A stretch of 64,000 nt of DNA from a virus. The stretch covers positions 39,354 through 103,353 of IMG/VR virus record IMGVR_UViG_3300032291_001296, one strand, 5' to 3'. Shown here piece after piece: positions 1 through 64,000 of the stretch. The notes below the pieces were generated by a model that saw only the letters and a list, made by a program, of their open reading frames with translations, did not search any database and was not told where the DNA came from. Position 1 is the stretch's first letter. Each line of letters starts with the position of its first letter. A program made the position numbers and the translations under genes.

Positions 1-2843
1 CCAAGAATATTAGATGTGTTTCCAAACTTCTCTAATGTAGTAGCTTCTATTAATGGGAAGAACGATATAGATTTGTTTTGAAGATAACCTAATTGTTTAC
101 CTTTCTCATTCAATGCTGTTAAGAACTTCCACATATTTAATGCAGCTTCATTCTTAGCCATGTTCTCATATTCTTTAGAATAATGCCCTTCTTCAATCAT
201 TGCTTGATTAAACAATCTATTGAAATTATAATCATTGTACCCATTGAACTTTTCTCTATTAATATCAATAGAGTTTCTAAGATTTGATTTATGCATTTCT
301 TTTAAACGAACATTCTCTTCATTGTCTAAAGAATATACAGTGTTATTTATTACTTGTAAGTTTTTATCAATGTATTCTTTTGCTAATGTATTGAACTTAT
401 CCATGTCCATTACAGACATAAGAAAACCTTTATCTTTATCTGTCTTAGCTTCTTTCACTTCATCTAAGAAGTCTTTATCTATCTTCTTAATTAACTCAGG
501 TCCAGATGGTGTCATCTTACCTATTAAATCAAATGCATTTTTACCTTGCTGACGTGCTGATTGTTCTAATGGAATAAGTAAGTCACCAAATGTTTTTATT
601 TGTTTAGATGCTTCTCTATTAACCATAGATGCAGCATTCATCAATAAGTTAGAAGCAAGCTTAACTAATTTTGCAGAAAGCTTTGTTCCCTCAGCCCATG
701 TTTTAGCCCAAGCACTTATTTGTGCTTCAGCTTCTGTAACACTCATCTTATTTGTTTCAGAAACAATACCTTGTTTAACAGCAAGATTAGCTGTATAGAT
801 TTTCATTAAATCAAGTATCTTCTCTTGCATTCTTGCAGTGCTCTTAGTAATATCTTCAAGTCCAGCAAGTACTTTCTTGTTCTCTTCTGTCATACCTTGT
901 TTAGGGTATTGAGAAAGAAACACTTCATCCATAGAAGCAAACTTGTTTGCACTCTTTTGGTATTCTAATAACTCTTTTAATCCTTGTTTAAGAGCTGCTT
1001 CATCTAAGTTATTGTAATCTAGTTTTTCAAAATCAGCAATAGTGGTCTTAGCATTGTCTAAGAATGTCTTAGCAACATTATATAAAGGTTCGAAGTTTAA
1101 CTTAACATGTAAGTTACGTATAGCTCTACTAAGTTGTTCAAGCTGTTGTCTTCTAGCAAATTCTTTTTCTTCTGCTCCACCTTTCTTATATAGCTTCTCA
1201 TAGTGACTTTGTAATGAGTTTACAAGACTATCTACTTGTGAATTACCTGTACTCTCAGCTAATGAAGGAACAGGAAGCAAATACATATTTGTTTCTTTCA
1301 CTGCATCAAGCTTACCTATCTCAATACTTGTTGGAACAAGTGGAGATTTTTTATCTGATGGTACAGAGTTTTCATAGTTTAATATGAAAGGAATCATTCT
1401 AGCTTTACCTATCTGATCTCTTCTAAGTCCATAGTTTTGATCAATAGTGGTGTACTCAGCCATTTGAGGAACCCACTCTCTAATCTTAAACCAAGATAGG
1501 TCAGCGTTTTCTTTACTCTTATCTACAGTGGTGAATTTCCAGTCAAGTGTATCCACTTTGAAATCTTGTGTACCATCACTTTTTTTAACAGGATATACAG
1601 CTTTGAAATCCACTGCAGAAGCAATCATACCTTTCACTTTAGTATTAACCACTTTTTTCTCTATAAGAAATCTAGTTCCTTCTGGGTAGGAGTTAATTAA
1701 TGTTTGTGCAAATTCTCCAAGTTTAATTTGAAGACCTGCACTAAGTTTAGATGAAATAGGAGTGCTACCAAATTCATCTCTTATGTATCCATCTTTATCT
1801 ATAAGATTAGTAAGAATATATTGTTCTATGAATCTATGTCCTTCTGATCCCCAATCTCTTTTTTGTTCATCTACAAGTTTTTCAGCATCTGTTCTTTCAA
1901 ACTTCTTATTGAATAGAGCTTTAACTTTCTCTGTTACAGATTGAGCCACTCTTGTTCCTTGATATTTGTAATGTCGTTTATCTTCAACTGAATCAGGGAA
2001 TAACTCAAGACTATCATTATGTTCATTAACTGTATTAACATAATCATCCATTCTTTTCTTAACATCATCATCTATGTTAAAGAATATTCCCTTTTCTTTT
2101 ATATCAGCAAATGTACCAATCACTTTACCATCTACAATTGTATAAGCTGCAGTGTTGAATATATCAATATTAGATTTGCTATACACTCCTCTAATATAAT
2201 CAAGAATAGTTTCCCACCATCTTTGAATCATTGATCTAGTTTCTTCTTGCATTAAATCTGAAGAAGTATTTGGATCTCCAGGAGTATAATCAAGTACTTG
2301 AGCTATAAGTTGGTCAACAGCTTCTTTTTTAATCTTACGAATGTTTGGTTTACCATCAGGTAGTTGATATTCTTTTATTCCTTTATATTTATCAAAAACT
2401 TGTTTGTAGATTTTGAATCTATCTATCTTACTAATAAGTTCTGTTATAAGTCTTGGATTAGTTTGTTCTAGAATAGCTGTAGCAACGTGAATGATCTCTT
2501 GTGATACAACTACATCTTCCACTCCTTGTGCAACAGCTATCACTCCTTTAACAAGATCAGAAAGTCCAGTTACACCTTTTAAATCTATATCTGGATTATG
2601 TTTAGCATAATCGTCTAATGATACAAAGTCTATGCCCATTTCTTTAGCAGAAGCTTTTAAAACATCTAGCGTTTGCTTTGATGATTTATCTTCTTTGACA
2701 ATATCTGATAGCTTAGGAAAGTTATCTAAACCATTAGATTCCTGCCACAAAGAAACCTTTGCAGCAAGAACTATTGGATTGATATTAGATTGTTCAGCTA
2801 GTGCTTTGAACTCTGGTGAGTTTTTATTTATGCAATGTGCCAT
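1..2843 (-). CDS. Giant virion cargo protein with PD-(D/E)XK nuclease-like domain (3' end outside window)
   Basis: The frame is open from the ATG at 2843 to the window edge, so at least 947 residues are present and the C-terminus is missing. The start MAHCINKNSPEF and the phrase 'WQESNGLDNFP' fit the N-terminus I recall for giant crAss-like virion proteins. A nuclease-like core is visible: helix G335-H-R-F-I-E340, a strand ending at D412, then D434-W-K436, the order seen in RecB/Cas4-type PD-(D/E)XK enzymes. The rest is helical with coiled-coil stretches. It lies 9 nt after the virion RNA polymerase gene, so it is probably in the same transcript and packaged with it. Nuclease activity is inference from motifs. 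Confidence 0.75.
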   Translation of the reverse strand, partial: MAHCINKNSPEFKALAEQSNINPIVLAAKVSLWQESNGLDNFPKLSDIVKEDKSSKQTLDVLKASAKEMGIDFVSLDDYAKHNPDIDLKGVTGLSDLVKGVIAVAQGVEDVVVSQEIIHVATAILEQTNPRLITELISKIDRFKIYKQVFDKYKGIKEYQLPDGKPNIRKIKKEAVDQLIAQVLDYTPGDPNTSSDLMQEETRSMIQRWWETILDYIRGVYSKSNIDIFNTAAYTIVDGKVIGTFADIKEKGIFFNIDDDVKKRMDDYVNTVNEHNDSLELFPDSVEDKRHYKYQGTRVAQSVTEKVKALFNKKFERTDAEKLVDEQKRDWGSEGHRFIEQYILTNLIDKDGYIRDEFGSTPISSKLSAGLQIKLGEFAQTLINSYPEGTRFLIEKKVVNTKVKGMIASAVDFKAVYPVKKSDGTQDFKVDTLDWKFTTVDKSKENADLSWFKIREWVPQMAEYTTIDQNYGLRRDQIGKARMIPFILNYENSVPSDKKSPLVPTSIEIGKLDAVKETNMYLLPVPSLAESTGNSQVDSLVNSLQSHYEKLYKKGGAEEKEFARRQQLEQLSRAIRNLHVKLNFEPLYNVAKTFLDNAKTTIADFEKLDYNNLDEAALKQGLKELLEYQKSANKFASMDEVFLSQYPKQGMTEENKKVLAGLEDITKSTARMQEKILDLMKIYTANLAVKQGIVSETNKMSVTEAEAQISAWAKTWAEGTKLSAKLVKLASNLLMNAASMVNREASKQIKTFGDLLIPLEQSARQQGKNAFDLIGKMTPSGPELIKKIDKDFLDEVKEAKTDKDKGFLMSVMDMDKFNTLAKEYIDKNLQVINNTVYSLDNEENVRLKEMHKSNLRNSIDINREKFNGYNDYNFNRLFNQAMIEEGHYSKEYENMAKNEAALNMWKFLTALNEKGKQLGYLQNKSISFFPLIEATTLEKFGNTSNIL

Positions 2844-2852
2844 TTGATATTA

Positions 2853-5800
2853 TTATTGATTACAACCTTGATCTTCTTGGTCTTTTATAGTTTTCTTTTC
2901 TTCAGGAGTTGTAGCATCCCATTCTTCTTGTGTTACACTATCAGGTTTTTCACTTACAGTTTCTGTAGGTTCAACTATCACTTCAGAAATACCTTGATAT
3001 ATCATTACAACATCATTGTCACTCACCTCACCTGATTTGATTTGTTTACCTTGAGCATCTGTAGCTTTCTCTACTTTCTCATATCCATTATCTAATACAG
3101 ATGATCTTTCGTAATCATAATATTCCTGAGCTCTGAATGAATCTCCCCATGCGTTGATAGCTTTGAAGATGTGTTTCACATACACCTTTCCATTTTTTTC
3201 AGTTACATCAACCAATGGAATTGGATTACCTTTCTCGTCTTTTGTATATACTTTTTGTAATAACACTTTATGTATGTGAGAGTAGTCTCCATTTTTCTTT
3301 CTTTTCATTCTTTCTGCATAAGGAATAGAATCTTCCCAGCTATATGTAATGAAATCATTTCTTCCATCACCAAAAGGACTAATACCTATCACCATTGGAA
3401 GAGCTCCATTATTCATAGCTTTCTTCAATTGTCCAGGTGTAAAGTATTGATTAGGATCATATAAGTTAGCACCTCTTCCATAATTAGATTTATTCAATAG
3501 CATCTTAGCTTTCATAAATGGAATGATGGTATAATTATTCCAGTTATTTCTTTCAAAAACACGTAGCTTTTGGAAGTCAGCTAAGTTAGGCATATTTTCT
3601 AAATTAGACAATGTTTGATTATATATTTCTTTGAAATCTTTATAAGGAAGAAGGTTAGTGAAAGCAATAGGAGAATTAGTAAGTCCTGATTGAATTACAG
3701 CAAGTCTTACAAGTTTTCCATAAAGATCTTTTCCTTCACCATCTAAATACTTTTTCAATTCTTCAAATCCATATATGATAAGGTTTTGATCATACACTTT
3801 ATTATCTCTTCCTGCAATATATAGATTATCAGCTTTACCTTCTTTAATACCAGCTTCCATCTTAATAGAGTTAAGAATGATGTTATTGAATAATGGATGA
3901 TCCTCTTTAGGAGCAATTCCTTTGTGTTTGTTTCCTAATATAGAATCTCTGAAGTTAATGATCTGTTGAGCAGCACTTTCTTTTGTACTGGTTCCTAATA
4001 ATATATTTGCAACATTAATATTAATGTTTCTATCAGTTTGTACAGCCCAGTCAAAAAGATCATTCACTGCTTTCTGACTCACCTTAACAAACTCTCTATC
4101 ACTTAGTTTCACATAAGGAGTTAACACTTCTTCCATTACAGATCTTACATTAACTTTATCAGATATAAGGATTTCAGAAAACGCATCTCTTACATTAAAT
4201 ATAGTGTCTTTAAGAACTCCTTTAAATGAACTACTTAATAGTTTATCTACAGAAGAGATGATAGATTTTCTAGCTTTCTCTAATTGAAGTCTTTTCTTAA
4301 ATACTATATATGGATCATTGATTACAGCAGTATCAAAGTTAGATCCTTGTACTACATCAAACAATTGAGATGCCATTTTAGAATACTTGATAAACTCTTT
4401 TAGTATGTATTGCTGTTGTAGTTTTTGAATACCATCCATTTCATTTTTCATTCCAGCTTTATTATACTTAAGCATTTTAAATAGATCAGCTTCTGATGGA
4501 ATTCCAGAAATAGTAGGTCTTTGTTTAACAGGTATAGATGATTCATATGCCTCTAATGTAGAGTTCATTATACCATCATTAAATAACCACGTGTATCCAT
4601 TGTTATCTAATGAACGTAGGTAGTCTTTAATGATAGGTTGGTTCATGAAATACGCAACAGTATTTACAGGTACACCAACTTTAATTAAGAATAACCAAGT
4701 GGAAGCTACGTTTTGTGTAGCACCAAGTCTCATAATCCATGGACCCTTAGAGATATCCACATATCCATCTATGAACTGTCCAATGATATCAGATATATAT
4801 TTACCAGCTTTGTTCTTAATTAATGATAGAGTAGGTCTTATTTTACCATCAACTACAATTGTATTATACTCTTCAAAGTTAATATTTGGATCAGTAGCAA
4901 ATGTATTTGAAAGTGGATTACCACCTAGTATTTCTCTATCTACAGGGTCAACATCTTTTAATTTATCAAAATCAATATATGTTGCAACACGTTGATTATC
5001 AGCATTGTTAGTTTGACCAGTAGCAGCAATACCAATTGCATATTTACCAGATACAAACGCTTGTCTTAAAGCAGACATAAATGTTCTACTTAACATGTTT
5101 CCTACATTACCATAGTCAATCTCTGGATTACCCATCTCTTCATTAATCTCTATAGATAGATTCTTCATCTCATCTGCAGAGTTAGGTTTGATTAAGTTTT
5201 CAAAGTTTGATTCATGACTAACTAAGTTCTGTAATGATTGAATATATGCATTCTCAAGAGATTGTTTATACCATACCTCTGCTTGTTGTTCTGCCCAAAC
5301 TTCAGTTAATGCTTCATCTGTAAGCTTTTCTAATTTTCCTTGTTTCTCTTGGATAGTTTTAATTAATTGAGCTTGTACCTCATCAGCATCTAATTGACCA
5401 TCTTGAACTTGTTCTGGGAACCAATCAGTGATGATAGGTAACCATTTGTTTCTAGTGTAGTCATCAGCTGTACTATCTATAATATTTTGGAATATTTCAT
5501 AAGTACCTTTAGATGAGTTTACAGATTTTGCTTGTTTGTAGATTTCTGCATTATTATTTTCAATAGCTATAGCTTTGAATTTATCAATAGCTTGTTGACC
5601 ATATCCTAAGAAAGGAACCATTCTTAATTTTCCTGAAGCATCAGAATATACATTCTTTAAGTAGATCGATAATTTATCGATATCAAAATCCGATCCAACC
5701 TTCTTAACAAGAGCTGAAGGAACAACAACGTTATCACCAAAGTCTTTTGGTAAGAATTGTTTGATAACAAAACTATCAATAGAGTTTTGTTTCTGTGTAG

Positions 5801-8800
5801 GAATACGATATCCAATACCAGATAATATAGACTTACCTTCGTCTGTATCGTTTAGATAATCAAGAAGTTCTTTATCTGACATGTTTCTAGTTTGAGCATT
5901 GTCAAACCATCTAGAAATCATTATCTCACATACACGCTCACCATCTGCATTTTTATAAAACTTAAGTATATCAGATGTATAGCTGTATTTAACATTTCCT
6001 TTCTTGTCTTTGAATTCTTTTCCTTGAATACGATTAGACTCAAGAAGTGTAGAAGGAATCTGTACCTTCATACCTCCTGTTATTTTTTGAGAAGCAATGT
6101 TTTTATCAGCAATAGAATAAAGAATATTTCTAATTTGTTGGTATGCAGGAGTAGCTTCTAATACAACATCACCAGATTTAAATCCTTCAAGAGCGTCAGT
6201 GATATTATCATTCACCTCTCTCTTCAATATCTCATCACTTAATGTTTTGATCAGTTTGTCTTTATCTAATATGGTGAATGTAGCTTTACCATTTTCATCA
6301 ACTCCTTGTGTAATACCAAGTTTTTTCAATAGAGTTTTATATCCTTCCTCTATCTTAGCTTCAAGAAGTCTTTGGTTGTTTGCTATCTCTTTGTATAATG
6401 GAGAAGCTTTTTCTTTTTCTGCTTCTGTTTTAAGCTCACCCCATGCAACAAAACGTTCATTGATATCTTCAATAACATTTCCTTTCTTATCTTTAATCTC
6501 AAAGTCAATTGGTACACCAGCATCCATGAAGTCCATGGTTACAAGTTTTGTAATCTGAGATCCTTGAGTTACTACTGGGTTATCTTTAGAAGGAACCTCA
6601 GTTTGTAATCCCATAATAGAGAATGGAATGTTATTTAACTCTTTAAAAGAAGCTTCATTGAATTCTCCTGAAGGAAGATAAAGAGGAGTAGCTTCACCAG
6701 CTCCCACTTTTCTACCTGATGCATATACAGCATAATCTGCATTCTCTCTTTGCATTTTATTATACATCTTAATTGCATTTGAATCAGGATTTAATTCATG
6801 CATTATTCTAAATGATAATGGAACCAAAGCGAACTTATCTAATACAACATCATTGTAGTTTTGTCCATCCACTTTATTTCCTGATACAATAGGTTTAATA
6901 GCAGTGTAAAGACTTCTTATGTTAGGATTTTTTCCAACGTATCTAACTTCACCAGATGAGTCAGTTGTCTTTTTAATATTAAATGCTTTCTCCTCATCAG
7001 TAAGAACAAGTCCTTGATTTCTTTTTTCTTCTTCTGTTAACCCTTCGCCTTTAACAACTTTCTCATATGCTATATCATATCTATATTGTTTCTCTTTAGC
7101 ATCATTCCATTGACCTGTACGAAGAAGGAATACACGAGTTGCTTTCAATGAAATCAATCCACCACCATCTGTTTCTTCATATGCTTTCATGTATTCTTCA
7201 AAGTCTGCAGTAGAGAATACATCATCAATCACTGTAGATACAAAATGATCTACATTCATATCTGTATATCCTATATCTCCAGGAGCAAACCCTTTATTGT
7301 ATTGCTCATTTAATGCAGAATTAACTTTGTTAGAACCATATAATAAAGCTTGTCTAGGTGAGTTAAAGTTTTTAATACGTTTCAACTCATCATTATATTG
7401 ATAAGGATCTGAATAAACAAGTTTATGCATCTCTATATTAGCTATCATATAGTTAGTAGATAACACTTTCAACTTGTTCTCATATTCTTCTTTTGATAAA
7501 ACATCATCTTCAGAGAATGATAATCCTTCAGTTTCTACTCCTTCAGCAGTCGTGTATACAGCACCAAATTCTCTAAGTACTCTATCTGTAGTTGATGCAT
7601 CTTGAGCTATGAAACTATTAACAGCAGCGTTTATTTCTTTCTTATTATCTTCATATAGTTTTTCTGCAGATTTTTTAGAATTAGTTTTAGACATAATCTG
7701 ATTATGTAGCTTATCTCCTAGAATAGATTTGAAGAAACGTAAGTCTGTTGATTTTCTATCACCAACTACTTTTCTTCCATCTCTAGCAAGTGCCACTTCA
7801 GCCATAAAATAATTTCTAAAAATCTCTAAGTGCTTACCATTTTTAAATGCTTCTTCTGTAACAAATGGATCATCCTCATTATGCATCTTAATAGCATGCT
7901 CAATAGAAGCATCTCCTGGTACAAGGTTCTCATATATACCTCCTAGGTTAAGATTGATTCCTTGTAAGAATCTTTGTTTAGCAGAAAGCTTAGAACTCTC
8001 TTTCTTGTTACCAGTTTGTTCATTAACTGTTCCATCAATGAACACAGGTTTCATAAGATCTTCTGTACCAGCAATACGTCCACCATCACCATCTTCTGCT
8101 AAGTCAAACATCTTATTTAACATCACGCTACTATCTTTAGCAAATACGTCTGTTAATAAATAGCTGTATGAAGAGAACCCTTTAGTTGCATCATTTAACT
8201 GTCTGATGTTACTTAATTTAGAAAGTACATCATGAATAGAACTAATAGCATTAGTTCCAATAAATGATTGTGTACGCTCTCCATTGATATTGAAATATGT
8301 ACTTTCAAAATCAGGGTTTTCAAGAATAGCTTTTATAGTTCCTAATTGAGTAAGACGTTTATCTATATCCAATGTCTTAGCACTAAGTGTAGCAACATCT
8401 TCTAATCCAGCTAAACTTTTTTGAATTCCTTCTACAGCTTTTCTAAATAATCTAAGTTGATCAGGATTCAAACTATTTTTAATTTGGTCTCCAGTCATTG
8501 GTTTTTTAGAATCTCCTATGATAAAGTTTATTCCCATACCTTGCAAGAATGCAACATATTGATCTAATTGACCTGAATTAAATTTAATGTTTTTAGTAAT
8601 TGTTTTAGGATTGTATTTTTGTGTTTTAGTGTTGTAGAATAAATAATCATTGTTATCTGTTCTAGTTGCTTCAATGATGTTATTAATCATCTCACGCTTA
8701 GCTTGTCTAGCAGCTCCACTTAATACAGAGTTACCAATCACCACTTCACCTGAAGGAAGAATAAACACTGTAACAACATCTGCATTCTGTTTCTTCATTG

Positions 8801-11800
8801 CGTTCCAGAAAGCTGTCATTAATTGAAGATCATGTTGTTTCAATGAATCCCAATTAATTTTTTCTTTAATAGAACTTCCTCCTGTTAAACGTCTATATAA
8901 AACTTCAAAGTTTGGATTAGCTTTAGCCATTGCTCTAAGTCTCTCAAACATCTCATCAACATTTACAGAATCATGTAATGAATTCATTAATGTAACAAAT
9001 GCTTGATCTGCAGGCATTAATACAACACCACCAACTGTAGAGATTTCAGGAATAATTTCACCTTTAACTATTTTAGTTTTAGGAAGTGTAGCTAATAAAA
9101 GTTTTACTACACGGTTTGCTTTTCTGAAAGAGTCAATCTTTCTAGCATCCATGTAATCTGATTTACCAGAATTGTCTTCATCGTTTAAGTTAAGCTCATC
9201 GTTCTCATCAAACTCAATAGCATAAGACTTAAGATGCTCTTCGTGTTTCTCAACAATAGCAGGCCAATCTTTTTTGATGTTATCAAATAAATCTTTTAAA
9301 GCATTGATCTCTGGAGTGATCTCTTTTTCTGTTTTTGTTTTATCATCTACTTGTGCATATAACTGATCTCTAAGTTCAAGAACACAATCTTCTAAAATCT
9401 CTTGTTTAAGTCTAGCATATAGCTGAGCTTTCTTAGGTTTCTCCACTTCAAAAAGACTTTGACTAGTTTGAGATAGATAAGACAATGTACTGTATGTCAT
9501 GTGTTGAATAATATCATGCAATTGTGTAGCAGGGATATTTTTCACTTTAAGTCTGAACTCAGACGTTTCATCACCTTCAGCAGATTCTATATCTTGAATA
9601 CCTTTATTAGCATAAGATAGTTTTGTTTCAAATGGATTGTATTGTGCATAGTATCCATTACCTATCTTAGCAAATAACTCTTTTGTATTTGTTTGAGCTT
9701 TTTCTCCTGTAAAGAAACCTTTAATGAAGTCAATCAACTCAGAGAACATTCTACCAATTAATCCTTTTGATGCCATTGGTTTACCTAACTTATCAGCAAG
9801 AACAGCATCTCTGAATTCCTCAGCAAGTTGTTCTTTAATTTGATCAGCTATAGCATATTTATATTCAACTCTTTCACCAGTCTCTCTATCTATAAATGAT
9901 CCTTTTCTTTTTCTGAACTCATCAAGAATAGCTTGTTTCTCTTCAGGACCAGCAAACATTTTCCATACAGCTTCAAACACCTCATGATAAGCAGTACCTA
10001 TCTCAGCATTTTCATATACGTATATAGCAGCATTATGAAACATACCCCAAGCTTCTCTACCATTAGTAGCTTGAATGATATTCTTCACTCTATATATAGG
10101 AACATTTGGCATCACCTTTTTAATAAACTCTCCCACCTTATTCCAGTTCTCTGGAACAATAGTATCCATTTTATTTGTGATAGCTAGTCTATATAGTTTT
10201 CTTGATCCTTTTGATTTAGGTTTAGCAGGTGTATTCCAGGTAACATCATCATCCTCTTCTATTTGTTCAGGAGTTATTTCTTCTTTACCTTCTATATCAG
10301 AAACTTCTTCTTCTACTACAGGAGCTGGATCAGCAACTGGAGGAAGATTTGGAACTTGTTGTTGTACAAGTTGTGGAGCTATTTTCTTTTCAATAGCTTT
10401 AATTAAAATGTTAGCTGCTTTGTTATGATCTACTTTCTTTTGTTCAGCTAAGTTAATAATAGCATCTGCAGACTCATCTAGATTGATATCCACTTCACCT
10501 TGCTCATTAGCAAAGTACATAACTGTTCCATAGTCAGTTTCTAATATATTAGGAGTGGCATCATCAAAATTAACAACTTCATCACTCACTGCAGCAGCTG
10601 GTTTAGCTACAGGAGCAGGTGCAACAGGTGCAGGTTCTGTAGCAGTTTGTGTAGCTGCAGGTTTATTAATTTTATTCTCAACAGCTTTTATTAAGTTACT
10701 AATTGCCCAGTTTTGAGCTTCCTCATCTGATTTTCCAACAGCAGTCTTTTTCTTTGCTAATTCAAGAATAGCATCTTCAGAAGCTTCTAAATCAAGTCCT
10801 ACGTTACCTTCTTCATCTACAGTGAATACGATATCTCCTAGATCAGGATTGTTAATTGTATTAGGTGTAATACCATCAAATGCAAATTCTTCTTTAGCTG
10901 TAGACTTATCTTGTGAAATAACTGGTTGAACAGCAACTACAGCTGGTTCTGGTTTAACATATGTTCTACCTGTACTATTCAATGTGAAATAGATTCCATC
11001 TCTATTAGTAGGTTGACTTTCTGTAATAGGTCTAAACTGTGTAGCTAATGGAAGTTCTTTATTATCTCTAGCTATAGTTAATTTACCATTAGCATCAGGA
11101 GCTTTATCTGATAATAAATAAGTTTGGTAGTTAGGCCATTCTCTATTTATAGGATTTCCTTCAGAGTCAATGCCTGTGATTTCATAGTATGGATTATTCC
11201 ATCCATCACTGTTCACTCTTAAAGAGTCTGTATTATTATACATCTCTTTAAGTAATGAAATGATAGCATCTTTATTATTTTGTAATGATGTAGGTGTAAA
11301 GTCAAAGTATTCTTTTGAATCTTTAGCAAGACCAGACATAAATAATTTTACAACTGGTTCACCATTATCATCTTTAACTGTTTCAAACCAGATGTTGTTA
11401 TATCCTGCAGGTTTTCTTTTTCCACTTTGATCTTTTGCAATACCCCAATAAACTACAGATTTTAACCAATTGAATAAGTCTTTAGAACTATCATTTATTT
11501 CACCATCTCTTAAAGCATTCTTTGTAATCTGATGCATTACATCAAATATAGTATTAGCTTCTTTGTCAGTGAATTTTCTATTGAATAATTTAGCTAGTCC
11601 TCTTCCAGGTATTCTTAAGAACACTCTACCAGTAGGAGTTGCAAAAGTTACTGATCCTTCAGATACAGATTCACCTGTTGTAGCCACCTCAACTACAGGA
11701 GATTTTCTTAATCCTGATTGAGTTACAAGACCTGCAGCTTGTGCAGAAGTTCTTGCTGCTTTATTTGTAACTTCATTTCCTGCTTGATCTTTATATGTAA

Positions 11801-14800
11801 CAAGTTGTGGTTGACCAAATGAAGCAGAGAAATCTTGCATATCATCTGCAGTTAACTCCACTTTAGATAATTGATCAGCAGACCATTCTTTATATTGTTG
11901 TTTTAATGATTCTTGTTCTTCAGTTAATGAACCATCTTCAGTTTCTTTTCTAAACATAGAATAAGTCTCACCATCATATGTAGCTGTAAGATCTGTGTTT
12001 GGAAATACTTGATAGATAGCATTGTTGATTTTATCTTCATCATTAAGAATAGGTTGACCATTTTGATCTACTACAGAGAAAGATCCATCTAGGTTATCTT
12101 GTACTACAACCATGTAGATGATTTCAGCTTTAGCTCTTTCTTTTCTTTCTCCCTCTGCCATATCTTGAAGGAAGTTTTCTGTAAGCCCAGGAAGAATATC
12201 ATCTTCAGTTTTAGTTGTAACAATCATTCCTTTAAGTTGATTCTTATTAGGGAATGTTTCTAACTTATTACCAAAGAAGTTTACTCTCTGTTGATGAGGA
12301 ACTAAATCATTAGTTGGTTTTGTTCCACCTACTACTGAAAAGTTATCTTTCTTAGCCATAGGCTCATAAGATTCTTTACCAAAGAAGTTTTGAATAGCAG
12401 TGGTAAGTGTACCAAGAAGATTCTTTTTCAACGTTTCATTATCACGCATTCTCTTCTCTTCAGCTTCTCTAGCTTTCTCATCTTCAGCAAATTGTTGGAA
12501 TGTATCCAATATCTTAGCTTTAGCCATTTGCTCAGCAATAAGATTGTCTAATCCAATTTTAAGATCTGCTATTTCTTTAACAAGACTTTCTGCTTGTTTA
12601 GAAAGCTCAGGAATCTTTAACTCATCTGCAAAGTCATTTATATCAGACTCTAGTTGTATAACCTTCTCTGTGAATCCTTGTCTATTTTCAATAAACATTC
12701 TTGCTCCTTCTTCTCCTAAGAATCTTTCTACATTAGCTTGTAGATCCTCAAGGAACAATGGAACATTAGGATTTTCTTCTTTTAATCTTTTAATATAGTC
12801 ATCAAATATAGATAATGCTTTTTGTAGCATATCATCTATTTGTTGCAATAACTTATCACTTGATTTGATAGACTCATTTGTTATATCAATAAAGTCTTCT
12901 AATGCATTGATGTCTTCTTTTAATTGTTTAATCATCTTCACACTATTCTGTGGAAGAGTCTCCATATTATCTAAGAATTCTTTAAAGAAAGGAAGTGTAG
13001 CTTCTAATTCTGCTTTCTCTTCTCTTAATGCAATGTTTTCTTTCTCAACTGTATCACGTAAGTTAGCCAGTGTATTAGTTAATTGTTTAAGAATAGTGGT
13101 AGGTCTTTTACGAACTTTACCTGCTTTAGTAAGACTTTCTTTAGCTATCTCAGCTTCTAAACGTTCTTGTTCTTTCTGAACAGCTTCTTTACTATTCTCT
13201 AACTTCTTATTGATTTCCTCAAGACGTTTAACAGTGTTCTCATATAAATCAGTGATGATTCTGTTTCTTGTTTGAAGCTTTTGTGATATGGTGGTTTCAG
13301 CACTAACAAACTCATCCATAGCTTTTTGCTGTACAGCAGTTAGATTACCAATAGGTCTGATACTAGCTCCAGAATATCCTTCTGCAGCAACAAACATTGT
13401 ATTCCAAACTTCTGTTCTTTGCACTTTACCATTCTCATCTACATATACAAATGTAAGTTTGTCTTTCTTATTGTTGTATTCTAACCTACCTTCAACTGGA
13501 TCACCATTTGATTTCTTAATATTATAGTTTCTGAATACAGTGTTCTGATGTTTCTCAAAGTAATTAAACTTCTTATCAGTCAACATCAAACTAGCTGGTG
13601 TTAAGCTATAACTTTCAAACTCTTCAGCAGATACATCTCTAACATTACCATTAGAAGCTTTAATCTTAATGGTACCATCTTCATTAATTCCTAATACAGT
13701 TAATCTAGGTTGACGATAAACTTCTTTACCACCTGCAGAATACTCAGTCACTTTACCAAGTACATACTCTGTACCTATCTCAATGTCTCTATTACCATTT
13801 TTAGTTTTAATTGTAATAGTTTCTTTAGGACCTTCATCAATTGTTTCTAACTCTACTGGTTGTTCTTTATAGTTTTCTGGATTCTTTTTAATCTCATCAT
13901 ACTCTTTTACAAACATTCCTCTCTTAAGAGTCATCAATGCTGAATCATCAAGAGCTTGAATTAAATCTTCTTTTTGATCACTAGTAAGTTTACTATCTGC
14001 TTTTATTTTAGCTAAAGCTTCTTCATAGCTTTCTTTCTTCCCTTCAGATATATCTGAAAGAATTTGATCTAAATTATCAACGTTACCAATAAGCTTCTCA
14101 GAAACTCTAGCAATTCGTTTATCATAGTCTGCAAGTTTAGTACCAGCATAGATTAATTTATCAATCACTGCAGGTGGATACATTTGTGAACCATCTTCAT
14201 TAACTTTACCTCCATAACGTAAGCTAAGAGATTGATACATTGTTTTTACATTGTTAGCTGTTTCTTCGAAGTTAGCTAACCTAGCCAAGTATGCTTCTTT
14301 TGTATCTGTAGCAAGAGCTTTACCTTCAGCTTGTAATTGAGAGAATCCTTCATCTGTACTAGCTAATGTTCTTTGATCATTTATATCAGCTCTAACAAGA
14401 TCAAATCTACCATATTTAATACGAGGTGTTAGGTAGTTGATAATGTAATCTGTTTCTTTATCTTTACTCTCAGTTAAGTTTCCTTGTTTTAAAAGTCTTT
14501 CTCTTTCTTCTTGAAGAGCGGTTCCTCTATTTACAGAATCAATAGTTTCTTTAGTGAAGTCTGAAAATCTGTATTGATTAAATTGCTCAACAGCTTTAGC
14601 TGTATTTGCAGCTTTTTCTTTGGCCTCCATATAATTACCTCTAGCCATCATTATAGATCCAGATAATCCACCAATAAGAACATTCTTAGCTCCTTCATCA
14701 GAAGTAAATCCTTCTTTTATACCAACACCTATAGACTCTAACCAATCAGTAGCTTTACCATCATATTTTTTATTATAATAGTCTTGTGTACCCATTTGGA

Positions 14801-16145
14801 CAGCATACTGAGCACCCTCTTCAAATCCTTCAGATGGAGAGAATAAATATGGTCTTACTTTATTTAATGTAGATAACACTTTATTCTTAGGAACTACTGC
14901 AGCATATTTACCAGCAGCATCTACTGGAATGTCTCCTATTTCTCTAGTAACATTGTTCATTATTCCTTTTTCAGCAGAATATGAACTTCCTAATATTTTA
15001 GGGAACTGAATGTAGTTAGTAGCACTTAATAAAGCAACGTTAGCTGCAAATGATGAGTTACCTACAGCATCAGCATCAGCATTAATCTTTTCAAGATCAG
15101 CACCTACTGGGTCTAATCCATTGTGATTATCTTTATACTCTTGTATTTTTTTATTTCTAAAATCATTAAGATTTGTATATGCTTCAAATCCTGCTTCACC
15201 ACTTGTAGATAAACCAGCAACAACAGCTCTATGTCCTTTCTCAAGAACATTATATTTTCTTAAGAAAGCATCATTTAATCCTTTTATTTCTTTGTATGCT
15301 GTAGAAGATGCATCAAGACCAATCATAGCTTCTTCTGATGCAGCTAATGCTTCAGCAGCTTGACCCATAGATAATAATCTAGCAGCACCTGGAAGTGCAG
15401 AAAGTCCTTTTAATGCAGCAGAATAAACTCCTCCTGTTAAATAAGCACCAGCAGCAAATCCCATATTCTTAACAACACCATCCCATAAGAAGTTACCTGT
15501 CATGAAATAATCAGGAGAATACCATTTACCATTCTTCTCTTTATCTGTATAATAGTTTGGAAGAATATCTTCTGCTTTTCTATTCATTTCATCTAACTGT
15601 CTGTTAAATTCATTATCATAGAATGATGCAAATCTACCATCTGCTCCCCATCTAGCTAATCCATTAACTAACCCAACTGTACCTTGTAAGAATGTTGTAC
15701 CTGTAAGTAAAAGTCCTTTACCTACACCATTAACCATTTTAGAAGGCCAACCTTGTCCTTGAGCATACGCATCCTCATTATTATAATCACCAGGAACAAA
15801 GTTATCATATCTGTTAGATGACACTTCATCAAGAGTTCTCATTACACTTCCTCCATCTTTAGTAGGAGTTGGTGTAAGTAAAAAGTTCTCTAATGATTTT
15901 AAATCACCAGTTTCACCATCTCCAGTAATAAGTGGTAGAGTATTTGGTGGAGTGTATACATTTGGTTTACCTGCATAATTAGGAAGTGGCTCTTGAGGTG
16001 TTGGAGCTTTATATCCACCAAAAGCATGTTCCATATACATTCTATCTAACATAGGAGTTTCTACATTCAATTGTGTAGGAACAGGGTTAACTGGTGCTGC
16101 ACCATTCTGAGCGATGTCAATTGATTCTAGATTTTTTTCTGACAT
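2853..16145 (-). CDS. Giant virion RNA polymerase protein (4430 aa)
   Basis: The D-F-D-I-D motif at residues 3486-3490, in the context VGSDFDIDKL, matches the catalytic Mg2+-binding double-psi beta-barrel loop of crAss-like virion RNA polymerases (phi14:2 gp66 and YonO type). This enzyme enters the cell with the DNA and transcribes early genes. The N-terminal 400 residues include glycine/alanine-rich hydrophobic segments suited to ejection. A long coiled coil lies near residues 950-1100. Two similar acidic domains near 1755 and 1859 are joined by Pro/Ala linkers. A zincin-like segment (TAYHEVFEAVW, H2054-E2055) follows, with a later LAEEF. At 4430 aa it is far longer than phi14:2 gp66 (about 2180 aa), so several cargo functions may be fused in one chain. 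It starts 19 nt after the preceding gene. Confidence 0.9.
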   Translation of the reverse strand: MSEKNLESIDIAQNGAAPVNPVPTQLNVETPMLDRMYMEHAFGGYKAPTPQEPLPNYAGKPNVYTPPNTLPLITGDGETGDLKSLENFLLTPTPTKDGGSVMRTLDEVSSNRYDNFVPGDYNNEDAYAQGQGWPSKMVNGVGKGLLLTGTTFLQGTVGLVNGLARWGADGRFASFYDNEFNRQLDEMNRKAEDILPNYYTDKEKNGKWYSPDYFMTGNFLWDGVVKNMGFAAGAYLTGGVYSAALKGLSALPGAARLLSMGQAAEALAASEEAMIGLDASSTAYKEIKGLNDAFLRKYNVLEKGHRAVVAGLSTSGEAGFEAYTNLNDFRNKKIQEYKDNHNGLDPVGADLEKINADADAVGNSSFAANVALLSATNYIQFPKILGSSYSAEKGIMNNVTREIGDIPVDAAGKYAAVVPKNKVLSTLNKVRPYLFSPSEGFEEGAQYAVQMGTQDYYNKKYDGKATDWLESIGVGIKEGFTSDEGAKNVLIGGLSGSIMMARGNYMEAKEKAANTAKAVEQFNQYRFSDFTKETIDSVNRGTALQEERERLLKQGNLTESKDKETDYIINYLTPRIKYGRFDLVRADINDQRTLASTDEGFSQLQAEGKALATDTKEAYLARLANFEETANNVKTMYQSLSLRYGGKVNEDGSQMYPPAVIDKLIYAGTKLADYDKRIARVSEKLIGNVDNLDQILSDISEGKKESYEEALAKIKADSKLTSDQKEDLIQALDDSALMTLKRGMFVKEYDEIKKNPENYKEQPVELETIDEGPKETITIKTKNGNRDIEIGTEYVLGKVTEYSAGGKEVYRQPRLTVLGINEDGTIKIKASNGNVRDVSAEEFESYSLTPASLMLTDKKFNYFEKHQNTVFRNYNIKKSNGDPVEGRLEYNNKKDKLTFVYVDENGKVQRTEVWNTMFVAAEGYSGASIRPIGNLTAVQQKAMDEFVSAETTISQKLQTRNRIITDLYENTVKRLEEINKKLENSKEAVQKEQERLEAEIAKESLTKAGKVRKRPTTILKQLTNTLANLRDTVEKENIALREEKAELEATLPFFKEFLDNMETLPQNSVKMIKQLKEDINALEDFIDITNESIKSSDKLLQQIDDMLQKALSIFDDYIKRLKEENPNVPLFLEDLQANVERFLGEEGARMFIENRQGFTEKVIQLESDINDFADELKIPELSKQAESLVKEIADLKIGLDNLIAEQMAKAKILDTFQQFAEDEKAREAEEKRMRDNETLKKNLLGTLTTAIQNFFGKESYEPMAKKDNFSVVGGTKPTNDLVPHQQRVNFFGNKLETFPNKNQLKGMIVTTKTEDDILPGLTENFLQDMAEGERKERAKAEIIYMVVVQDNLDGSFSVVDQNGQPILNDEDKINNAIYQVFPNTDLTATYDGETYSMFRKETEDGSLTEEQESLKQQYKEWSADQLSKVELTADDMQDFSASFGQPQLVTYKDQAGNEVTNKAARTSAQAAGLVTQSGLRKSPVVEVATTGESVSEGSVTFATPTGRVFLRIPGRGLAKLFNRKFTDKEANTIFDVMHQITKNALRDGEINDSSKDLFNWLKSVVYWGIAKDQSGKRKPAGYNNIWFETVKDDNGEPVVKLFMSGLAKDSKEYFDFTPTSLQNNKDAIISLLKEMYNNTDSLRVNSDGWNNPYYEITGIDSEGNPINREWPNYQTYLLSDKAPDANGKLTIARDNKELPLATQFRPITESQPTNRDGIYFTLNSTGRTYVKPEPAVVAVQPVISQDKSTAKEEFAFDGITPNTINNPDLGDIVFTVDEEGNVGLDLEASEDAILELAKKKTAVGKSDEEAQNWAISNLIKAVENKINKPAATQTATEPAPVAPAPVAKPAAAVSDEVVNFDDATPNILETDYGTVMYFANEQGEVDINLDESADAIINLAEQKKVDHNKAANILIKAIEKKIAPQLVQQQVPNLPPVADPAPVVEEEVSDIEGKEEITPEQIEEDDDVTWNTPAKPKSKGSRKLYRLAITNKMDTIVPENWNKVGEFIKKVMPNVPIYRVKNIIQATNGREAWGMFHNAAIYVYENAEIGTAYHEVFEAVWKMFAGPEEKQAILDEFRKRKGSFIDRETGERVEYKYAIADQIKEQLAEEFRDAVLADKLGKPMASKGLIGRMFSELIDFIKGFFTGEKAQTNTKELFAKIGNGYYAQYNPFETKLSYANKGIQDIESAEGDETSEFRLKVKNIPATQLHDIIQHMTYSTLSYLSQTSQSLFEVEKPKKAQLYARLKQEILEDCVLELRDQLYAQVDDKTKTEKEITPEINALKDLFDNIKKDWPAIVEKHEEHLKSYAIEFDENDELNLNDEDNSGKSDYMDARKIDSFRKANRVVKLLLATLPKTKIVKGEIIPEISTVGGVVLMPADQAFVTLMNSLHDSVNVDEMFERLRAMAKANPNFEVLYRRLTGGSSIKEKINWDSLKQHDLQLMTAFWNAMKKQNADVVTVFILPSGEVVIGNSVLSGAARQAKREMINNIIEATRTDNNDYLFYNTKTQKYNPKTITKNIKFNSGQLDQYVAFLQGMGINFIIGDSKKPMTGDQIKNSLNPDQLRLFRKAVEGIQKSLAGLEDVATLSAKTLDIDKRLTQLGTIKAILENPDFESTYFNINGERTQSFIGTNAISSIHDVLSKLSNIRQLNDATKGFSSYSYLLTDVFAKDSSVMLNKMFDLAEDGDGGRIAGTEDLMKPVFIDGTVNEQTGNKKESSKLSAKQRFLQGINLNLGGIYENLVPGDASIEHAIKMHNEDDPFVTEEAFKNGKHLEIFRNYFMAEVALARDGRKVVGDRKSTDLRFFKSILGDKLHNQIMSKTNSKKSAEKLYEDNKKEINAAVNSFIAQDASTTDRVLREFGAVYTTAEGVETEGLSFSEDDVLSKEEYENKLKVLSTNYMIANIEMHKLVYSDPYQYNDELKRIKNFNSPRQALLYGSNKVNSALNEQYNKGFAPGDIGYTDMNVDHFVSTVIDDVFSTADFEEYMKAYEETDGGGLISLKATRVFLLRTGQWNDAKEKQYRYDIAYEKVVKGEGLTEEEKRNQGLVLTDEEKAFNIKKTTDSSGEVRYVGKNPNIRSLYTAIKPIVSGNKVDGQNYNDVVLDKFALVPLSFRIMHELNPDSNAIKMYNKMQRENADYAVYASGRKVGAGEATPLYLPSGEFNEASFKELNNIPFSIMGLQTEVPSKDNPVVTQGSQITKLVTMDFMDAGVPIDFEIKDKKGNVIEDINERFVAWGELKTEAEKEKASPLYKEIANNQRLLEAKIEEGYKTLLKKLGITQGVDENGKATFTILDKDKLIKTLSDEILKREVNDNITDALEGFKSGDVVLEATPAYQQIRNILYSIADKNIASQKITGGMKVQIPSTLLESNRIQGKEFKDKKGNVKYSYTSDILKFYKNADGERVCEIMISRWFDNAQTRNMSDKELLDYLNDTDEGKSILSGIGYRIPTQKQNSIDSFVIKQFLPKDFGDNVVVPSALVKKVGSDFDIDKLSIYLKNVYSDASGKLRMVPFLGYGQQAIDKFKAIAIENNNAEIYKQAKSVNSSKGTYEIFQNIIDSTADDYTRNKWLPIITDWFPEQVQDGQLDADEVQAQLIKTIQEKQGKLEKLTDEALTEVWAEQQAEVWYKQSLENAYIQSLQNLVSHESNFENLIKPNSADEMKNLSIEINEEMGNPEIDYGNVGNMLSRTFMSALRQAFVSGKYAIGIAATGQTNNADNQRVATYIDFDKLKDVDPVDREILGGNPLSNTFATDPNINFEEYNTIVVDGKIRPTLSLIKNKAGKYISDIIGQFIDGYVDISKGPWIMRLGATQNVASTWLFLIKVGVPVNTVAYFMNQPIIKDYLRSLDNNGYTWLFNDGIMNSTLEAYESSIPVKQRPTISGIPSEADLFKMLKYNKAGMKNEMDGIQKLQQQYILKEFIKYSKMASQLFDVVQGSNFDTAVINDPYIVFKKRLQLEKARKSIISSVDKLLSSSFKGVLKDTIFNVRDAFSEILISDKVNVRSVMEEVLTPYVKLSDREFVKVSQKAVNDLFDWAVQTDRNININVANILLGTSTKESAAQQIINFRDSILGNKHKGIAPKEDHPLFNNIILNSIKMEAGIKEGKADNLYIAGRDNKVYDQNLIIYGFEELKKYLDGEGKDLYGKLVRLAVIQSGLTNSPIAFTNLLPYKDFKEIYNQTLSNLENMPNLADFQKLRVFERNNWNNYTIIPFMKAKMLLNKSNYGRGANLYDPNQYFTPGQLKKAMNNGALPMVIGISPFGDGRNDFITYSWEDSIPYAERMKRKKNGDYSHIHKVLLQKVYTKDEKGNPIPLVDVTEKNGKVYVKHIFKAINAWGDSFRAQEYYDYERSSVLDNGYEKVEKATDAQGKQIKSGEVSDNDVVMIYQGISEVIVEPTETVSEKPDSVTQEEWDATTPEEKKTIKDQEDQGCNQ
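10430..10900 (-). repeat. Tandem protein-domain duplication inside the RNA polymerase gene
   Basis: Two copies of an acidic domain of roughly 70 residues lie about 103 residues apart (near residues 1755 and 1859). Each reads F-D-x-x-T-P-N near the start, then a central 'G-x-V-x-x-x-L-x-x-S-x-D-A-I' stretch, and ends in 'IKAxExKI'. Pro/Ala-rich linkers separate them. The copies have diverged in DNA sequence, so the duplication is old. Confidence 0.75.
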
Positions 16146-16164
16146 TATTATAGGTTTTAAATCC

Positions 16165-18753
16165 TTATTGTTGTAATTGTTTTAATTCTTCAAGAGTAGG
16201 TTTTCTATTATACAACATTTCAAATATTACTTCATCTGTTAGTCCTTTCATTGCAGAGTTTATTTTATTTTTTGCAACAAGTCCTCCTTTAGGATATGCA
16301 AGATTTTCTTGTATTATTTGTCCAGTGTATGGATCTGTAACATTAAGTCTTAATGATGACATTCCATTTTGATTAGTTACTACATTTCCTGAAACTCCAT
16401 AGTGACGAACATTTATAAAGTTTAATGCATTACCCATGAAAGCATTTGAAATGTTTGTTTTTTTACCATCAAGTGCAGTGGTAAATCCACCTGCTCTTTT
16501 TTGTTGTGCTTCTAAATCACGAATTGCTGCAATTTCTGGATCAGGATCAAACTTACCTTTAGTTACAGCATAATATTGTTCAGGAGTAATATTGAATTGT
16601 ACAGTGTTTCCTTTTTTATCTGCAGCTGTAATTTTATATCTTGCTGGAGCAAACTCAGTTGCTTCAATCACTCTTATGTTAGCATTCTGAATATCTGGTG
16701 CTATTGTTCTTAATTGTTCTGAAGTGGCACCTGGAGAAAGTGCTAATACTCCAGATTGACTATCTGCAAGATCTGCAAAGCTTTGAAGAACATTTCCAAA
16801 TGAAGTTTTCTGAGATTCATTATTTAATGTAATACCATACTCAACTCCTTGCATAGCTACCACTCTACCTTGAATTAATTTATTTTCTTCATTAACTCTT
16901 GCTTCTACAACTTTTTTATAAGGTTGATTTACCTTTTGATTATAGTTTTGTAGATTAGCAACTAATAACTTTTGTACATCAGTTTTTTGATTTTTATATG
17001 CTTGATATAAATAATAGTCTTTTGGAGAAAGTTCTGCTTTTGCTTTTGCATCATTGTATGTAATTCCTCCACCTCCACCTCCAGTACCACCTCCACTATA
17101 AACATTAACGTAGTCTTTAATTTTTTCATTAAATTCTACAAAGTCTTTAGGAGTGTAAGTAATAGTTGAATTAGGAAAAGTAACTTTAATTGGTTGACCA
17201 TCTTTTGGAATATACTTTTCAATAGATCCATATTTTTTATCCATCTCACTAGCAATTCCTGCAATCATTGCTTGATTAGCTGCAATGTCTCTTCGTTTTT
17301 CTTCTGTTTGTACAAAGTGAGCAGCTATAATAGGATCAACAGATGCTGGATTTTTTTGCCATGATAGTAGTTGCTGTCTTAACCAAGATGTATTTCCTTC
17401 TTTATCATAAGATGCCATTAATGCAGCATCACTTTTATCAATAGAAGATTTATCTTGTTCAATCTTAAAAGCAACTCTACTAGCTGTAACTTCAGGAAGT
17501 TCATTTTGAGGAACATCTACAGGAAGTCCTCCCCATGTAAATGCTTCAGCAGCTGCTTTATCTTGGTCTATTTTAAGTTTAGCTTTATCTATTTTTAGAT
17601 CTTCAGCTTTATAATAAAGGTCAGCTTGTTTAAATCTTTCATTTTGTTCAAATGTAGCTTTCCATTTATCATATTCAATCTGTTTAGTTTCTCTAAACTG
17701 TAAAGGTTGTTGAAATGCATTAGTTTCATAACTTGTAACATCTGATAAACTAGCAAATGTTTGAGAAAAGTTATTAATCCATTTAGTACTATAATATCTT
17801 GCCTTAGCAGATTCTGCATCACCTTGTTCAAATGTTTTAGCAACACTTGAATATTCTTCTTGTACTTCTCTTAATGACTTATCTAATGAATCAACTTGTT
17901 GTTGTAGTTTATATTTCTGAGGTGCAGAGTTAGTTGAATCAATAGCGTTCAATGTCTTTTCTCTTAAGCTTTTTAATCTTTCATAATCTGAAGTGTATGA
18001 TTTGTTTATATCGCTAACAAATTGTTCAGCATCAGAATTAGCGTAATTATATCTACCATCAATTTGCATTGATTGAAAATCATTAGGACTTAAACCAACC
18101 ATCAATGCTGATTTAATTCTCTCAGGAGTGATACCAGAAACTCTAGTACGTGTAATAGCATCTAAGACAATCATGTTACCATTCTTGTCATATTCAAATG
18201 CTACATCTCTACCAGTTTCATTCTTTACTAATCCTTTAATAACTTCTTCTGCATTCTTTTGATATGGAGAATATTGTTTGTATCCACCATTAAAAGTTTT
18301 ATTGATGTCTTGATTATTTAACCATTCACCAGCTTCTGTTCTAAATAACCAATCATGAGAAGCAGCTCCTTTACCTGCTTTGTTAGCAGCATCCATATCT
18401 TCTAATCCTTTTCTATAAGTCTTAGCAGATGTTATAGCATTTACAACATTAGGATCTCTAGCTATCTGATTAGTCATTCCGTTAACAGAGTTGACCAACT
18501 GAAAATTAGAAAAATCTCCAGCAGCCACTGTAGCAAGATTGTTACCAAGTTGATTAAGTTTAGATTGTAGATAGGCTTTATCTACATCTCTAATAACATC
18601 CAATCCAGCAATATTATCAATGTTAGTCTGTATTTTCTGTATCCCCTCATCATACTTCTGTTGTTTATATATACCAACCTTAACCATCTCATCAACTGGG
18701 ATAGTTTGTACATAGGGATTGAACTTAGGGACTGTGTCTGTGTATGAAGCCAT
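16165..18753 (-). CDS. crAss-like virion cargo protein (862 aa)
   Basis: The N-terminus (PYVQTIPVDEMVKVGIY, then 'KYDEGIQKIQT') is the pattern I recall for a conserved cargo protein encoded just before the virion RNA polymerase in crAss-like phages. Such proteins fill the capsid/tail channel and leave with the DNA. The chain is mostly helical, with charged segments around residues 240-400 and a Gly-rich hinge (GGGTGGGGGG) near residue 550. No enzymatic motif was seen. A consensus host-type promoter lies directly upstream, so this gene appears to open a separate RNA polymerase unit. Exact function unknown. Confidence 0.8.
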   Translation of the reverse strand: MASYTDTVPKFNPYVQTIPVDEMVKVGIYKQQKYDEGIQKIQTNIDNIAGLDVIRDVDKAYLQSKLNQLGNNLATVAAGDFSNFQLVNSVNGMTNQIARDPNVVNAITSAKTYRKGLEDMDAANKAGKGAASHDWLFRTEAGEWLNNQDINKTFNGGYKQYSPYQKNAEEVIKGLVKNETGRDVAFEYDKNGNMIVLDAITRTRVSGITPERIKSALMVGLSPNDFQSMQIDGRYNYANSDAEQFVSDINKSYTSDYERLKSLREKTLNAIDSTNSAPQKYKLQQQVDSLDKSLREVQEEYSSVAKTFEQGDAESAKARYYSTKWINNFSQTFASLSDVTSYETNAFQQPLQFRETKQIEYDKWKATFEQNERFKQADLYYKAEDLKIDKAKLKIDQDKAAAEAFTWGGLPVDVPQNELPEVTASRVAFKIEQDKSSIDKSDAALMASYDKEGNTSWLRQQLLSWQKNPASVDPIIAAHFVQTEEKRRDIAANQAMIAGIASEMDKKYGSIEKYIPKDGQPIKVTFPNSTITYTPKDFVEFNEKIKDYVNVYSGGGTGGGGGGITYNDAKAKAELSPKDYYLYQAYKNQKTDVQKLLVANLQNYNQKVNQPYKKVVEARVNEENKLIQGRVVAMQGVEYGITLNNESQKTSFGNVLQSFADLADSQSGVLALSPGATSEQLRTIAPDIQNANIRVIEATEFAPARYKITAADKKGNTVQFNITPEQYYAVTKGKFDPDPEIAAIRDLEAQQKRAGGFTTALDGKKTNISNAFMGNALNFINVRHYGVSGNVVTNQNGMSSLRLNVTDPYTGQIIQENLAYPKGGLVAKNKINSAMKGLTDEVIFEMLYNRKPTLEELKQLQQ

Positions 18754-18760
18754 AATTAAG

Positions 18761-18792
18761 CAAATGTAATATGAATTATTAAATTATCCAAA
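18761..18792 (-). promoter_or_regulatory. Bacteroidota-type promoter for the virion RNA polymerase operon
   Basis: On the minus strand TTTG (18792-18789), a 20-nt spacer and TACATTTG (18768-18761) match the Bacteroidota -33/-7 consensus (TTTG, TAnnTTTG) exactly. The -7 box ends only 7 nt before the ATG at 18753, so the transcript would be almost leaderless. The 79-nt gap holds nothing else recognisable. Confidence 0.7.
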
Positions 18793-18832
18793 ATTAATAA
18801 TCAATTCTGGTAATTCTTTATAATTAGATTAG

Positions 18833-21800
18833 TTATAAATTTTTAAGTGCTCTTACAATAGAGCTATTTTTATTATTCTTTTTAGATACCTTTCCACCAT
18901 TTTTTGCAGCAATCATTCCTGAAGCAATTATACCTGGTGTTGCATATAGTGGAGATGTTGTTCCACCTGCTTCTTGCATTTTATAATATTTTAATTTACC
19001 ATCAGCATCATAAACAGGAACTTCTTCTATTGTAGACTTACCACCATATATCTGTGGAATAGCTGGTCTATACCCAGGACCTTGAGTATGTATACCGTAT
19101 GATTGATCATATCCAAATTTTGGAAATAAATTACTACTAGCTAAGTATTTATTTTTAGTAGACTCAAATTGTAAATACTTATCAGCAATAGAAGCAACAG
19201 CAGCCTGTTGAGTTTCTTTTGTTCTAGATTTAGCTAATGCTTGTTTATTCATTTGATCAGCATACAATTGTATATTTGCTAAACGTTCTTGATTAACTTT
19301 ATTTCTATTACCACCAAATATCTTATCTTCAATAGCTTGGTTAGTTCTAAACTCTTCAGCATTCACTGCATTGTTTGCTAGGTATTTCTTACCTAATAAT
19401 CCTGCCATTGCTGCTGGGTTATATCCAAGACTTCTTTCAGCATCTCTAAAGTCTGCTGTGTTTTGATCTCTTACATTCTGATAGCTTACACGATATATAG
19501 GATCTAGATCATATCTCATAGTTTGAACTGGTACAGGCTCTTCTTGATTTTGAGCTATAGACATATATTCTCCTGCAAGCTGACGTGGATCAAATTCAAA
19601 AGGAAATCTATTTCTATTTAATTGACTAAGCATACCAAATATATCTAATGCTGTGTTTCCCTTATAAGGAACTACACCTATTTGAGATTTGTTTGCATTA
19701 ATTCCTTTATTACCTGTTGCTGTACCTAGAGTATTTAATTTTAAATCTGGTGCATTTTTGAAATGACTTCTAACACTAGCCATATACTGATCTGTTCTAG
19801 GACCATGGTATTCATCTTCATTACTTTGTAATATTTTTGCTACATCCTTACCTTCTAGAATATCTTGTACAGTAAGACCCATTTCTTTTGCTTTATTACT
19901 AAGACCATTTTCTCTAGTGGTTTTTTGAATTGCAGCAAGAGCTTCTTGAGGAAATGATTGATGATATAATTTTTGAAAACCAAGGGTAGATTTATTTTTC
20001 TTACCTTTTGTAGCTTGACTTTCATTATATAACTTTATGAAGTTATTATATTGCTCTTCTGTAATACTACCATCTGCAGGAGTAACAGTTGCACTATTCT
20101 GAGCTTTTCTTAAATAAGCACCAGACTTACCAACATATGGATTTTCTATTTCAGCATCTTTAGTAATAGGATCATAGTCATCTACTATCTTACCCTTACC
20201 TAATTCTTCAGCACTAATATTTTTTCCTCTAAGATATGACGCTTCTTTTTTAACCTCTTGTGTAGCATTCTGTAAGTCAGCCATTTTCTTTATGTAGTTT
20301 GCAAATTGCTGTTGTGTATCATCTGCACCTTGTCCCATTGCTTGAGCAGTGTTCAATAATAGCTTACCCCATTTATTATTAGGATCTGCTTTTTCTGCTA
20401 GTTCAGCAGCTTTAAGTTTAGTCTTAGCTGCTTTGTTTTGTGGTGCAGCAAAGCTAGCTATTATCTTTTTATAAGTTTGACCATCTTTTTCTTTAGCAAG
20501 TTTTATAAGATCTGCATCTCCTGTAGCTTCTGCTACATGTTTACTAAATGGTATGTTACCAAATATTACAGCTTCTGTAGATGGTTTACCTGTTTTAGGA
20601 TCTACTGATCCACCACTAGCTAATTGTACAACAGGTTCTTTTGTTTCAGCTTCTACCTGTGCTTTCATATGTGCACCACTAGCAGCTTGTCCTTCATAGT
20701 CTCCTTCTTCATTACCACCATAGCTAATACCAACACCACCTTTATCATGAGGTTTACCATGTATCATTACTATCTCACCAGATTCTGGTAAATAAGGATT
20801 TTGAGCTATAGTTTCAAGATGTCCACCCCAATGAGTTTGAAGTTGTCCACCCATAGCATAAGAAGACATTTCTCCACCATTCTCATATGTTTCCATAGCT
20901 CTTGCACTAGGAGGAGTGTACTCTCTTAAGTGTCCACCAGCTCTTAGCATATCAGCATCATGAGGAGGTTTTAATAAGTCTTTCACTTTGTGTTCACCAA
21001 ATGTAGCAATCACTTGTGGTTGCCAATCATTACTTACCCATCCACTATCTAAGTTTGCTCCATTCTCACCAACATGCATTGCATTTAATCCACTAGCAAA
21101 ACGATTACCAGTACTTAATCTTGAAATATATGAATTGTTTGCACCTATTCTACTTTTTTGGAAAGCTTGCTTACCTGGTTCTTTATCAAAGTAACCACCA
21201 ATCATTGTACCAGCCAATGATCCTACTGGTCCAAATAAACTACCAAGAGAACCACCAATTTGACTTCCTGCATTATTTCCAAATTGTCCACCTATAAAAG
21301 AATCAAAAGGGCTACCTTGTCCCATGTTACCCATGAAGCTTGTATCACCACTTCCACTTAATCCAGAATTAGCTTGTCCCCACCATTGTCCAAATCCACC
21401 ACCATTTGCATATGCTTTAACTTCATTAGGATCTTCTAGATCTGTATATGCAGTGTAATCAGGAGCATAAGTATTTTGTATTTCTGTTGGATTACCACCA
21501 ACCTTTGCACCATTTTGTCCAAAAAATACATCTGTACCTCTTCCTTGAGTATAACTTAGTTCATTAGCATTTTTAATATTCCTTCTAGCATCTACTCTAT
21601 TATATGTATTTTTTGGTTTTTCAGCAAATGCATCTGATACAGCAGCATCTTTAATCTTATCACTAACGTTAGCCCAAGTTTCTAATTTTCCAGTTAATTC
21701 TTTTTCTGCACTAAGATTTTGTAATCCTTTAACTGTACCAAAAAATACATTTCCAAAACCTTGTGTATTAAATCCTTGACCTTTATTTTGAGAAGCCCCA

Positions 21801-22210
21801 CCATTTGAATCTAAACCAAAAACACCATTGGAAAATTGTGAATTAGGATTGTTAGCTGGTATTGGATTTTGTTGTGCCCATTGATTGCCATAGTTTTGCA
21901 TAGCAAATGGATCACTATTTTGAAACCCACCCATATAATTTAATGAAGGATTGGAAACATTATAAGCACCAGGTGCAAAATTGTTACTAGGAGCAAAAGT
22001 ATTTTGGTATTGAGACTGTGGGTTCATTCCCCATTCTTGTACAAACCCAGGAGTAGAATAGCCAGTCTGTGCTTTACTAATTGCATGCTTTGTTTGCACA
22101 CCTTTGAATGCTTCAGGATGAGCTTTTTTAAATGCTGCTTCTGTAGGATACTTCTTGTAGAACTCCTTTTCAGATTTAACTCCTGCGATTTTTAAGATTT
22201 CTGATTTCAT
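18833..22210 (-). CDS. crAss-like virion cargo protein (1125 aa)
   Basis: The protein has a low-complexity Asn/Gln/Gly/Phe-rich N-terminal third (about residues 45-330). A conserved core follows, with phrases such as 'YAMGGQLQTHWGGHLETIA' and 'PYLPESGEIVMIHGKPHDKGGVGISY', typical of a crAss-like cargo protein as I recall the family. The C-terminal half is helical and ends in a basic tail. No catalytic motif was found. It begins 1 nt after the 1761-aa cargo gene and ends 79 nt before the next promoter, so it is the last gene of the tail/cargo unit. Packaging in the virion is inferred from family and position. Confidence 0.8.
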   Translation of the reverse strand: MKSEILKIAGVKSEKEFYKKYPTEAAFKKAHPEAFKGVQTKHAISKAQTGYSTPGFVQEWGMNPQSQYQNTFAPSNNFAPGAYNVSNPSLNYMGGFQNSDPFAMQNYGNQWAQQNPIPANNPNSQFSNGVFGLDSNGGASQNKGQGFNTQGFGNVFFGTVKGLQNLSAEKELTGKLETWANVSDKIKDAAVSDAFAEKPKNTYNRVDARRNIKNANELSYTQGRGTDVFFGQNGAKVGGNPTEIQNTYAPDYTAYTDLEDPNEVKAYANGGGFGQWWGQANSGLSGSGDTSFMGNMGQGSPFDSFIGGQFGNNAGSQIGGSLGSLFGPVGSLAGTMIGGYFDKEPGKQAFQKSRIGANNSYISRLSTGNRFASGLNAMHVGENGANLDSGWVSNDWQPQVIATFGEHKVKDLLKPPHDADMLRAGGHLREYTPPSARAMETYENGGEMSSYAMGGQLQTHWGGHLETIAQNPYLPESGEIVMIHGKPHDKGGVGISYGGNEEGDYEGQAASGAHMKAQVEAETKEPVVQLASGGSVDPKTGKPSTEAVIFGNIPFSKHVAEATGDADLIKLAKEKDGQTYKKIIASFAAPQNKAAKTKLKAAELAEKADPNNKWGKLLLNTAQAMGQGADDTQQQFANYIKKMADLQNATQEVKKEASYLRGKNISAEELGKGKIVDDYDPITKDAEIENPYVGKSGAYLRKAQNSATVTPADGSITEEQYNNFIKLYNESQATKGKKNKSTLGFQKLYHQSFPQEALAAIQKTTRENGLSNKAKEMGLTVQDILEGKDVAKILQSNEDEYHGPRTDQYMASVRSHFKNAPDLKLNTLGTATGNKGINANKSQIGVVPYKGNTALDIFGMLSQLNRNRFPFEFDPRQLAGEYMSIAQNQEEPVPVQTMRYDLDPIYRVSYQNVRDQNTADFRDAERSLGYNPAAMAGLLGKKYLANNAVNAEEFRTNQAIEDKIFGGNRNKVNQERLANIQLYADQMNKQALAKSRTKETQQAAVASIADKYLQFESTKNKYLASSNLFPKFGYDQSYGIHTQGPGYRPAIPQIYGGKSTIEEVPVYDADGKLKYYKMQEAGGTTSPLYATPGIIASGMIAAKNGGKVSKKNNKNSSIVRALKNL

Positions 22211-22211
22211 A

Positions 22212-25200
22212 TTAATTATAATTATCTAACCAGCCTCCTGGTTGTTTGGTGTTATAGTTTGTAAAATTAGTTAATTGGTTTAACTTAACCAACTGATTTC
22301 CATCTTTTGCTTTGGTGACTTTACCACCATTTTGTTTAGAAGAGTTCTCTCTTATAGCTGATCTTCTAGCCCATTCAAAATTTTTCTGATACTCTTTATT
22401 AATTCTTTCGTTTTCTTTATATCCATATACACTTAATGCAGATATTGCAGAACCACCTCCACCAAGAACCAATGCAGTTTTCATTTTATCTTGAAGTTGT
22501 CTTAGATGATATTTTCTATCAATTAGCTCTAGTCTCATTTGAGTCATATCATCTACTTCTTTATCTAATTTTGCTTTAAACTCATCAAGTCTATTTATTT
22601 CATCTTTATATTTTTTATTATAAGCTTTTTCTGATAAAGCATCTATATCTTCAATTATTTTTTTTCTTTGCATTGATATTTCAGAAAGACGTTTAGTGGC
22701 TCTATCTATACCACCTTCTACATATCCTTTAATAGCTCTGAATTGTTTTGGTAAAAGTTCTAGATCAGAATTAATTTTTTTACTATTTAATACTTGTTCA
22801 GCTGCATCAGATCTTTGTTTAAAAGATTTTATTACATTTCTTGAATTTGATATTTTATATTGCATAGCATCTATTGCTTCATCAAAATCTCTAAGTGTTG
22901 ATGCATAAGTAGAATTACCATATCTACTAAATCTAGCATCTTTTTTTGCTACAGTTCTACCAGTCTCTTTTGCAAATTTATATAATGCTTCTTTACCTTC
23001 TTCACTATATGGAAGATTTTCAATTAACTGTGATGTATTTTCACTTGTGTTAGCTGCATCTTTAAGATGATCATCCATTTTTACATCGGATAGAATATCA
23101 CTTAATATTTTTCTTTCTTCTTCGGTGAAAAGCTTTTCTCCAGATACATTATGTTCAATAGAATTAATATATGACATTGGATCTGATATATCTAAATTCA
23201 TTCCAAGTTGCTTCATTGAAACAATATTATTATCTCCATGAAATGGATGTCCTAACATTACATGGTTTTGTCCTATACCATTGATAGCTCCACCACCAGC
23301 ACCAGGATGATATTCTTTAATTGCTGCTTCTATTTTATCAATTTTTCCTTTATCTACTTGTCTAGTTAATATAGAATTATTGATGTAGTAATCATTAATA
23401 GCAAGTTGCATTCTTTCTGGATCAGCTGCTACTAATGCTTTATTACCAATGAAATTAATTTTATCTAATATCTCTTTATTTGTTTCAACATTAGATAACT
23501 GTTCTAATGGAAACTGATGTCCAATAGATCCTTTACTTCCTACTAAAGATTTAACAAACTGTTCTTGTCCTTGAGAAACAACACTTGGTTTACCATAGTT
23601 AATTAATGCATCTATCTTATTTATATGGTGATCTTTAGTAGATTCATATGCATCAACAACTGACTTAGTAGTAGGGTTAGTCATGTCAACTAATTCTTGA
23701 GATGAATAAGGAATCTTTAATTCAGATTTACTCTTTATTGATTTTCTAACTGCTGCATAATATTCATCTGGAGCAACTTGTTTAAATAATTCTTCAGCTC
23801 TTTCTCCTATAGCTTTACCACCTTTTTCTTGAATAACATTTATATCAATTGGTGCAACTCCTTCAGCTGCTCCAGGAATGTTATGAAGATCTGCAAGTCC
23901 TTTGTTTCCTACTGGAGGATTAGCTTTAGCAAATTTATCATATTGAGATTGACTCATAATCACATCATAGTCACCAATTATATGAGGAACATTTGTTTCA
24001 GCAACATTCTTAGCACTACCAAATACTTTAGCTCCAGGGATTTGAGTTTCTATAAAATCAATATTCTTTTTAACAGTAGAAACATATTCAGGAGTAGCTT
24101 CAGGTAACACTGCGTTATCTACAGTTTTTACAACTTTATCTCCTTCTACTGTATGTATAATATTTTCATTAGGAACAGATGTAGATATAGGAAACTTTTC
24201 TCCTGTTGCTAAATCCGTAATGTCTGTACTACCTGTTCTTAATCCTAGAGATGTATCTTTTCCACTTTGAACAAGACCTTCACCATTCACTCTAAACTGA
24301 CCTGCAACATCTATTCTTTTTTGAAGTTTATTTATTCTATCATTCAATTGATTAAGTTCATCAATTGATGCTTTTGTTTTTAATTTATTAGCTTTTGCTT
24401 CTATGGCCCATTTTTTCTGACGAAGTTTTCCAACTTCTTCACTATACTTTGCATATTCTGGACCTGTATATAAAGCCCTCTCAGCAACTTCAACAGCATC
24501 TATTTTAGGCTGTATACTTTTTATCTCACCTGATATTACAGCACCCATATCATTAACTAAAGTTTTACCTTTAGTTAAAATAGGAGCAGTAACTTCACTA
24601 GCTTTAGCTAAAGCTTGACTACCTTTATTTGCAACATATCCAAGTCCTTCTCCTACACCTTTTGAAATAGGTCCTGCAGCAGGTAGTATTTCTAATGCAT
24701 CCATTCCTACTGATTCAGCTCCTTCCCAAGTTGGTCTATTTGCCCAGTTTGCTACATCAGGTCCAATATTCATTAAACCATGTGTAGCAAATCCTGCATT
24801 GATTGCATTACCTAAATTTAATCCAGCAATAGTATTTCCTCCTATCACTGCATCAGCTGCAAGAGAATTACCTATCATTGTTGCATATGGTGCAGCAGCA
24901 GATATTCCAGCAGGAATTAATGGTGCAGCTGCATATCCAAGTGTACCTAAATAAGCAGCATCATATGGATTTGCTGATTTAGGATTGTTGATTACACTTT
25001 GTAATAAGTTATCTCTCACCTCACCTTTTTGATATAAGTCTGTTAAAGCAGTAAAAGGAGTAAGTGCAGATTGACCAAGTTTACTTAATGTTGAATCAGG
25101 AGTGTATTGGCTAATTGCTCCATGCTGTTGATTATACTGATCATACAATATACGTTCTTGTTCTTCTTTAGGAAGAGCATTGAATTTCTTTTGTGCTTCA

Positions 25201-27497
25201 GCTTCAGCTTTTGCTTTTTCAGCAGCCACCTTGTTTGAATATTTTACATCTTTAACTATTGCCTCATCTCCTTTAGCTGCCATTTTACTAGCATTAGGAA
25301 TAACATCATTTACAATAGTATTAGGAGTTTCACGTATGTTAACTTTTTTACTTCTAGCTTCAGTATCATTTTTCAACTTATCTAAAAATGCTATATGTTC
25401 AGGAGAAATATTAATTTTAGGATTTTCTTGTTGTTGATTTTTAAAATTATCAATAAAGTTACCTCTACTTCTATTTTTATTTCCTGGACTCCATGGATAA
25501 GTAGTTTCATCTGTAGTGGTTTGCATACCATTAGCAGCTACAGGATATTCTGTAAACTTAGTTGCTCCTGGGAATACATGTGTTCCTGTATTAGGATAAA
25601 CCATTCTTGGATGTCCTTTATCTGGAACTACATATAATGGTATATCACCATATCCATGAGTAGCCATTGTGTTTCCTGATATTTCTGTATCTTGCCATGG
25701 ATAAGCCCATTGTCCTCTATCATCTTTGATAGGTCCTCCATCTTTATTCAATGGGATATCACCAATATTTGGTTTCCAGTTTTGATTTTTATACATTTTG
25801 TTGAAGCTATTACTAGCATCTTGTCCCATGTCTCTCAACATAGCTTCTCTATCAAATCTATTTCCAGGAAGAGTAAATTTAGGATCCCCCATATAATCAT
25901 CTACATCTGAGATGTATCCTTCAGCATTTGGTCTAGTTCCTTTATATTCTTGTACACCATACCATTGTTCAGGTTGTTTTTCTCCAAATTTTTGTAACTC
26001 TTCTTTACCTAAACCTTCTTTACCTGCATAATAAACAAGTTCATCTTTACTGTTATTGAAGAACTCAGGATTAGTTTTTATTCCAGCTTCTTGTGAAATC
26101 AAATACTTATCCCATTCTTGTTTAGCACTTTCTGCTTTTTTTGCAGAATTAGCAATTTCTTCATCACTGTATTTCCAACGTTCACCGTAGTCTTCTATAT
26201 CTTTCATCAAGTTTTGATGACGTTTTGATTCTAATTTTGCAAGATCTTTATAGATATTATTTTCATCTATAACTTTAATATAATCTTTTGTTGCTTTATT
26301 AAAATCAGACATTGGAAGATCAGCATCAGTAACTAATTTATAATTAGGTCCTTGGAACTTTGGTTTTCTTTTAAAGAAATTAAAAAATCCTTGCTCATGC
26401 AATCCTTGTCTTAATTCAGGAGCTACACTTGTTTTTATACTTCTTAGTTCTGGACCAAACTCTGCTACTGCTGGTAACATACTTAATGCATCTAATCCAG
26501 CACCTACATAATTACCTTCATATAAATCAGGACCCATTTTTGTTGCACCTTGCATTGCACCTATTATTGCACCTTCAGGAGTAAATAATCCTGGAGACAT
26601 TAATGGAGATCTATAAGCTTCTTGCATACTATTCTGTACCCAATCTTTAGCAGCTTGTTCTTCTGATTGTTTTTGAGCTAATTCATTTTGTTGTTTACCA
26701 GATAGTTTTTTAATTTCTTTAAGTGTAGAAGTTTTTGTATTATCTTTTTCTACAGTTTTAACTTCTTTACCTTTACCTTTAGATTGAATCTTACGATTCA
26801 TTGTATCATTAATAAGACTTCTTACAGAAGGAAGATTTTCACCTTGTTGACTAATAGTCTTAGGTCTCCAATCTAATCCATTCTGATAGTATCTCATCTC
26901 TTCACCATTCTGTGCACTAGCTTTTGTTTTCTTTCCACCAGGTCCATTATAAGGAGCAGGATTAATTGTACGTGCATATGTAAACCCTGGAGTTCCTGGA
27001 ATAGAACCACCCATTCGCATTGCATCAGGATTATCATCAACACCTACTACTTCCCAATTATCATTAAAGACAATTAAACTACCATGTTTAGTTTTTACCT
27101 TCTTTGCTCCAATTTTTTTAGCTTGAGCAGTTATAGTTTTCCAATCAGGAACCCAGCGACCTTCTTTATTATAGTTTCCAGCATCATCTATTACTGGAGT
27201 AGAAGAATTTACTTTACCACCTCCTTGAAATCTTCCACCCCATGCAGGAGAATAATCTCTACCTTTAGTGTTATATCCTTCTCCTACATATCCTTCTGGT
27301 AAAGATACAGAAGTATCATTATAGTTCTCTTGGTATTCTTGCATTGTTCCACCATCAGCGTATTGATCTAACCAACCACCATTCTTCATATTAACATCAC
27401 TCTTTCCACAATTGTGGCATACGTGCATATCTTTTTGACTAGAATCAGATTTGTTCCAACTCCATCCACAACTTGGACATGTTACTTTTCCTTTCAT
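22212..27497 (-). CDS. crAss-like cargo protein with zinc ribbon and nucleotidyltransferase-like motif (1761 aa)
   Basis: A zinc ribbon opens the protein (C7, C10, C27, C30), followed by the motif GGWLD at residues 40-44; GGWLDNYN also forms the extreme C-terminus. IPGTPGFTYAR near residues 165-176 is a crAss cargo signature. Glycine/alanine-rich hydrophobic segments lie at about 850-920. The region 1150-1225 looks like a Pol-beta-type nucleotidyltransferase: G1160-S1161, then D1176-Y-D1178-V, then the third carboxylate D1218 in PIDINVI. The C-terminal 300 residues form a coiled coil with one hydrophobic segment. The ATG overlaps the previous stop (TAATG). Cargo role is well supported; transferase activity is inference. 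Confidence 0.8.
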   Translation of the reverse strand: MKGKVTCPSCGWSWNKSDSSQKDMHVCHNCGKSDVNMKNGGWLDQYADGGTMQEYQENYNDTSVSLPEGYVGEGYNTKGRDYSPAWGGRFQGGGKVNSSTPVIDDAGNYNKEGRWVPDWKTITAQAKKIGAKKVKTKHGSLIVFNDNWEVVGVDDNPDAMRMGGSIPGTPGFTYARTINPAPYNGPGGKKTKASAQNGEEMRYYQNGLDWRPKTISQQGENLPSVRSLINDTMNRKIQSKGKGKEVKTVEKDNTKTSTLKEIKKLSGKQQNELAQKQSEEQAAKDWVQNSMQEAYRSPLMSPGLFTPEGAIIGAMQGATKMGPDLYEGNYVGAGLDALSMLPAVAEFGPELRSIKTSVAPELRQGLHEQGFFNFFKRKPKFQGPNYKLVTDADLPMSDFNKATKDYIKVIDENNIYKDLAKLESKRHQNLMKDIEDYGERWKYSDEEIANSAKKAESAKQEWDKYLISQEAGIKTNPEFFNNSKDELVYYAGKEGLGKEELQKFGEKQPEQWYGVQEYKGTRPNAEGYISDVDDYMGDPKFTLPGNRFDREAMLRDMGQDASNSFNKMYKNQNWKPNIGDIPLNKDGGPIKDDRGQWAYPWQDTEISGNTMATHGYGDIPLYVVPDKGHPRMVYPNTGTHVFPGATKFTEYPVAANGMQTTTDETTYPWSPGNKNRSRGNFIDNFKNQQQENPKINISPEHIAFLDKLKNDTEARSKKVNIRETPNTIVNDVIPNASKMAAKGDEAIVKDVKYSNKVAAEKAKAEAEAQKKFNALPKEEQERILYDQYNQQHGAISQYTPDSTLSKLGQSALTPFTALTDLYQKGEVRDNLLQSVINNPKSANPYDAAYLGTLGYAAAPLIPAGISAAAPYATMIGNSLAADAVIGGNTIAGLNLGNAINAGFATHGLMNIGPDVANWANRPTWEGAESVGMDALEILPAAGPISKGVGEGLGYVANKGSQALAKASEVTAPILTKGKTLVNDMGAVISGEIKSIQPKIDAVEVAERALYTGPEYAKYSEEVGKLRQKKWAIEAKANKLKTKASIDELNQLNDRINKLQKRIDVAGQFRVNGEGLVQSGKDTSLGLRTGSTDITDLATGEKFPISTSVPNENIIHTVEGDKVVKTVDNAVLPEATPEYVSTVKKNIDFIETQIPGAKVFGSAKNVAETNVPHIIGDYDVIMSQSQYDKFAKANPPVGNKGLADLHNIPGAAEGVAPIDINVIQEKGGKAIGERAEELFKQVAPDEYYAAVRKSIKSKSELKIPYSSQELVDMTNPTTKSVVDAYESTKDHHINKIDALINYGKPSVVSQGQEQFVKSLVGSKGSIGHQFPLEQLSNVETNKEILDKINFIGNKALVAADPERMQLAINDYYINNSILTRQVDKGKIDKIEAAIKEYHPGAGGGAINGIGQNHVMLGHPFHGDNNIVSMKQLGMNLDISDPMSYINSIEHNVSGEKLFTEEERKILSDILSDVKMDDHLKDAANTSENTSQLIENLPYSEEGKEALYKFAKETGRTVAKKDARFSRYGNSTYASTLRDFDEAIDAMQYKISNSRNVIKSFKQRSDAAEQVLNSKKINSDLELLPKQFRAIKGYVEGGIDRATKRLSEISMQRKKIIEDIDALSEKAYNKKYKDEINRLDEFKAKLDKEVDDMTQMRLELIDRKYHLRQLQDKMKTALVLGGGGSAISALSVYGYKENERINKEYQKNFEWARRSAIRENSSKQNGGKVTKAKDGNQLVKLNQLTNFTNYNTKQPGGWLDNYN

Positions 27498-28363
27498 TAT
27501 TTGTAAGAGATTTGTGCAGGAGCCACTAAGAATTGACTCACTAAATGCGTTGTACTACTATTATCAAGAATGTGTCTTATCTTTAATTCTTTTGCTCTTA
27601 GCGTTGCTTTCTTAAAGCTTCTAGGACCATAGTCCATATTAGCTTGATTGATCACTTTATCTATTGAAAGACTCTCGCATGATGTATTGAATAATGGAAC
27701 TTGAGAGCTTATCTCTGCAGCCCAGAATGTATTATACTGATAGAAGTTATCACTCTTAGTATAAGTGATAGTTTTACTTTCGGTGTTAAAGATAGGATAT
27801 TTATTGTAAGCTTGCAAATTATGTAATGGTTTTGCTACAAGTTCTAATACACCAGAACTCTGTTGTCCATTATATAGAATAGCTTTATTAAACCATTTAT
27901 CGTTTGTTTCTATTCTAGCATTATCATTAAATACACCATCAGGTATAGGAAGATATTCATATGCTTTAGTATAGTCTTGTACATTCTGAAGAATTTCATC
28001 TTGATACTTATACGCAAATGGATATTCAATAATGTATGGCTCTATTGTTCCATAGAATATATTATATATCTGTGTATTAGTTAGATGTCTCCATAGACAT
28101 CCTGTAACAGACTGTGTGTATTTTATACTTGCATATTCTGTAATATTGAAATCTTTTAGTTTTATTGTAAATGAATTATTACACTTACCTGTAGATTTTA
28201 ATATCACTGCATATAAACTATCATCAACAGTATAACTCACTCCTTGAATTAATGCTTTCTTAGGAACATTCTCAGCTATAATGTTTCCATAGATATCCGT
28301 AATGGTAAATGGTCCAACATTTGGTCCAGTCTGTACTAATTTTATGGTTATAACTTTTGTCAT
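27497..28363 (-). CDS. C-terminal part of the tail tube/muzzle-type protein with N-terminal 'VGPF' domain
   Basis: Residues 1-75 form a small domain (ITIKLV...NVGPFTI...STGKCNNSF) related to the 103-aa protein at 38062-38373. From about residue 88 the sequence (YGTIEPYIIEYPF, 'NDKWFNKAILYNG', 'YTKSDNFYQYNTFW', 'QANMDYGPRSFKKA') resembles what I recall as the C-terminal end of the large crAss P22-gp10-like tail/muzzle protein. Here it is a separate gene, joined to the upstream gene by the junction TAATATG. It probably assembles with the products of 28365-29927 and 29939-34471. The split is inferred from family knowledge. Confidence 0.65.
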   Translation of the reverse strand: MTKVITIKLVQTGPNVGPFTITDIYGNIIAENVPKKALIQGVSYTVDDSLYAVILKSTGKCNNSFTIKLKDFNITEYASIKYTQSVTGCLWRHLTNTQIYNIFYGTIEPYIIEYPFAYKYQDEILQNVQDYTKAYEYLPIPDGVFNDNARIETNDKWFNKAILYNGQQSSGVLELVAKPLHNLQAYNKYPIFNTESKTITYTKSDNFYQYNTFWAAEISSQVPLFNTSCESLSIDKVINQANMDYGPRSFKKATLRAKELKIRHILDNSSTTHLVSQFLVAPAQISYK

Positions 28364-28364
28364 A

Positions 28365-29927
28365 TTAAGGAGTGGTTGTAGTAGTGGTTGTAGTAGAAGA
28401 ACTTGATGTACTAGTAGTAGTTGTAGTTCCAGTAATTGAACTAACTACGCAACTACCTACTTGAGTTGCAGAACTTATAGGTAATATATCAATATTTATT
28501 CCTAAATCAAGTAATACATACGGATAAATTTTAATAACTGTATATAGATTTCCAAGTTCATCAGTTACGTATATTTCACAATTACATTCATATAATGATC
28601 TAGCTGCTACAGTTCCAATATTAAGATCAATCTCTATTGTTCCTGTTGCATACTCATATTGTGTTATATAATAATCTGATGTAATTCCATCTTGAGTAAC
28701 TACAATAAGTTTACCATCTGTTGTATATAACATGTTAGTTGTAGAAATTCTATCAGCTTGTAAACTAAATACAGTTGTATCAACTGCTGTTCCTCCTGTT
28801 ACATCTAATTCATTTACAGTGTTTGGAGATACAGAAGTGTCTGTTGAAATTAATATACCATCATTCTTAGCAACTATTCCATATCCTGGAGTGTATCCTA
28901 CAGGTAAAGCAATTGTTCCACTAGATGTTGCACTAAATGGAGATAGATCTATAGTCCATTTTTTTATGTTAGTATCAATACTCCATAAGTAGTTAGCAGT
29001 CATTGCTATTCCTAATGATGAAACATATCCTGGTACATTTAGTTCGTTGGATTGAGGTATAAATAATGGATTAGAATAGTATATACTATCATCTGATGAG
29101 AATAAAATTCCACAACATTTAGGTACATCTGGTACTAATGTAGTGGTAGTGGTAGTTGTTCCACAATCACAATTTATTATATTTACAATTACTCCTCCTG
29201 AAATTTCATAAACATAAGTTAATAATGGAGAATATGCAAAATAGAAACCATCAGGAACAAATGTACAATCTGTTCCATCACCATAATAAACTATATTACC
29301 AATTTGTAATTCATCAATTGTAATATTATTAGCATAACCATTAAATATAGTTAATGTACTATCATCTTCATTACTTGGACTATTTATATAAGTTATAACA
29401 GGAATTGCATCACATGCTTCTTGTTCACTACCAGAAAATATTACTTCTGGATCTGTTCCTAATGTATATCCTTCTACAAATACAAATGGTGTTAATAAAC
29501 TAGAAGGTCTTTGACATATTGTTGTTGTTGTAGTAGCAGGAACTGTAATTACTGCTGTACCATCTAAACTACAATCTGTTATAATAATTGTTCCATCTAT
29601 ACCACAACCTAATGTTGTTGTACTTGTAGTTGTTCTAGGAGAAGGATAAAATGTTGTTGTAGAAGTAGTTGTAGGAGGTGTTTTATCCATCACTCCAGCA
29701 ATAGCTTGAAATCCACCAGCTTGAGTATCATCACAACATCCATTAAGTCCTGAATAAAAGAAATTATTTTCTCCTATATAGAAATTAGGTAGATAACTAT
29801 GATAACTTATCCATTTTCTAGTATTTAAATTATATGACATAGTCCAACTCTTATTACAGAAATAATCTGGATCATTGAGATAAACCTGAGTACGTATAAC
29901 TGTTTTTATTTTATTATCTTCAGCCAT
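28365..29927 (-). CDS. Tail/muzzle-type segment carrying threonine-linked fibre domains (520 aa)
   Basis: The first 85 residues (VIRTQVYLNDPDYFCNKSW, 'ISYHSYLPNFYIGENNFFYSG') look like an internal segment of the crAss tail tube/muzzle protein. After 'CCDD' the protein changes character: three Thr-rich linkers separate small Cys-containing beta domains, including 'ECNCEIY' and 'CGTTTTTTTL', and a propeller-like region around 270-490. It ends in a Ser/Thr tail of TTTTTTTTP. It starts 11 nt after the 1510-aa gene and ends 1 nt before the next ATG. I infer a structural tail gene into which a fibre cassette has been inserted. Confidence 0.65.
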   Translation of the reverse strand: MAEDNKIKTVIRTQVYLNDPDYFCNKSWTMSYNLNTRKWISYHSYLPNFYIGENNFFYSGLNGCCDDTQAGGFQAIAGVMDKTPPTTTSTTTFYPSPRTTTSTTTLGCGIDGTIIITDCSLDGTAVITVPATTTTTICQRPSSLLTPFVFVEGYTLGTDPEVIFSGSEQEACDAIPVITYINSPSNEDDSTLTIFNGYANNITIDELQIGNIVYYGDGTDCTFVPDGFYFAYSPLLTYVYEISGGVIVNIINCDCGTTTTTTTLVPDVPKCCGILFSSDDSIYYSNPLFIPQSNELNVPGYVSSLGIAMTANYLWSIDTNIKKWTIDLSPFSATSSGTIALPVGYTPGYGIVAKNDGILISTDTSVSPNTVNELDVTGGTAVDTTVFSLQADRISTTNMLYTTDGKLIVVTQDGITSDYYITQYEYATGTIEIDLNIGTVAARSLYECNCEIYVTDELGNLYTVIKIYPYVLLDLGINIDILPISSATQVGSCVVSSITGTTTTTSTSSSSTTTTTTTTP

Positions 29928-29938
29928 TGTATTAATCT

Positions 29939-32900
29939 TTATGAAGTAGTGGTAGTTGTTGTTGTAGGAGCAATCATTTCATAAACTGTCTCAACATAGA
30001 ACTCTTTTGTTATAGGATCATATTTAACATCTTTGTCAATAGGAATATAATCTAGTTTAGTAATAATAACTCTTTCGAATTTACTATCATATACTCCATG
30101 TAATCCAATACCATTAAAGTTATTATCTGTATCAACTTCTGGAAAATATCTTAATATTTCAAACGATAAGTGGTCTGTCATAAATCTATTTACACCAGAT
30201 CCAAATCCACCTATCTCTGCCACTTTAGTTCCTTCAATTAAGAATATCTGTCCTCTCTTAGCATCTATTGTTACTTGTCCTTGTGGAATCTTTAATAACA
30301 TCTTATTCTGACTTCCTACATATCCAAGATCTGTTTCAGCAAAATCAATTGGTGTAGTAGAGAATAATGCAGGAGCACCAAGAAAAGCAGCTTGTGGATT
30401 ACTAGTATCCATTGTCAATAAGTTATTGTACATCAATGTCTTATTTTCAAATCTAGCAAGTATAGCTTTGTTCTGAATACCATCTAATGATACAAGCTTT
30501 CCATAATTTTGAGGAAAATCGTATAGAGATAGTGGAGCATAGCTTAACCAGTTATTTACTCTTACATCAGCATTATTTGATTGTGGATCAGAATACACCA
30601 CCCTAAATGGATAGTGTGTAAAACATAATTGATCATTCCAATCTGCTGGTAAATGCGAGAATGAATTTTCTGTATTCTGTCTAGAAAATGTTACATTATA
30701 ATAATATGTATTATCATAAGATATTGATGTAAACTCTTGCTGTAACCAATCATCAGGAATACCTGTAGATACGTGTGGCCAGAAGTTTCCTTCTCTATCA
30801 TTAAATGCTTGTCTAAGATCTACATTATAATTAGACTCACAATAGAAACTAGGAATACCATATGCAAATAGATAAAACTTACCATCATAGAAAGTTCTTA
30901 ATGTTCCAGCTATAGGATCTACTTGAGCTGGTATTTTTGCAGGATCATTATAACAATCAAAACTATGTGCTTTAATTGATATAATATTTATCATATTATG
31001 ATAACTATTCAAAATAGATCTAGCAGAGTGCCAGAATTTTGGATAACCAACATTACCTATCTCATCATAGAATATATCACTATCATCAGGAGCATTCACT
31101 CTATTATCTAAAAAGAATGGAAGTTTTGTTTTGTATGCAAACTTATTTATAAATGTATCACCACCAAATGCAACATCGTTAGTATAAGAACTTACATTAA
31201 ACATTCTTTGGAATCCTGTATCAATTGTCTCATAAGAATATATTTGTCCCCATTGACCAGGGAATATATTTTTTAATGATGCATAATAAGATACCACTTT
31301 AATATCTCTTTCTTTCTCTGGAGTATTACAATAATTTAATTTAGTATCTGGTGTAATATTAGTATCACATGTACCAGCTCCTCCAATAATAAATCTTGAA
31401 TATTCAGAAATTAAAGAATCACCATTACTATCTAAAAGACTTTCTGTTTTATTAGGAAATGGAAGAGGTTCTACTGTAAGAGTATTTCTTTTATCTATTG
31501 TTTTTGTATATACAGATGATTCTCTTTGATAATTATTTATATTTTTATCATCTCCAATGTTTTGAACACCAGGAATTAAATATGCTTTTAAATCAAGTGC
31601 TCTTTGTTTAATACCAGTTAGATTTCCTATTGTAACATTATTACCAATTGGTGCAGAATAATTATAACTAGCTACAGAGTTATATGAGTATGCATAATTT
31701 TTTCTTGTAATACCATTAATATAAATAGTTAAGTATGCTTGGTATGCTGTAAATACAGCTGTTATATCTGAACCTCCAATATTAAATGAAGCATCTAATG
31801 CATCTTGTTGAGCTTCTCTAGAAAGAAGTCTGTATTTAGCATTTCCTTTAACAGGAACAAAATGAGCTTTTCCTCCACCAAACATTACATTTTCTAACTT
31901 AAGAATATCTCCTAAGAAAGGTTGTGAGAATGATGTATCAGGAGAATTAAATACTTGTCTATACGCAGATTCAGGTTTATCAATAGCTGGTAATGGTATA
32001 TTTCCACCACAAATATTTGCTATCTTAGATCTTCTACTCCATGCATTACATGGAGGAGAAAGACCAACATTAACAAATTTTGGAGGAAGTTCTCCAAGAG
32101 CTTGTGGACCAGTCCACACAGGTGCTATAGAACAGTCACTTTGTGCACTTCCAGCATAATCACCAGTTGAGTCATTTAAATAATATGGCCATGTTCCAAT
32201 AGTAAGTTTTTGAACTACAATACCACCACAAGCATCACTTTGAGGAGAATTACATAAACTACATGTTCCATATGGAGAATAAGGAACTCTTCCAAATTTT
32301 AATGTTGTTAATGAAGCATTATCGCATGACCATTCTGTATCAGCCCACATTTTAAAAATATCTATTGGTGCATTTCTATTATATAATATAGTATTGTATT
32401 CACCAGGACCTATACATGCTTTACCAGTTAAATACTTTGGTCTTGTTAAAGAACAAAACTCATAGTTTTGACCAGCAACCATAGGAACACAACTAACCAC
32501 CTTTCCTGTTATAGCATCTGTATATTCATATGTACCTGTTTCTTTACATTGTACTATCCAAACTCTAGATTGACCTAATACAGTGTATGAATTAGAACTT
32601 GTATTTATAAAAGGATCTTCATTAAGATCATTGTATGGATAGTTTGGATAATAAAGAGTTTGATCTTCTCTTGTATATGTTCCTACATTACGTAACATCC
32701 CTTTACCTACAATAGATTTATTTGTATTTCTATTACCTCTTACAATTTTAAATCCAGCTATATTATCTTTCTGCTCTTGTGTTAGAGAAGAAGTTTGTAT
32801 TAGAGATTGTACCTGAGCTATATTCACTTTAACACCAATTGGATATACAGCATTACTTTGAATATCAGGATCAGGTTCAAATCCTGGAGTGAGTGCATAC

Positions 32901-34471
32901 ACTGGACTCTCAAATATAGGACTTACAAGAACATCTGGAAACTTATGATGTCTAATAGGTTGACCTGCTAAGTCTCCCCATACATCTACATTACAAGGAT
33001 AAGTTTCGGTTGATTCCCAATAAGCAAATTCACCATACTGATGTGGTGTAGCATTACCTATAGCATCTCCTTGAGCTTGTCCTAATACTGTTGCTGTATT
33101 ATATATCTTCCAATAAGGACTATATCCAATTCCTGATGAAGGATCAATGTATGTAGGTTCACCTATAAAGTCAGCATTTGTATCTGGAATATCTGGATAT
33201 TGTGTATCATTATAACTTAATACTCTTCCAGGAATATGAAAACCATCTGTTTGTTTTCCATTCTTTAATAGGAATACAATTTCAAATGCATACACTTCAT
33301 CACGTAGATATCCACGTAGGTTTGTAGCATTAAATTCATTAGCATAGTTTTCTGTAGAAGGGATTCTATATGTTTCCCATAAAAGATCTACTTTAGATGC
33401 TATTTGCTGATAATTAATTCTATCTATAGATGTAAGATTGTCCCACATAAGCACATCTTGTGCTGCAGTAAGATCTTGAGCTATATCATAATATGGATAC
33501 TTCTCAAATATATCCGAGATAGATAATTTAATTGCTGTTTGATTTTGTCCTGTATATGTTATAGTGTCAACTTGATTCTCAATTGAATATGTACCAACTA
33601 GTTCTACAGATGTAATAGCATTGACTGTTTTAATAACAGCTACATTATAATAGGTAAATAATCCTGATGTATCTAAATTAGTAATAGTTAACTGAATAGA
33701 TCTACCCACCTTATAGTCAAATAGAGCAGTGGTTAACTGCGTATCAGCCATAGGTGTAGGATTGGTAACAGAATAATATGATGTATAAGGATTACCAGAT
33801 GCATCAGAATATTGTATAGCAAACTGATAAGTACCTGCAGTAACATCTCCACCAGTGAATATATCAGTTACTTCAAGTTGAGGTATATTAAAGTTAGGTT
33901 GTATTTTAAGTTGATTACAATCTAATTCATCTGTATATAAAGGATTACAAGAATCAGAGTAAACAGATTGTACATAAGGAATGTTTTCAATATCTAGATA
34001 TCTTCTAGAGTTATATCCATCTGTCCAATATATTTGTGTAGTACAATTTCCAATCTTATGTACTACTTTTGGTATAGGATGATTTATATTAAAATTTAAA
34101 CATACAGCATTAACTAATGTATGATAGATACAATCATTATTATCCATATATCCTATTTCTGAGCCACCTGTAGTAGGATTAGCTAAGAAAAATATATGTT
34201 TATTTTTTTCATTAATAAAATGAGTACCTATTAAAGAATATCCTGGAGGGAACTGTACACAGAACTCATTACCTTGTTCATTCTGATAGTTAACAGAACT
34301 AGAATCAAAGTTTTCTAAAGCAGCATTTAATGCATAGGTTAGTTCTCCTGGCTTAACTTGGTTTAATGTATTATCCATGTTAAGTCCAGAAACAGCAACA
34401 TTGTATTCTGGTTTAATGTTACTTTGATTTACCCCAAGTATATTTTTAATTTGATTTAATTCGTCTGCCAT
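29939..34471 (-). CDS. Tail tube/muzzle-type protein, P22 gp10-like (1510 aa)
   Basis: The N-terminus (NVAVSGLNMDNTLNQVKPGE) and body ('GYNSRRYLDIENIPYVQS', 'KIVRGNRNTNKSIVGKGM', 'AEIGGFGSGVNRFMTDH') fit the large conserved crAss-like tail tubular protein, comparable to P22 gp10 and called muzzle in the crAss001 structure. It forms the distal tail conduit. It follows the gp4-like adaptor by 5 nt, as expected. The end is odd: right after a conserved-looking 'KEFYVETVYE' the protein finishes with MIAPTTTTTTTS. The sequence I would expect to continue the chain is found in the next two genes. Confidence 0.8.
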   Translation of the reverse strand: MADELNQIKNILGVNQSNIKPEYNVAVSGLNMDNTLNQVKPGELTYALNAALENFDSSSVNYQNEQGNEFCVQFPPGYSLIGTHFINEKNKHIFFLANPTTGGSEIGYMDNNDCIYHTLVNAVCLNFNINHPIPKVVHKIGNCTTQIYWTDGYNSRRYLDIENIPYVQSVYSDSCNPLYTDELDCNQLKIQPNFNIPQLEVTDIFTGGDVTAGTYQFAIQYSDASGNPYTSYYSVTNPTPMADTQLTTALFDYKVGRSIQLTITNLDTSGLFTYYNVAVIKTVNAITSVELVGTYSIENQVDTITYTGQNQTAIKLSISDIFEKYPYYDIAQDLTAAQDVLMWDNLTSIDRINYQQIASKVDLLWETYRIPSTENYANEFNATNLRGYLRDEVYAFEIVFLLKNGKQTDGFHIPGRVLSYNDTQYPDIPDTNADFIGEPTYIDPSSGIGYSPYWKIYNTATVLGQAQGDAIGNATPHQYGEFAYWESTETYPCNVDVWGDLAGQPIRHHKFPDVLVSPIFESPVYALTPGFEPDPDIQSNAVYPIGVKVNIAQVQSLIQTSSLTQEQKDNIAGFKIVRGNRNTNKSIVGKGMLRNVGTYTREDQTLYYPNYPYNDLNEDPFINTSSNSYTVLGQSRVWIVQCKETGTYEYTDAITGKVVSCVPMVAGQNYEFCSLTRPKYLTGKACIGPGEYNTILYNRNAPIDIFKMWADTEWSCDNASLTTLKFGRVPYSPYGTCSLCNSPQSDACGGIVVQKLTIGTWPYYLNDSTGDYAGSAQSDCSIAPVWTGPQALGELPPKFVNVGLSPPCNAWSRRSKIANICGGNIPLPAIDKPESAYRQVFNSPDTSFSQPFLGDILKLENVMFGGGKAHFVPVKGNAKYRLLSREAQQDALDASFNIGGSDITAVFTAYQAYLTIYINGITRKNYAYSYNSVASYNYSAPIGNNVTIGNLTGIKQRALDLKAYLIPGVQNIGDDKNINNYQRESSVYTKTIDKRNTLTVEPLPFPNKTESLLDSNGDSLISEYSRFIIGGAGTCDTNITPDTKLNYCNTPEKERDIKVVSYYASLKNIFPGQWGQIYSYETIDTGFQRMFNVSSYTNDVAFGGDTFINKFAYKTKLPFFLDNRVNAPDDSDIFYDEIGNVGYPKFWHSARSILNSYHNMINIISIKAHSFDCYNDPAKIPAQVDPIAGTLRTFYDGKFYLFAYGIPSFYCESNYNVDLRQAFNDREGNFWPHVSTGIPDDWLQQEFTSISYDNTYYYNVTFSRQNTENSFSHLPADWNDQLCFTHYPFRVVYSDPQSNNADVRVNNWLSYAPLSLYDFPQNYGKLVSLDGIQNKAILARFENKTLMYNNLLTMDTSNPQAAFLGAPALFSTTPIDFAETDLGYVGSQNKMLLKIPQGQVTIDAKRGQIFLIEGTKVAEIGGFGSGVNRFMTDHLSFEILRYFPEVDTDNNFNGIGLHGVYDSKFERVIITKLDYIPIDKDVKYDPITKEFYVETVYEMIAPTTTTTTTS

Positions 34472-34476
34472 AATGA

Positions 34477-35451
34477 TTAGTTATTACGTCTTCTACCATA
34501 TCTATTAGTACGGTTAGGAAGCTCATACATATTAAATCTATTAAGATCGTTTTTAATTCTTCTTTGTTTCTCCCAAGGAGTTTGTTTTTTAACTTCAATC
34601 TCAGCCATGATGTAAAATTCTTCATACATTTGTTTGTAATACATCAGCTTTTGTTGTAACTGATTGAAAGTTTCATCATTAGTTTGATTTGTAAGAGTTT
34701 CAAATATCTTAAATTTAAGAAACGCTTCTACATACTCTCTAACACGATAGTTATCAGGAATCATTTGGTTTCCTATTTCATCATACTCTGTAGCATAAAA
34801 TATTAAATGTACAACACCATTTCTGAAGTTGGTTACAAACTTATTATCTCGTACATCAAATGAATCATAACTAGCAGCTCCAGGAGTGAACTCATGAATA
34901 GGAGGAGCTTCTGCATAGAAGTCCCAAGCATTAGTATACTCCACTCCACAGTTTTGTCTTGCAGATATATTTCCAGGTCTAAGTAAATATTCGTGAGTAT
35001 ATTGTCTAGGTGTGCTATTATTTGTTTTGTAAACAGCTTGTACTAATTCTGGCATACATGTGCCATTACAAGCTGGATCTTGACAACCAGGTCTATTACA
35101 AGGAGTTCCTCCAATAGTTAATGGAGAGACTTGTATAGTGGTTGCATTAGCTGCTTGTGAGTAAAATGAATTAGCTGTTTGATATGGATAACCAGCCACT
35201 GCTGTACACATCCAAGCCTCTCTAACAGCATAGAAGTTATCAGGAAGTCTAGCTTCAAAATCTTCTATGTAAAGAATCTCTTCGCTTATTACAAAAGATG
35301 TTCTACCTAACTTCTTTAGAGCTTTATCTAAATAAGTAGGAAATAAAAGATCATCTACAGCTCCAGTATCAAAATAGCTTTTAAGCTCTTCTTTAACAGT
35401 TGCATATACAGGCTCAGGCGATACAAAATTATATTTATAGTAGTAACTCAT
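34477..35451 (-). CDS. Tail adaptor/stabilisation protein, P22 gp4-like (324 aa)
   Basis: The motif EARLPDNFYAVREAWMC (about residues 67-82) and helical N-terminus match the crAss-like tail stabilisation protein compared with P22 gp4, which links portal to tail. A four-cysteine cluster (CNRPGCQDPACNGTC, about residues 118-132) may bind zinc or form a disulphide knot. The C-terminus is strongly basic (RTNRYGRRRNN). It lies between the HU-like 159-aa gene and the 1510-aa tail protein. Exact ring position in the virion is not determinable here. Confidence 0.7.
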   Translation of the reverse strand: MSYYYKYNFVSPEPVYATVKEELKSYFDTGAVDDLLFPTYLDKALKKLGRTSFVISEEILYIEDFEARLPDNFYAVREAWMCTAVAGYPYQTANSFYSQAANATTIQVSPLTIGGTPCNRPGCQDPACNGTCMPELVQAVYKTNNSTPRQYTHEYLLRPGNISARQNCGVEYTNAWDFYAEAPPIHEFTPGAASYDSFDVRDNKFVTNFRNGVVHLIFYATEYDEIGNQMIPDNYRVREYVEAFLKFKIFETLTNQTNDETFNQLQQKLMYYKQMYEEFYIMAEIEVKKQTPWEKQRRIKNDLNRFNMYELPNRTNRYGRRRNN

Positions 35452-35454
35452 AAT

Positions 35455-35934
35455 TTATGATTTCCATTGTTTATAAATGTGTTGATACTTATCGCTGGTT
35501 TTTAAGTAATGTGACAGTAGTCTTGATGTAAGTCTAGAAGGTTTGAAATACCAAAGATCAGAGTGTTTGAATCTTGCTGTGTTTTTGAACCACATCCATC
35601 CAAAGAAATATCCTTCTGTATGATAATTAAAGTTGTAGATAACCTTTCCTTTCTCTTTAGTTTTTTGCCAATCTATTGGAAGATTAATAAATTCTTTTCC
35701 ATCAGCTTGAGTAACCTTCTTTCTTTTCTTTTTGTTTATAGAGAACTCTCCAAAGCCATAAGGAAGTTTTGCTTTATCACCTGTCTCTAATATATATTCT
35801 TTGAATGATTCATTATAGGTGTAGATAATGTTTCTCCATTCATCATATGTAAGTTTTATAGATGGATGTTTCTTACAAAACAAATTGTAATTATCCTTAC
35901 TTGAACTTCTCCAATCTATTTTAACTCTTGCCAT
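35455..35934 (-). CDS. Conserved crAss tail-module protein, possibly HU/IHF-like (159 aa)
   Basis: I place the start at MARVKIDW (35934), not the upstream ATG at 35970, because 35934 gives the junction TAATATG used elsewhere in this operon and avoids overlap with the previous gene. The segment YILETGDKAKLPYGFGEF followed by SINKKKRKK resembles the strand-turn 'gfGxF' region of HU/IHF proteins, which crAss-like phages encode in the structural module. The rest ('NFNYHTEGYFFGWMWFK', 'SRLLSHYLKT') looks conserved but has no known motif. A DNA-binding role is inference; a tail-ring role is the alternative. Confidence 0.6.
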   Translation of the reverse strand: MARVKIDWRSSSKDNYNLFCKKHPSIKLTYDEWRNIIYTYNESFKEYILETGDKAKLPYGFGEFSINKKKRKKVTQADGKEFINLPIDWQKTKEKGKVIYNFNYHTEGYFFGWMWFKNTARFKHSDLWYFKPSRLTSRLLSHYLKTSDKYQHIYKQWKS

Positions 35935-35935
35935 A

Positions 35936-36664
35936 TTATGCGGTTGCTGGAGAATTAGGTGCTTGTCCATCTAATCCTTGTTGACCTTGATCAGTTTTAA
36001 TATTGAAATATGTAGATAGTAATTTCTTAGATGTTAATTCAAGAGTTTGTTGTTCTAAATATCCAGGAAGAGCAAACTCTTTATCTAATGGATTTTTACA
36101 GATTTCATCTAATGTATATTCTGGAGTTCCACATCCACATTCTGGATACATGATTTCATTTATTACATCTTCTTCAAATAATGCTACAAATCTAATAGAT
36201 CTAATCATTGGATTGTTGACATAAAGATATCCATTAGATATCCAGAAGTATTCTTCTTTTTTAATGATAGGAAGTTTCAATAGATTGATATATCTATTTA
36301 CTGTAATCTCTTTTAATTTCTTTCCTGTACCACCTAATGCATTAATAGAATAAACTCCTTGTATTACATATTGGTAATTACCTTCTGATATACGTGGGAG
36401 TTTAAGTTTTGTTCTAGCAATAGTACATTCATCTACATAATCACAACATTCAGAGATAGGTACTTCCACCATCTCTAAACAAGGAATAGTAGTGAATAAT
36501 GTATCAGTTGCCCAAAGTTTTCTTAAATTGGTTTCTCTCTTTATAAGTAATAGAGCATTGTTTCTGATTTCAGAAGCAATAGCTCTATCGGTAATAAGAC
36601 TATCTGTAGAAAGTATCTTGTGGACACTTCTAACATCTGATACTAATTTTCTTAATGTTGCCAT
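35936..36664 (-). CDS. crAss structural ring/tail-stabilisation protein (242 aa)
   Basis: The N-terminus (LRKLVSDVRSVHKILSTDSL, then 'DRAIASEIRNNALLLIKRE') and 'TIPCLEMVEVPISECCDY' are characteristic of a conserved small crAss structural protein that, as I recall, sits in the tail rings near the portal. A Cys-rich stretch (PECGCGTPEY) lies near residue 178. The C-terminus is a flexible Gly/Gln/Ala tail. It starts 2 nt after the metallophosphoesterase and is followed by a TAATATG junction. The assignment rests on family resemblance and gene order. Confidence 0.65.
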   Translation of the reverse strand: MATLRKLVSDVRSVHKILSTDSLITDRAIASEIRNNALLLIKRETNLRKLWATDTLFTTIPCLEMVEVPISECCDYVDECTIARTKLKLPRISEGNYQYVIQGVYSINALGGTGKKLKEITVNRYINLLKLPIIKKEEYFWISNGYLYVNNPMIRSIRFVALFEEDVINEIMYPECGCGTPEYTLDEICKNPLDKEFALPGYLEQQTLELTSKKLLSTYFNIKTDQGQQGLDGQAPNSPATA

Positions 36665-36666
36665 AA

Positions 36667-37881
36667 TTATATTCGAGTTTCAAACTCTGCTATCTTACCT
36701 AGATTAAGATCATAGACTAAAGCAAGAGCTGCACGTACTGAATGTACGAAGTTATTATCTAAGTGCCATCTGTCAGTTCCTGACAAGCTAGGCATTTGTT
36801 GTATTCTTACTCCCTTAACCTCTTTAGCCATATAGTGATGTTTATCACCTGTATGTACTTCTCTATAAACAGCATTACCAAATTGATAACAATATTCTGG
36901 ATGTGTTGCAAATAATAATGGTAAATCTTCTAACTTACAGTTACCATGGTGCCATCCAATAAATGTATTTCCTAATGTTAATCCTTTAACAACAGAATGT
37001 TCTCTTATAAATTGTACATCTAATTCATCTCTAAAGAATATATCTAATGCGTGAGCTAGATAAAAAGATTTAGTTCTGTCATGATTTCCTTGTACAAGAA
37101 CAACAATTACAGTGCTAGAATGTTGTCTTAACATATTGATTGTATCTACAAGAACACCAAATCCTACCTCATACTCATGAGCATAATCCATTATAGTATC
37201 TTGTGGAGTACCGTTTGTAGTTTGATGTTGATAGTTATCTGTATGAAAGAAATCATTTGATATAGGTAACACTACAGTGTTTATATTGTAATTAGCTTCC
37301 ACTTTGTTGATCAAAGATTGAGCCACATTCATATATCTTAAAGCTCTAGTTGTTGGATCATTATCACCATCTACAGTTTTCTTAGCTAAATGATAATCAG
37401 CTATAGAGATTTCTACATCTACATAATCTTTATGATTTGATGGATTTAATTTTTTAATCTCTACATTATTTGGTTTGTAGTTTTCTAAAAACTTAGCAAA
37501 GTCTTCAGGAGAGTAATCTTTTGCTTCTTTTCTTTTTGAGAATACAGAGGAAGTAAACTTCCCACTTGGTAACATCTTAGACCAGTAATTTGTAATTACA
37601 TACTTATCTAAGTTTATCTTATGTAACTTAGCTAATTCAAGATCATCTTTAGGTTCAAAGTCTGTGACTATTGTACTTTCTATTGTACCTCTCTCAACAT
37701 TCACTTTACGTTCTTCTGTAAAGTTTCTTATTACTGATTCATTATCTTTTTCTTTAAGCTCCTTCATGAGCTCATTGACTTCATATTCACTTATTCCTAG
37801 TTTCTCAGCATAGAATTTTTTACTTTTCTTCTGACTTAATAACTCTTCTAATCTGTTTAATAAGCTTTGGTTTTCAGACAT
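36667..37881 (-). CDS. Calcineurin-like metallophosphoesterase with N-terminal HTH-like region (404 aa)
   Basis: All motifs of a two-metal phosphoesterase are present in order: D162-x-H164, the variant N209-D210-x-x-H213 where GDxxH is usual, G265-N-H-D268, G309-W-H-H-G313, and a final H343...H348-H. Related enzymes act on nucleic acids (SbcD/Mre11 type) or phosphoproteins; the substrate is unknown. Residues 1-60 look helical with a possible helix-turn-helix (KKFYAEKLGISEYEV), which suggests DNA binding. It is the first gene after a terminator and a promoter, heading the tail unit. Role in DNA processing during packaging or ejection is inference. Confidence 0.8.
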   Translation of the reverse strand: MSENQSLLNRLEELLSQKKSKKFYAEKLGISEYEVNELMKELKEKDNESVIRNFTEERKVNVERGTIESTIVTDFEPKDDLELAKLHKINLDKYVITNYWSKMLPSGKFTSSVFSKRKEAKDYSPEDFAKFLENYKPNNVEIKKLNPSNHKDYVDVEISIADYHLAKKTVDGDNDPTTRALRYMNVAQSLINKVEANYNINTVVLPISNDFFHTDNYQHQTTNGTPQDTIMDYAHEYEVGFGVLVDTINMLRQHSSTVIVVLVQGNHDRTKSFYLAHALDIFFRDELDVQFIREHSVVKGLTLGNTFIGWHHGNCKLEDLPLLFATHPEYCYQFGNAVYREVHTGDKHHYMAKEVKGVRIQQMPSLSGTDRWHLDNNFVHSVRAALALVYDLNLGKIAEFETRI

Positions 37882-37909
37882 ATGTACTCATGTTAGTTAA
37901 AAAATATTG

Positions 37910-37942
37910 TAAAGATAAAGAATTGTTTTTATATATTCCAAA
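37910..37942 (-). promoter_or_regulatory. Host-type promoter for the tail operon
   Basis: On the minus strand TTTG (37942-37939), 21 nt and TATCTTTA (37917-37910) resemble the Bacteroidota consensus with one mismatch in the last -7 base. It lies between a terminator and the metallophosphoesterase ATG at 37881, which is where a tail-operon promoter is expected. Confidence 0.5.
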
Positions 37943-37986
37943 TAATTTTAGTTAGAGATGTAATTATTTATAACTAAAATAGTTAT

Positions 37987-38019
37987 AAATAAAAACTCCC
38001 CAAGAAAAATCTTGAGGAG
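37987..38019 (-). terminator. Rho-independent terminator of the fibre operon
   Basis: On the minus strand CTCCTCAAGA / TCTTGGGGAG forms a 10-bp stem with one T-G wobble and a TTTT loop, followed by TTTTTATTT. It lies 43 nt after the stop of the 103-aa gene. A second, weaker hairpin (TCCTGT/ACAGGA) precedes it. Confidence 0.8.
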
Positions 38020-38061
38020 AAATTCCTGTAAAACCAACAAAACAGGATTTTTTTAAAATTA

Positions 38062-38373
38062 TTAACGAGGTGTTGTAGTGGTAGTTGTAGTAGTACTACT
38101 ACTTGATGTACTAGTAGTAGAAGTTGAACTAGAACTTGTAGTAGTGGTAGTTGGTTCACTTAACACTATATCAAAGTAATTAGTACACTCTCCAGTAGAA
38201 AGTAATCTAATAGTTGTTGTACCATCAGGAACTAAATCTGAAGCATATCCTGCAAGCAATATAGCTGAACTTACTCCTGACTCAAATGCTGTTGTATATC
38301 CATCTATATTTGAATATAGATTGAATGGACCTACATTAGCTCCAGCTAACGTTAATGTTATGAATACTGTCAT
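38062..38373 (-). CDS. Small 'VGPF' domain protein with Ser/Thr tail (103 aa)
   Basis: The first 73 residues (ITLTLAGANVGPFNLYS ... LLSTGECTNYFDI) form a compact beta-rich domain also found at the N-terminus of the 288-aa gene at 27497-28363. The last 30 residues are almost pure Ser/Thr and end TTTTTTTTPR. It is the last gene of the fibre operon, just before a terminator. I infer a small virion decoration or fibre-tip protein; the tail could be a glycosylation region or flexible tether. Function not known. Confidence 0.7.
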   Translation of the reverse strand: MTVFITLTLAGANVGPFNLYSNIDGYTTAFESGVSSAILLAGYASDLVPDGTTTIRLLSTGECTNYFDIVLSEPTTTTTSSSSTSTTSTSSSSTTTTTTTTPR

Positions 38374-38393
38374 TTTATTTTATTTTATTGATT

Positions 38394-39839
38394 TTAACCG
38401 AATATATAAACTTCTCCATCACCTTCACCTACACTAATTGTTTGTGATGCATAGAATTGACCACTTCCAATTGAACGAACTGCTGACCAATCAACATCAT
38501 CATCACAACTAATTTCAACAAATGTAGTTGTACCTGCATATATTATCCATATACCTCCAGCATATCCTGGTTGTTTTTCACCAACACATATAATGTCTCC
38601 ATTAGAAGCTGCTGATATACTAGTCCAATATCCTGGTGATGTAGGTAATGAAACAAAAGATCCAGTTCCTCCAGTTTGTTTCCAAACATTAGATGGACCA
38701 CAAATATACACATCTCCATTAGGAGCTACAGTGATATCTCTTGCTCCTGAACTAGGTGTTGCTCCATGGTATGTAAATCCACTTGCAGATACCGCTCTTG
38801 TGTAAACAGCACCAGCATTATCAACTGTCCATAAAGTATCATCTTGATCTACATATAATCCTCTCCAAGAATCATTTCCTGCAAATGGAATAATAGGAGT
38901 AAATGTAGATGAACTAAAAGGTTTTACATATAATGTACCACCATTAACTGCACCATATACATTACCAGAAGAATCTGCTGCAAGAGCTGCATTAATTGCA
39001 CCTGAACTAGCAACAGTAGACCAAGGACCTCCTACAGGATATTTATAAACAACTCCACTAAGAGTACATCCATATATAGTTCCATCAGGAGCAGTAGTTA
39101 ATGCTGACCATTGTTGAGCATTTGTTGATACTATAGAACTAGGACAATAATCATAAACTGTAGTTGTTGTAGTTGTAGTACTAGATGTACTAGATGTGCT
39201 AGTAGTTGATGTACTACTAGTACTAGTTGTAGATGTACTAGAACTACTTGTAGTAGTAGTTGTTGGTGGTGTAGTAGTAGTTGTAGTGGTGGTTGATGGA
39301 CAAACCCCTGAAATACAAGCACCACCTGTCGTAACTGTTACTAAAGGAGCATGTGTAACTCCACAACATCCACAATAACTATTAGTAGCATTTGGTTGTA
39401 TTATAGTGTACTGAGTAACTCCTGAACAATCATTATATTCTATTTCTTGTATTGTTGGTTCTCCATTATAGAAAATTATACAATTACAAGGTATAGCTGT
39501 TGTAGTGGTAGTTGTAGTAGGTCTAGCTGTTGTACTAGTACTAGTTGTTGTAGGAACAGCTGTAGTAGTGGTAGTTGTTGTAGGACAACATATATTAAGC
39601 TGCTCATTAATGTTAATTATATCTTCTGAAATAAGCATTAACTCTTCAGTAAGATTTGTCACATCATCTGTAAGGTCACTTACACTACTATTTACATCAC
39701 ATATAACAGCATCGAATTTAGCAAGAACTGTATTTAAGTTATCACAAGTATCTACATCTGTACAAGGAAGTGGAGTGCCATCATATGTGATAGCACTCGT
39801 TCCTTTTATTGTTGTATTATTTATATTTGAGCAAGCCAT
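38394..39839 (-). CDS. Fibre protein with Thr linkers and C-terminal beta-propeller (481 aa)
   Basis: The start is MACSNINNTT at 39839, giving a TAATATG junction; the upstream in-frame ATG (39899) only reads the previous gene's threonine codons in another frame as Gln/Leu. Layout: an N-terminal domain with a CC-ended coiled coil (1-85), Thr linker, a Cys domain (PCNCIIFYN ... YCGCC, 'GACISGVCP'), a long Ser/Thr linker, then a propeller-like repeat region from about residue 240. The propeller blades have phrases such as 'LTTAPDGTIYG', 'LAADSSGNVYG', 'ITVAPNGDVYI'. It probably displays a glycan-binding propeller. No threonine tail at the C-terminus. Confidence 0.7.
   Translation of the reverse strand: MACSNINNTTIKGTSAITYDGTPLPCTDVDTCDNLNTVLAKFDAVICDVNSSVSDLTDDVTNLTEELMLISEDIININEQLNICCPTTTTTTTAVPTTTSTSTTARPTTTTTTTAIPCNCIIFYNGEPTIQEIEYNDCSGVTQYTIIQPNATNSYCGCCGVTHAPLVTVTTGGACISGVCPSTTTTTTTTPPTTTTTSSSSTSTTSTSSTSTTSTSSTSSTTTTTTTVYDYCPSSIVSTNAQQWSALTTAPDGTIYGCTLSGVVYKYPVGGPWSTVASSGAINAALAADSSGNVYGAVNGGTLYVKPFSSSTFTPIIPFAGNDSWRGLYVDQDDTLWTVDNAGAVYTRAVSASGFTYHGATPSSGARDITVAPNGDVYICGPSNVWKQTGGTGSFVSLPTSPGYWTSISAASNGDIICVGEKQPGYAGGIWIIYAGTTTFVEISCDDDVDWSAVRSIGSGQFYASQTISVGEGDGEVYIFG
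39158..39300 (-). repeat. (ACN)n repeat encoding a Ser/Thr linker
   Basis: On the minus strand this is an imperfect run of ACN and AGT/TCT codons encoding about 45 Thr/Ser residues between the Cys domain and the propeller of the 481-aa fibre gene. Such repeats never form stops in any frame on that strand, which explains several shadow ORFs here. Confidence 0.85.
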
Positions 39840-39840
39840 A

Positions 39841-41352
39841 TTATGCTGTAGTAGTTGTGGTTGTTGTTGTACAAGGTGTAGAAGTTTTAATATATGCATT
39901 ATCTAAAACTAACGTTGCTGCATTCATACATCCTGTTTCATCTGTAGATCCTCCTGCAACTGTTCCAGATACAGGGCTTCCATTACAATCAAGTCCTTCC
40001 CATGTTCCTGATGGAGCAAGTCCTTGTACTAAGTAATTAATACAGTCTACAACAGTTGTAGTGGTAGTAGTTGTTGGTGTACAAGTAGGGAAAGCTACTA
40101 TTACACTATTTACAATTTGAACTACAACCCATATACCATCATAATTAATTTGGAAATATCCATCATATCCTGTAAGACCTAATGTACATCCAGTTGATCC
40201 TGCATAAGCTATATCACCTATTCCTGGATATTCAACATTCCAATATGTTGATACAGATGATGTCACTGTACAACTAGCATCTTGTAAACATTCAATTGCA
40301 GCACATGCATCTACCAAGAAACTATTTGAGTCAGGAACAGTATTTGTACCATTCACAACTGTAATATTAAATGGATGAGGAGTAGCAGGGTTACATGTAG
40401 TAGTAGAAGTTGTTGTACTTGTACTAGATGTAGAAGTTGTACTAGTTGTACTAGTTGATGTTGATGTAGAAGTTGAAGTTGTACTAGTTGAACTAGAAGT
40501 AGTTGTTGTAGTTATAGGATTTGGACATACTCCATCAATACAATTTGCACCAATATTAATAGTTACAAATGGATCACTAGCTTCTGCACAACATCCACAA
40601 TATTGTAATGTTTGATGTGATAGAATTGGTATTGGTCTACTAGTGCTACCGCTACAATCTATATAAGTTATAATATGTGTATCAACATCTGAATTATAAA
40701 ATGTTAAACATTCACAAGGAATTGCTGATGTTGTTGTAGATGTAGTAGTAGGTGCTGCAGTGGTGGTAGTTGTGGTAGTTCCACAAGGACCATTTGGTAC
40801 TGCAATCACTCCACCTGGAATATTTAAAGGACTGTCTGTCACAACACAAATATTTGTATCTCCTGGCATTAACACTATAGCTTCTGGTATTTGTGTATCA
40901 CAATCAGTAATGATTATGGCTACTGGATTTTCTCCTGTATTAGTTAATGAGAAGCTTTCACAAAGAATTGGTGCCACAGTAGTAGTACTTGTTGTAGTAG
41001 CACTACAGCAAACATCTAATACATTGTATATATCAGTTATCTCACCATTTATATACAACACTTGTGTATTAATATTAGTAATTTGATTATTTAATGTATT
41101 TATTTGTGTAAGTAAATTACAAATGATTTCATCAATCTTTTGTAATATAACATTTAGTGTATCACATGGTTCAGCTGTTGTACAAGTTAAGGCAGGACCA
41201 TCATAAACAATAGTACTAGAAGCAGTTAAATGCGTTGAACATGGATCATTAGTGTTACAACCACTATTAGTGATTGTAGAACTACATCCACAAGGAGTAT
41301 TTAGAACTACGTCTGTACAGCAAGGATTTACTGGTAAATATGGATATGACAT
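39841..41352 (-). CDS. Multi-domain fibre protein with Thr linkers and Thr tail (503 aa)
   Basis: Residues 1-115 mirror the N-terminus of the 481-aa neighbour ('STIVYDG', 'CDTLNVILQKIDEIIC', a coiled coil, then CC), so the two genes are paralogues. Thr-rich linkers then separate small Cys-bounded domains: LCESFSLTNTGENPVAIII, then PCECLTFYN ... QYCGCC, then a larger domain (HPFNITVVNGTN ... 'VVVQIVNSVIV'), then a last one ending 'KTSTPCTTTTTTTTA'. The tail stops 1 nt before the next ATG. A modular fibre or adhesin is the best reading; each module may bind a host surface sugar. Binding is inference. Confidence 0.7.
   Translation of the reverse strand: MSYPYLPVNPCCTDVVLNTPCGCSSTITNSGCNTNDPCSTHLTASSTIVYDGPALTCTTAEPCDTLNVILQKIDEIICNLLTQINTLNNQITNINTQVLYINGEITDIYNVLDVCCSATTTSTTTVAPILCESFSLTNTGENPVAIIITDCDTQIPEAIVLMPGDTNICVVTDSPLNIPGGVIAVPNGPCGTTTTTTTAAPTTTSTTTSAIPCECLTFYNSDVDTHIITYIDCSGSTSRPIPILSHQTLQYCGCCAEASDPFVTINIGANCIDGVCPNPITTTTTSSSTSTTSTSTSTSTSTTSTTSTSSTSTTTSTTTCNPATPHPFNITVVNGTNTVPDSNSFLVDACAAIECLQDASCTVTSSVSTYWNVEYPGIGDIAYAGSTGCTLGLTGYDGYFQINYDGIWVVVQIVNSVIVAFPTCTPTTTTTTTVVDCINYLVQGLAPSGTWEGLDCNGSPVSGTVAGGSTDETGCMNAATLVLDNAYIKTSTPCTTTTTTTTA
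40388..40513 (-). repeat. (ACN)n repeat encoding a Ser/Thr linker
   Basis: An imperfect run of Thr and Ser codons encodes about 40 residues between the second and third modules of the 503-aa fibre protein. It closely resembles the run at 39158-39300, so the two could recombine. Confidence 0.85.
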
Positions 41353-41364
41353 CTTTTTAATTTA

Positions 41365-42453
41365 TTAAACTGGTCTATATTGAATATAATAACAAGCCAC
41401 TACTGGTTGTATATTTGCGTGAGGAAGTCCTCCGCCTGTATTTGGATTATTAGTTAGTGAAACTGTAATACCTGTACTACTGCTACTAGTAGTATAAGTT
41501 GTAGGTGCTGATGTAGTACCAATATATCCAGCACCAGTAAAACCATAAGATGATTGTACTTGATATGTATGTGTATGTTCAGGATCGTTAAAATTTAATA
41601 CATTAGGATGTACGTGTGCAGGAATCTGTGTAGATGTAAGTGTTATTTGATTTGCACCAGCAGCATCACCTAAAGAATAATTTGGATTAGCTCCACTAAC
41701 AGCAGGATCAACTACAGGATTCATTGATGGTCCAGGAACACCATTGATAACACCTGTTAAAGCTCTACCTCTTAAATCAGGAGTTCCATTATTTCCATTA
41801 CATAAAAATATTCTATTCCAATCACCTGTACCTGCTCCAGACGAATCAAAGAATCCTGATATAGGTCCAAAGTAAGGAAGTACAGCGTAAGGAACCATTC
41901 TATTACTAATCAATCCAGATGTTGAACTGTCTAAATATGCTTGAATTAAAACATCAAGTTGACTAAGTTGTACATATGTATTAGGAAGATCAATTAGCAA
42001 TTGTGAAAACTGACTATCTAATGCACAAAGTTTATTTATTACAGCTTGTAATATGTCGTGTGTATCTGAAGAAGCTGTAACATCTGCTAAACAATCTTCT
42101 GGTAACGTGTAATCAGCATTTAATTCAGCAAGTTCTGCTACAACAACATCAATTTGTTCTTGAAGAGTACAAGCAGCTTGTGTAAGAGCTGATAATATAT
42201 TATTTAATGTAAGAGCTCCACAGTCTGGTAAATACTGTTTTACGACATTACAAATTATAGTGTTATCTATAATTGGTATAATTCCGGTACCATCTAATGT
42301 AGATGTAAGGAATGTAATAAGAGCTTGTTCTACAAAAGATAAAGAATCTCCTGTTTGGATCCCTAAGACAGGAACATCTATTCCTGTATATTTAACACAT
42401 CTGTCAGAGACAATCTCTGTACATCCGTTATAACAATTTGAGCAATTGGACAT
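41365..42453 (-). CDS. Tail fibre protein with phage tail-collar domain (362 aa)
   Basis: The start is MSNCSNCYNGC at 42453; the longer frame to 42525 only overlaps the threonine tail of the previous gene. The N-terminal anchor (ISDRCVKYTG-like 'VSDRCVKYTGIDVPVLGIQ', 'GDSLSFVEQAL') is the type seen on crAss-like fibres. A helical region follows. The C-terminal 150 residues are a collar domain: PYFGPISGFFD, 'IFLCNGNNGTPDLRGRALTG', 'IPAHVHP', and 'PHANIQPVVACYYI', as in T4 gp12-like and MdpB-type proteins. It likely binds the host surface. It has no threonine tail. Confidence 0.8.
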   Translation of the reverse strand: MSNCSNCYNGCTEIVSDRCVKYTGIDVPVLGIQTGDSLSFVEQALITFLTSTLDGTGIIPIIDNTIICNVVKQYLPDCGALTLNNILSALTQAACTLQEQIDVVVAELAELNADYTLPEDCLADVTASSDTHDILQAVINKLCALDSQFSQLLIDLPNTYVQLSQLDVLIQAYLDSSTSGLISNRMVPYAVLPYFGPISGFFDSSGAGTGDWNRIFLCNGNNGTPDLRGRALTGVINGVPGPSMNPVVDPAVSGANPNYSLGDAAGANQITLTSTQIPAHVHPNVLNFNDPEHTHTYQVQSSYGFTGAGYIGTTSAPTTYTTSSSSTGITVSLTNNPNTGGGLPHANIQPVVACYYIQYRPV

Positions 42454-42472
42454 ATTATTTATTTTAAAAGGT

Positions 42473-42835
42473 TTAAGCTGTTGTAGTAGTTGTTGTTGTA
42501 GGATTTGGTACAATTGTAATATCACAAGGAATCTCTACACAAGGTTCTGGAGTATTACATCTACTAACGCATCCCACTGTAAGACGAATCACTCTACTAG
42601 CTATCATCTGTACAGAGTATTTACTAACATAATCAGGATTACAATACTTATGAGTTAGTATCCTTCTATATGCTATTAATTGAAGTATGTCACCAGCAGG
42701 TATAGGTTTGTTCAACATATATGAAATATTGTTGTACAAATTATTACCAAGCTCTGCTAACTTGCAATCTATTTTTTTAAGTAAAGAAGGAATGTTAGCA
42801 CATTCTGGGCAATCAGTTAATCTTGGTGATAACAT
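42473..42835 (-). CDS. Small fibre-module protein with Thr tail (120 aa)
   Basis: The N-terminus (DCPECANIPSLLKKIDCKLAE) has a C-x-x-C and a short helix. The central part is helical, and 'IRLTVGCVSRCNTPEPCVEIPC' adds five cysteines. The protein ends NPTTTTTTTA, like several neighbours. It sits between the 31-aa zinc-type protein and the collar fibre. I do not recognise the family; its place and tail point to a virion component. Confidence 0.65.
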   Translation of the reverse strand: MLSPRLTDCPECANIPSLLKKIDCKLAELGNNLYNNISYMLNKPIPAGDILQLIAYRRILTHKYCNPDYVSKYSVQMIASRVIRLTVGCVSRCNTPEPCVEIPCDITIVPNPTTTTTTTA

Positions 42836-42847
42836 AATGTCTATATT

Positions 42848-42943
42848 TTATTTGTTTACTTTAGCTGCACAGGTGCCACATAGTCCATTTTTCAATTGAC
42901 ATCCACACCCCACTTTAGCTCCACATGAATTACATTGTGCCAT
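42848..42943 (-). CDS. 31-aa cysteine-rich mini-protein (zinc-binding candidate)
   Basis: The ATG at 42943 and TAA at 42848 encode 31 residues with six cysteines: C4-x-x-C7, C13-G-C15, C22-x-x-C25. This is the spacing of a very small zinc ribbon or knuckle. It fits between the 187-aa gene (stop 2 nt upstream) and the 120-aa gene with no overlap, so it is probably real despite its length. It may stabilise a fibre complex; function unknown. Confidence 0.65.
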   Translation of the reverse strand: MAQCNSCGAKVGCGCQLKNGLCGTCAAKVNK

Positions 42944-42945
42944 AA

Positions 42946-43509
42946 TTAATAAAAGTTTAGTAAGTAGTTACTACCAGAGCAACCACAGTTTGATCTTAAA
43001 AAGTTGTTTAACATATTATCTGCTTGAGCATATAATCTGTTTGATTCATATTCTGCACAGTTATTAGCTGCTGCAATCGCTCCTTGAATAAAGAAGTTGA
43101 TTGTATTTAAATCTACACTAGATTGTGTTTTAAGTGCTCTATCGCACTCCATCATATTTAATTGTAAAAACGCATTGTCAAACTTCTCTTGAAGTCTGTC
43201 AACACGTAGTATTGTTTTTTCTACATAGTTTGCATATGCAGGAGCAACAGAATATTTAATTCTATACACTCCATCAGGAAGAGGTTGATTACAACCTACT
43301 TCTGTTATCCCTAAATTAGATGATGTGAATACATTGGTTTCATTAGGAACAAAAGGTAATATCTTGGTTCCAAATCCTGGTATATCAATCTCAATAGATG
43401 GTGCAGAAACCACTGGAGGATTTGTAGGATATACAGATGCATCTGTAACACCAAGTGTAAGTACACTATAAGTAGGAACTACTAATATATCTAATTGTAA
43501 GTTTGCCAT
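42946..43509 (-). CDS. Putative virion structural protein (187 aa)
   Basis: Residues 1-95 are beta-rich (LQLDILVVPTYSVLTLGVTD, 'IPGFGTKILPFV', 'LPDGVYRIKYSV'), as in a small jelly-roll or Ig-like domain. The C-terminal half is helical with Cys residues (MMECDRALKTQSS, 'NCGCSGSNYLLNFY'). It follows the terminator after the 397-aa gene. Similar beta domains sit at fibre attachment points in other phages, so a collar or fibre-adaptor role is possible. I do not recognise a named family. Confidence 0.6.
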   Translation of the reverse strand: MANLQLDILVVPTYSVLTLGVTDASVYPTNPPVVSAPSIEIDIPGFGTKILPFVPNETNVFTSSNLGITEVGCNQPLPDGVYRIKYSVAPAYANYVEKTILRVDRLQEKFDNAFLQLNMMECDRALKTQSSVDLNTINFFIQGAIAAANNCAEYESNRLYAQADNMLNNFLRSNCGCSGSNYLLNFY

Positions 43510-43518
43510 GTTTGTTTT

Positions 43519-43566
43519 AAATAAATATGCCAGAGGAATATGAGTTATCCTCTTTCCCCTGGCATA
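43519..43566 (-). terminator. Hairpin terminator after the 397-aa gene
   Basis: On the minus strand TATGCCAGGGGA pairs with TCCTCTGGCATA, a 12-bp stem with one G-T wobble, followed directly by TTTATTT. It lies between the stop of the 397-aa gene and the start of the 187-aa gene and probably reduces fibre transcription relative to head genes. Confidence 0.7.
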
Positions 43567-43596
43567 GGTTATTATTAATTTACTCTTCTTTTATTC

Positions 43597-44790
43597 TTAA
43601 GGAATAAGAGTAGAAGTAGATGTTGTTGTAGTTGCAGGAGCACTAGAAGTAGTAGTTGTTGTAGTGATACAAGCATTGTCATCAACTACAGTACCTAAAG
43701 CACCTTCTAAAATTGCTTGGAACTCATCTGTAAGATCGTAACCACCTTGAGGAACAGCAAGAATTACTGTAGAGTCTTCCATGATGTAATCACCCCATTG
43801 GTAAGCAGCTTTATCATACTCATTGAATTTGATATAGAATGTGTTGTAAGTAGCACCATCAGATACCCAAGACTCAAAGTTCTCGTTGTATCCATTCATT
43901 CTATATAAATGTTTCAAGTAACCAGCTTGGTAGCTGTAGAAGTTTTTCTCTAATTGAGCAATCTCTGCAGATGTACCACTAGCATAAGAAGCTCGTTGAG
44001 TAACAACAGGAGTAGCAACATAGTTACAAGCATCAGCAACGATAAAGTCAGCAGTTGTAGCAGGACCAGAGTAAACAAAAGTTCTAAACCACATTCTGTC
44101 ATATTCAAATGGGAACGCTGCTACATCACAAGGTTGACCATATTTAGTTAATGGTTTTCCTGTAATACGTAAGGTAGTTCCACCTACATTTTCAAATGTA
44201 AAGAATGTAGAGAAAGAAATGTTGTCAGGGTTGTTTCCTGGAGCTTTTAAGTTTAATTGATAGATCAATTCATCGATGATAGTGTTGTCACTTACATCAG
44301 CACATGGATTAGAATCACACTCACAACATGGAGCTTGGATAGTTACTGAACGAGTGAAACCATTGAAATACAATGTATCAATATAAGAAGAGTGAGCACG
44401 TAAAGTTAACGTGATAACTTCTCCACATTGTACAGTGAAATTAGTTACATCAGTAATTTGATTAGCAGCAGTTGGACATCCTGTAACTTTGTACCATTCT
44501 GTTACATTAGAATTTTTTGTTGTGATTGTTTGAGCATTACCTGTTAATGCAGTTGTTTGAACTCCAATCTTGTCAGATCTTTTAGATCCTTGTAAATAAG
44601 TGTTTGTTCTACCTTGTGCAATGTAAAAATACGGAGCACTTTTAATAGTCGTACTAGTTACAGCATTATACACATTGTTAAAGATTCCCACAATACCTTG
44701 ATCTAGGTCTTGTGTTGATGTACCAGGACTAGGGACAGCATCTTGCCCTACTGGAACCACGAATAACGTGGTTAATGAAAAATCAGCCAT
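43597..44790 (-). CDS. Putative head or fibre structural protein with Thr tail (397 aa)
   Basis: The protein begins MADFSLTTLFVVPVGQD and is mainly beta-rich. 'CCECDSNPCADVSDN' near residue 155 is a Cys-rich loop. Residues 170-365 are a mixed domain rich in aromatic residues ('MWFRTFVYSG', 'FYIKFNEYDKAAYQWGDY'). The last 22 residues are Ser/Thr-rich (ITTTTTTSSAPATTTTSTST). It follows the 243-aa gene by 28 nt and precedes a strong terminator, which suggests a highly expressed virion protein. I cannot assign it to a named structural part. Confidence 0.65.
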   Translation of the reverse strand: MADFSLTTLFVVPVGQDAVPSPGTSTQDLDQGIVGIFNNVYNAVTSTTIKSAPYFYIAQGRTNTYLQGSKRSDKIGVQTTALTGNAQTITTKNSNVTEWYKVTGCPTAANQITDVTNFTVQCGEVITLTLRAHSSYIDTLYFNGFTRSVTIQAPCCECDSNPCADVSDNTIIDELIYQLNLKAPGNNPDNISFSTFFTFENVGGTTLRITGKPLTKYGQPCDVAAFPFEYDRMWFRTFVYSGPATTADFIVADACNYVATPVVTQRASYASGTSAEIAQLEKNFYSYQAGYLKHLYRMNGYNENFESWVSDGATYNTFYIKFNEYDKAAYQWGDYIMEDSTVILAVPQGGYDLTDEFQAILEGALGTVVDDNACITTTTTTSSAPATTTTSTSTLIP

Positions 44791-44818
44791 TTTAATTTAT
44801 TTTAAATGTTAATAAAGT

Positions 44819-45550
44819 TTATTCGTTTGTTTGTATTCTGTAGGCTGCACTTTGTACTGCAGATTGGTTTTCAGTATACATTGCTAGATTCTGCACTGTT
44901 AAATCTAAAAGTTCATCTTCTAAATAAGTTTCAAGCTCACAATCAGCATCATAAGATGGCTCACCATCTAACATGATATATCCTGTTTTATTTATGTACA
45001 CTGGATATCTCATGTACATTATCTGTATATTCTTAGGGGTAAAAGTACCATCAGTGAATATACTTATTTCATCAGAAGCAAGAAAGTTAAATGTTTCTTG
45101 GTATTCAAATGAAGGTTTGTAATGATCGTTATTCATAATGAACTGAAGATCACCATGTTTAGCAAGATCTCTGTTAATCCAGATTCTTCTATCTTTACAT
45201 CTTCCTTTGTCTGCTATCACATAGCTATCAACATAGAACATATATTTTGGTTCAAGTAGATGAACATTAGCAGACCATTGATTTAAGTCAGGATCTTTTA
45301 ATGTTAATGTTAATGGTTGATGGTTATAATCTAATACAAGACTTTGTAAGTCTTCATATCGTTTCTTAAAAGAATCCATTCCCATACCATTTGCAACACT
45401 TATGCCATCAACTTTTTGTTTTATCAACTTAATCTGAGCCTCATTCAAAGCTAAGATCTTATCTTCTAACTGAATCTGTTGATGCTCATTAGTTGATAGC
45501 TTATTCAATCTTTGGTCAATCTTGTATAATAAACTATCTACTGGTATCAT
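44819..45550 (-). CDS. Conserved head-module protein (243 aa)
   Basis: A helical N-terminus (about 1-60, heptad-like leucines) is followed by a beta-rich domain ('MFYVDSYVIADKGRCKDRR', 'SFEYQETFNFLASDEISIF', 'TPKNIQIMYMRYPVYIN') and an acidic helix ('ELETYLEDELLDLTVQ'). Position after the capsid gene and before the fibre genes suggests a head-completion or tail-adaptor protein, as in other crAss-like genomes. Function inferred from context only. Confidence 0.6.
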   Translation of the reverse strand: MIPVDSLLYKIDQRLNKLSTNEHQQIQLEDKILALNEAQIKLIKQKVDGISVANGMGMDSFKKRYEDLQSLVLDYNHQPLTLTLKDPDLNQWSANVHLLEPKYMFYVDSYVIADKGRCKDRRIWINRDLAKHGDLQFIMNNDHYKPSFEYQETFNFLASDEISIFTDGTFTPKNIQIMYMRYPVYINKTGYIMLDGEPSYDADCELETYLEDELLDLTVQNLAMYTENQSAVQSAAYRIQTNE

Positions 45551-45579
45551 ATATTTTTATATTTTTAAAAACTAGCCTC

Positions 45580-46548
45580 TTAAATAGAAGCTAGTTTTTT
45601 AGTTTTTAGTTTGCCTTCTAATATTAATAACTCATCTTGGTTATCATCATCAACAAGGAATTTAATTAAATCTTGCTCATCTTTAGCTATTTCAAACTCA
45701 CCTTCATAAACTTTACCATTTGGTTTAACTCGGTAAACTGAATGTGCAATTGCTTGTTTAACTAAATCTTGTATATGGAGTAAATCTTCTTTCATGTCAG
45801 CAAATCTATTGAACACTTCAACTGGATTCAATCCTGAATATTTACCATTCTTGAATTCTGTTTGTTTCAATACATTATCTACTTGATTGTAAACAACTTC
45901 TTCTTTAGTATCCTCTGAAACTGGAAGTCCTAAAAGTCTTGCAACTTTACGTTTCTTATCAGGAGTCATACTATCAAATTTAACAATTGCTTTATTGATC
46001 AATTGTTTTTTCTTGAAGATCACTGCATTTTCAATCTCATCATCAACAATATAAAATTGTGTATCTGCTGGATAATCTCCTCTTTCCCATGCTTGGTAAG
46101 AAGATGCAATAGTAGGATGTACTCTTAACCATGAAAAGGCTATCTCTTGGAAAGGAACTGATAGATCAAAGAAATTATCACCATCTAGTAACTTAACTGG
46201 TTGTACGTGTGTTACATCATCTGTAGAAGTTGATAACCCATAGTTCCAAAACTTAGAACGAGGTCCTAAATCAATATCACCTAATTCATTTTCAAGTTTT
46301 GTTCTAAGAGCAGTTACTCTTTCTATTTCTAACTCTTTTTCAAGTGGATCTGAAATTCTTTTGATGTAAGTAGCATCTGGATCTAATCCTGTTCTATATT
46401 TACCATCTAATTCTTTGTAAGGATATTTAAAAACTCCTGTTCCAGGAATTCTTGTCATACCTTTTTGCGAAAGTCCACTGTCCATTGTTTGCAGTTGAGA
46501 ACTGTTATACTCACGTTTTATCGTAGAGATTTTGCCTGTTTTACCCAT
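45580..46548 (-). CDS. Conserved head-module protein (322 aa)
   Basis: First gene after the structured region behind the capsid gene. N-terminus MGKTGKISTIKREYNSSQL, then 'YRTGLDPDATYIKRI' and a helical C-terminal half with Lys/Asp-rich stretches ('QDLIKFLVDDDNQDELLIL'). No enzyme motif seen. By place it may be an auxiliary capsid or head-proximal protein; I do not recognise it with certainty. Confidence 0.6.
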   Translation of the reverse strand: MGKTGKISTIKREYNSSQLQTMDSGLSQKGMTRIPGTGVFKYPYKELDGKYRTGLDPDATYIKRISDPLEKELEIERVTALRTKLENELGDIDLGPRSKFWNYGLSTSTDDVTHVQPVKLLDGDNFFDLSVPFQEIAFSWLRVHPTIASSYQAWERGDYPADTQFYIVDDEIENAVIFKKKQLINKAIVKFDSMTPDKKRKVARLLGLPVSEDTKEEVVYNQVDNVLKQTEFKNGKYSGLNPVEVFNRFADMKEDLLHIQDLVKQAIAHSVYRVKPNGKVYEGEFEIAKDEQDLIKFLVDDDNQDELLILEGKLKTKKLASI

Positions 46549-46583
46549 AATGTAGTTATTTAATAATATTTGGTTTAATTAGT

Positions 46584-46781
46584 AGAGTGATCCCATTGAA
46601 GGGAACAGCGACCAGGGACACCCCAATCCATCACTCTTTCACTTAGTTACATTGCTATGCAAGAGGCTTTACTAAGCAGAATCTTTTTTTAAAGTGCAGG
46701 TGCTAAGGCAAATGCTTAGTTAGGCACTAGGGTTGAGAATCATCCCCTCTAGGAGGGAGAGGAGGTGAGGGGATTCTTCTC
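46584..46781 (-). ncRNA. Structured RNA downstream of the capsid gene (four tandem hairpins)
   Basis: The 245-nt gap after the capsid stop has no credible ORF but four strong inverted repeats: 46584-46637 (8-bp outer stem AGAGTGAT/ATCACTCT with inner pairing), 46642-46676 (CTTAGT/ACTAAG around TTGC/GCAA), 46693-46728 (AGTGC/GCACT around CTAAG/CTTAG) and 46735-46781 (TCCCCTC/GAGGGGA extended by GAGAA/TTCTC). It is GC-richer than its surroundings. It may be an mRNA-protecting 3' structure, an attenuator or a separate small RNA. Confidence 0.6.
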
Positions 46782-46793
46782 GGAATTTTATTA

Positions 46794-48356
46794 TTAGAAT
46801 TGTGGCATTTCCTCAATCAACACAGTTCTAGAAAGATCTTCGATAAATACATCACATCTGTCTTTCATCCAGATTTCGTATCCTGGGAATTTGTTAGCAG
46901 AACTCATACCTTGAGATTTAGCAAAACCTAAGTGGTGACGAGTACCATCAATATAACCCCATGTCATAGAAGGAGCACCTTTCATACGTACTTCTCTAAT
47001 GTTGTTTACCATTGAACCATCAGACATTGGAGAAACATCAAACACCATAAATACTGGAGTAGATTTTTTGTTTTGTCCAAACTCTAAGTTAGTTTGTGGT
47101 AAATCTAATTCTTTTAAGTGAATCAATTCAACACGTCCAGTCTCACGAGTTACCATTGCATCAAATGCAAAGTTGTAAGTGATGTGTTGTCCTTCTCCTT
47201 GCATATATCTGTTTCCAGAATCAGCCATGAAAGTAAGACCTGAATTTAATGCATCAGTTTTTAAAGCTTGTTGGAATACATCGAATCCAGCCTCATTAGT
47301 ATACATTTTAACACGTCTATCTTTCACATCCACTCTTCTGTAGAATAAATCTCCAAATACAGAACGGATTAAGTTAGCAGAGAATTCACCTCTATTATAT
47401 TGTACTAAGTTACCATTGTTTCTCATTCTGTGGTAAACACCAGCAGATGTACGTTTCAATTCTTGTTTAGAACCGTTAGTTTTAACTGTACCTGGTTTAG
47501 CCCAGATCATACGTTTAACTTTTAATTCTAACATAGATTTACGCATCCAGAACTCAATAAACGGTTCCCATTTAACATCGTTACGAGTTAAAGGTAATTG
47601 GTTTCTTCTTTGTGGAGCATATACTAAGATATCTAATGGCTTACCAGCAGAATCTCTCATCATTTTGTCATCAGCCCACTCAGTGATTTTGTGCTCATAT
47701 CCATATGCAGAACCTAAAGATTCGAACATAGTGATTTGCTCACCTAATCTTGGAAGACCTAATAAGTCTTGATCAAACTCACCAATAGCAGCATCAACTA
47801 ATTCTAGCTCAACTCCATATTGTAAGAAAATAGGGTTTACAAAGTCAACTGTTGGATTATCAGTTACTAATGTAAATGAATACAAGAATCCCATATTCCA
47901 AGGCACTGGATCTTTGATTACATAGAATCTAGGACCATACTGACGTGTACCTACAGAGACGATAGCATTTTTAGAGAATTCATTAGTATCTAATACTAAA
48001 GTAAATTCTTGACCATCAATACCTGTTTTACCAGCATCAATTAAATCTTGTGTAGATGTAGGGATGTCAATGATTTTTGGGAATTTGTAAGGAACAGCGA
48101 TTTGCCATTTCCAAGCATCACTATTATTATCGATGTAATAAGGTGTGCTTTTGTTGATCATGTCCAAAAAGTCATTACTGTACAATGAGCTCTGAGTATA
48201 TAAAGAGATAATCTTTTTATCATAATCTGCAGGCTCAGTAGAGTGAAAACTCTCTAAGTGGTTAGAGTCTGTAAGCTTACCAACAGCACGTTTGTCCATA
48301 GACGCTACACGAGCATAAGTAAAACCTGTTAACCCTGGGATTGTTTGAATTGCCAT
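46794..48356 (-). CDS. Major capsid protein, crAss-like HK97 fold (520 aa)
   Basis: The N-terminus (TIPGLTGFTYARVASMDKRA), 'YTQSSLYSNDFLDMIN', 'WKWQIAVPYKFPKIIDIPTS' and 'VPWNMGFLYSFTLVTDNPTVDF' are typical of crAss-like major capsid proteins, whose length of about 490-520 residues fits. It forms the icosahedral shell. Order portal, scaffold-like protein, capsid is as expected. It lies 37 nt after the scaffold-like gene and ends just before a highly structured RNA region. No separate protease gene was recognised nearby. Confidence 0.9.
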   Translation of the reverse strand: MAIQTIPGLTGFTYARVASMDKRAVGKLTDSNHLESFHSTEPADYDKKIISLYTQSSLYSNDFLDMINKSTPYYIDNNSDAWKWQIAVPYKFPKIIDIPTSTQDLIDAGKTGIDGQEFTLVLDTNEFSKNAIVSVGTRQYGPRFYVIKDPVPWNMGFLYSFTLVTDNPTVDFVNPIFLQYGVELELVDAAIGEFDQDLLGLPRLGEQITMFESLGSAYGYEHKITEWADDKMMRDSAGKPLDILVYAPQRRNQLPLTRNDVKWEPFIEFWMRKSMLELKVKRMIWAKPGTVKTNGSKQELKRTSAGVYHRMRNNGNLVQYNRGEFSANLIRSVFGDLFYRRVDVKDRRVKMYTNEAGFDVFQQALKTDALNSGLTFMADSGNRYMQGEGQHITYNFAFDAMVTRETGRVELIHLKELDLPQTNLEFGQNKKSTPVFMVFDVSPMSDGSMVNNIREVRMKGAPSMTWGYIDGTRHHLGFAKSQGMSSANKFPGYEIWMKDRCDVFIEDLSRTVLIEEMPQF

Positions 48357-48393
48357 TGTTATTTGTTTTTGTTAATTATTAAATTATTTTTTG

Positions 48394-49650
48394 TTATAAA
48401 AACCATGAATTAGGTTTAGCTCCTGAACCACCAGCTGTTTTAGCTTTGGTAACTTGTCTTGCAACTTCTCCAAACAGTTCGTTAGATTTCTTCGTAACAC
48501 CTGTTCTTTGTATAGTTGATAATGTAGGATCTTTCTCTAACATTTTAAGTAGAAGTCCAATCTTAACTTTTTGTTCATGGTTTTCTGGTCTCTTCAAATC
48601 AAGAATAGCACGATCAAAATCTGTAAGGGTTTCTCCTGTAGGAGTTTTCCATTTATCGACTAATAAGAAGTCTTGTAGTTCTGTTGCTAATTTTGGATTG
48701 ATAGGAATACCATCAAACTCTTTTGCTTTCACCTTATCTTGTAAGATGGATTGCACATTATTTATGTACTGATTTTTAATAGCTTGTTTTTGTTGTAACT
48801 CTTGTTGAGCATTAGCTTCCATTTGTTGCAACTTAGCTGCTTCTTTTTTAACCAGCACTTTATGATGTTTTGTAGCTACATTTTCAAGATCACCATAATT
48901 CTGAAGTCTTTCGATCTCTGAATCAATATCATCATGGTCAAAACCTTGATCAGCTAACGCTTGTTTCATTATTCTCACTTGATTACTTTCATCAGAAAGA
49001 TCCATCTCAGCGAAGTTAACTACTTGGTTGTATGTACCAAAGTAATCTTTAGGATTAACTCCTTTTACAAATATGGCTTCAAAAGCTTCTTGGTAATCTT
49101 CTCCAAATTGTCCTATGAAATTTTGTACCATCTCAGAGGCACCTTTTTTCTTTTCTGTTTCAAAACGTTCTAAGAACTCTTCTGCAGTGGTTACTGGTTG
49201 TGGATCTTCATCATCAGCAGTGAATACTCCTAGTTTATAAAGATCATTTGCAAGAGCAGTAAATTGAGTTCCTTGTGGTTCATCATCATCATCATCTGCA
49301 TTATCATCAGTAGCTACTGGTGCTTTTGCTTTTGCTGGTGCTGGTGGTGTGTCATCATCATCTTCTTCTTCATCAGTATTATCACCTAAGAAGTTCGATA
49401 TTAAAGATTGTCCTTTTTCTTTGTCATCAGCATCATCATCAACTGGTGCCACCTCTTTACCTTTTGGTACTGCTGGTTTAGCAGCAGGTGTAGCAGGCTC
49501 TGCTTCTTTAATAATTGGTTGAACATCCTCTGGATTAGAAGATGCTGTCTCAGGAGAAAACAAGTCATTCAATAGTTCTTGGTTACCCATCCCCATTTCC
49601 ATAGTATCCTGGATACTAAAGTTTCCCATAGTTTCTAAATTATCAGCCAT
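48394..49650 (-). CDS. Scaffold-like acidic protein (418 aa)
   Basis: The first 150 residues are strongly acidic with Asp runs (DDDADD, 'EEEDDDD', 'NADDDDDEP') and Pro/Ala spacers. The rest is helical with a coiled coil ('KKEAAKLQQMEANAQQELQQ') and a basic C-terminus ending NSWFL. This composition and the position between portal and capsid are those of a scaffolding protein, which guides shell assembly and is then removed. It has its own promoter candidate upstream. Confidence 0.75.
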   Translation of the reverse strand: MADNLETMGNFSIQDTMEMGMGNQELLNDLFSPETASSNPEDVQPIIKEAEPATPAAKPAVPKGKEVAPVDDDADDKEKGQSLISNFLGDNTDEEEDDDDTPPAPAKAKAPVATDDNADDDDDEPQGTQFTALANDLYKLGVFTADDEDPQPVTTAEEFLERFETEKKKGASEMVQNFIGQFGEDYQEAFEAIFVKGVNPKDYFGTYNQVVNFAEMDLSDESNQVRIMKQALADQGFDHDDIDSEIERLQNYGDLENVATKHHKVLVKKEAAKLQQMEANAQQELQQKQAIKNQYINNVQSILQDKVKAKEFDGIPINPKLATELQDFLLVDKWKTPTGETLTDFDRAILDLKRPENHEQKVKIGLLLKMLEKDPTLSTIQRTGVTKKSNELFGEVARQVTKAKTAGGSGAKPNSWFL

Positions 49651-49681
49651 ATGTAGTTGTATTTATTTTGGTTTATTTATG

Positions 49682-49712
49682 TAAAAGTAGAACAACACTA
49701 TTTAATATCAAA
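49682..49712 (-). promoter_or_regulatory. Host-type promoter before scaffold and capsid genes
   Basis: On the minus strand TTTG (49712-49709), 19 nt and TACTTTTA (49689-49682) fit the Bacteroidota consensus with one mismatch at the last -7 base, the same variant as at 37910. An inverted repeat AACACT/AGTGTT overlaps the spacer and could be an operator. Confidence 0.45.
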
Positions 49713-49766
49713 GTGTTATTGATCTATATGATCCAATTTTCCAGATAATATAGCATTATTATTTTT

Positions 49767-49786
49767 TTCTCCCCCGAAGAGGAGAA
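49767..49786 (-). promoter_or_regulatory. UUCG-tetraloop hairpin after the portal gene
   Basis: On the minus strand TTCTCCTC-TTCG-GGGGAGAA forms an 8-bp stem closed by the very stable C(UUCG)G loop, 5 nt after the portal stop. It is followed by A residues, not T, so it does not look like a simple terminator in this direction. It may protect the 3' end of the upstream message or slow transcription. Confidence 0.6.
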
Positions 49787-49791
49787 GTTTT

Positions 49792-52377
49792 TTAACCTTT
49801 TTTGTTATTTCTGCCCTTAGCATTCTCTTTAGCAACAGCTAAATCATTTGCCATATTCTCTCTAGCCACTTTGATTTTTTCTTTCTCTATAGCCATTTTA
49901 TCAGCAGATTGTCTATTCTTATTTTGTAGATCAGCCATCTTTAAACTATAGTCTTTAGCAGCTTTATCTTGGTCATTACTTAATCTACTCATTTCTAGTA
50001 CATCAGGAACCTCATTAGCATTAACATCTTCACTTTCCACTTTACCATAACCTGTAGCTTGAATGATGGCAATCTTCTCTTTAGATAATCTATCAAGTTC
50101 TTTTTGGTAATCATCATGAGCCATTTGTTCTTGATGTTGTTGAATAGCAAACTGTTGTGCTGCTTGAGCTTGTTGCTCTTGAGCTTGCTGTTGTTTCTGA
50201 GCAAGCTCTTGTTGCTGTTGTTGTTGAGACATTTGTTGATCTCTAAGATCTTTGAAGACTTTCTTCATTTCTCTCATAGACTTAGTGCTATACAATTCTA
50301 TTACATCATAAAGCGTGCCACCATTTTGAATAATAGCTTGAGAAAGTTGTCTAAGTTCATTAAACATCTGAGTATCTTCAGGTCTGTTAGTTAAGAACAC
50401 TTTCAAATCACGTAATGAAAGGTCTGTTCCATTCACTTGTACAAATGCAGATTCTCCTTCATCTGTTATATATGATAATGTACTTTCTGGTTTACTACTC
50501 TCTATATATAATGATGCATCAACTATACCTTGATACAATTGTCCTAATACATACTCGTGAGCTATAAATAAAGGCTCTGTTTGAGAATAACTTTGTTGCA
50601 TAGCTGTGTTAGTACCTGTAGCACTTTCAGAGGCAGATATAGACCCCATACGCTGTCTAGACATACCTACAAGCTCCCAACACTCAGCTTTAAGTTGTTG
50701 AGCTAATGTATATCTTGCTTGTATCTCTTGTGTTCTAGTAAGATCTAGAGATGTAAATTGATTGAATGAACTAGGTGCTTTTAAGTTCTCTGGAGAGTCA
50801 TCAATAAATACCACTCCTCTATTACGTGCTTCCATTTCCCAAATATCAAGAGCATCTTGTGCATCTCCATCTTTAGGAATAGGTACATGTCTTAATGACA
50901 TAAGTTGAACCTTACCTACTTCTTTCTCTAGAAGTTTGTACAATTGGTTCATACATACATTATATAACACTTGGAAAGGTTTCATTAAGTCTACTAGAGA
51001 TTTAGCCTCTGTATTCTTAACTTCGTATGTTGTTCCTATAATAGGACAATAATTTAATAACTTAAATGGTTTAATATGATAGATATCTGGACCAATCTTA
51101 GTTCCTTGATACCATTGGTTAATCCATCCCCACTCTAACGATTGTTGTGAAGGCATAGTTCCTGATTTGTAATTCTCATCAACTAGCACTGATTGTTCAT
51201 TACCAAACTCATCTAAATAGATTAATTTACCAATTTTCTTTTTAGAGATCCAATAACTTCTAACAACAACATACTTATATCCAAAGCTACTAACATTATT
51301 AGTTAATCCTAAGAAGTCTTTAAGTCCATCATTGTTCTCTTTCATCTCAGACTCAATAATCATTCTTGTTTGTAATACTAATGGATCGTATGTGTCATAC
51401 ATTACAGAGTCTTGTCCAGGAATAGCATCTGGATTACCTAAGTTTGATTCACGTACATTAATTAATCCATAGTCTTGTAACGATGAGCGTAAGTGATCAA
51501 TCTCCTCTTTCGTAAGATCTGGTATGCTTTCAATGATCTCTGATAGCTCCATAACCTGTACTGTCCCTGCAGCATAAGCTCCTTGAGCTCTTCCTGTCGG
51601 ATCTGATATAAATTTTCTATCAGGAGTAGTGAGAAACCAAGTGTTCTTTGGGTTAGCCACTTCAATGTTAAATCCAAGTTTTGAGTTGTCTTCATATATA
51701 TGATAAAATTCTCTTCCTGAAATGCAAAGATCTCTAAAAGCATCTTCGCTTTTTTCTTTCATATTGAACTCAGCTTTATTGCATGTAAGAACATGATTAC
51801 CCCATTTCTCAGCAACAGATGTATAGCTATCTAGCTGATCCTTAACTTGTTCCATTGTCATTTCTTGCAATTGCTCAGGATCAATTTCTTCTCCTGCCAT
51901 AATAGATTTTAGAGCAAGTTGTTTTTGCACTTGACTGATTACATACTGTTGTAATGTATCTGTCTTGAATTGCAACTCTTCTGCTTTACTATCATCATCA
52001 AAAGCTTTCACTCTAAATGTATCTGGACGTTTAGATATTTCTCCTACTAACTCATTTACAGGAGTGGTAATAATAGAATACATTTTTACATATGCAGGAA
52101 GTTCTAGATCTGCTGTAAGTATGTCTGTAAAACTTCTTACCTCTGGTTCTTGGTAGAAATCCTCCATACGTAAGATTCCTTTCATAAGATCATAATTCTT
52201 AACAAATGTATCTCTGTTCTTTACATACTCAGCATAAGCTTTGTTTGCAAAATAGTCCATCGTATTCTTGATCCAGCTTTCATCTTCTTTTTCTTTCTCT
52301 GTTTTAAACTGATCAGGGAAGATGTTTAAGTATGCATACCTAATAGTAGCATCTTTGGTATATCTAATTATTGCCAT
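49792..52377 (-). CDS. Portal protein (861 aa)
   Basis: The dodecameric portal forms the DNA channel at the capsid vertex. Residues 1-60 ('FKTEKEKEDESWIKNTMDYFA', then 'YVKNRDTFVKNYDLMKGI'), 'PVNELVGEISKRPDTFRVKA' and the region 'GMSRQRMGSISASESATGT' are typical of crAss-like portals, and the length fits. Residues about 715-765 are glutamine-rich (QQQQQQELAQKQQQAQEQQ) and probably form the long C-terminal barrel coiled coil. The start overlaps a 53-aa gene by 10 nt. Order TerL, portal, scaffold, capsid is canonical. Confidence 0.9.
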   Translation of the reverse strand: MAIIRYTKDATIRYAYLNIFPDQFKTEKEKEDESWIKNTMDYFANKAYAEYVKNRDTFVKNYDLMKGILRMEDFYQEPEVRSFTDILTADLELPAYVKMYSIITTPVNELVGEISKRPDTFRVKAFDDDSKAEELQFKTDTLQQYVISQVQKQLALKSIMAGEEIDPEQLQEMTMEQVKDQLDSYTSVAEKWGNHVLTCNKAEFNMKEKSEDAFRDLCISGREFYHIYEDNSKLGFNIEVANPKNTWFLTTPDRKFISDPTGRAQGAYAAGTVQVMELSEIIESIPDLTKEEIDHLRSSLQDYGLINVRESNLGNPDAIPGQDSVMYDTYDPLVLQTRMIIESEMKENNDGLKDFLGLTNNVSSFGYKYVVVRSYWISKKKIGKLIYLDEFGNEQSVLVDENYKSGTMPSQQSLEWGWINQWYQGTKIGPDIYHIKPFKLLNYCPIIGTTYEVKNTEAKSLVDLMKPFQVLYNVCMNQLYKLLEKEVGKVQLMSLRHVPIPKDGDAQDALDIWEMEARNRGVVFIDDSPENLKAPSSFNQFTSLDLTRTQEIQARYTLAQQLKAECWELVGMSRQRMGSISASESATGTNTAMQQSYSQTEPLFIAHEYVLGQLYQGIVDASLYIESSKPESTLSYITDEGESAFVQVNGTDLSLRDLKVFLTNRPEDTQMFNELRQLSQAIIQNGGTLYDVIELYSTKSMREMKKVFKDLRDQQMSQQQQQQELAQKQQQAQEQQAQAAQQFAIQQHQEQMAHDDYQKELDRLSKEKIAIIQATGYGKVESEDVNANEVPDVLEMSRLSNDQDKAAKDYSLKMADLQNKNRQSADKMAIEKEKIKVARENMANDLAVAKENAKGRNNKKG

Positions 52378-52529
52378 TTAACTATTTTTTTAAATCTGTT
52401 AATTATTTTTTGAAGAAGAGTTTCTGTATATAAAAAATTATACACATCTTTTGAACCATGCTTCTGTTGAAATTCTCTATCTAACATAGATGGATCATCT
52501 TCATTTAAAAAATCATCTATAATTGCCAT
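52368..52529 (-). CDS. 53-aa protein between TerL and portal
   Basis: The ATG at 52529 overlaps the TerL stop (TAATG) and the stop at 52368 lies 10 nt inside the portal gene, so the small frame exactly bridges the 151-nt gap. The product begins MAIIDDFLNEDDPSMLDREF with an acidic N-terminus and ends basic ('INRFKKIVKWQ'). This tight coupling supports a real gene. No family recognised; a packaging accessory role is only a guess from position. Confidence 0.6.
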   Translation of the reverse strand: MAIIDDFLNEDDPSMLDREFQQKHGSKDVYNFLYTETLLQKIINRFKKIVKWQ

Positions 52530-54550
52530 TATCTAAACAATTTATTTTTTGGTGTGTTAAACATTGTTCTGCTTTCTGTAAACAGAGTATTTTTTTTGTT
52601 CTTTGTGAACATTGATTTGATCCTTACATCTTGTTCTCCTCCTATTTTACCCATTACAGGATCTAACTTCATAGCTAATGCCACAGCTAATTCTGCAGCA
52701 ATAATACGGTCAAAGTTACCTTGCTCATTATACTGTATCATTTCTTCTAATAATACAGGATCAAATATCTTTGACATTCCTTTTATTTCTGATATGATGT
52801 TTCCATCATCATCTTTCTCTACATGTATAGCTTCTTCTGTATACTTCTTAAGACATCCATGTAAGAAGTCTCGTATTTTCTCAGATGATCTATGTATTCC
52901 ATAATCCCTTCTAACTGTGGTGTTTGGAACTATTTCTTTCAACCAATCAGGTTGTTTCTCTAGGTAATGTGCATCTCCTTTAGCTATCATATAGTCTATA
53001 AAAGAGATCTCATCATTCTCACATAGAGCTCTAGCATTATAATACTTAATAAGATAGCGAGCTTGCTCTTCCCATGTTTCTTTTTTATCTGGTCTAGCAC
53101 AATAGCTAGCTACAAACATATCCTGATACTTCTCTCCAGAAATAGCATGCATACGTTTGTATATATAGACAGATCCTAATGAGCTTGAGTATGCAGACTT
53201 ACCTTGTCTATAAGGGTCAATCCCTGCAACATATAATCCATATGGAGGAGCTTCAATTGGAAACTCATATATCACTACAGGAGCATCTTTTGCATCTGTA
53301 TTTTTCAATGGAAAATTTGATATAGGAAGCTTATCTGTAAACTCATGTTTCACTCCATTACCATCATCATATAAAACAACAGGTGTTCCTGTTCTCTCTT
53401 GAGCTAATAGTCTGGTTTTCTGACGTTTAGCTGCTTCAATATCAAATATGTTTGTATCTTCATTCAAGAATATGTCATCCACTTCTTGTGGATAGTACAT
53501 CTTCTCTTTTAGATAGGCCATTCTATCTCCAGCTTTTTTAAGCTTTTCTAGATTGTTATTGGTAATCTCTGTAGCTTTCTCTTCATTAGACACCATCATC
53601 TTCACTTGGTATAATGAAGAACCTGCTGGTTTCTCTAAGAATGCACCTAAAGAACTTTCTTCTTTAGCTTCCATTCTATACTTATGTGATATAAACAATC
53701 CATGCACTCTCTTATCATCCTTTGCATTATTGTATTCTAGGAAGTTGAAGTTCTCAACATCGAACATTAAGCTCTTTGCATCCATGAACATCTTCATATC
53801 TCCACCTGTACCAGTCAGAATAGGACTACATCCCCAACCAAATGGTGTTGTAAAACCAGGAATAGCAGCTTGTAATCCACGTAAGAATGATCCCTTACCT
53901 ATCTCATCAATGATTAGCCTTCTAGGTTTTGTACCTGCAATAGCCTCTTCATTGTTACCACCATCTAAGTTTCTTATAAGAATCTGAGAGAAGGGTATTC
54001 TCTCTCCTGACTTAGTTTTAATACCTAATGTAACTTGGTTCTTCCAGTTATCCTCTACCCTCTGCCATCTCCAAGCTTTAGGTAGGAAGTTTAATCCTTT
54101 GTCAATCTTATCTGTAATCAGCTTTATATCGGGAGCATTCAGCCCTGCAATAATGTTCTGACTATTCTCATCAAATGTAGCTCCTTGACCTATGTAGGAG
54201 GCCTCTATTACAGACTTAGCGAAACGTCTAATACCAAGTATTACCAATCCTTTTTTCTCTCTGTGTGCTCTGTCTATTTCGTTTGTAACCAACCATTCAT
54301 TATCACGAAGAAGTGGATTAGCATACTTCTGGTTGATACGTCCATATTCATCAAGAACATCCACCTCTGTATGCCATATATTTAAGTGCCAATATAGAAA
54401 TGGATTTATGTATTGTCCATCCATCATAGCTCCATTCATACAAAGTTCTTTATGGAAATTAAAGAACGCTTTGTATTCATCAGACATTTCATCTGGAATA
54501 CGCTTTTGATTTAAGAACCAATCTTTATATTCTATATTATGTAAATTCAT
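52529..54550 (-). CDS. terL: Terminase large subunit (673 aa)
   Basis: The motor ATPase carries Walker A as G106-I-R-R-F-A-K-S113 (the final G of the usual GKS is A) and Walker B as L212-I-I-D-E216. The C-terminal RNase H-like nuclease has D445 in 'VAGIDPYRQGKSAYSS', E511 in 'ALCENDEISFID' and a probable third acid near residue 634 in 'NFDRIIAAELAVAL'. It packages DNA into the prohead through the portal and cuts concatemers. The sequence is of crAss type. It overlaps the upstream 110-aa gene by one base. Confidence 0.92.
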   Translation of the reverse strand: MNLHNIEYKDWFLNQKRIPDEMSDEYKAFFNFHKELCMNGAMMDGQYINPFLYWHLNIWHTEVDVLDEYGRINQKYANPLLRDNEWLVTNEIDRAHREKKGLVILGIRRFAKSVIEASYIGQGATFDENSQNIIAGLNAPDIKLITDKIDKGLNFLPKAWRWQRVEDNWKNQVTLGIKTKSGERIPFSQILIRNLDGGNNEEAIAGTKPRRLIIDEIGKGSFLRGLQAAIPGFTTPFGWGCSPILTGTGGDMKMFMDAKSLMFDVENFNFLEYNNAKDDKRVHGLFISHKYRMEAKEESSLGAFLEKPAGSSLYQVKMMVSNEEKATEITNNNLEKLKKAGDRMAYLKEKMYYPQEVDDIFLNEDTNIFDIEAAKRQKTRLLAQERTGTPVVLYDDGNGVKHEFTDKLPISNFPLKNTDAKDAPVVIYEFPIEAPPYGLYVAGIDPYRQGKSAYSSSLGSVYIYKRMHAISGEKYQDMFVASYCARPDKKETWEEQARYLIKYYNARALCENDEISFIDYMIAKGDAHYLEKQPDWLKEIVPNTTVRRDYGIHRSSEKIRDFLHGCLKKYTEEAIHVEKDDDGNIISEIKGMSKIFDPVLLEEMIQYNEQGNFDRIIAAELAVALAMKLDPVMGKIGGEQDVRIKSMFTKNKKNTLFTESRTMFNTPKNKLFR

Positions 54551-54882
54551 TATCCTCTACCTTTTAAAAATTCTTCTGCCATAGAACCTAGTTCCTGACC
54601 ACCACGTGTTTCAATCTTCTTAGCTTCTTCTTTCTCACGTAACTTGTCTACTTGCTCTAATAAGGCTAGGTAGTTTTTCATTGTTTCTTGTACAAACTTT
54701 CCTTGTGATTCAATAGAAGCTATCACCATAGGAAGCATTCCTCCTTTAGCTGTAGGCTTCCATTCTATTCTATCTTTCAATAGATGTAATGGGTTTGCAT
54801 CAACATATTCCTTCCATGAGGAAAGCTGTTGTTCTGCCCAATCAAGTTCTGCAGAAACATATGTATTCTTTTTTACTGCCAT
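54550..54882 (-). CDS. Small conserved protein upstream of TerL (110 aa)
   Basis: A lysine- and glutamate-rich helical protein ('ELDWAEQQLSSWKEYVDANP', 'RIEWKPTAKGGMLPMVIAS', 'QVDKLREKEEAKKIETRGGQ'). It sits where a small terminase subunit often is, directly before TerL and overlapping its start by 1 nt. I see no helix-turn-helix, so a small-terminase role is only suggested by position. Confidence 0.6.
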   Translation of the reverse strand: MAVKKNTYVSAELDWAEQQLSSWKEYVDANPLHLLKDRIEWKPTAKGGMLPMVIASIESQGKFVQETMKNYLALLEQVDKLREKEEAKKIETRGGQELGSMAEEFLKGRG

Positions 54883-54905
54883 TATGTAGTTAGTCTTTGT
54901 TATTA

Positions 54906-55181
54906 TTAATCTTCCTCTTCATCAAGGAACATCCTCTCCAAATTCATGCCATCTTTTATTATCTTATCTATCTCTTGATCATCTATATGATCTACATCCA
55001 TATTGAGCTCTATCTCATACTTCTGTAGGGCAAATAAGAATTCTTTATCAGTCACTCCCCATAAATCTACATATCCATCTAATGCAGTGGAAATATGCCT
55101 ACCTATATTATATGTAGGATGAGCCTTTTGTAAACGCTCTAGTGCCTTGATTATTTGGCGATAATAATTAGGTTGTTTCAT
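54906..55181 (-). CDS. Conserved small protein (91 aa)
   Basis: Starts MKQPNYYRQIIKALERLQKA; contains 'IGRHISTALDGYVDLWGVTDKE' and an acidic C-terminus (MFLDEEED). The pattern is one I associate with the small genes before TerL in crAss-like genomes. Its start overlaps the end of the preceding gene by 4 nt (ATGA). No known domain, function unknown. Confidence 0.65.
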   Translation of the reverse strand: MKQPNYYRQIIKALERLQKAHPTYNIGRHISTALDGYVDLWGVTDKEFLFALQKYEIELNMDVDHIDDQEIDKIIKDGMNLERMFLDEEED

Positions 55182-55450
55182 ATCAAATCATTTATATCTT
55201 CATCAGAAAGACTTGTAGGTGGTTCAAGATCATCAGAGAAATCCATCTCTATCTCTTGCTCTAACTCCACTGTATCATCTTCATTATGATCTATCAAGTA
55301 TTCAGGTTTAACAGTGATCTTGATTGTGTCTCTAGGAGTTTCACTATCATCATCATTACTTCCTGATATATCTATATAATCAGCCCCATTATCAAACAGT
55401 TCTTGAAGAATTTCTATAATAGGCCCTAAAGGTATTTTACGTAACATCAT
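55178..55450 (-). CDS. Acidic small protein (90 aa)
   Basis: A short N-terminal helix (KIPLGPIIEILQELFDNGAD) is followed by a beta-type stretch ('DTIKITVKPEYL') and a very acidic C-terminal part. It overlaps both neighbours (14 nt with the zinc-ribbon gene, 4 nt with the 91-aa gene), typical for phage operons. I do not recognise it. Confidence 0.6.
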   Translation of the reverse strand: MMLRKIPLGPIIEILQELFDNGADYIDISGSNDDDSETPRDTIKITVKPEYLIDHNEDDTVELEQEIEMDFSDDLEPPTSLSDEDINDLI

Positions 55451-55709
55451 CTGGAATAGGTTGAGGAAGCCATTTCTTTAATGGGCATTCACATGTTAAA
55501 CATTTTGTTTTTGCAGCTAATGTACATCCACAATTAGTGCAATGTGCATCACGTCTAAATGACGTATAATCTTTCTTATTAGAAGAATGCTCTTCACAAG
55601 CTTCACATATAGCCAATCTCTCTTGACTAACATGTTCTATAAAAGCTTTTGTTCTTTCCTCAGGTAGAAGATGATTCTTCCATCCCTCATATATTTGTCC
55701 CAGACTCAT
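55437..55709 (-). CDS. Zinc-ribbon protein (90 aa)
   Basis: Two zinc-type knuckles: C35-x-x-C38 with a following basic stretch, and C57-x-x-C60-G-C62 with C70-x-x-C73-E-C75-P. The end 'CPLKKWLP' is typical of a small zinc-ribbon family common in T4-like and crAss-like phages. It may bind DNA or a protein partner in head assembly or late transcription. Overlaps both neighbours, so translation is coupled. Confidence 0.7.
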   Translation of the reverse strand: MSLGQIYEGWKNHLLPEERTKAFIEHVSQERLAICEACEEHSSNKKDYTSFRRDAHCTNCGCTLAAKTKCLTCECPLKKWLPQPIPDDVT

Positions 55710-56049
55710 TTATCTTTGGTTTTAAGGTTTTAATACTGGATTCAATGATTTGTAATTTTAGTTCTACAGAGTTTTTCTTTGTATCTGTAATGTTCTCATC
55801 TAATAACATGTTATCATATGCCTTCTGTATAGCCAACAACTTGTTATATTGTGTAAGAGCTTTCTTCTGGTTAAATAAAAACTTCCCAAATCCAGAGATC
55901 TCTACACTCTTATATATATTCACTGCATCATTAGCACTATCAAACTGATGTGTAATAACAGCATCAAGTGTCTTCTCTGATATCACCATACCAATAGACA
56001 TCCTCTTAATGATCCATTCTTTAACAGACATTGATGTTGGCTTATTCAT
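55687..56049 (-). CDS. HU/IHF-like DNA-bending protein (120 aa)
   Basis: The order 'MSVKEWIIKRMS', 'DAVITHQFDSANDAVN' and 'SVEISGFGKFLFNQKKA' (residues 48-64) follows the HU/IHF fold, with the GFGKF turn leading into the DNA-clasping arm. crAss-like phages are known to encode IHF-like subunits in the packaging/structural region. The C-terminal 55 residues form an extra helix. It overlaps the winged-helix gene by 8 nt. It may bend DNA at the packaging site or compact the genome. Confidence 0.75.
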   Translation of the reverse strand: MNKPTSMSVKEWIIKRMSIGMVISEKTLDAVITHQFDSANDAVNIYKSVEISGFGKFLFNQKKALTQYNKLLAIQKAYDNMLLDENITDTKKNSVELKLQIIESSIKTLKPKINESGTNI

Positions 56050-56395
56050 GTACTAGCTTTATTTCTAATGTTACATCATTCTTGAAATCAATGGAAATGA
56101 TAGGGTTCACCTTCACCTTACCATTCTCCTTGATGAATATACCTATTTTCTTAAGTTTGGAGATGATGTTGTTTATAGAAGGAGATGTACTATTATATGT
56201 TTTACAAAACTCCTCTCTTACATTAGCATATGTAATGTTTCCTTTAATAGCTGTAAAAGCTACTAACTGTATTTCTCTCTCTGTAAGATGAAGATTATTT
56301 ATAGCAGATAGAATGGAATAGTATTTCATGGCTAATTCCATGTCTGTAGGTACACCTTTCTTTAGTCTTTGTACTATAATCTTTGTTGGTTCCAT
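56042..56395 (-). CDS. Winged-helix protein heading the late operon (117 aa)
   Basis: A helix-turn-helix core is seen in 'LTEREIQLVAFTAIKGN', 'YANVREEFCKTYNSTSPSI' and 'NIISKLKKIGIFIKENGKV', with the last part as wing. The opening 'IIVQRLKKGVPTDMELAMKY' resembles proteins I recall in the same place in other crAss-like phages. Roles could be small terminase-type DNA recognition or late regulation. It is the first gene behind two tandem host-type promoters. Confidence 0.7.
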   Translation of the reverse strand: MEPTKIIVQRLKKGVPTDMELAMKYYSILSAINNLHLTEREIQLVAFTAIKGNITYANVREEFCKTYNSTSPSINNIISKLKKIGIFIKENGKVKVNPIISIDFKNDVTLEIKLVHE

Positions 56396-56419
56396 AATTT
56401 AGTTTTGACATTCTATGGA

Positions 56420-56450
56420 CAAAGATATATAATAAAAACTTACAATCAAC
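56420..56450 (-). promoter_or_regulatory. Proximal promoter of the late operon
   Basis: On the minus strand GTTG (56450-56447), 19 nt and TATCTTTG (56427-56420). The -7 box matches TAnnTTTG exactly; the -33 has one mismatch. The start of transcription would be about 17 nt before the ATG at 56395. Confidence 0.6.
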
Positions 56451-56561
56451 ATATAAAGAAAAAAATATTTACATTCCTATGCTATATTATGAAAACAAAT
56501 ACATATATAGACATATAGAGAACAACATATAACCTCTATTAGAACAAACCCACCCACCCGC

Positions 56562-56594
56562 CAAAGGTAGAATATAATTCTTACATTCTCCAAA
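56562..56594 (-). promoter_or_regulatory. Distal promoter of the late operon
   Basis: On the minus strand TTTG (56594-56591), 21 nt and TACCTTTG (56569-56562), an exact match to the Bacteroidota consensus. Together with the proximal one it gives tandem promoters for packaging genes. The remaining divergent region holds A/T tracts (56598-56617) and a GC-rich hairpin. Confidence 0.6.
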
Positions 56595-56687
56595 CTTTTT
56601 TAAAAAATTTTTTTTCCAACTACTACACCCCCCATGTGTGTGACAGTTTAGACCCATCCCAACAAGCTACCCCACCTATTTTCTAGC

Positions 56688-56709
56688 GGTTGGGGATAGC
56701 CCCCAATCA
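56688..56709 (+). promoter_or_regulatory. GC-rich hairpin in the divergent intergenic region
   Basis: GGTTGGGG and CCCCAATC pair (seven pairs including one G-T, with one mismatch) around a short loop, 30 nt before the first rightward gene. It stands out in a very AT-rich stretch. It could be a terminator-like barrier between the arms, part of a replication origin, or a promoter element. Confidence 0.45.
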
Positions 56710-56739
56710 TAATTAATAACCATTAAAAAAACAGAACAA

Positions 56740-57105
56740 ATGGAAAATTTAAATTTTGAAAGAGTAGGGACATTAGGTGACTTTGTAAAAGGAGCGGAAG
56801 AATTAGGTACTGATCCACTTAATTTAGCAGATGTTGAAAAACAAATTTACATTAAATTTAAAATTAAGGGTCAAAAGGAGACTGCTACAGCAATCTTATC
56901 TATGCCTATTAGCAAACTGCTACGCAGTAAAAGAATTGCTTTGGGTAATATCTTTGACTATCCAATGTCTAAAAGAGAAGACCAAGACAATGTTTATTCT
57001 ATCCACATGGAAGAAAGAGATATCGTTTGGACTAAACGTAACAAACTTACTGTTATGAAAATAACTAAAGTGGAAGTTACTGATGAAGAAACAATAGTGC
57101 TATAA
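56740..57105 (+). CDS. Unknown early protein (121 aa)
   Basis: First gene of the rightward arm. The product (ENLNFERVGTLGDFVKGAEE ... 'QIYIKFKIKGQKETATAIL' ... 'TVMKITKVEVTDEETIVL') is a mixed alpha/beta protein with strands in the second half. No family recognised. The start is preceded by A-rich leader with AATTAATAACC. The stop codon lies in the loop of a hairpin, which suggests strong expression followed by termination or attenuation. Confidence 0.7.
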   Translation: MENLNFERVGTLGDFVKGAEELGTDPLNLADVEKQIYIKFKIKGQKETATAILSMPISKLLRSKRIALGNIFDYPMSKREDQDNVYSIHMEERDIVWTKRNKLTVMKITKVEVTDEETIVL

Positions 57106-57113
57106 GCACTATT
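57093..57113 (+). terminator. Hairpin overlapping the stop of the first early gene
   Basis: AATAGTGC/GCACTATT is a perfect 8-bp inverted repeat with loop TATAA that contains the stop codon. Only a weak T run follows (GGTTTCT), so it may attenuate or stabilise the RNA more than end it. Confidence 0.5.
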
Positions 57114-57329
57114 GGTTTCTCATATATAGGGTGGGAAAGAACAGGGCTGGGTATAAAAACCCGAACTAATAACAACTCTCACCTTATATATATGTATAAA
57201 AACTTTTTTTCTCTATATATAGAAAACTTTTTGTGCATGTAATGAAAAGAGTGTGGGTACATACACACTATAATAAGTGCTAAACAACAAACAACAAACA
57301 TCACTAGATAACAGAATATATATAGCATT
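57114..57329. other. 216-nt AT-rich intergenic region
   Basis: No convincing gene. It holds hairpins GGGT/ACCC (57155-57170), CTATATATAG inside T and A tracts (about 57205-57231) and AGTGTG/CACACT (57249-57270), plus one CTAATAACAAC similar to the early motif. Probably regulatory. Confidence 0.5.
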
Positions 57330-57461
57330 ATGAATGTAGAACTAACCAAAGAAGAGATACAAGAGTTATTATATACTTTTATTGTATATATATTTGAATC
57401 AGGTAATGAATCAGAAAACATCTTATTACTTAGAGATAAACTTTCTTCTTATATAGAATAA
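57330..57461 (+). CDS. Small early protein (43 aa)
   Basis: ATG at 57330, TAA ending 57461. Product MNVELTKEEIQELLYTFIVY... is helical, with a mostly hydrophobic stretch 'LLYTFIVYIF' and a charged end ('LLLRDKLSSYIE'). It is short but AT-rich spacing and the start context fit; I have no family for it. The 232 nt that follow hold palindromes and no gene. Confidence 0.45.
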   Translation: MNVELTKEEIQELLYTFIVYIFESGNESENILLLRDKLSSYIE

Positions 57462-57580
57462 CAATCATTAGCTCTTCAACGGGCTTAACAATCTCCCCTG
57501 AATAAAAAACTCAATAACCTTCCAAGATGTTGAGGACACCAGTTTCTTTGATAGAAAACTAATCACCATTTTATATTTAA

Positions 57581-57659
57581 GTCTTAAGACCAGTGATGAG
57601 CTGTATATATTATGTTTATTCAATATAAAGAGAAGGATTAGACTCTCTTGATATATCAA
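57581..57659. promoter_or_regulatory. Palindromes in the gap before the 96-aa gene
   Basis: Three symmetric elements lie here: GTCTTAAGAC (57581-57590, perfect), hairpin AAGAGA/TCTCTT (57628-57649) and TTGATATATCAA (57648-57659, perfect). They are candidates for operators or a processing/termination site. The rest of 57462-57693 shows nothing recognisable. Confidence 0.45.
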
Positions 57660-57693
57660 AGTTTTAGGTGTAAAACACAAACAATTAATAACT

Positions 57694-57984
57694 ATGAAAA
57701 TATATACAGCACATTGGAAAGAATACACAGATGATTATTATGCTCCTCACAATAGAAGAATGTTTCTATATAGAGAAGATGCAGATAAGTTCTTAGACAA
57801 TCTAATTAACTATGAAGGCATAGATAGTAGATATTACATACTAGAAGAAACTGTCTTTGATCAATATTCTCCTATAAATCATATAATGGAGAGTGATTGG
57901 GAATGTGAACATGGTACATTACATGGCTATAATGAAGCTTGTCATTGTGATGATTATCCTTGTGATATAATAAACGAATTTTAA
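57694..57984 (+). CDS. Unknown early protein (96 aa)
   Basis: Product starts MKIYTAHWKEYTDDYYAPHN; aromatic and acidic. The C-terminus carries a Cys/His cluster ('WECEHGTLHGYNEACHCDDYPC') with four Cys and three His, which could bind metal. ATTAATAACT directly precedes the ATG. Not a recognised family. The next gene starts 22 nt on. Confidence 0.65.
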   Translation: MKIYTAHWKEYTDDYYAPHNRRMFLYREDADKFLDNLINYEGIDSRYYILEETVFDQYSPINHIMESDWECEHGTLHGYNEACHCDDYPCDIINEF

Positions 57985-57987
57985 AAC

Positions 57988-57999
57988 TCCTTAATAACA
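57988..57999 (+). promoter_or_regulatory. Early motif TCCTTAATAACA
   Basis: Perfect copy ending 6 nt before the ATG at 58006. The same 12-mer at the same distance precedes 58296 and 59743. Confidence 0.6.
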
Positions 58000-58005
58000 A
58001 ATAAC

Positions 58006-58284
58006 ATGAGCAATTTATTAAACGGTGCACCTCTGTATTATCCAAGTGCAAAAGAATGGATGTGGAACTATTGCATCTATTTAGGTCCATTCACTGATGA
58101 TGAAGGAGATAACTATGATCTTGGATTAGTAATCTTTCAAGATGGTGATATATCTAATGCTACAGTGTATGGTGATACACCTGGAAACTATTTATCTGGT
58201 TCATTATATCCAAGAGTTGATTTTGATAATGAAATCACTCAGGAAGTGATACGTAGAGCAAAAGAATTAAAACTAATTCCTTAA
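58006..58284 (+). CDS. Unknown early protein (92 aa)
   Basis: Product MSNLLNGAPLYYPSAKEWMW... with 'YIYLGPF'-like strand pattern (CIYLGPFTDDEGDNYDLGLV) and 'FQDGDISNATVYGDTPG'. Probably a small beta protein with a C-terminal helix ('EVIRRAKELKLIP'). No known domain. Its 3' end overlaps the early motif of the next gene: the stop TAA is part of TCCTTAATAACA. Confidence 0.65.
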   Translation: MSNLLNGAPLYYPSAKEWMWNYCIYLGPFTDDEGDNYDLGLVIFQDGDISNATVYGDTPGNYLSGSLYPRVDFDNEITQEVIRRAKELKLIP

Positions 58285-58289
58285 TAACA
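58278..58289 (+). promoter_or_regulatory. Early motif TCCTTAATAACA
   Basis: Perfect copy ending 6 nt before the ATG at 58296; it includes the stop codon of the preceding gene. Confidence 0.6.
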
Positions 58290-58295
58290 AACACT

Positions 58296-58688
58296 ATGAA
58301 AGAAACATTTATCAGTACTGTAGCGTACGCTGAAGATTTTAAAACAATTGGTAGAACTGGTTGGGGTTGTGGATATGTACATATTCCTAAAGAACATCCA
58401 ATATTAGTTAAACTAATAGGTAATGAAGGTTGGGGAGATTATCTACAACCTGATGATTGTCCTGAAGAGATAACATACTCTCGATGGGACAAAGAGGACG
58501 AGTATTATGTAATAGGTTTTGATACAGCTCATTCATATAACAATGATTCACATGATGAAGCATATGTTACAGAACAAGCTAATGCTATCAAACTATTAGT
58601 TGATGCTTATACAGCTGAAGATGCAAGTCAATATGCTGGTGAACAAGTAAGTTTAGTTATAAACAAATATTCTAAATATATATTATAA
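58296..58688 (+). CDS. Unknown early protein (130 aa)
   Basis: Product 'MKETFISTVAYAEDFKTIGR', then 'GWGCGYVHIPKEHP', 'DEYYVIGFDTAHSYNNDSHD' and a helical C-terminal part ('AIKLLVDAYTAEDASQY'). The aromatic, acidic style resembles its neighbours 96 aa and 92 aa. No recognised family. The stop overlaps the next ATG (TAATG). Confidence 0.65.
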   Translation: MKETFISTVAYAEDFKTIGRTGWGCGYVHIPKEHPILVKLIGNEGWGDYLQPDDCPEEITYSRWDKEDEYYVIGFDTAHSYNNDSHDEAYVTEQANAIKLLVDAYTAEDASQYAGEQVSLVINKYSKYIL

Positions 58689-58879
58689 TGAGAACAGAAG
58701 AAATTCAACAACGGTTACAAGATATCAGAATGGAGATACATTCATTGGATAGTCTTAAAGAATGTAATGATGATGTAAACATACACATCATTGAAGAACG
58801 CATTAATGAGTTACAACAAGAGAAGTATAACCTTCAAGACCTATTAGATAGTTGTTTTGATCAAATCATTGGATTATGA
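58688..58879 (+). CDS. Small coiled-coil protein (63 aa)
   Basis: Heptad-like helices ('IQQRLQDIRMEIHSLDSLKE', 'HIIEERINELQQEKYNLQDL') suggest a small coiled coil. It overlaps the previous stop by 1 nt and the next start by 4 nt (ATGA). Function unknown; perhaps a partner of one of the coupled small proteins. Confidence 0.6.
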   Translation: MRTEEIQQRLQDIRMEIHSLDSLKECNDDVNIHIIEERINELQQEKYNLQDLLDSCFDQIIGL

Positions 58880-59040
58880 GAAATTTGTTAATTGTACTAT
58901 TAGGTATGCAAATAGCTTTAATAGGTTGGGGTGTATATGATATTATAATAGGTCATTTATCTAATGGACTATTTCACATCATATTAAACTTTTTAGCTGG
59001 TCTATTGAATATAAGAACCATTAAACAGATGAACAGATGA
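58876..59040 (+). CDS. Small membrane protein (54 aa)
   Basis: ATGA overlap with the previous gene. Two hydrophobic segments: 'NLLIVLLGMQIALIGWGVY' and 'GLFHIILNFLAGLLNI', with a basic end. Likely an inner-membrane protein. Roles such as superinfection exclusion are possible but unsupported. Too short for normal gene callers yet well coupled. Confidence 0.55.
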   Translation: MRNLLIVLLGMQIALIGWGVYDIIIGHLSNGLFHIILNFLAGLLNIRTIKQMNR

Positions 59041-59150
59041 TAACATTATGCGTGATGCCAAACTTAGTTGGCTCAACAGGAGATAAAATCAAGGCACTAA
59101 TAGTGTGCCTTGTTTTAGATAGTATTTACATTGTCCCATTTTTAATCTAA
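59037..59150 (+). CDS. Doubtful 37-aa ORF
   Basis: ATGA overlap with the membrane-protein gene gives a 37-aa frame (MITLCVMPNLVGSTGDKI...). A terminator-like hairpin lies inside it at 59091-59111, so it may just be the 3' untranslated end of the upstream gene. Kept because of the overlap geometry. Confidence 0.25.
   Translation: MITLCVMPNLVGSTGDKIKALIVCLVLDSIYIVPFLI
59091..59116 (+). terminator. Terminator-like hairpin
   Basis: AAGGCAC/GTGCCTT is a perfect 7-bp stem with a 7-nt loop, followed by GTTTTAG. It would end the transcript of the small-gene group 57694-59040. Confidence 0.6.
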
Positions 59151-59155
59151 ACATT

Positions 59156-59323
59156 ATGATACCATACATCATTCTTTCATACCTACTAACAGCAGGTATG
59201 TTAATCGAGTCTTATGCAAAAAAGAGTGTTCCATTAGAAGCTTGGTTTGTTTGGGCTCTTAGTCCAATTACATGTCCAATCATTATTGGAATGTCAATCA
59301 GTGAGAAATCTAACAAACAATAA
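59156..59323 (+). CDS. Small membrane protein (55 aa)
   Basis: Hydrophobic segments 'IPYIILSYLLTAGMLI' and 'AWFVWALSPITCPIIIG' with a short charged loop between. Probably two membrane helices. It is followed after 4 nt by the 79-aa gene. No family known. Confidence 0.5.
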   Translation: MIPYIILSYLLTAGMLIESYAKKSVPLEAWFVWALSPITCPIIIGMSISEKSNKQ

Positions 59324-59327
59324 AGCT

Positions 59328-59567
59328 ATGAAAAAACCAGAACAAGATTTAATCTACAAGGTAGAGCTATTAGAAGGACTAATAGAAAGACAACAAGGCT
59401 TAATAGAAACATCTAATCGAATCATTGATATGAAGACTCGATTAGTTGAGCTATGTGAAGAAGAAACAGCAATATACAGAAGAGAGAACGCAACACTCAA
59501 AGTGATGTGTGTTGGAGCTTTCATCACTGTTATTGCAATGTGCATTGTAACATTATTCTGTAATTGA
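59328..59567 (+). CDS. Coiled-coil protein with C-terminal membrane anchor (79 aa)
   Basis: I choose the ATG at 59328 (MKKPEQDLIYKVELLE) and not 59247, because the longer frame overlaps the previous gene completely in its N-terminal part. Residues 5-58 form a coiled coil; 'VMCVGAFITVIAMCIVTLF' is a clear membrane helix. The layout resembles small spanin-like or anchor proteins, but no lysis genes are visible nearby. Function unknown. Confidence 0.6.
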   Translation: MKKPEQDLIYKVELLEGLIERQQGLIETSNRIIDMKTRLVELCEEETAIYRRENATLKVMCVGAFITVIAMCIVTLFCN

Positions 59568-59568
59568 T

Positions 59569-59724
59569 ATGAGACGTAGAATATACAAAGGTACATTGGT
59601 AGCATCAACTAATCCTCTTAGAAAAATACAAGCTAGGAGGTTAGTTGTTGAAGTGTTATATAATTTCAGATATGGAATTATAAAAGAAACAACAAAAGGT
59701 TCAAGACAAACAATAGAACAATAA
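59569..59724 (+). CDS. Basic small protein (51 aa)
   Basis: ATG at 59569, 1 nt after the previous stop. Product MRRRIYKGTLVASTNPLRKI with many Arg/Lys residues and 'QARRLVVEVLYNFRYG'. Might bind nucleic acid. The early motif of the next gene starts right after its stop. No family recognised. Confidence 0.5.
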   Translation: MRRRIYKGTLVASTNPLRKIQARRLVVEVLYNFRYGIIKETTKGSRQTIEQ

Positions 59725-59736
59725 TCCTTAATAACA
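59725..59736 (+). promoter_or_regulatory. Early motif TCCTTAATAACA
   Basis: Perfect copy ending 6 nt before the ATG at 59743. Confidence 0.6.
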
Positions 59737-59742
59737 GAAAAA

Positions 59743-60219
59743 ATGAGTACAACAACGACAGGTGGTATATTCACCTTTGACCATGGTCAGAAAAAACTAC
59801 ATCATGCAATTGGTGTGAATGAAGAATACATGGATGATCTTCATGATCAAATTAAAGAAACACTAAAAGACTTTGTGTTTGATAGTGATAGAGAAGTGAG
59901 AGATGATATGTCACCAAGTAGATTGGTAGAGATATGTGCTACAGAATTTAGCTATTCTCAATTAGTATTGATGTCATCATTCTTCTTACAAGACAAACTT
60001 GATGGTTTTGCTGAAAAGATAGAGAAAGCTAGTTCTAAAATGGGAGGAATAGCATTAGATAGTGATGATATTCCTGAAGATATCAAAGAAATGCTTGATA
60101 AACTAGCTCAAGAAAAAGGTGAAGGTAATCCAATTGATAGTGATGAAGTAGCACCTGAACTTAGAGATTTCTTAATAAAATTGATTAAACGTCAATTGGA
60201 TGAAGAAAACGAAGATTAA
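59743..60219 (+). CDS. Acidic unknown protein next to the ATPase (158 aa)
   Basis: Product with a Thr start (MSTTTTGGIFTFDHGQKKLH) and a helical, acidic body ('EEYMDDLHDQIKETLKDFVF', 'SPSRLVEICATEFSYSQL', 'DIPEDIKEMLDKLAQEKGEG'). A hairpin terminator follows. Lying just before the MoxR/VWA pair, it may be a partner, but there is no motif to show this. Confidence 0.65.
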   Translation: MSTTTTGGIFTFDHGQKKLHHAIGVNEEYMDDLHDQIKETLKDFVFDSDREVRDDMSPSRLVEICATEFSYSQLVLMSSFFLQDKLDGFAEKIEKASSKMGGIALDSDDIPEDIKEMLDKLAQEKGEGNPIDSDEVAPELRDFLIKLIKRQLDEENED

Positions 60220-60225
60220 ATCAAT

Positions 60226-60255
60226 AGGAGAGCTGTAATGGCTCTCCTTTTATAT
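60226..60255 (+). terminator. Rho-independent terminator
   Basis: AGGAGAGC/GCTCTCCT is a perfect 8-bp stem with a 7-nt loop, followed by TTTATAT. It separates the 158-aa gene from the ATPase gene. Confidence 0.7.
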
Positions 60256-60262
60256 CAAAGCT

Positions 60263-61570
60263 ATGGGTAAATACAGATTTAAAACAGAAGAAGAGTTTAA
60301 GAGTGATGATCTTTGGAATTATGAATACAATTGTCCAAAAGGTTGGAATGATTTAGGTAGAATGAATCATTTCTTTGGTCAAGATGTTCCTGATCAACAT
60401 GACGAAACAATTGATAAAGGTCATGGATTTATATTCGAAGGTTGGACAATCGCTGCTTGTGAATGTACAATCAAAGAAGAAGAACCAATAGATCTCTTAA
60501 ACGTATTAGAGCACATTAATAAAAATTCCTTAATAACAAAAAAGAAAACAATGAGAAAAGAAGCAAAGATTACAGTGGAAAACACAACACAGAAGTTCGT
60601 ATTCATGGACAAAACTATCAACATCCTAAATGTAGGACTTGCAACAAGCAAGAATGTTGTATTATATGGTCCAGGTGGGCATGGTAAATCAGAGATCACA
60701 TTAGATTTCTTAAAATCAAGAGGTATAGATCCTTACATCATTACAATGGGTACAGGTATGACTACAGACAGATTGTTTGGTGGTCTAGATATTCCTACAT
60801 TTGAGAAGACAGGTAAGATTGAATACCTAGTAGATAATTCATTCATGAATCATGAGTATGTTATCTTCGAGGAGTTGTTTGATGCACCAGATTTCATATT
60901 AGAGCAACTAAAAGATATTTTATCTAGTGGTACATTCAGAAATGGTACACAGATATATGATATCAAAACCAAGTTTATTGTGTGTTGTACTAACAGAACT
61001 CGTGATGAATTCTCTAAGAATATGTCATTGAAAGCATTAATGGAGAGATTCCCTCTTGAGCTTAATGTAATATGGGACAATTACACAGAGATTACATACA
61101 ACAAATTGTTAGAATCTAAGTTTGGTGAAGATAATGTGGATCCAGTGATTCCATACTTATTACAAGAGTATGCTAAGAATGGAGTGACCATTTCACCTCG
61201 TGTTGCTGTAACAGCATATCAAGTGTATGATGAATGTGGTCCTGATGCATTAGCATTCATTGCAGAGTTTGCAAAGAAACCATCATTAATTGCTGAAGCT
61301 ATCAAGAAATTTGAATCTACACTTAAGTTTAGAGATCTTGCAGCTAGTCTAACAGAATGTGTTAATATATTGAGCAGTCTTCCATTAGCTACAAGAGATG
61401 ATGAGAAGGTGTATAAAGCTCAAATGAAGAAACTTGAACACCAAATCAAAGACATCAAAGGATTAACTGTTAGCGATGATCTTGCTTCTACACATGCAGA
61501 GCTAATGAAAGGTGCTACACAGATGTTGGATAAAGCTAATAAAGAACTAACAATAGTTTCATTCTTATAA
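60263..61570 (+). CDS. MoxR-type AAA+ ATPase with N-terminal extension (435 aa)
   Basis: Walker A is G136-P-G-G-H-G-K-S143; Walker B is in 'YVIFEE' (E203-E204); sensor 1 is N244 in 'FIVCCTNRT'; 'ISPRVAVTAYQVY' fits the sensor 2 region. MoxR ATPases remodel target proteins with a VWA partner, here the next gene, whose ATG overlaps this stop. Residues 1-96 form an additional domain (GWNDLGRMNHFFGQ, 'HGFIFEGWTIAACECTI'). An early motif and an in-frame ATG at residue 97 (60551) may allow a shorter 339-aa form. The client protein is unknown. Confidence 0.85.
   Translation: MGKYRFKTEEEFKSDDLWNYEYNCPKGWNDLGRMNHFFGQDVPDQHDETIDKGHGFIFEGWTIAACECTIKEEEPIDLLNVLEHINKNSLITKKKTMRKEAKITVENTTQKFVFMDKTINILNVGLATSKNVVLYGPGGHGKSEITLDFLKSRGIDPYIITMGTGMTTDRLFGGLDIPTFEKTGKIEYLVDNSFMNHEYVIFEELFDAPDFILEQLKDILSSGTFRNGTQIYDIKTKFIVCCTNRTRDEFSKNMSLKALMERFPLELNVIWDNYTEITYNKLLESKFGEDNVDPVIPYLLQEYAKNGVTISPRVAVTAYQVYDECGPDALAFIAEFAKKPSLIAEAIKKFESTLKFRDLAASLTECVNILSSLPLATRDDEKVYKAQMKKLEHQIKDIKGLTVSDDLASTHAELMKGATQMLDKANKELTIVSFL
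60527..60538 (+). promoter_or_regulatory. Early motif inside the ATPase gene
   Basis: A perfect TCCTTAATAACA lies inside the open frame, 12 nt before the in-frame ATG at 60551 (MRKEAKITVEN). It suggests a second start within the gene. Confidence 0.5.
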
Positions 61571-62958
61571 TGGCAAGTATATGGGGAGATGGGTATGATG
61601 ATTGGTATGGCGATTATTATACCCCAACCTATACTCCTAAGAAGAGTAAAGGTGGTTGGAAGAGTAAATATAGTGGTGGTTGGTCAAAGACTTGGTCATC
61701 ATTCTCATTTACTGCAGAGCTAGGTGATGACAACAGTGATTTGTTTGTTAAAGATCCTGTAAGCTACATTACACCAACAGCTAAAGAGATTAAGAAGAAG
61801 GTGACTGCTACAAAGCAAACATCTATTGATACAATCAAAGAATTAGCTCGTGTATGCTATCTAAAGATGATAGAGGATAAAGATTATATAGCAGAGAAAT
61901 TTGTTGATTATGACAATCTAGAAGAAGCTGAACAAAACACATACAATCAGAAGAAAGGATTGTATGATGATATATTTGATCAGTATATTCCTGGATTCAC
62001 ACCATTGGAACAAGCTATTTCTATCTATCTGAAGATAAGAACCACACTCACTGATGAATATGGTGATCCAATTGAGGATGATGAAGAAAAACTTGAAATG
62101 AAGAATCCATTGGATTTTGATAGAAAGATATATTCTGATCCTAACATCAATGAGCAACTAGAACTAAATGATCTAAGTAAGAATAGAAAGATGGAAATAC
62201 TAAATCATTTATCTCTTGTTGGTGCATTTGGATCTGAGTTCAAAGTGGAAAAAGAAATCTCTGAGAAGATTGTTAGTAACTCTGATGAGTATGCTAAGAT
62301 GATTATGAGAGATTATGCACAGTTTCACATGATTGATCTATATCAGAAGATGTTCCCTAACTTCGCAACAAAGTTCTTAACTAAAGATTTGACAGTAAAT
62401 GTACCTGTTGATAGAAAAGAACAAATCCAAAAGATCATCATCATTCTAGATTATTCTGGAAGTATGGATGACACTGAGAAACAAATTTGGGTCAATGCTA
62501 TATTAATAGACAGATTCAAATATGTTATGCAAGGTGAAGCTGAAGTGTTCTTTAGTTATTTTGTTGATGAAGTGGAAGATCTTAACTTCAGACACATTAA
62601 AGATAGAGAAGATGTAATAAACTTCTGGAGAACATTCTCTAATAGTCCAAATGGTGGTATGACAGAAGTAGGATTAATGGTTGAACATATTGCTAGTGAA
62701 ATAGCAATGGGAAAACTATGTAACTTACAGGTTGATCTTTCACAAGAGAAGCCAGAGATATTAGTCATCAATGATGGCCAAGATGAAATTGGTACAGAGC
62801 AATTCCCTTACAAAGTGAATGCTGTGTCACTAATGGAGTTTAGTAACGAACTTAAAGACCTTTGTAATGCTACAGGTGGTAAACAAATCGAAGTTGATTA
62901 CAATGGAGATGTGTATAGTCATTCTGCAGAGCTTGGTGCTCAGCTTATAAAGATTTAG
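61570..62958 (+). CDS. VWA-domain protein, partner of the MoxR ATPase (462 aa)
   Basis: The metal-ion-dependent adhesion site is complete: D294-Y-S296-G-S298, T365 in 'GGMTEVG' and D402 in 'VINDGQDE'. Residues 1-50 are Gly/Trp/Tyr/Lys-rich and flexible. The middle part is helical. MoxR-VWA pairs act as chaperone-like machines that insert metal or remodel complexes; in a phage this might act on host or virion proteins. The start overlaps the ATPase stop (TAATG), indicating coupled production. Confidence 0.85.
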   Translation: MASIWGDGYDDWYGDYYTPTYTPKKSKGGWKSKYSGGWSKTWSSFSFTAELGDDNSDLFVKDPVSYITPTAKEIKKKVTATKQTSIDTIKELARVCYLKMIEDKDYIAEKFVDYDNLEEAEQNTYNQKKGLYDDIFDQYIPGFTPLEQAISIYLKIRTTLTDEYGDPIEDDEEKLEMKNPLDFDRKIYSDPNINEQLELNDLSKNRKMEILNHLSLVGAFGSEFKVEKEISEKIVSNSDEYAKMIMRDYAQFHMIDLYQKMFPNFATKFLTKDLTVNVPVDRKEQIQKIIIILDYSGSMDDTEKQIWVNAILIDRFKYVMQGEAEVFFSYFVDEVEDLNFRHIKDREDVINFWRTFSNSPNGGMTEVGLMVEHIASEIAMGKLCNLQVDLSQEKPEILVINDGQDEIGTEQFPYKVNAVSLMEFSNELKDLCNATGGKQIEVDYNGDVYSHSAELGAQLIKI

Positions 62959-62967
62959 GTTTAATTG

Positions 62968-62999
62968 TTTGTTTTATTTATCCCTGTGAAGTATATTTG
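62968..62999 (+). promoter_or_regulatory. Consensus host promoter of the RNA gene cluster
   Basis: TTTG (62968-62971), 20 nt, TATATTTG (62992-62999) match the Bacteroidota promoter consensus exactly. A hairpin ATCCCTG/CAGGGAT (62980-63006) overlaps it and could also end the VWA message. Confidence 0.7.
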
Positions 63000-63004
63000 C
63001 AGGG

Positions 63005-63323
63005 ATTTAGGTTAAACATTGAATACCTTTGTAAATTATGCTGAATTAAGCTCAATAGTAGTTTACATAAAGATACTATCAGTAATGGTAGATGTGTTGT
63101 TCCCTTGAGAAAGGAATATATCCCTGACGTAGGTATAACGGAAGGCTAAATACTGGAAACTATGAATTAGCAATATACACAACACAAATGAGTTCTCAGC
63201 AAGTAGTTAAGAGGTATGAGTTTTCCAAGATTCAAGAATTAACTACGTGACCCTACTCTTGTCAATTAAGAAAAAGGGTGCTAAAATTGTTACATATTCT
63301 CTTGTATTTCTAGGAATACAGTT
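63005..63323 (+). ncRNA. Structured non-coding leader of the tRNA/tmRNA cluster
   Basis: No ORF of note on the plus strand. The part 63094-63185 has closing stem GTGTTGT/ACAACAC with three arms inside (CCTT/AAGG, ATA-CC/GGTAT, GCTAA/TTAGC), a cloverleaf-like layout without a TPsiC-type loop. Downstream, GTAGTTAA/TTAACTAC (63203-63246), ACCCT/AGGGT and GTATT/AATAC form more stems. It may contain one or more undescribed RNAs or tRNA remnants. No match to a known family by eye. Confidence 0.45.
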
Positions 63324-63397
63324 AGTCAGGTGGCGGAATTGGTAGACGCAATCTGTGTAGTGGGCTAAAGTTACAGGTTCGAATCCTGTTCTGACTA
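63324..63397 (+). tRNA. tRNA-like gene with leucine-type D arm
   Basis: Acceptor AGTCAGG/TCTGACT (one G-T pair), D arm GCGGAATTGGTAGACGC as in tRNA-Leu, T arm ACAGG-TTCGAAT-CCTGT and discriminator A; CCA is not encoded. The anticodon arm is poor: the best fit is AATCT-GTGTAGT-GGGCT with one mismatch and two wobbles, which would read GTA, at odds with the leucine D arm. The variable region is short. It may be degenerate or have a special role. Confidence 0.65.
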
Positions 63398-63483
63398 CAA
63401 GGAGTTTCAATCTCAAGTGCTGGGTAGCTATGCTATCAGATGAGCCCATCAAAATTGATGACAGTTAGGAAAGACTAGCAATT
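63398..63483 (+). other. Spacer with hairpins between tRNA and tmRNA
   Basis: Contains TAGC/GCTA (around 63426) and CATCAA/TTGATG (around 63448) hairpins and no gene. May hold processing sites. Confidence 0.4.
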
Positions 63484-63831
63484 GGGGATGACATGGAATT
63501 GATTGAATATGTTATTCGTTAATGTTCAGCCAGAGAGATAACTGTAAACTAAGGTGAATTGATTAAATGGCAAAAACACAAGTCGTGTAGTGTCTCTAGG
63601 AGATAACGCACAAGTAGAAGCTAACATGAACAAAGTATTCTCTTTAATTAGAGAAGAAGTTGCTGTAGCAGCCTAAACATTCAAAGATTTCTCTGTTAGA
63701 TTAAACAGAGTGGTGGATTCGTTAAGCTAAGCTTGACCCCTTCTAGCGTAAAGAGTTTAAAGAAACGTGAAGCTGTATAAAACATTGATGATCAAGTATT
63801 TAAGACCTGAGTTCGAGTCTCAGCATCTCCA
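63484..63831 (+). ncRNA. ssrA: Transfer-messenger RNA (phage ssrA)
   Basis: The tRNA-like ends are complete: GGGGATG (63484-63490) pairs with CATCTCC (63824-63830), giving G3-U70, the alanyl-tRNA synthetase identity pair, plus discriminator A. The T arm CTGAG-TTCGAGT-CTCAG is perfect. The 5' part (GACATGGAATTGATTG) resembles bacterial tmRNA. The tag frame starts at GCT 63620 after TAGAA, as E. coli uses TAGTC then GCA, and encodes ANMNKVFSLIREEVAVAA, stop TAA at 63674-63676. Stems TTCTCT/AGAGAA and CTCTGTT/AACAGAG fit the tag hairpin and a pseudoknot. It would rescue stalled ribosomes and tag proteins for degradation. SmpB is not in this window. Confidence 0.9.
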
Positions 63832-63834
63832 CAA

Positions 63835-63924
63835 GATCTGAAGGTCATTGTAGCTAATGGCACCTAATTAAAGGGAGAACCCTCATTGTTTAGGAGATTG
63901 CAGGTGCAAATCCTGTTCAGATCA
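63835..63924 (+). tRNA. tRNA-like gene with enlarged anticodon loop
   Basis: Acceptor GATCTGA/TCAGATC, D stem GTCA/TGGC, anticodon stem CCTAA/TTAGG, variable AGATT and T arm GCAGG-TGCAAAT-CCTGT are all in canonical order and spacing, with discriminator A. The anticodon loop is 22 nt, not 7, because of an insert that forms AGGG-AGAA-CCCT. No anticodon can be assigned. It lies 3 nt after the tmRNA and before a terminator. Confidence 0.7.
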
Positions 63925-63929
63925 CAACA

Positions 63930-63959
63930 AAGCCTCTATTACAGAGGCTTTTTTATTTT
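63930..63959 (+). terminator. Terminator of the RNA gene cluster
   Basis: AAGCCTCT/AGAGGCTT is a perfect 8-bp stem with a 5-nt loop, followed by TTTTATTTT. Confidence 0.9.
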
Positions 63960-63985
63960 GTATTAATCCTTAATAATTATAAAAC

Positions 63986-64000
63986 ATGAAAACAATCACA
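63986..64000 (+). CDS. Start of next early gene (partial)
   Basis: Only five codons (MKTIT) are in the window. The ATG is preceded by TCCTTAATAATT ending 7 nt upstream, a near-perfect copy of the early motif, which is why I treat it as a gene start. Confidence 0.4.

Follow-up and report, generated by a model that had tools for sequence, protein, structure and literature searches.

The 64,000-nucleotide window analyzed here (positions 39354–103353 of a 103,353-bp virus record) contains a one-piece tmRNA gene at 63484–63831 on the plus strand, which we consider, with a probability of roughly 0.7, to encode a functional phage tmRNA whose extended tag consists of two parts. Judged from its sequence, it is most likely a working rescue RNA that would use host SmpB and add a two-part degron. 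The window also encodes a Crassvirales major capsid protein (PF23898), a terminase, and a P22-like portal, and by these predicted proteins the phage is a member of the Crassvirales.

ARAGORN calls the tmRNA at 63484–63832, and the Rfam covariance model RF00023 matches over its full length at 63484–63834 with 73.6 bits (E 1e-26), against a gathering score of 47 bits. The permuted two-piece model RF04321 reaches 18.6 bits, below 47, and the gene order is standard. The acceptor stem is formed by GGGGATG (63484–63490) and CATCTCC (63824–63830), which pair at seven of seven positions and place G3 opposite U70. The T arm, CTGAG-TTCGAGT-CTCAG (63807–63823), is perfect and is covered by the Rfam match. 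Since the model matches and the acceptor strands pair, the complete phage-encoded tmRNA proposed in an earlier note on this DNA stands, as does its description of the G3–U70 pair and the T arm. A 7/7 acceptor stem, a 5/5 T stem, and G3–U70 are kept in 106 of the 107 loci for which both ends were located (the window locus included), and stem bases covary among these relatives. The tmRNA has ACAA at its 3′ end; CCA is therefore absent from the gene and must be added.

tmRNAs typically contain four pseudoknots. At the PK1 position lies a conserved element, AGAGAGATAACTG-AAACTAAGGTGAA (63532–63558, plus strand), a hairpin whose inner stem covaries in variants, the pairings identified by eye being CAG/CUG, GGG/CCC, GAG/CUC, CCG/CGG, GUCA/UGAC, and CGUUG/CAACG. 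PK2–4 of the window tmRNA align poorly in the RF00023 match.

The gene is preceded on the same strand by a tRNA-Tyr (GTA) gene (63324–63398; ARAGORN and Rfam) and followed by a terminator-like intrinsic hairpin with a T run (63929–63951, plus strand). Between tmRNA and terminator, 63835–63923 folds into an 89-nt tRNA-like cloverleaf (z −3.05) with no ARAGORN call and an Rfam score of 14.7 bits; it is possibly a degenerate or unusual tRNA, and the sister locus L090 does not have it. Just upstream of the RNA genes, 60263–62958 encodes a MoxR-type AAA ATPase (bpMoxR, PF20030) and a 462-residue protein with no Pfam or PHROG match. The neighboring protein encoded at 61570–62958, used as bait for relatives, retrieved two loci only. 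A 4430-residue open reading frame occupies 2853–16145 on the minus strand, a length usual for the giant proteins that crAss-like phages encode.

The same RNA was found by BLAST in Flavobacterium psychrophilum phages (FpV4 and others), in Cellulophaga phage phi14:2 (Crassvirales, Steigviridae), and in Cellulophaga phages Calle and phi38:1 (both Pervagoviridae); the host of the window phage is assigned only from such relatives. At least 119 viral contigs, a few of which are the same isolates, contain the PK1-position pattern AGAGAGATAACTGN{1,8}AAACTAAGGTGAA, which has zero matches in a set of 84,980 bacterial and archaeal genomes, one per species. Among the phage records opened, only that of Calle, whose tmRNA belongs to the same lineage as that of the window, carries a tmRNA annotation; in the available part of its description the gene is annotated as a tmRNA only, and the tag is not discussed (PMC8776804). 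In FpV4, phi14:2, and phi38:1 the tmRNA is unannotated, and in the latter two small hypothetical proteins are annotated across it.

Several relatives carry additional elements. The T loop is interrupted (between GGGTT and CGA) by group I introns of approximately 700–870 nt in the tmRNA genes of L006 (3701–5020), L042, L097, and L113, and probably of L039 and L102; the L006 intron, from the gut crAss-like phage cr128_1, contains a reverse-strand open reading frame. T-loop introns are known from bacterial tmRNA genes (PMC11915505). The tag of the cr128_1 tmRNA is apparently short (GNTYRAAA, read by eye), and the long tag described below is thus not common to all crAss-like phages. Contigs that share the window's tmRNA lineage carry a GOLLD RNA with an internal tRNA (L109:6195–6708) and a hatchet ribozyme (L102:3304–3454), and in L014 and L245 the tmRNA lies beside large tRNA arrays (about 18 or more tRNA genes in 8–13 kb).

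Comparison of loci places the resume codon of the window tmRNA at GGC 63569–63571, 51 nt upstream of GCU 63620, and the tag is accordingly read as 35 residues rather than 18. The predicted tag, GKNTSRVVSLGDNAQVEANMNKVFSLIREEVAVAA, is encoded at 63569–63673 and ends at the stop codon TAA (63674–63676, plus strand). A stop codon in the same frame, two codons ahead of GGC, rules out an extension further upstream. The GGC is preceded by UAAAU (63564–63568), with U at −5 and A at −4 as in E. coli U85/A86. In E. coli, frame selection depends on the five bases that precede the resume codon, among which A86 (−4) matters most (PMC2481249). Flavobacteriaceae tmRNAs share the U-A context at −5/−4, for example UAAAC or UACAC before GGC.

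The reading frame is held across the lineage. A GGN or GAC codon stands shortly 3′ of PK1, in frame with a conserved ANM motif, in all 78 distinct ANM-bearing tags (78/79 of all distinct tags). The distance between the two takes nine values (15, 18, 24, 27, 30, 36, 39, 42, and 51 nt), every one a multiple of three, whereas chance alone would put one independent spacing in three in frame; the sequences are related, so the counts are not independent events. In the 51-nt spacer class the tag frame contains no stops, whereas the other two frames contain 53 and 12, and pN/pS in the tag frame is moderately below one (0.72, against 1.14 and 1.20). Over the first 30 nt from ANM, pN/pS is 0.37 in the tag frame and 1.19 and 1.75 in the others; the smallest spacer class, only six sequences of 18 nt, gives an uninformative 1.20. 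Relative to the GGN/GAC codon, all 121 loci have A at −4 and 120 of 121 have U at −5, counts that are not independent evidence because the search expression partly required a TAA-like context, although it did not require the reading frame. A separate search with the tag-core codons alone retrieved six tmRNAs with a differing PK1 (L240, L241, L244, L245, L246, and L247), all with U-A at −5/−4 and ANM in frame. Four of these are identified as tmRNAs by Rfam (L240, L244, L245, and L247) and L246 by ARAGORN; support for L241 consists of a homologous 5′ end and the frame. A protein-coding frame in three contigs of the same sequence (L239, L242, and L251), also returned by this search, was judged a chance match.

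The 79 distinct phage tags are 24–49 residues long. Their conserved core, Q-[VI]-x-ANM-xx-V-[FH]-[SN]-[LI]-[LI], reads QVEANMNKVFSLI in the window (63611–63649, plus strand) and is predicted to be helical. ANM was itself built into the search expression; Q is present in 78/78 and V in 77/78 distinct tags. Among 31 distinct core 10-mers Q, ANM, and V are nearly invariant, and the flanks vary in length. The core codons vary (CAA/CAG, GCT/GCA/GCC/GCG, AAC/AAT, GTA/GTT/GTG), which indicates that the amino acids rather than the RNA letters are conserved. ANM is missing in three of 124 loci, two of which are cut by contig ends; the third, L037, is a true exception with a 49-residue tag ending in VAIAA. 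At its C-terminus the window tag has EVAVAA (63656–63673, plus strand), which by comparison resembles a degron. VAA ends 41 of the 79 distinct tags, IAA 10, LAA 10, and MAA 6; overall the last residue is Ala in 78 and the end is Ala-Ala in 74, other ends including MVA, LVA, and VGV. The long frame predicted for phi38:1 is GNNTNAVNAQIEANMEAVNAILNLEVAVGV. The N-terminal, core, and C-terminal modules are combined differently from tag to tag (L016, L028, L057, and L071, for example), as recombination would give.

AlphaFold2 predicts a helix over residues 10–34 of the window tag with a mean pLDDT of 88 over residues 11–30, which for a short isolated peptide is weak evidence. Derivation of the tag from a known protein was rejected, as searches gave no PDB relative and no Pfam family above cutoff, with a sub-threshold Pfam match only. 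A query of phage records with the tag matched tmRNA loci only.

A tmRNA was found in 28 of 28 bacterial genomes retrieved with a flavobacterial SmpB sequence that was used only as bait. A direct pattern gives the host tags as GENNYALAA in 23 and GEGNYALAA in four; ARAGORN reports the same type and one GENTYALAA. The 35-residue window tag is unlike this nine-residue type in sequence, and the conserved core was not found in the bacterial tags examined. The AVAA ending, called atypical by the earlier note, does differ from the ALAA of the 28 host genomes compared. The tag of Caulobacter is known to end in AVAA, and a hydrophobic-Ala-Ala end is the rule among these phage tags; the ending is thus not the unusual part. 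What is unusual in the predicted tag is its length and its conserved internal motif. Neither the window phage nor 27 further phage records encode a detectable SmpB, and ClpP gave no match above cutoff in these 28 records (one sub-threshold match in G035); control genomes were positive in both searches. Phage-encoded versions of either protein were therefore discarded, and the phage tmRNA would have to rely on SmpB and proteases supplied by the host.

The frame described above has to be set against the 18-residue tag given by the earlier note and by the ARAGORN call in the window, in which translation resumes at GCU 63620 and the codons before it form a leader that is not translated. The 18-residue frame is real, but the 35-residue frame contains it as its 3′ portion, and with the resume codon placed 51 nt upstream the shorter tag is not supported. 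The UAGAA ahead of GCU resembles the UAG-type context of E. coli; here it merely ends the codons GTA-GAA, and the base at −4 of the corresponding GCN codons is A in only 50 of 121 loci (C in 49, T in 22), for which reason GCU 63620 was rejected. This start would also leave outside the tag the Q that is invariant three residues before the A of ANM, and would not account for one frame held over nine spacings; ARAGORN's starts are, moreover, erratic among homologs. We regard the 18-residue tag as very improbable. A functionless relic of host ssrA that integration or excision left behind is less credible still. Phages often integrate into tmRNA genes. Such integration has been raised for another flavophage (PMC11590407). 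Here, however, the whole gene is present, its PK1 motif has no match in the genomes of the 84,980 species, its tag is unlike host tags, its stems covary, and its amino acids are under constraint, and the possibility was set aside.

Two further explanations accept the long tag and differ over what it does. It may be a degradation signal only, in which the core has no dedicated partner and serves as a spacer or a sequence for ClpXP engagement. The degron-like C-terminus of nearly all tags, with its almost universal final Ala, fits this; a mere spacer, however, would not be expected to hold Q, ANM, and V nearly invariant over 31 core 10-mers with flanks of varying length, and we consider the explanation unlikely. 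Alternatively, the tag might sort or stabilize products rather than destroy them, its helix binding a host or phage protein and the phage-encoded RNA changing the fate of stalled products in competition with the host's tmRNA. A conserved predicted helix without counterpart in host tags and the few ends that depart from the Ala-Ala form are in keeping with this, but the degron-like Ala-Ala of 74 of 79 distinct tags speaks against it, and we think it decidedly unlikely.

We therefore favor a rescue RNA with a two-part degron, which could operate as follows. The tRNA-like domain is intact and carries the alanine identity pair G3–U70. It would be charged by the host alanyl-tRNA synthetase, and host EF-Tu and SmpB would load the tmRNA onto ribosomes stalled on broken mRNA, an event that infection should make common. 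Translation would resume at GGC 63569, in the host-like context seen on comparison, and 35 residues would be added after the charged Ala. The hydrophobic-Ala-Ala end (VAVAA) would direct the product to host ClpXP. Least certainly, the helical core may serve as an additional recognition site, read by Lon or by an adaptor, by which the phage would control the capture of tagged proteins, ribosomes still being rescued. The suggestions of the earlier note that a phage copy protects translation during host decay or redirects proteolysis are plausible.

The phage tmRNA shares with the bacterial one-piece form of Flavobacteriaceae (RF00023) the tRNA-like domain, G3–U70, U-A at −5/−4, a GGN resume codon, and an Ala-Ala end. 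It differs from that form in having a tag of 24–49 residues with a conserved core, another PK1 element, and carriage by phages. The E. coli ssrA tag has 11 residues, with a site for the SspB adaptor and a C-terminal LAA signal for ClpX; its two-part layout is akin to that proposed for the phage tag, although the adaptor site is unlike the phage core. The nearest precedent is the extended tag of Mycoplasma, which is likewise long and is recognized by Lon, with several proposed protease contacts (Ge and Karzai 2009, as cited in PMC3985003). Mycoplasma lacks ClpXP and its tag ends in AFA (PMC3985003), whereas phage tags mostly end in hydrophobic-Ala-Ala. The commonest tmRNA tag length in a 2025 database of 97,179 sequences is 10 residues, with very short tags also present (PMC11915505).

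Phage tmRNAs as such are already known. They were found in 402 of 18,146 phage genomes (PMC9004378), and those listed include Bxz1 and G (PMC4131195). The mycobacteriophage Bxz1 group, Bacillus phage G, and methylophage Melnitz carry complete tmRNAs that, as here, depend on host factors, but their hosts are unrelated and the Melnitz tmRNA is two-piece and permuted; no conserved long tag is described for them in the literature examined. For a long phage tag with a conserved core, a search of the open-access literature gave no earlier description. Standard software misreads such genes: ARAGORN makes no tmRNA call at 48 of 124 loci, some of them truncated at a contig end, and places tag starts erratically in the remainder.

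It is possible, though we put it forward only tentatively, that this is a phage-only tmRNA lineage spread over several flavobacterial phage families, whose helical tag motif routes stalled products to a partner that host tags do not use, and thus a rewired degradation pathway for rescued products. The phage tag offers a concrete bait for a ClpXP or Lon adaptor in Bacteroidota. Tags of 24–49 residues with a conserved motif and exchanged spacer modules suggest that phages have altered the fate of proteins from stalled ribosomes.
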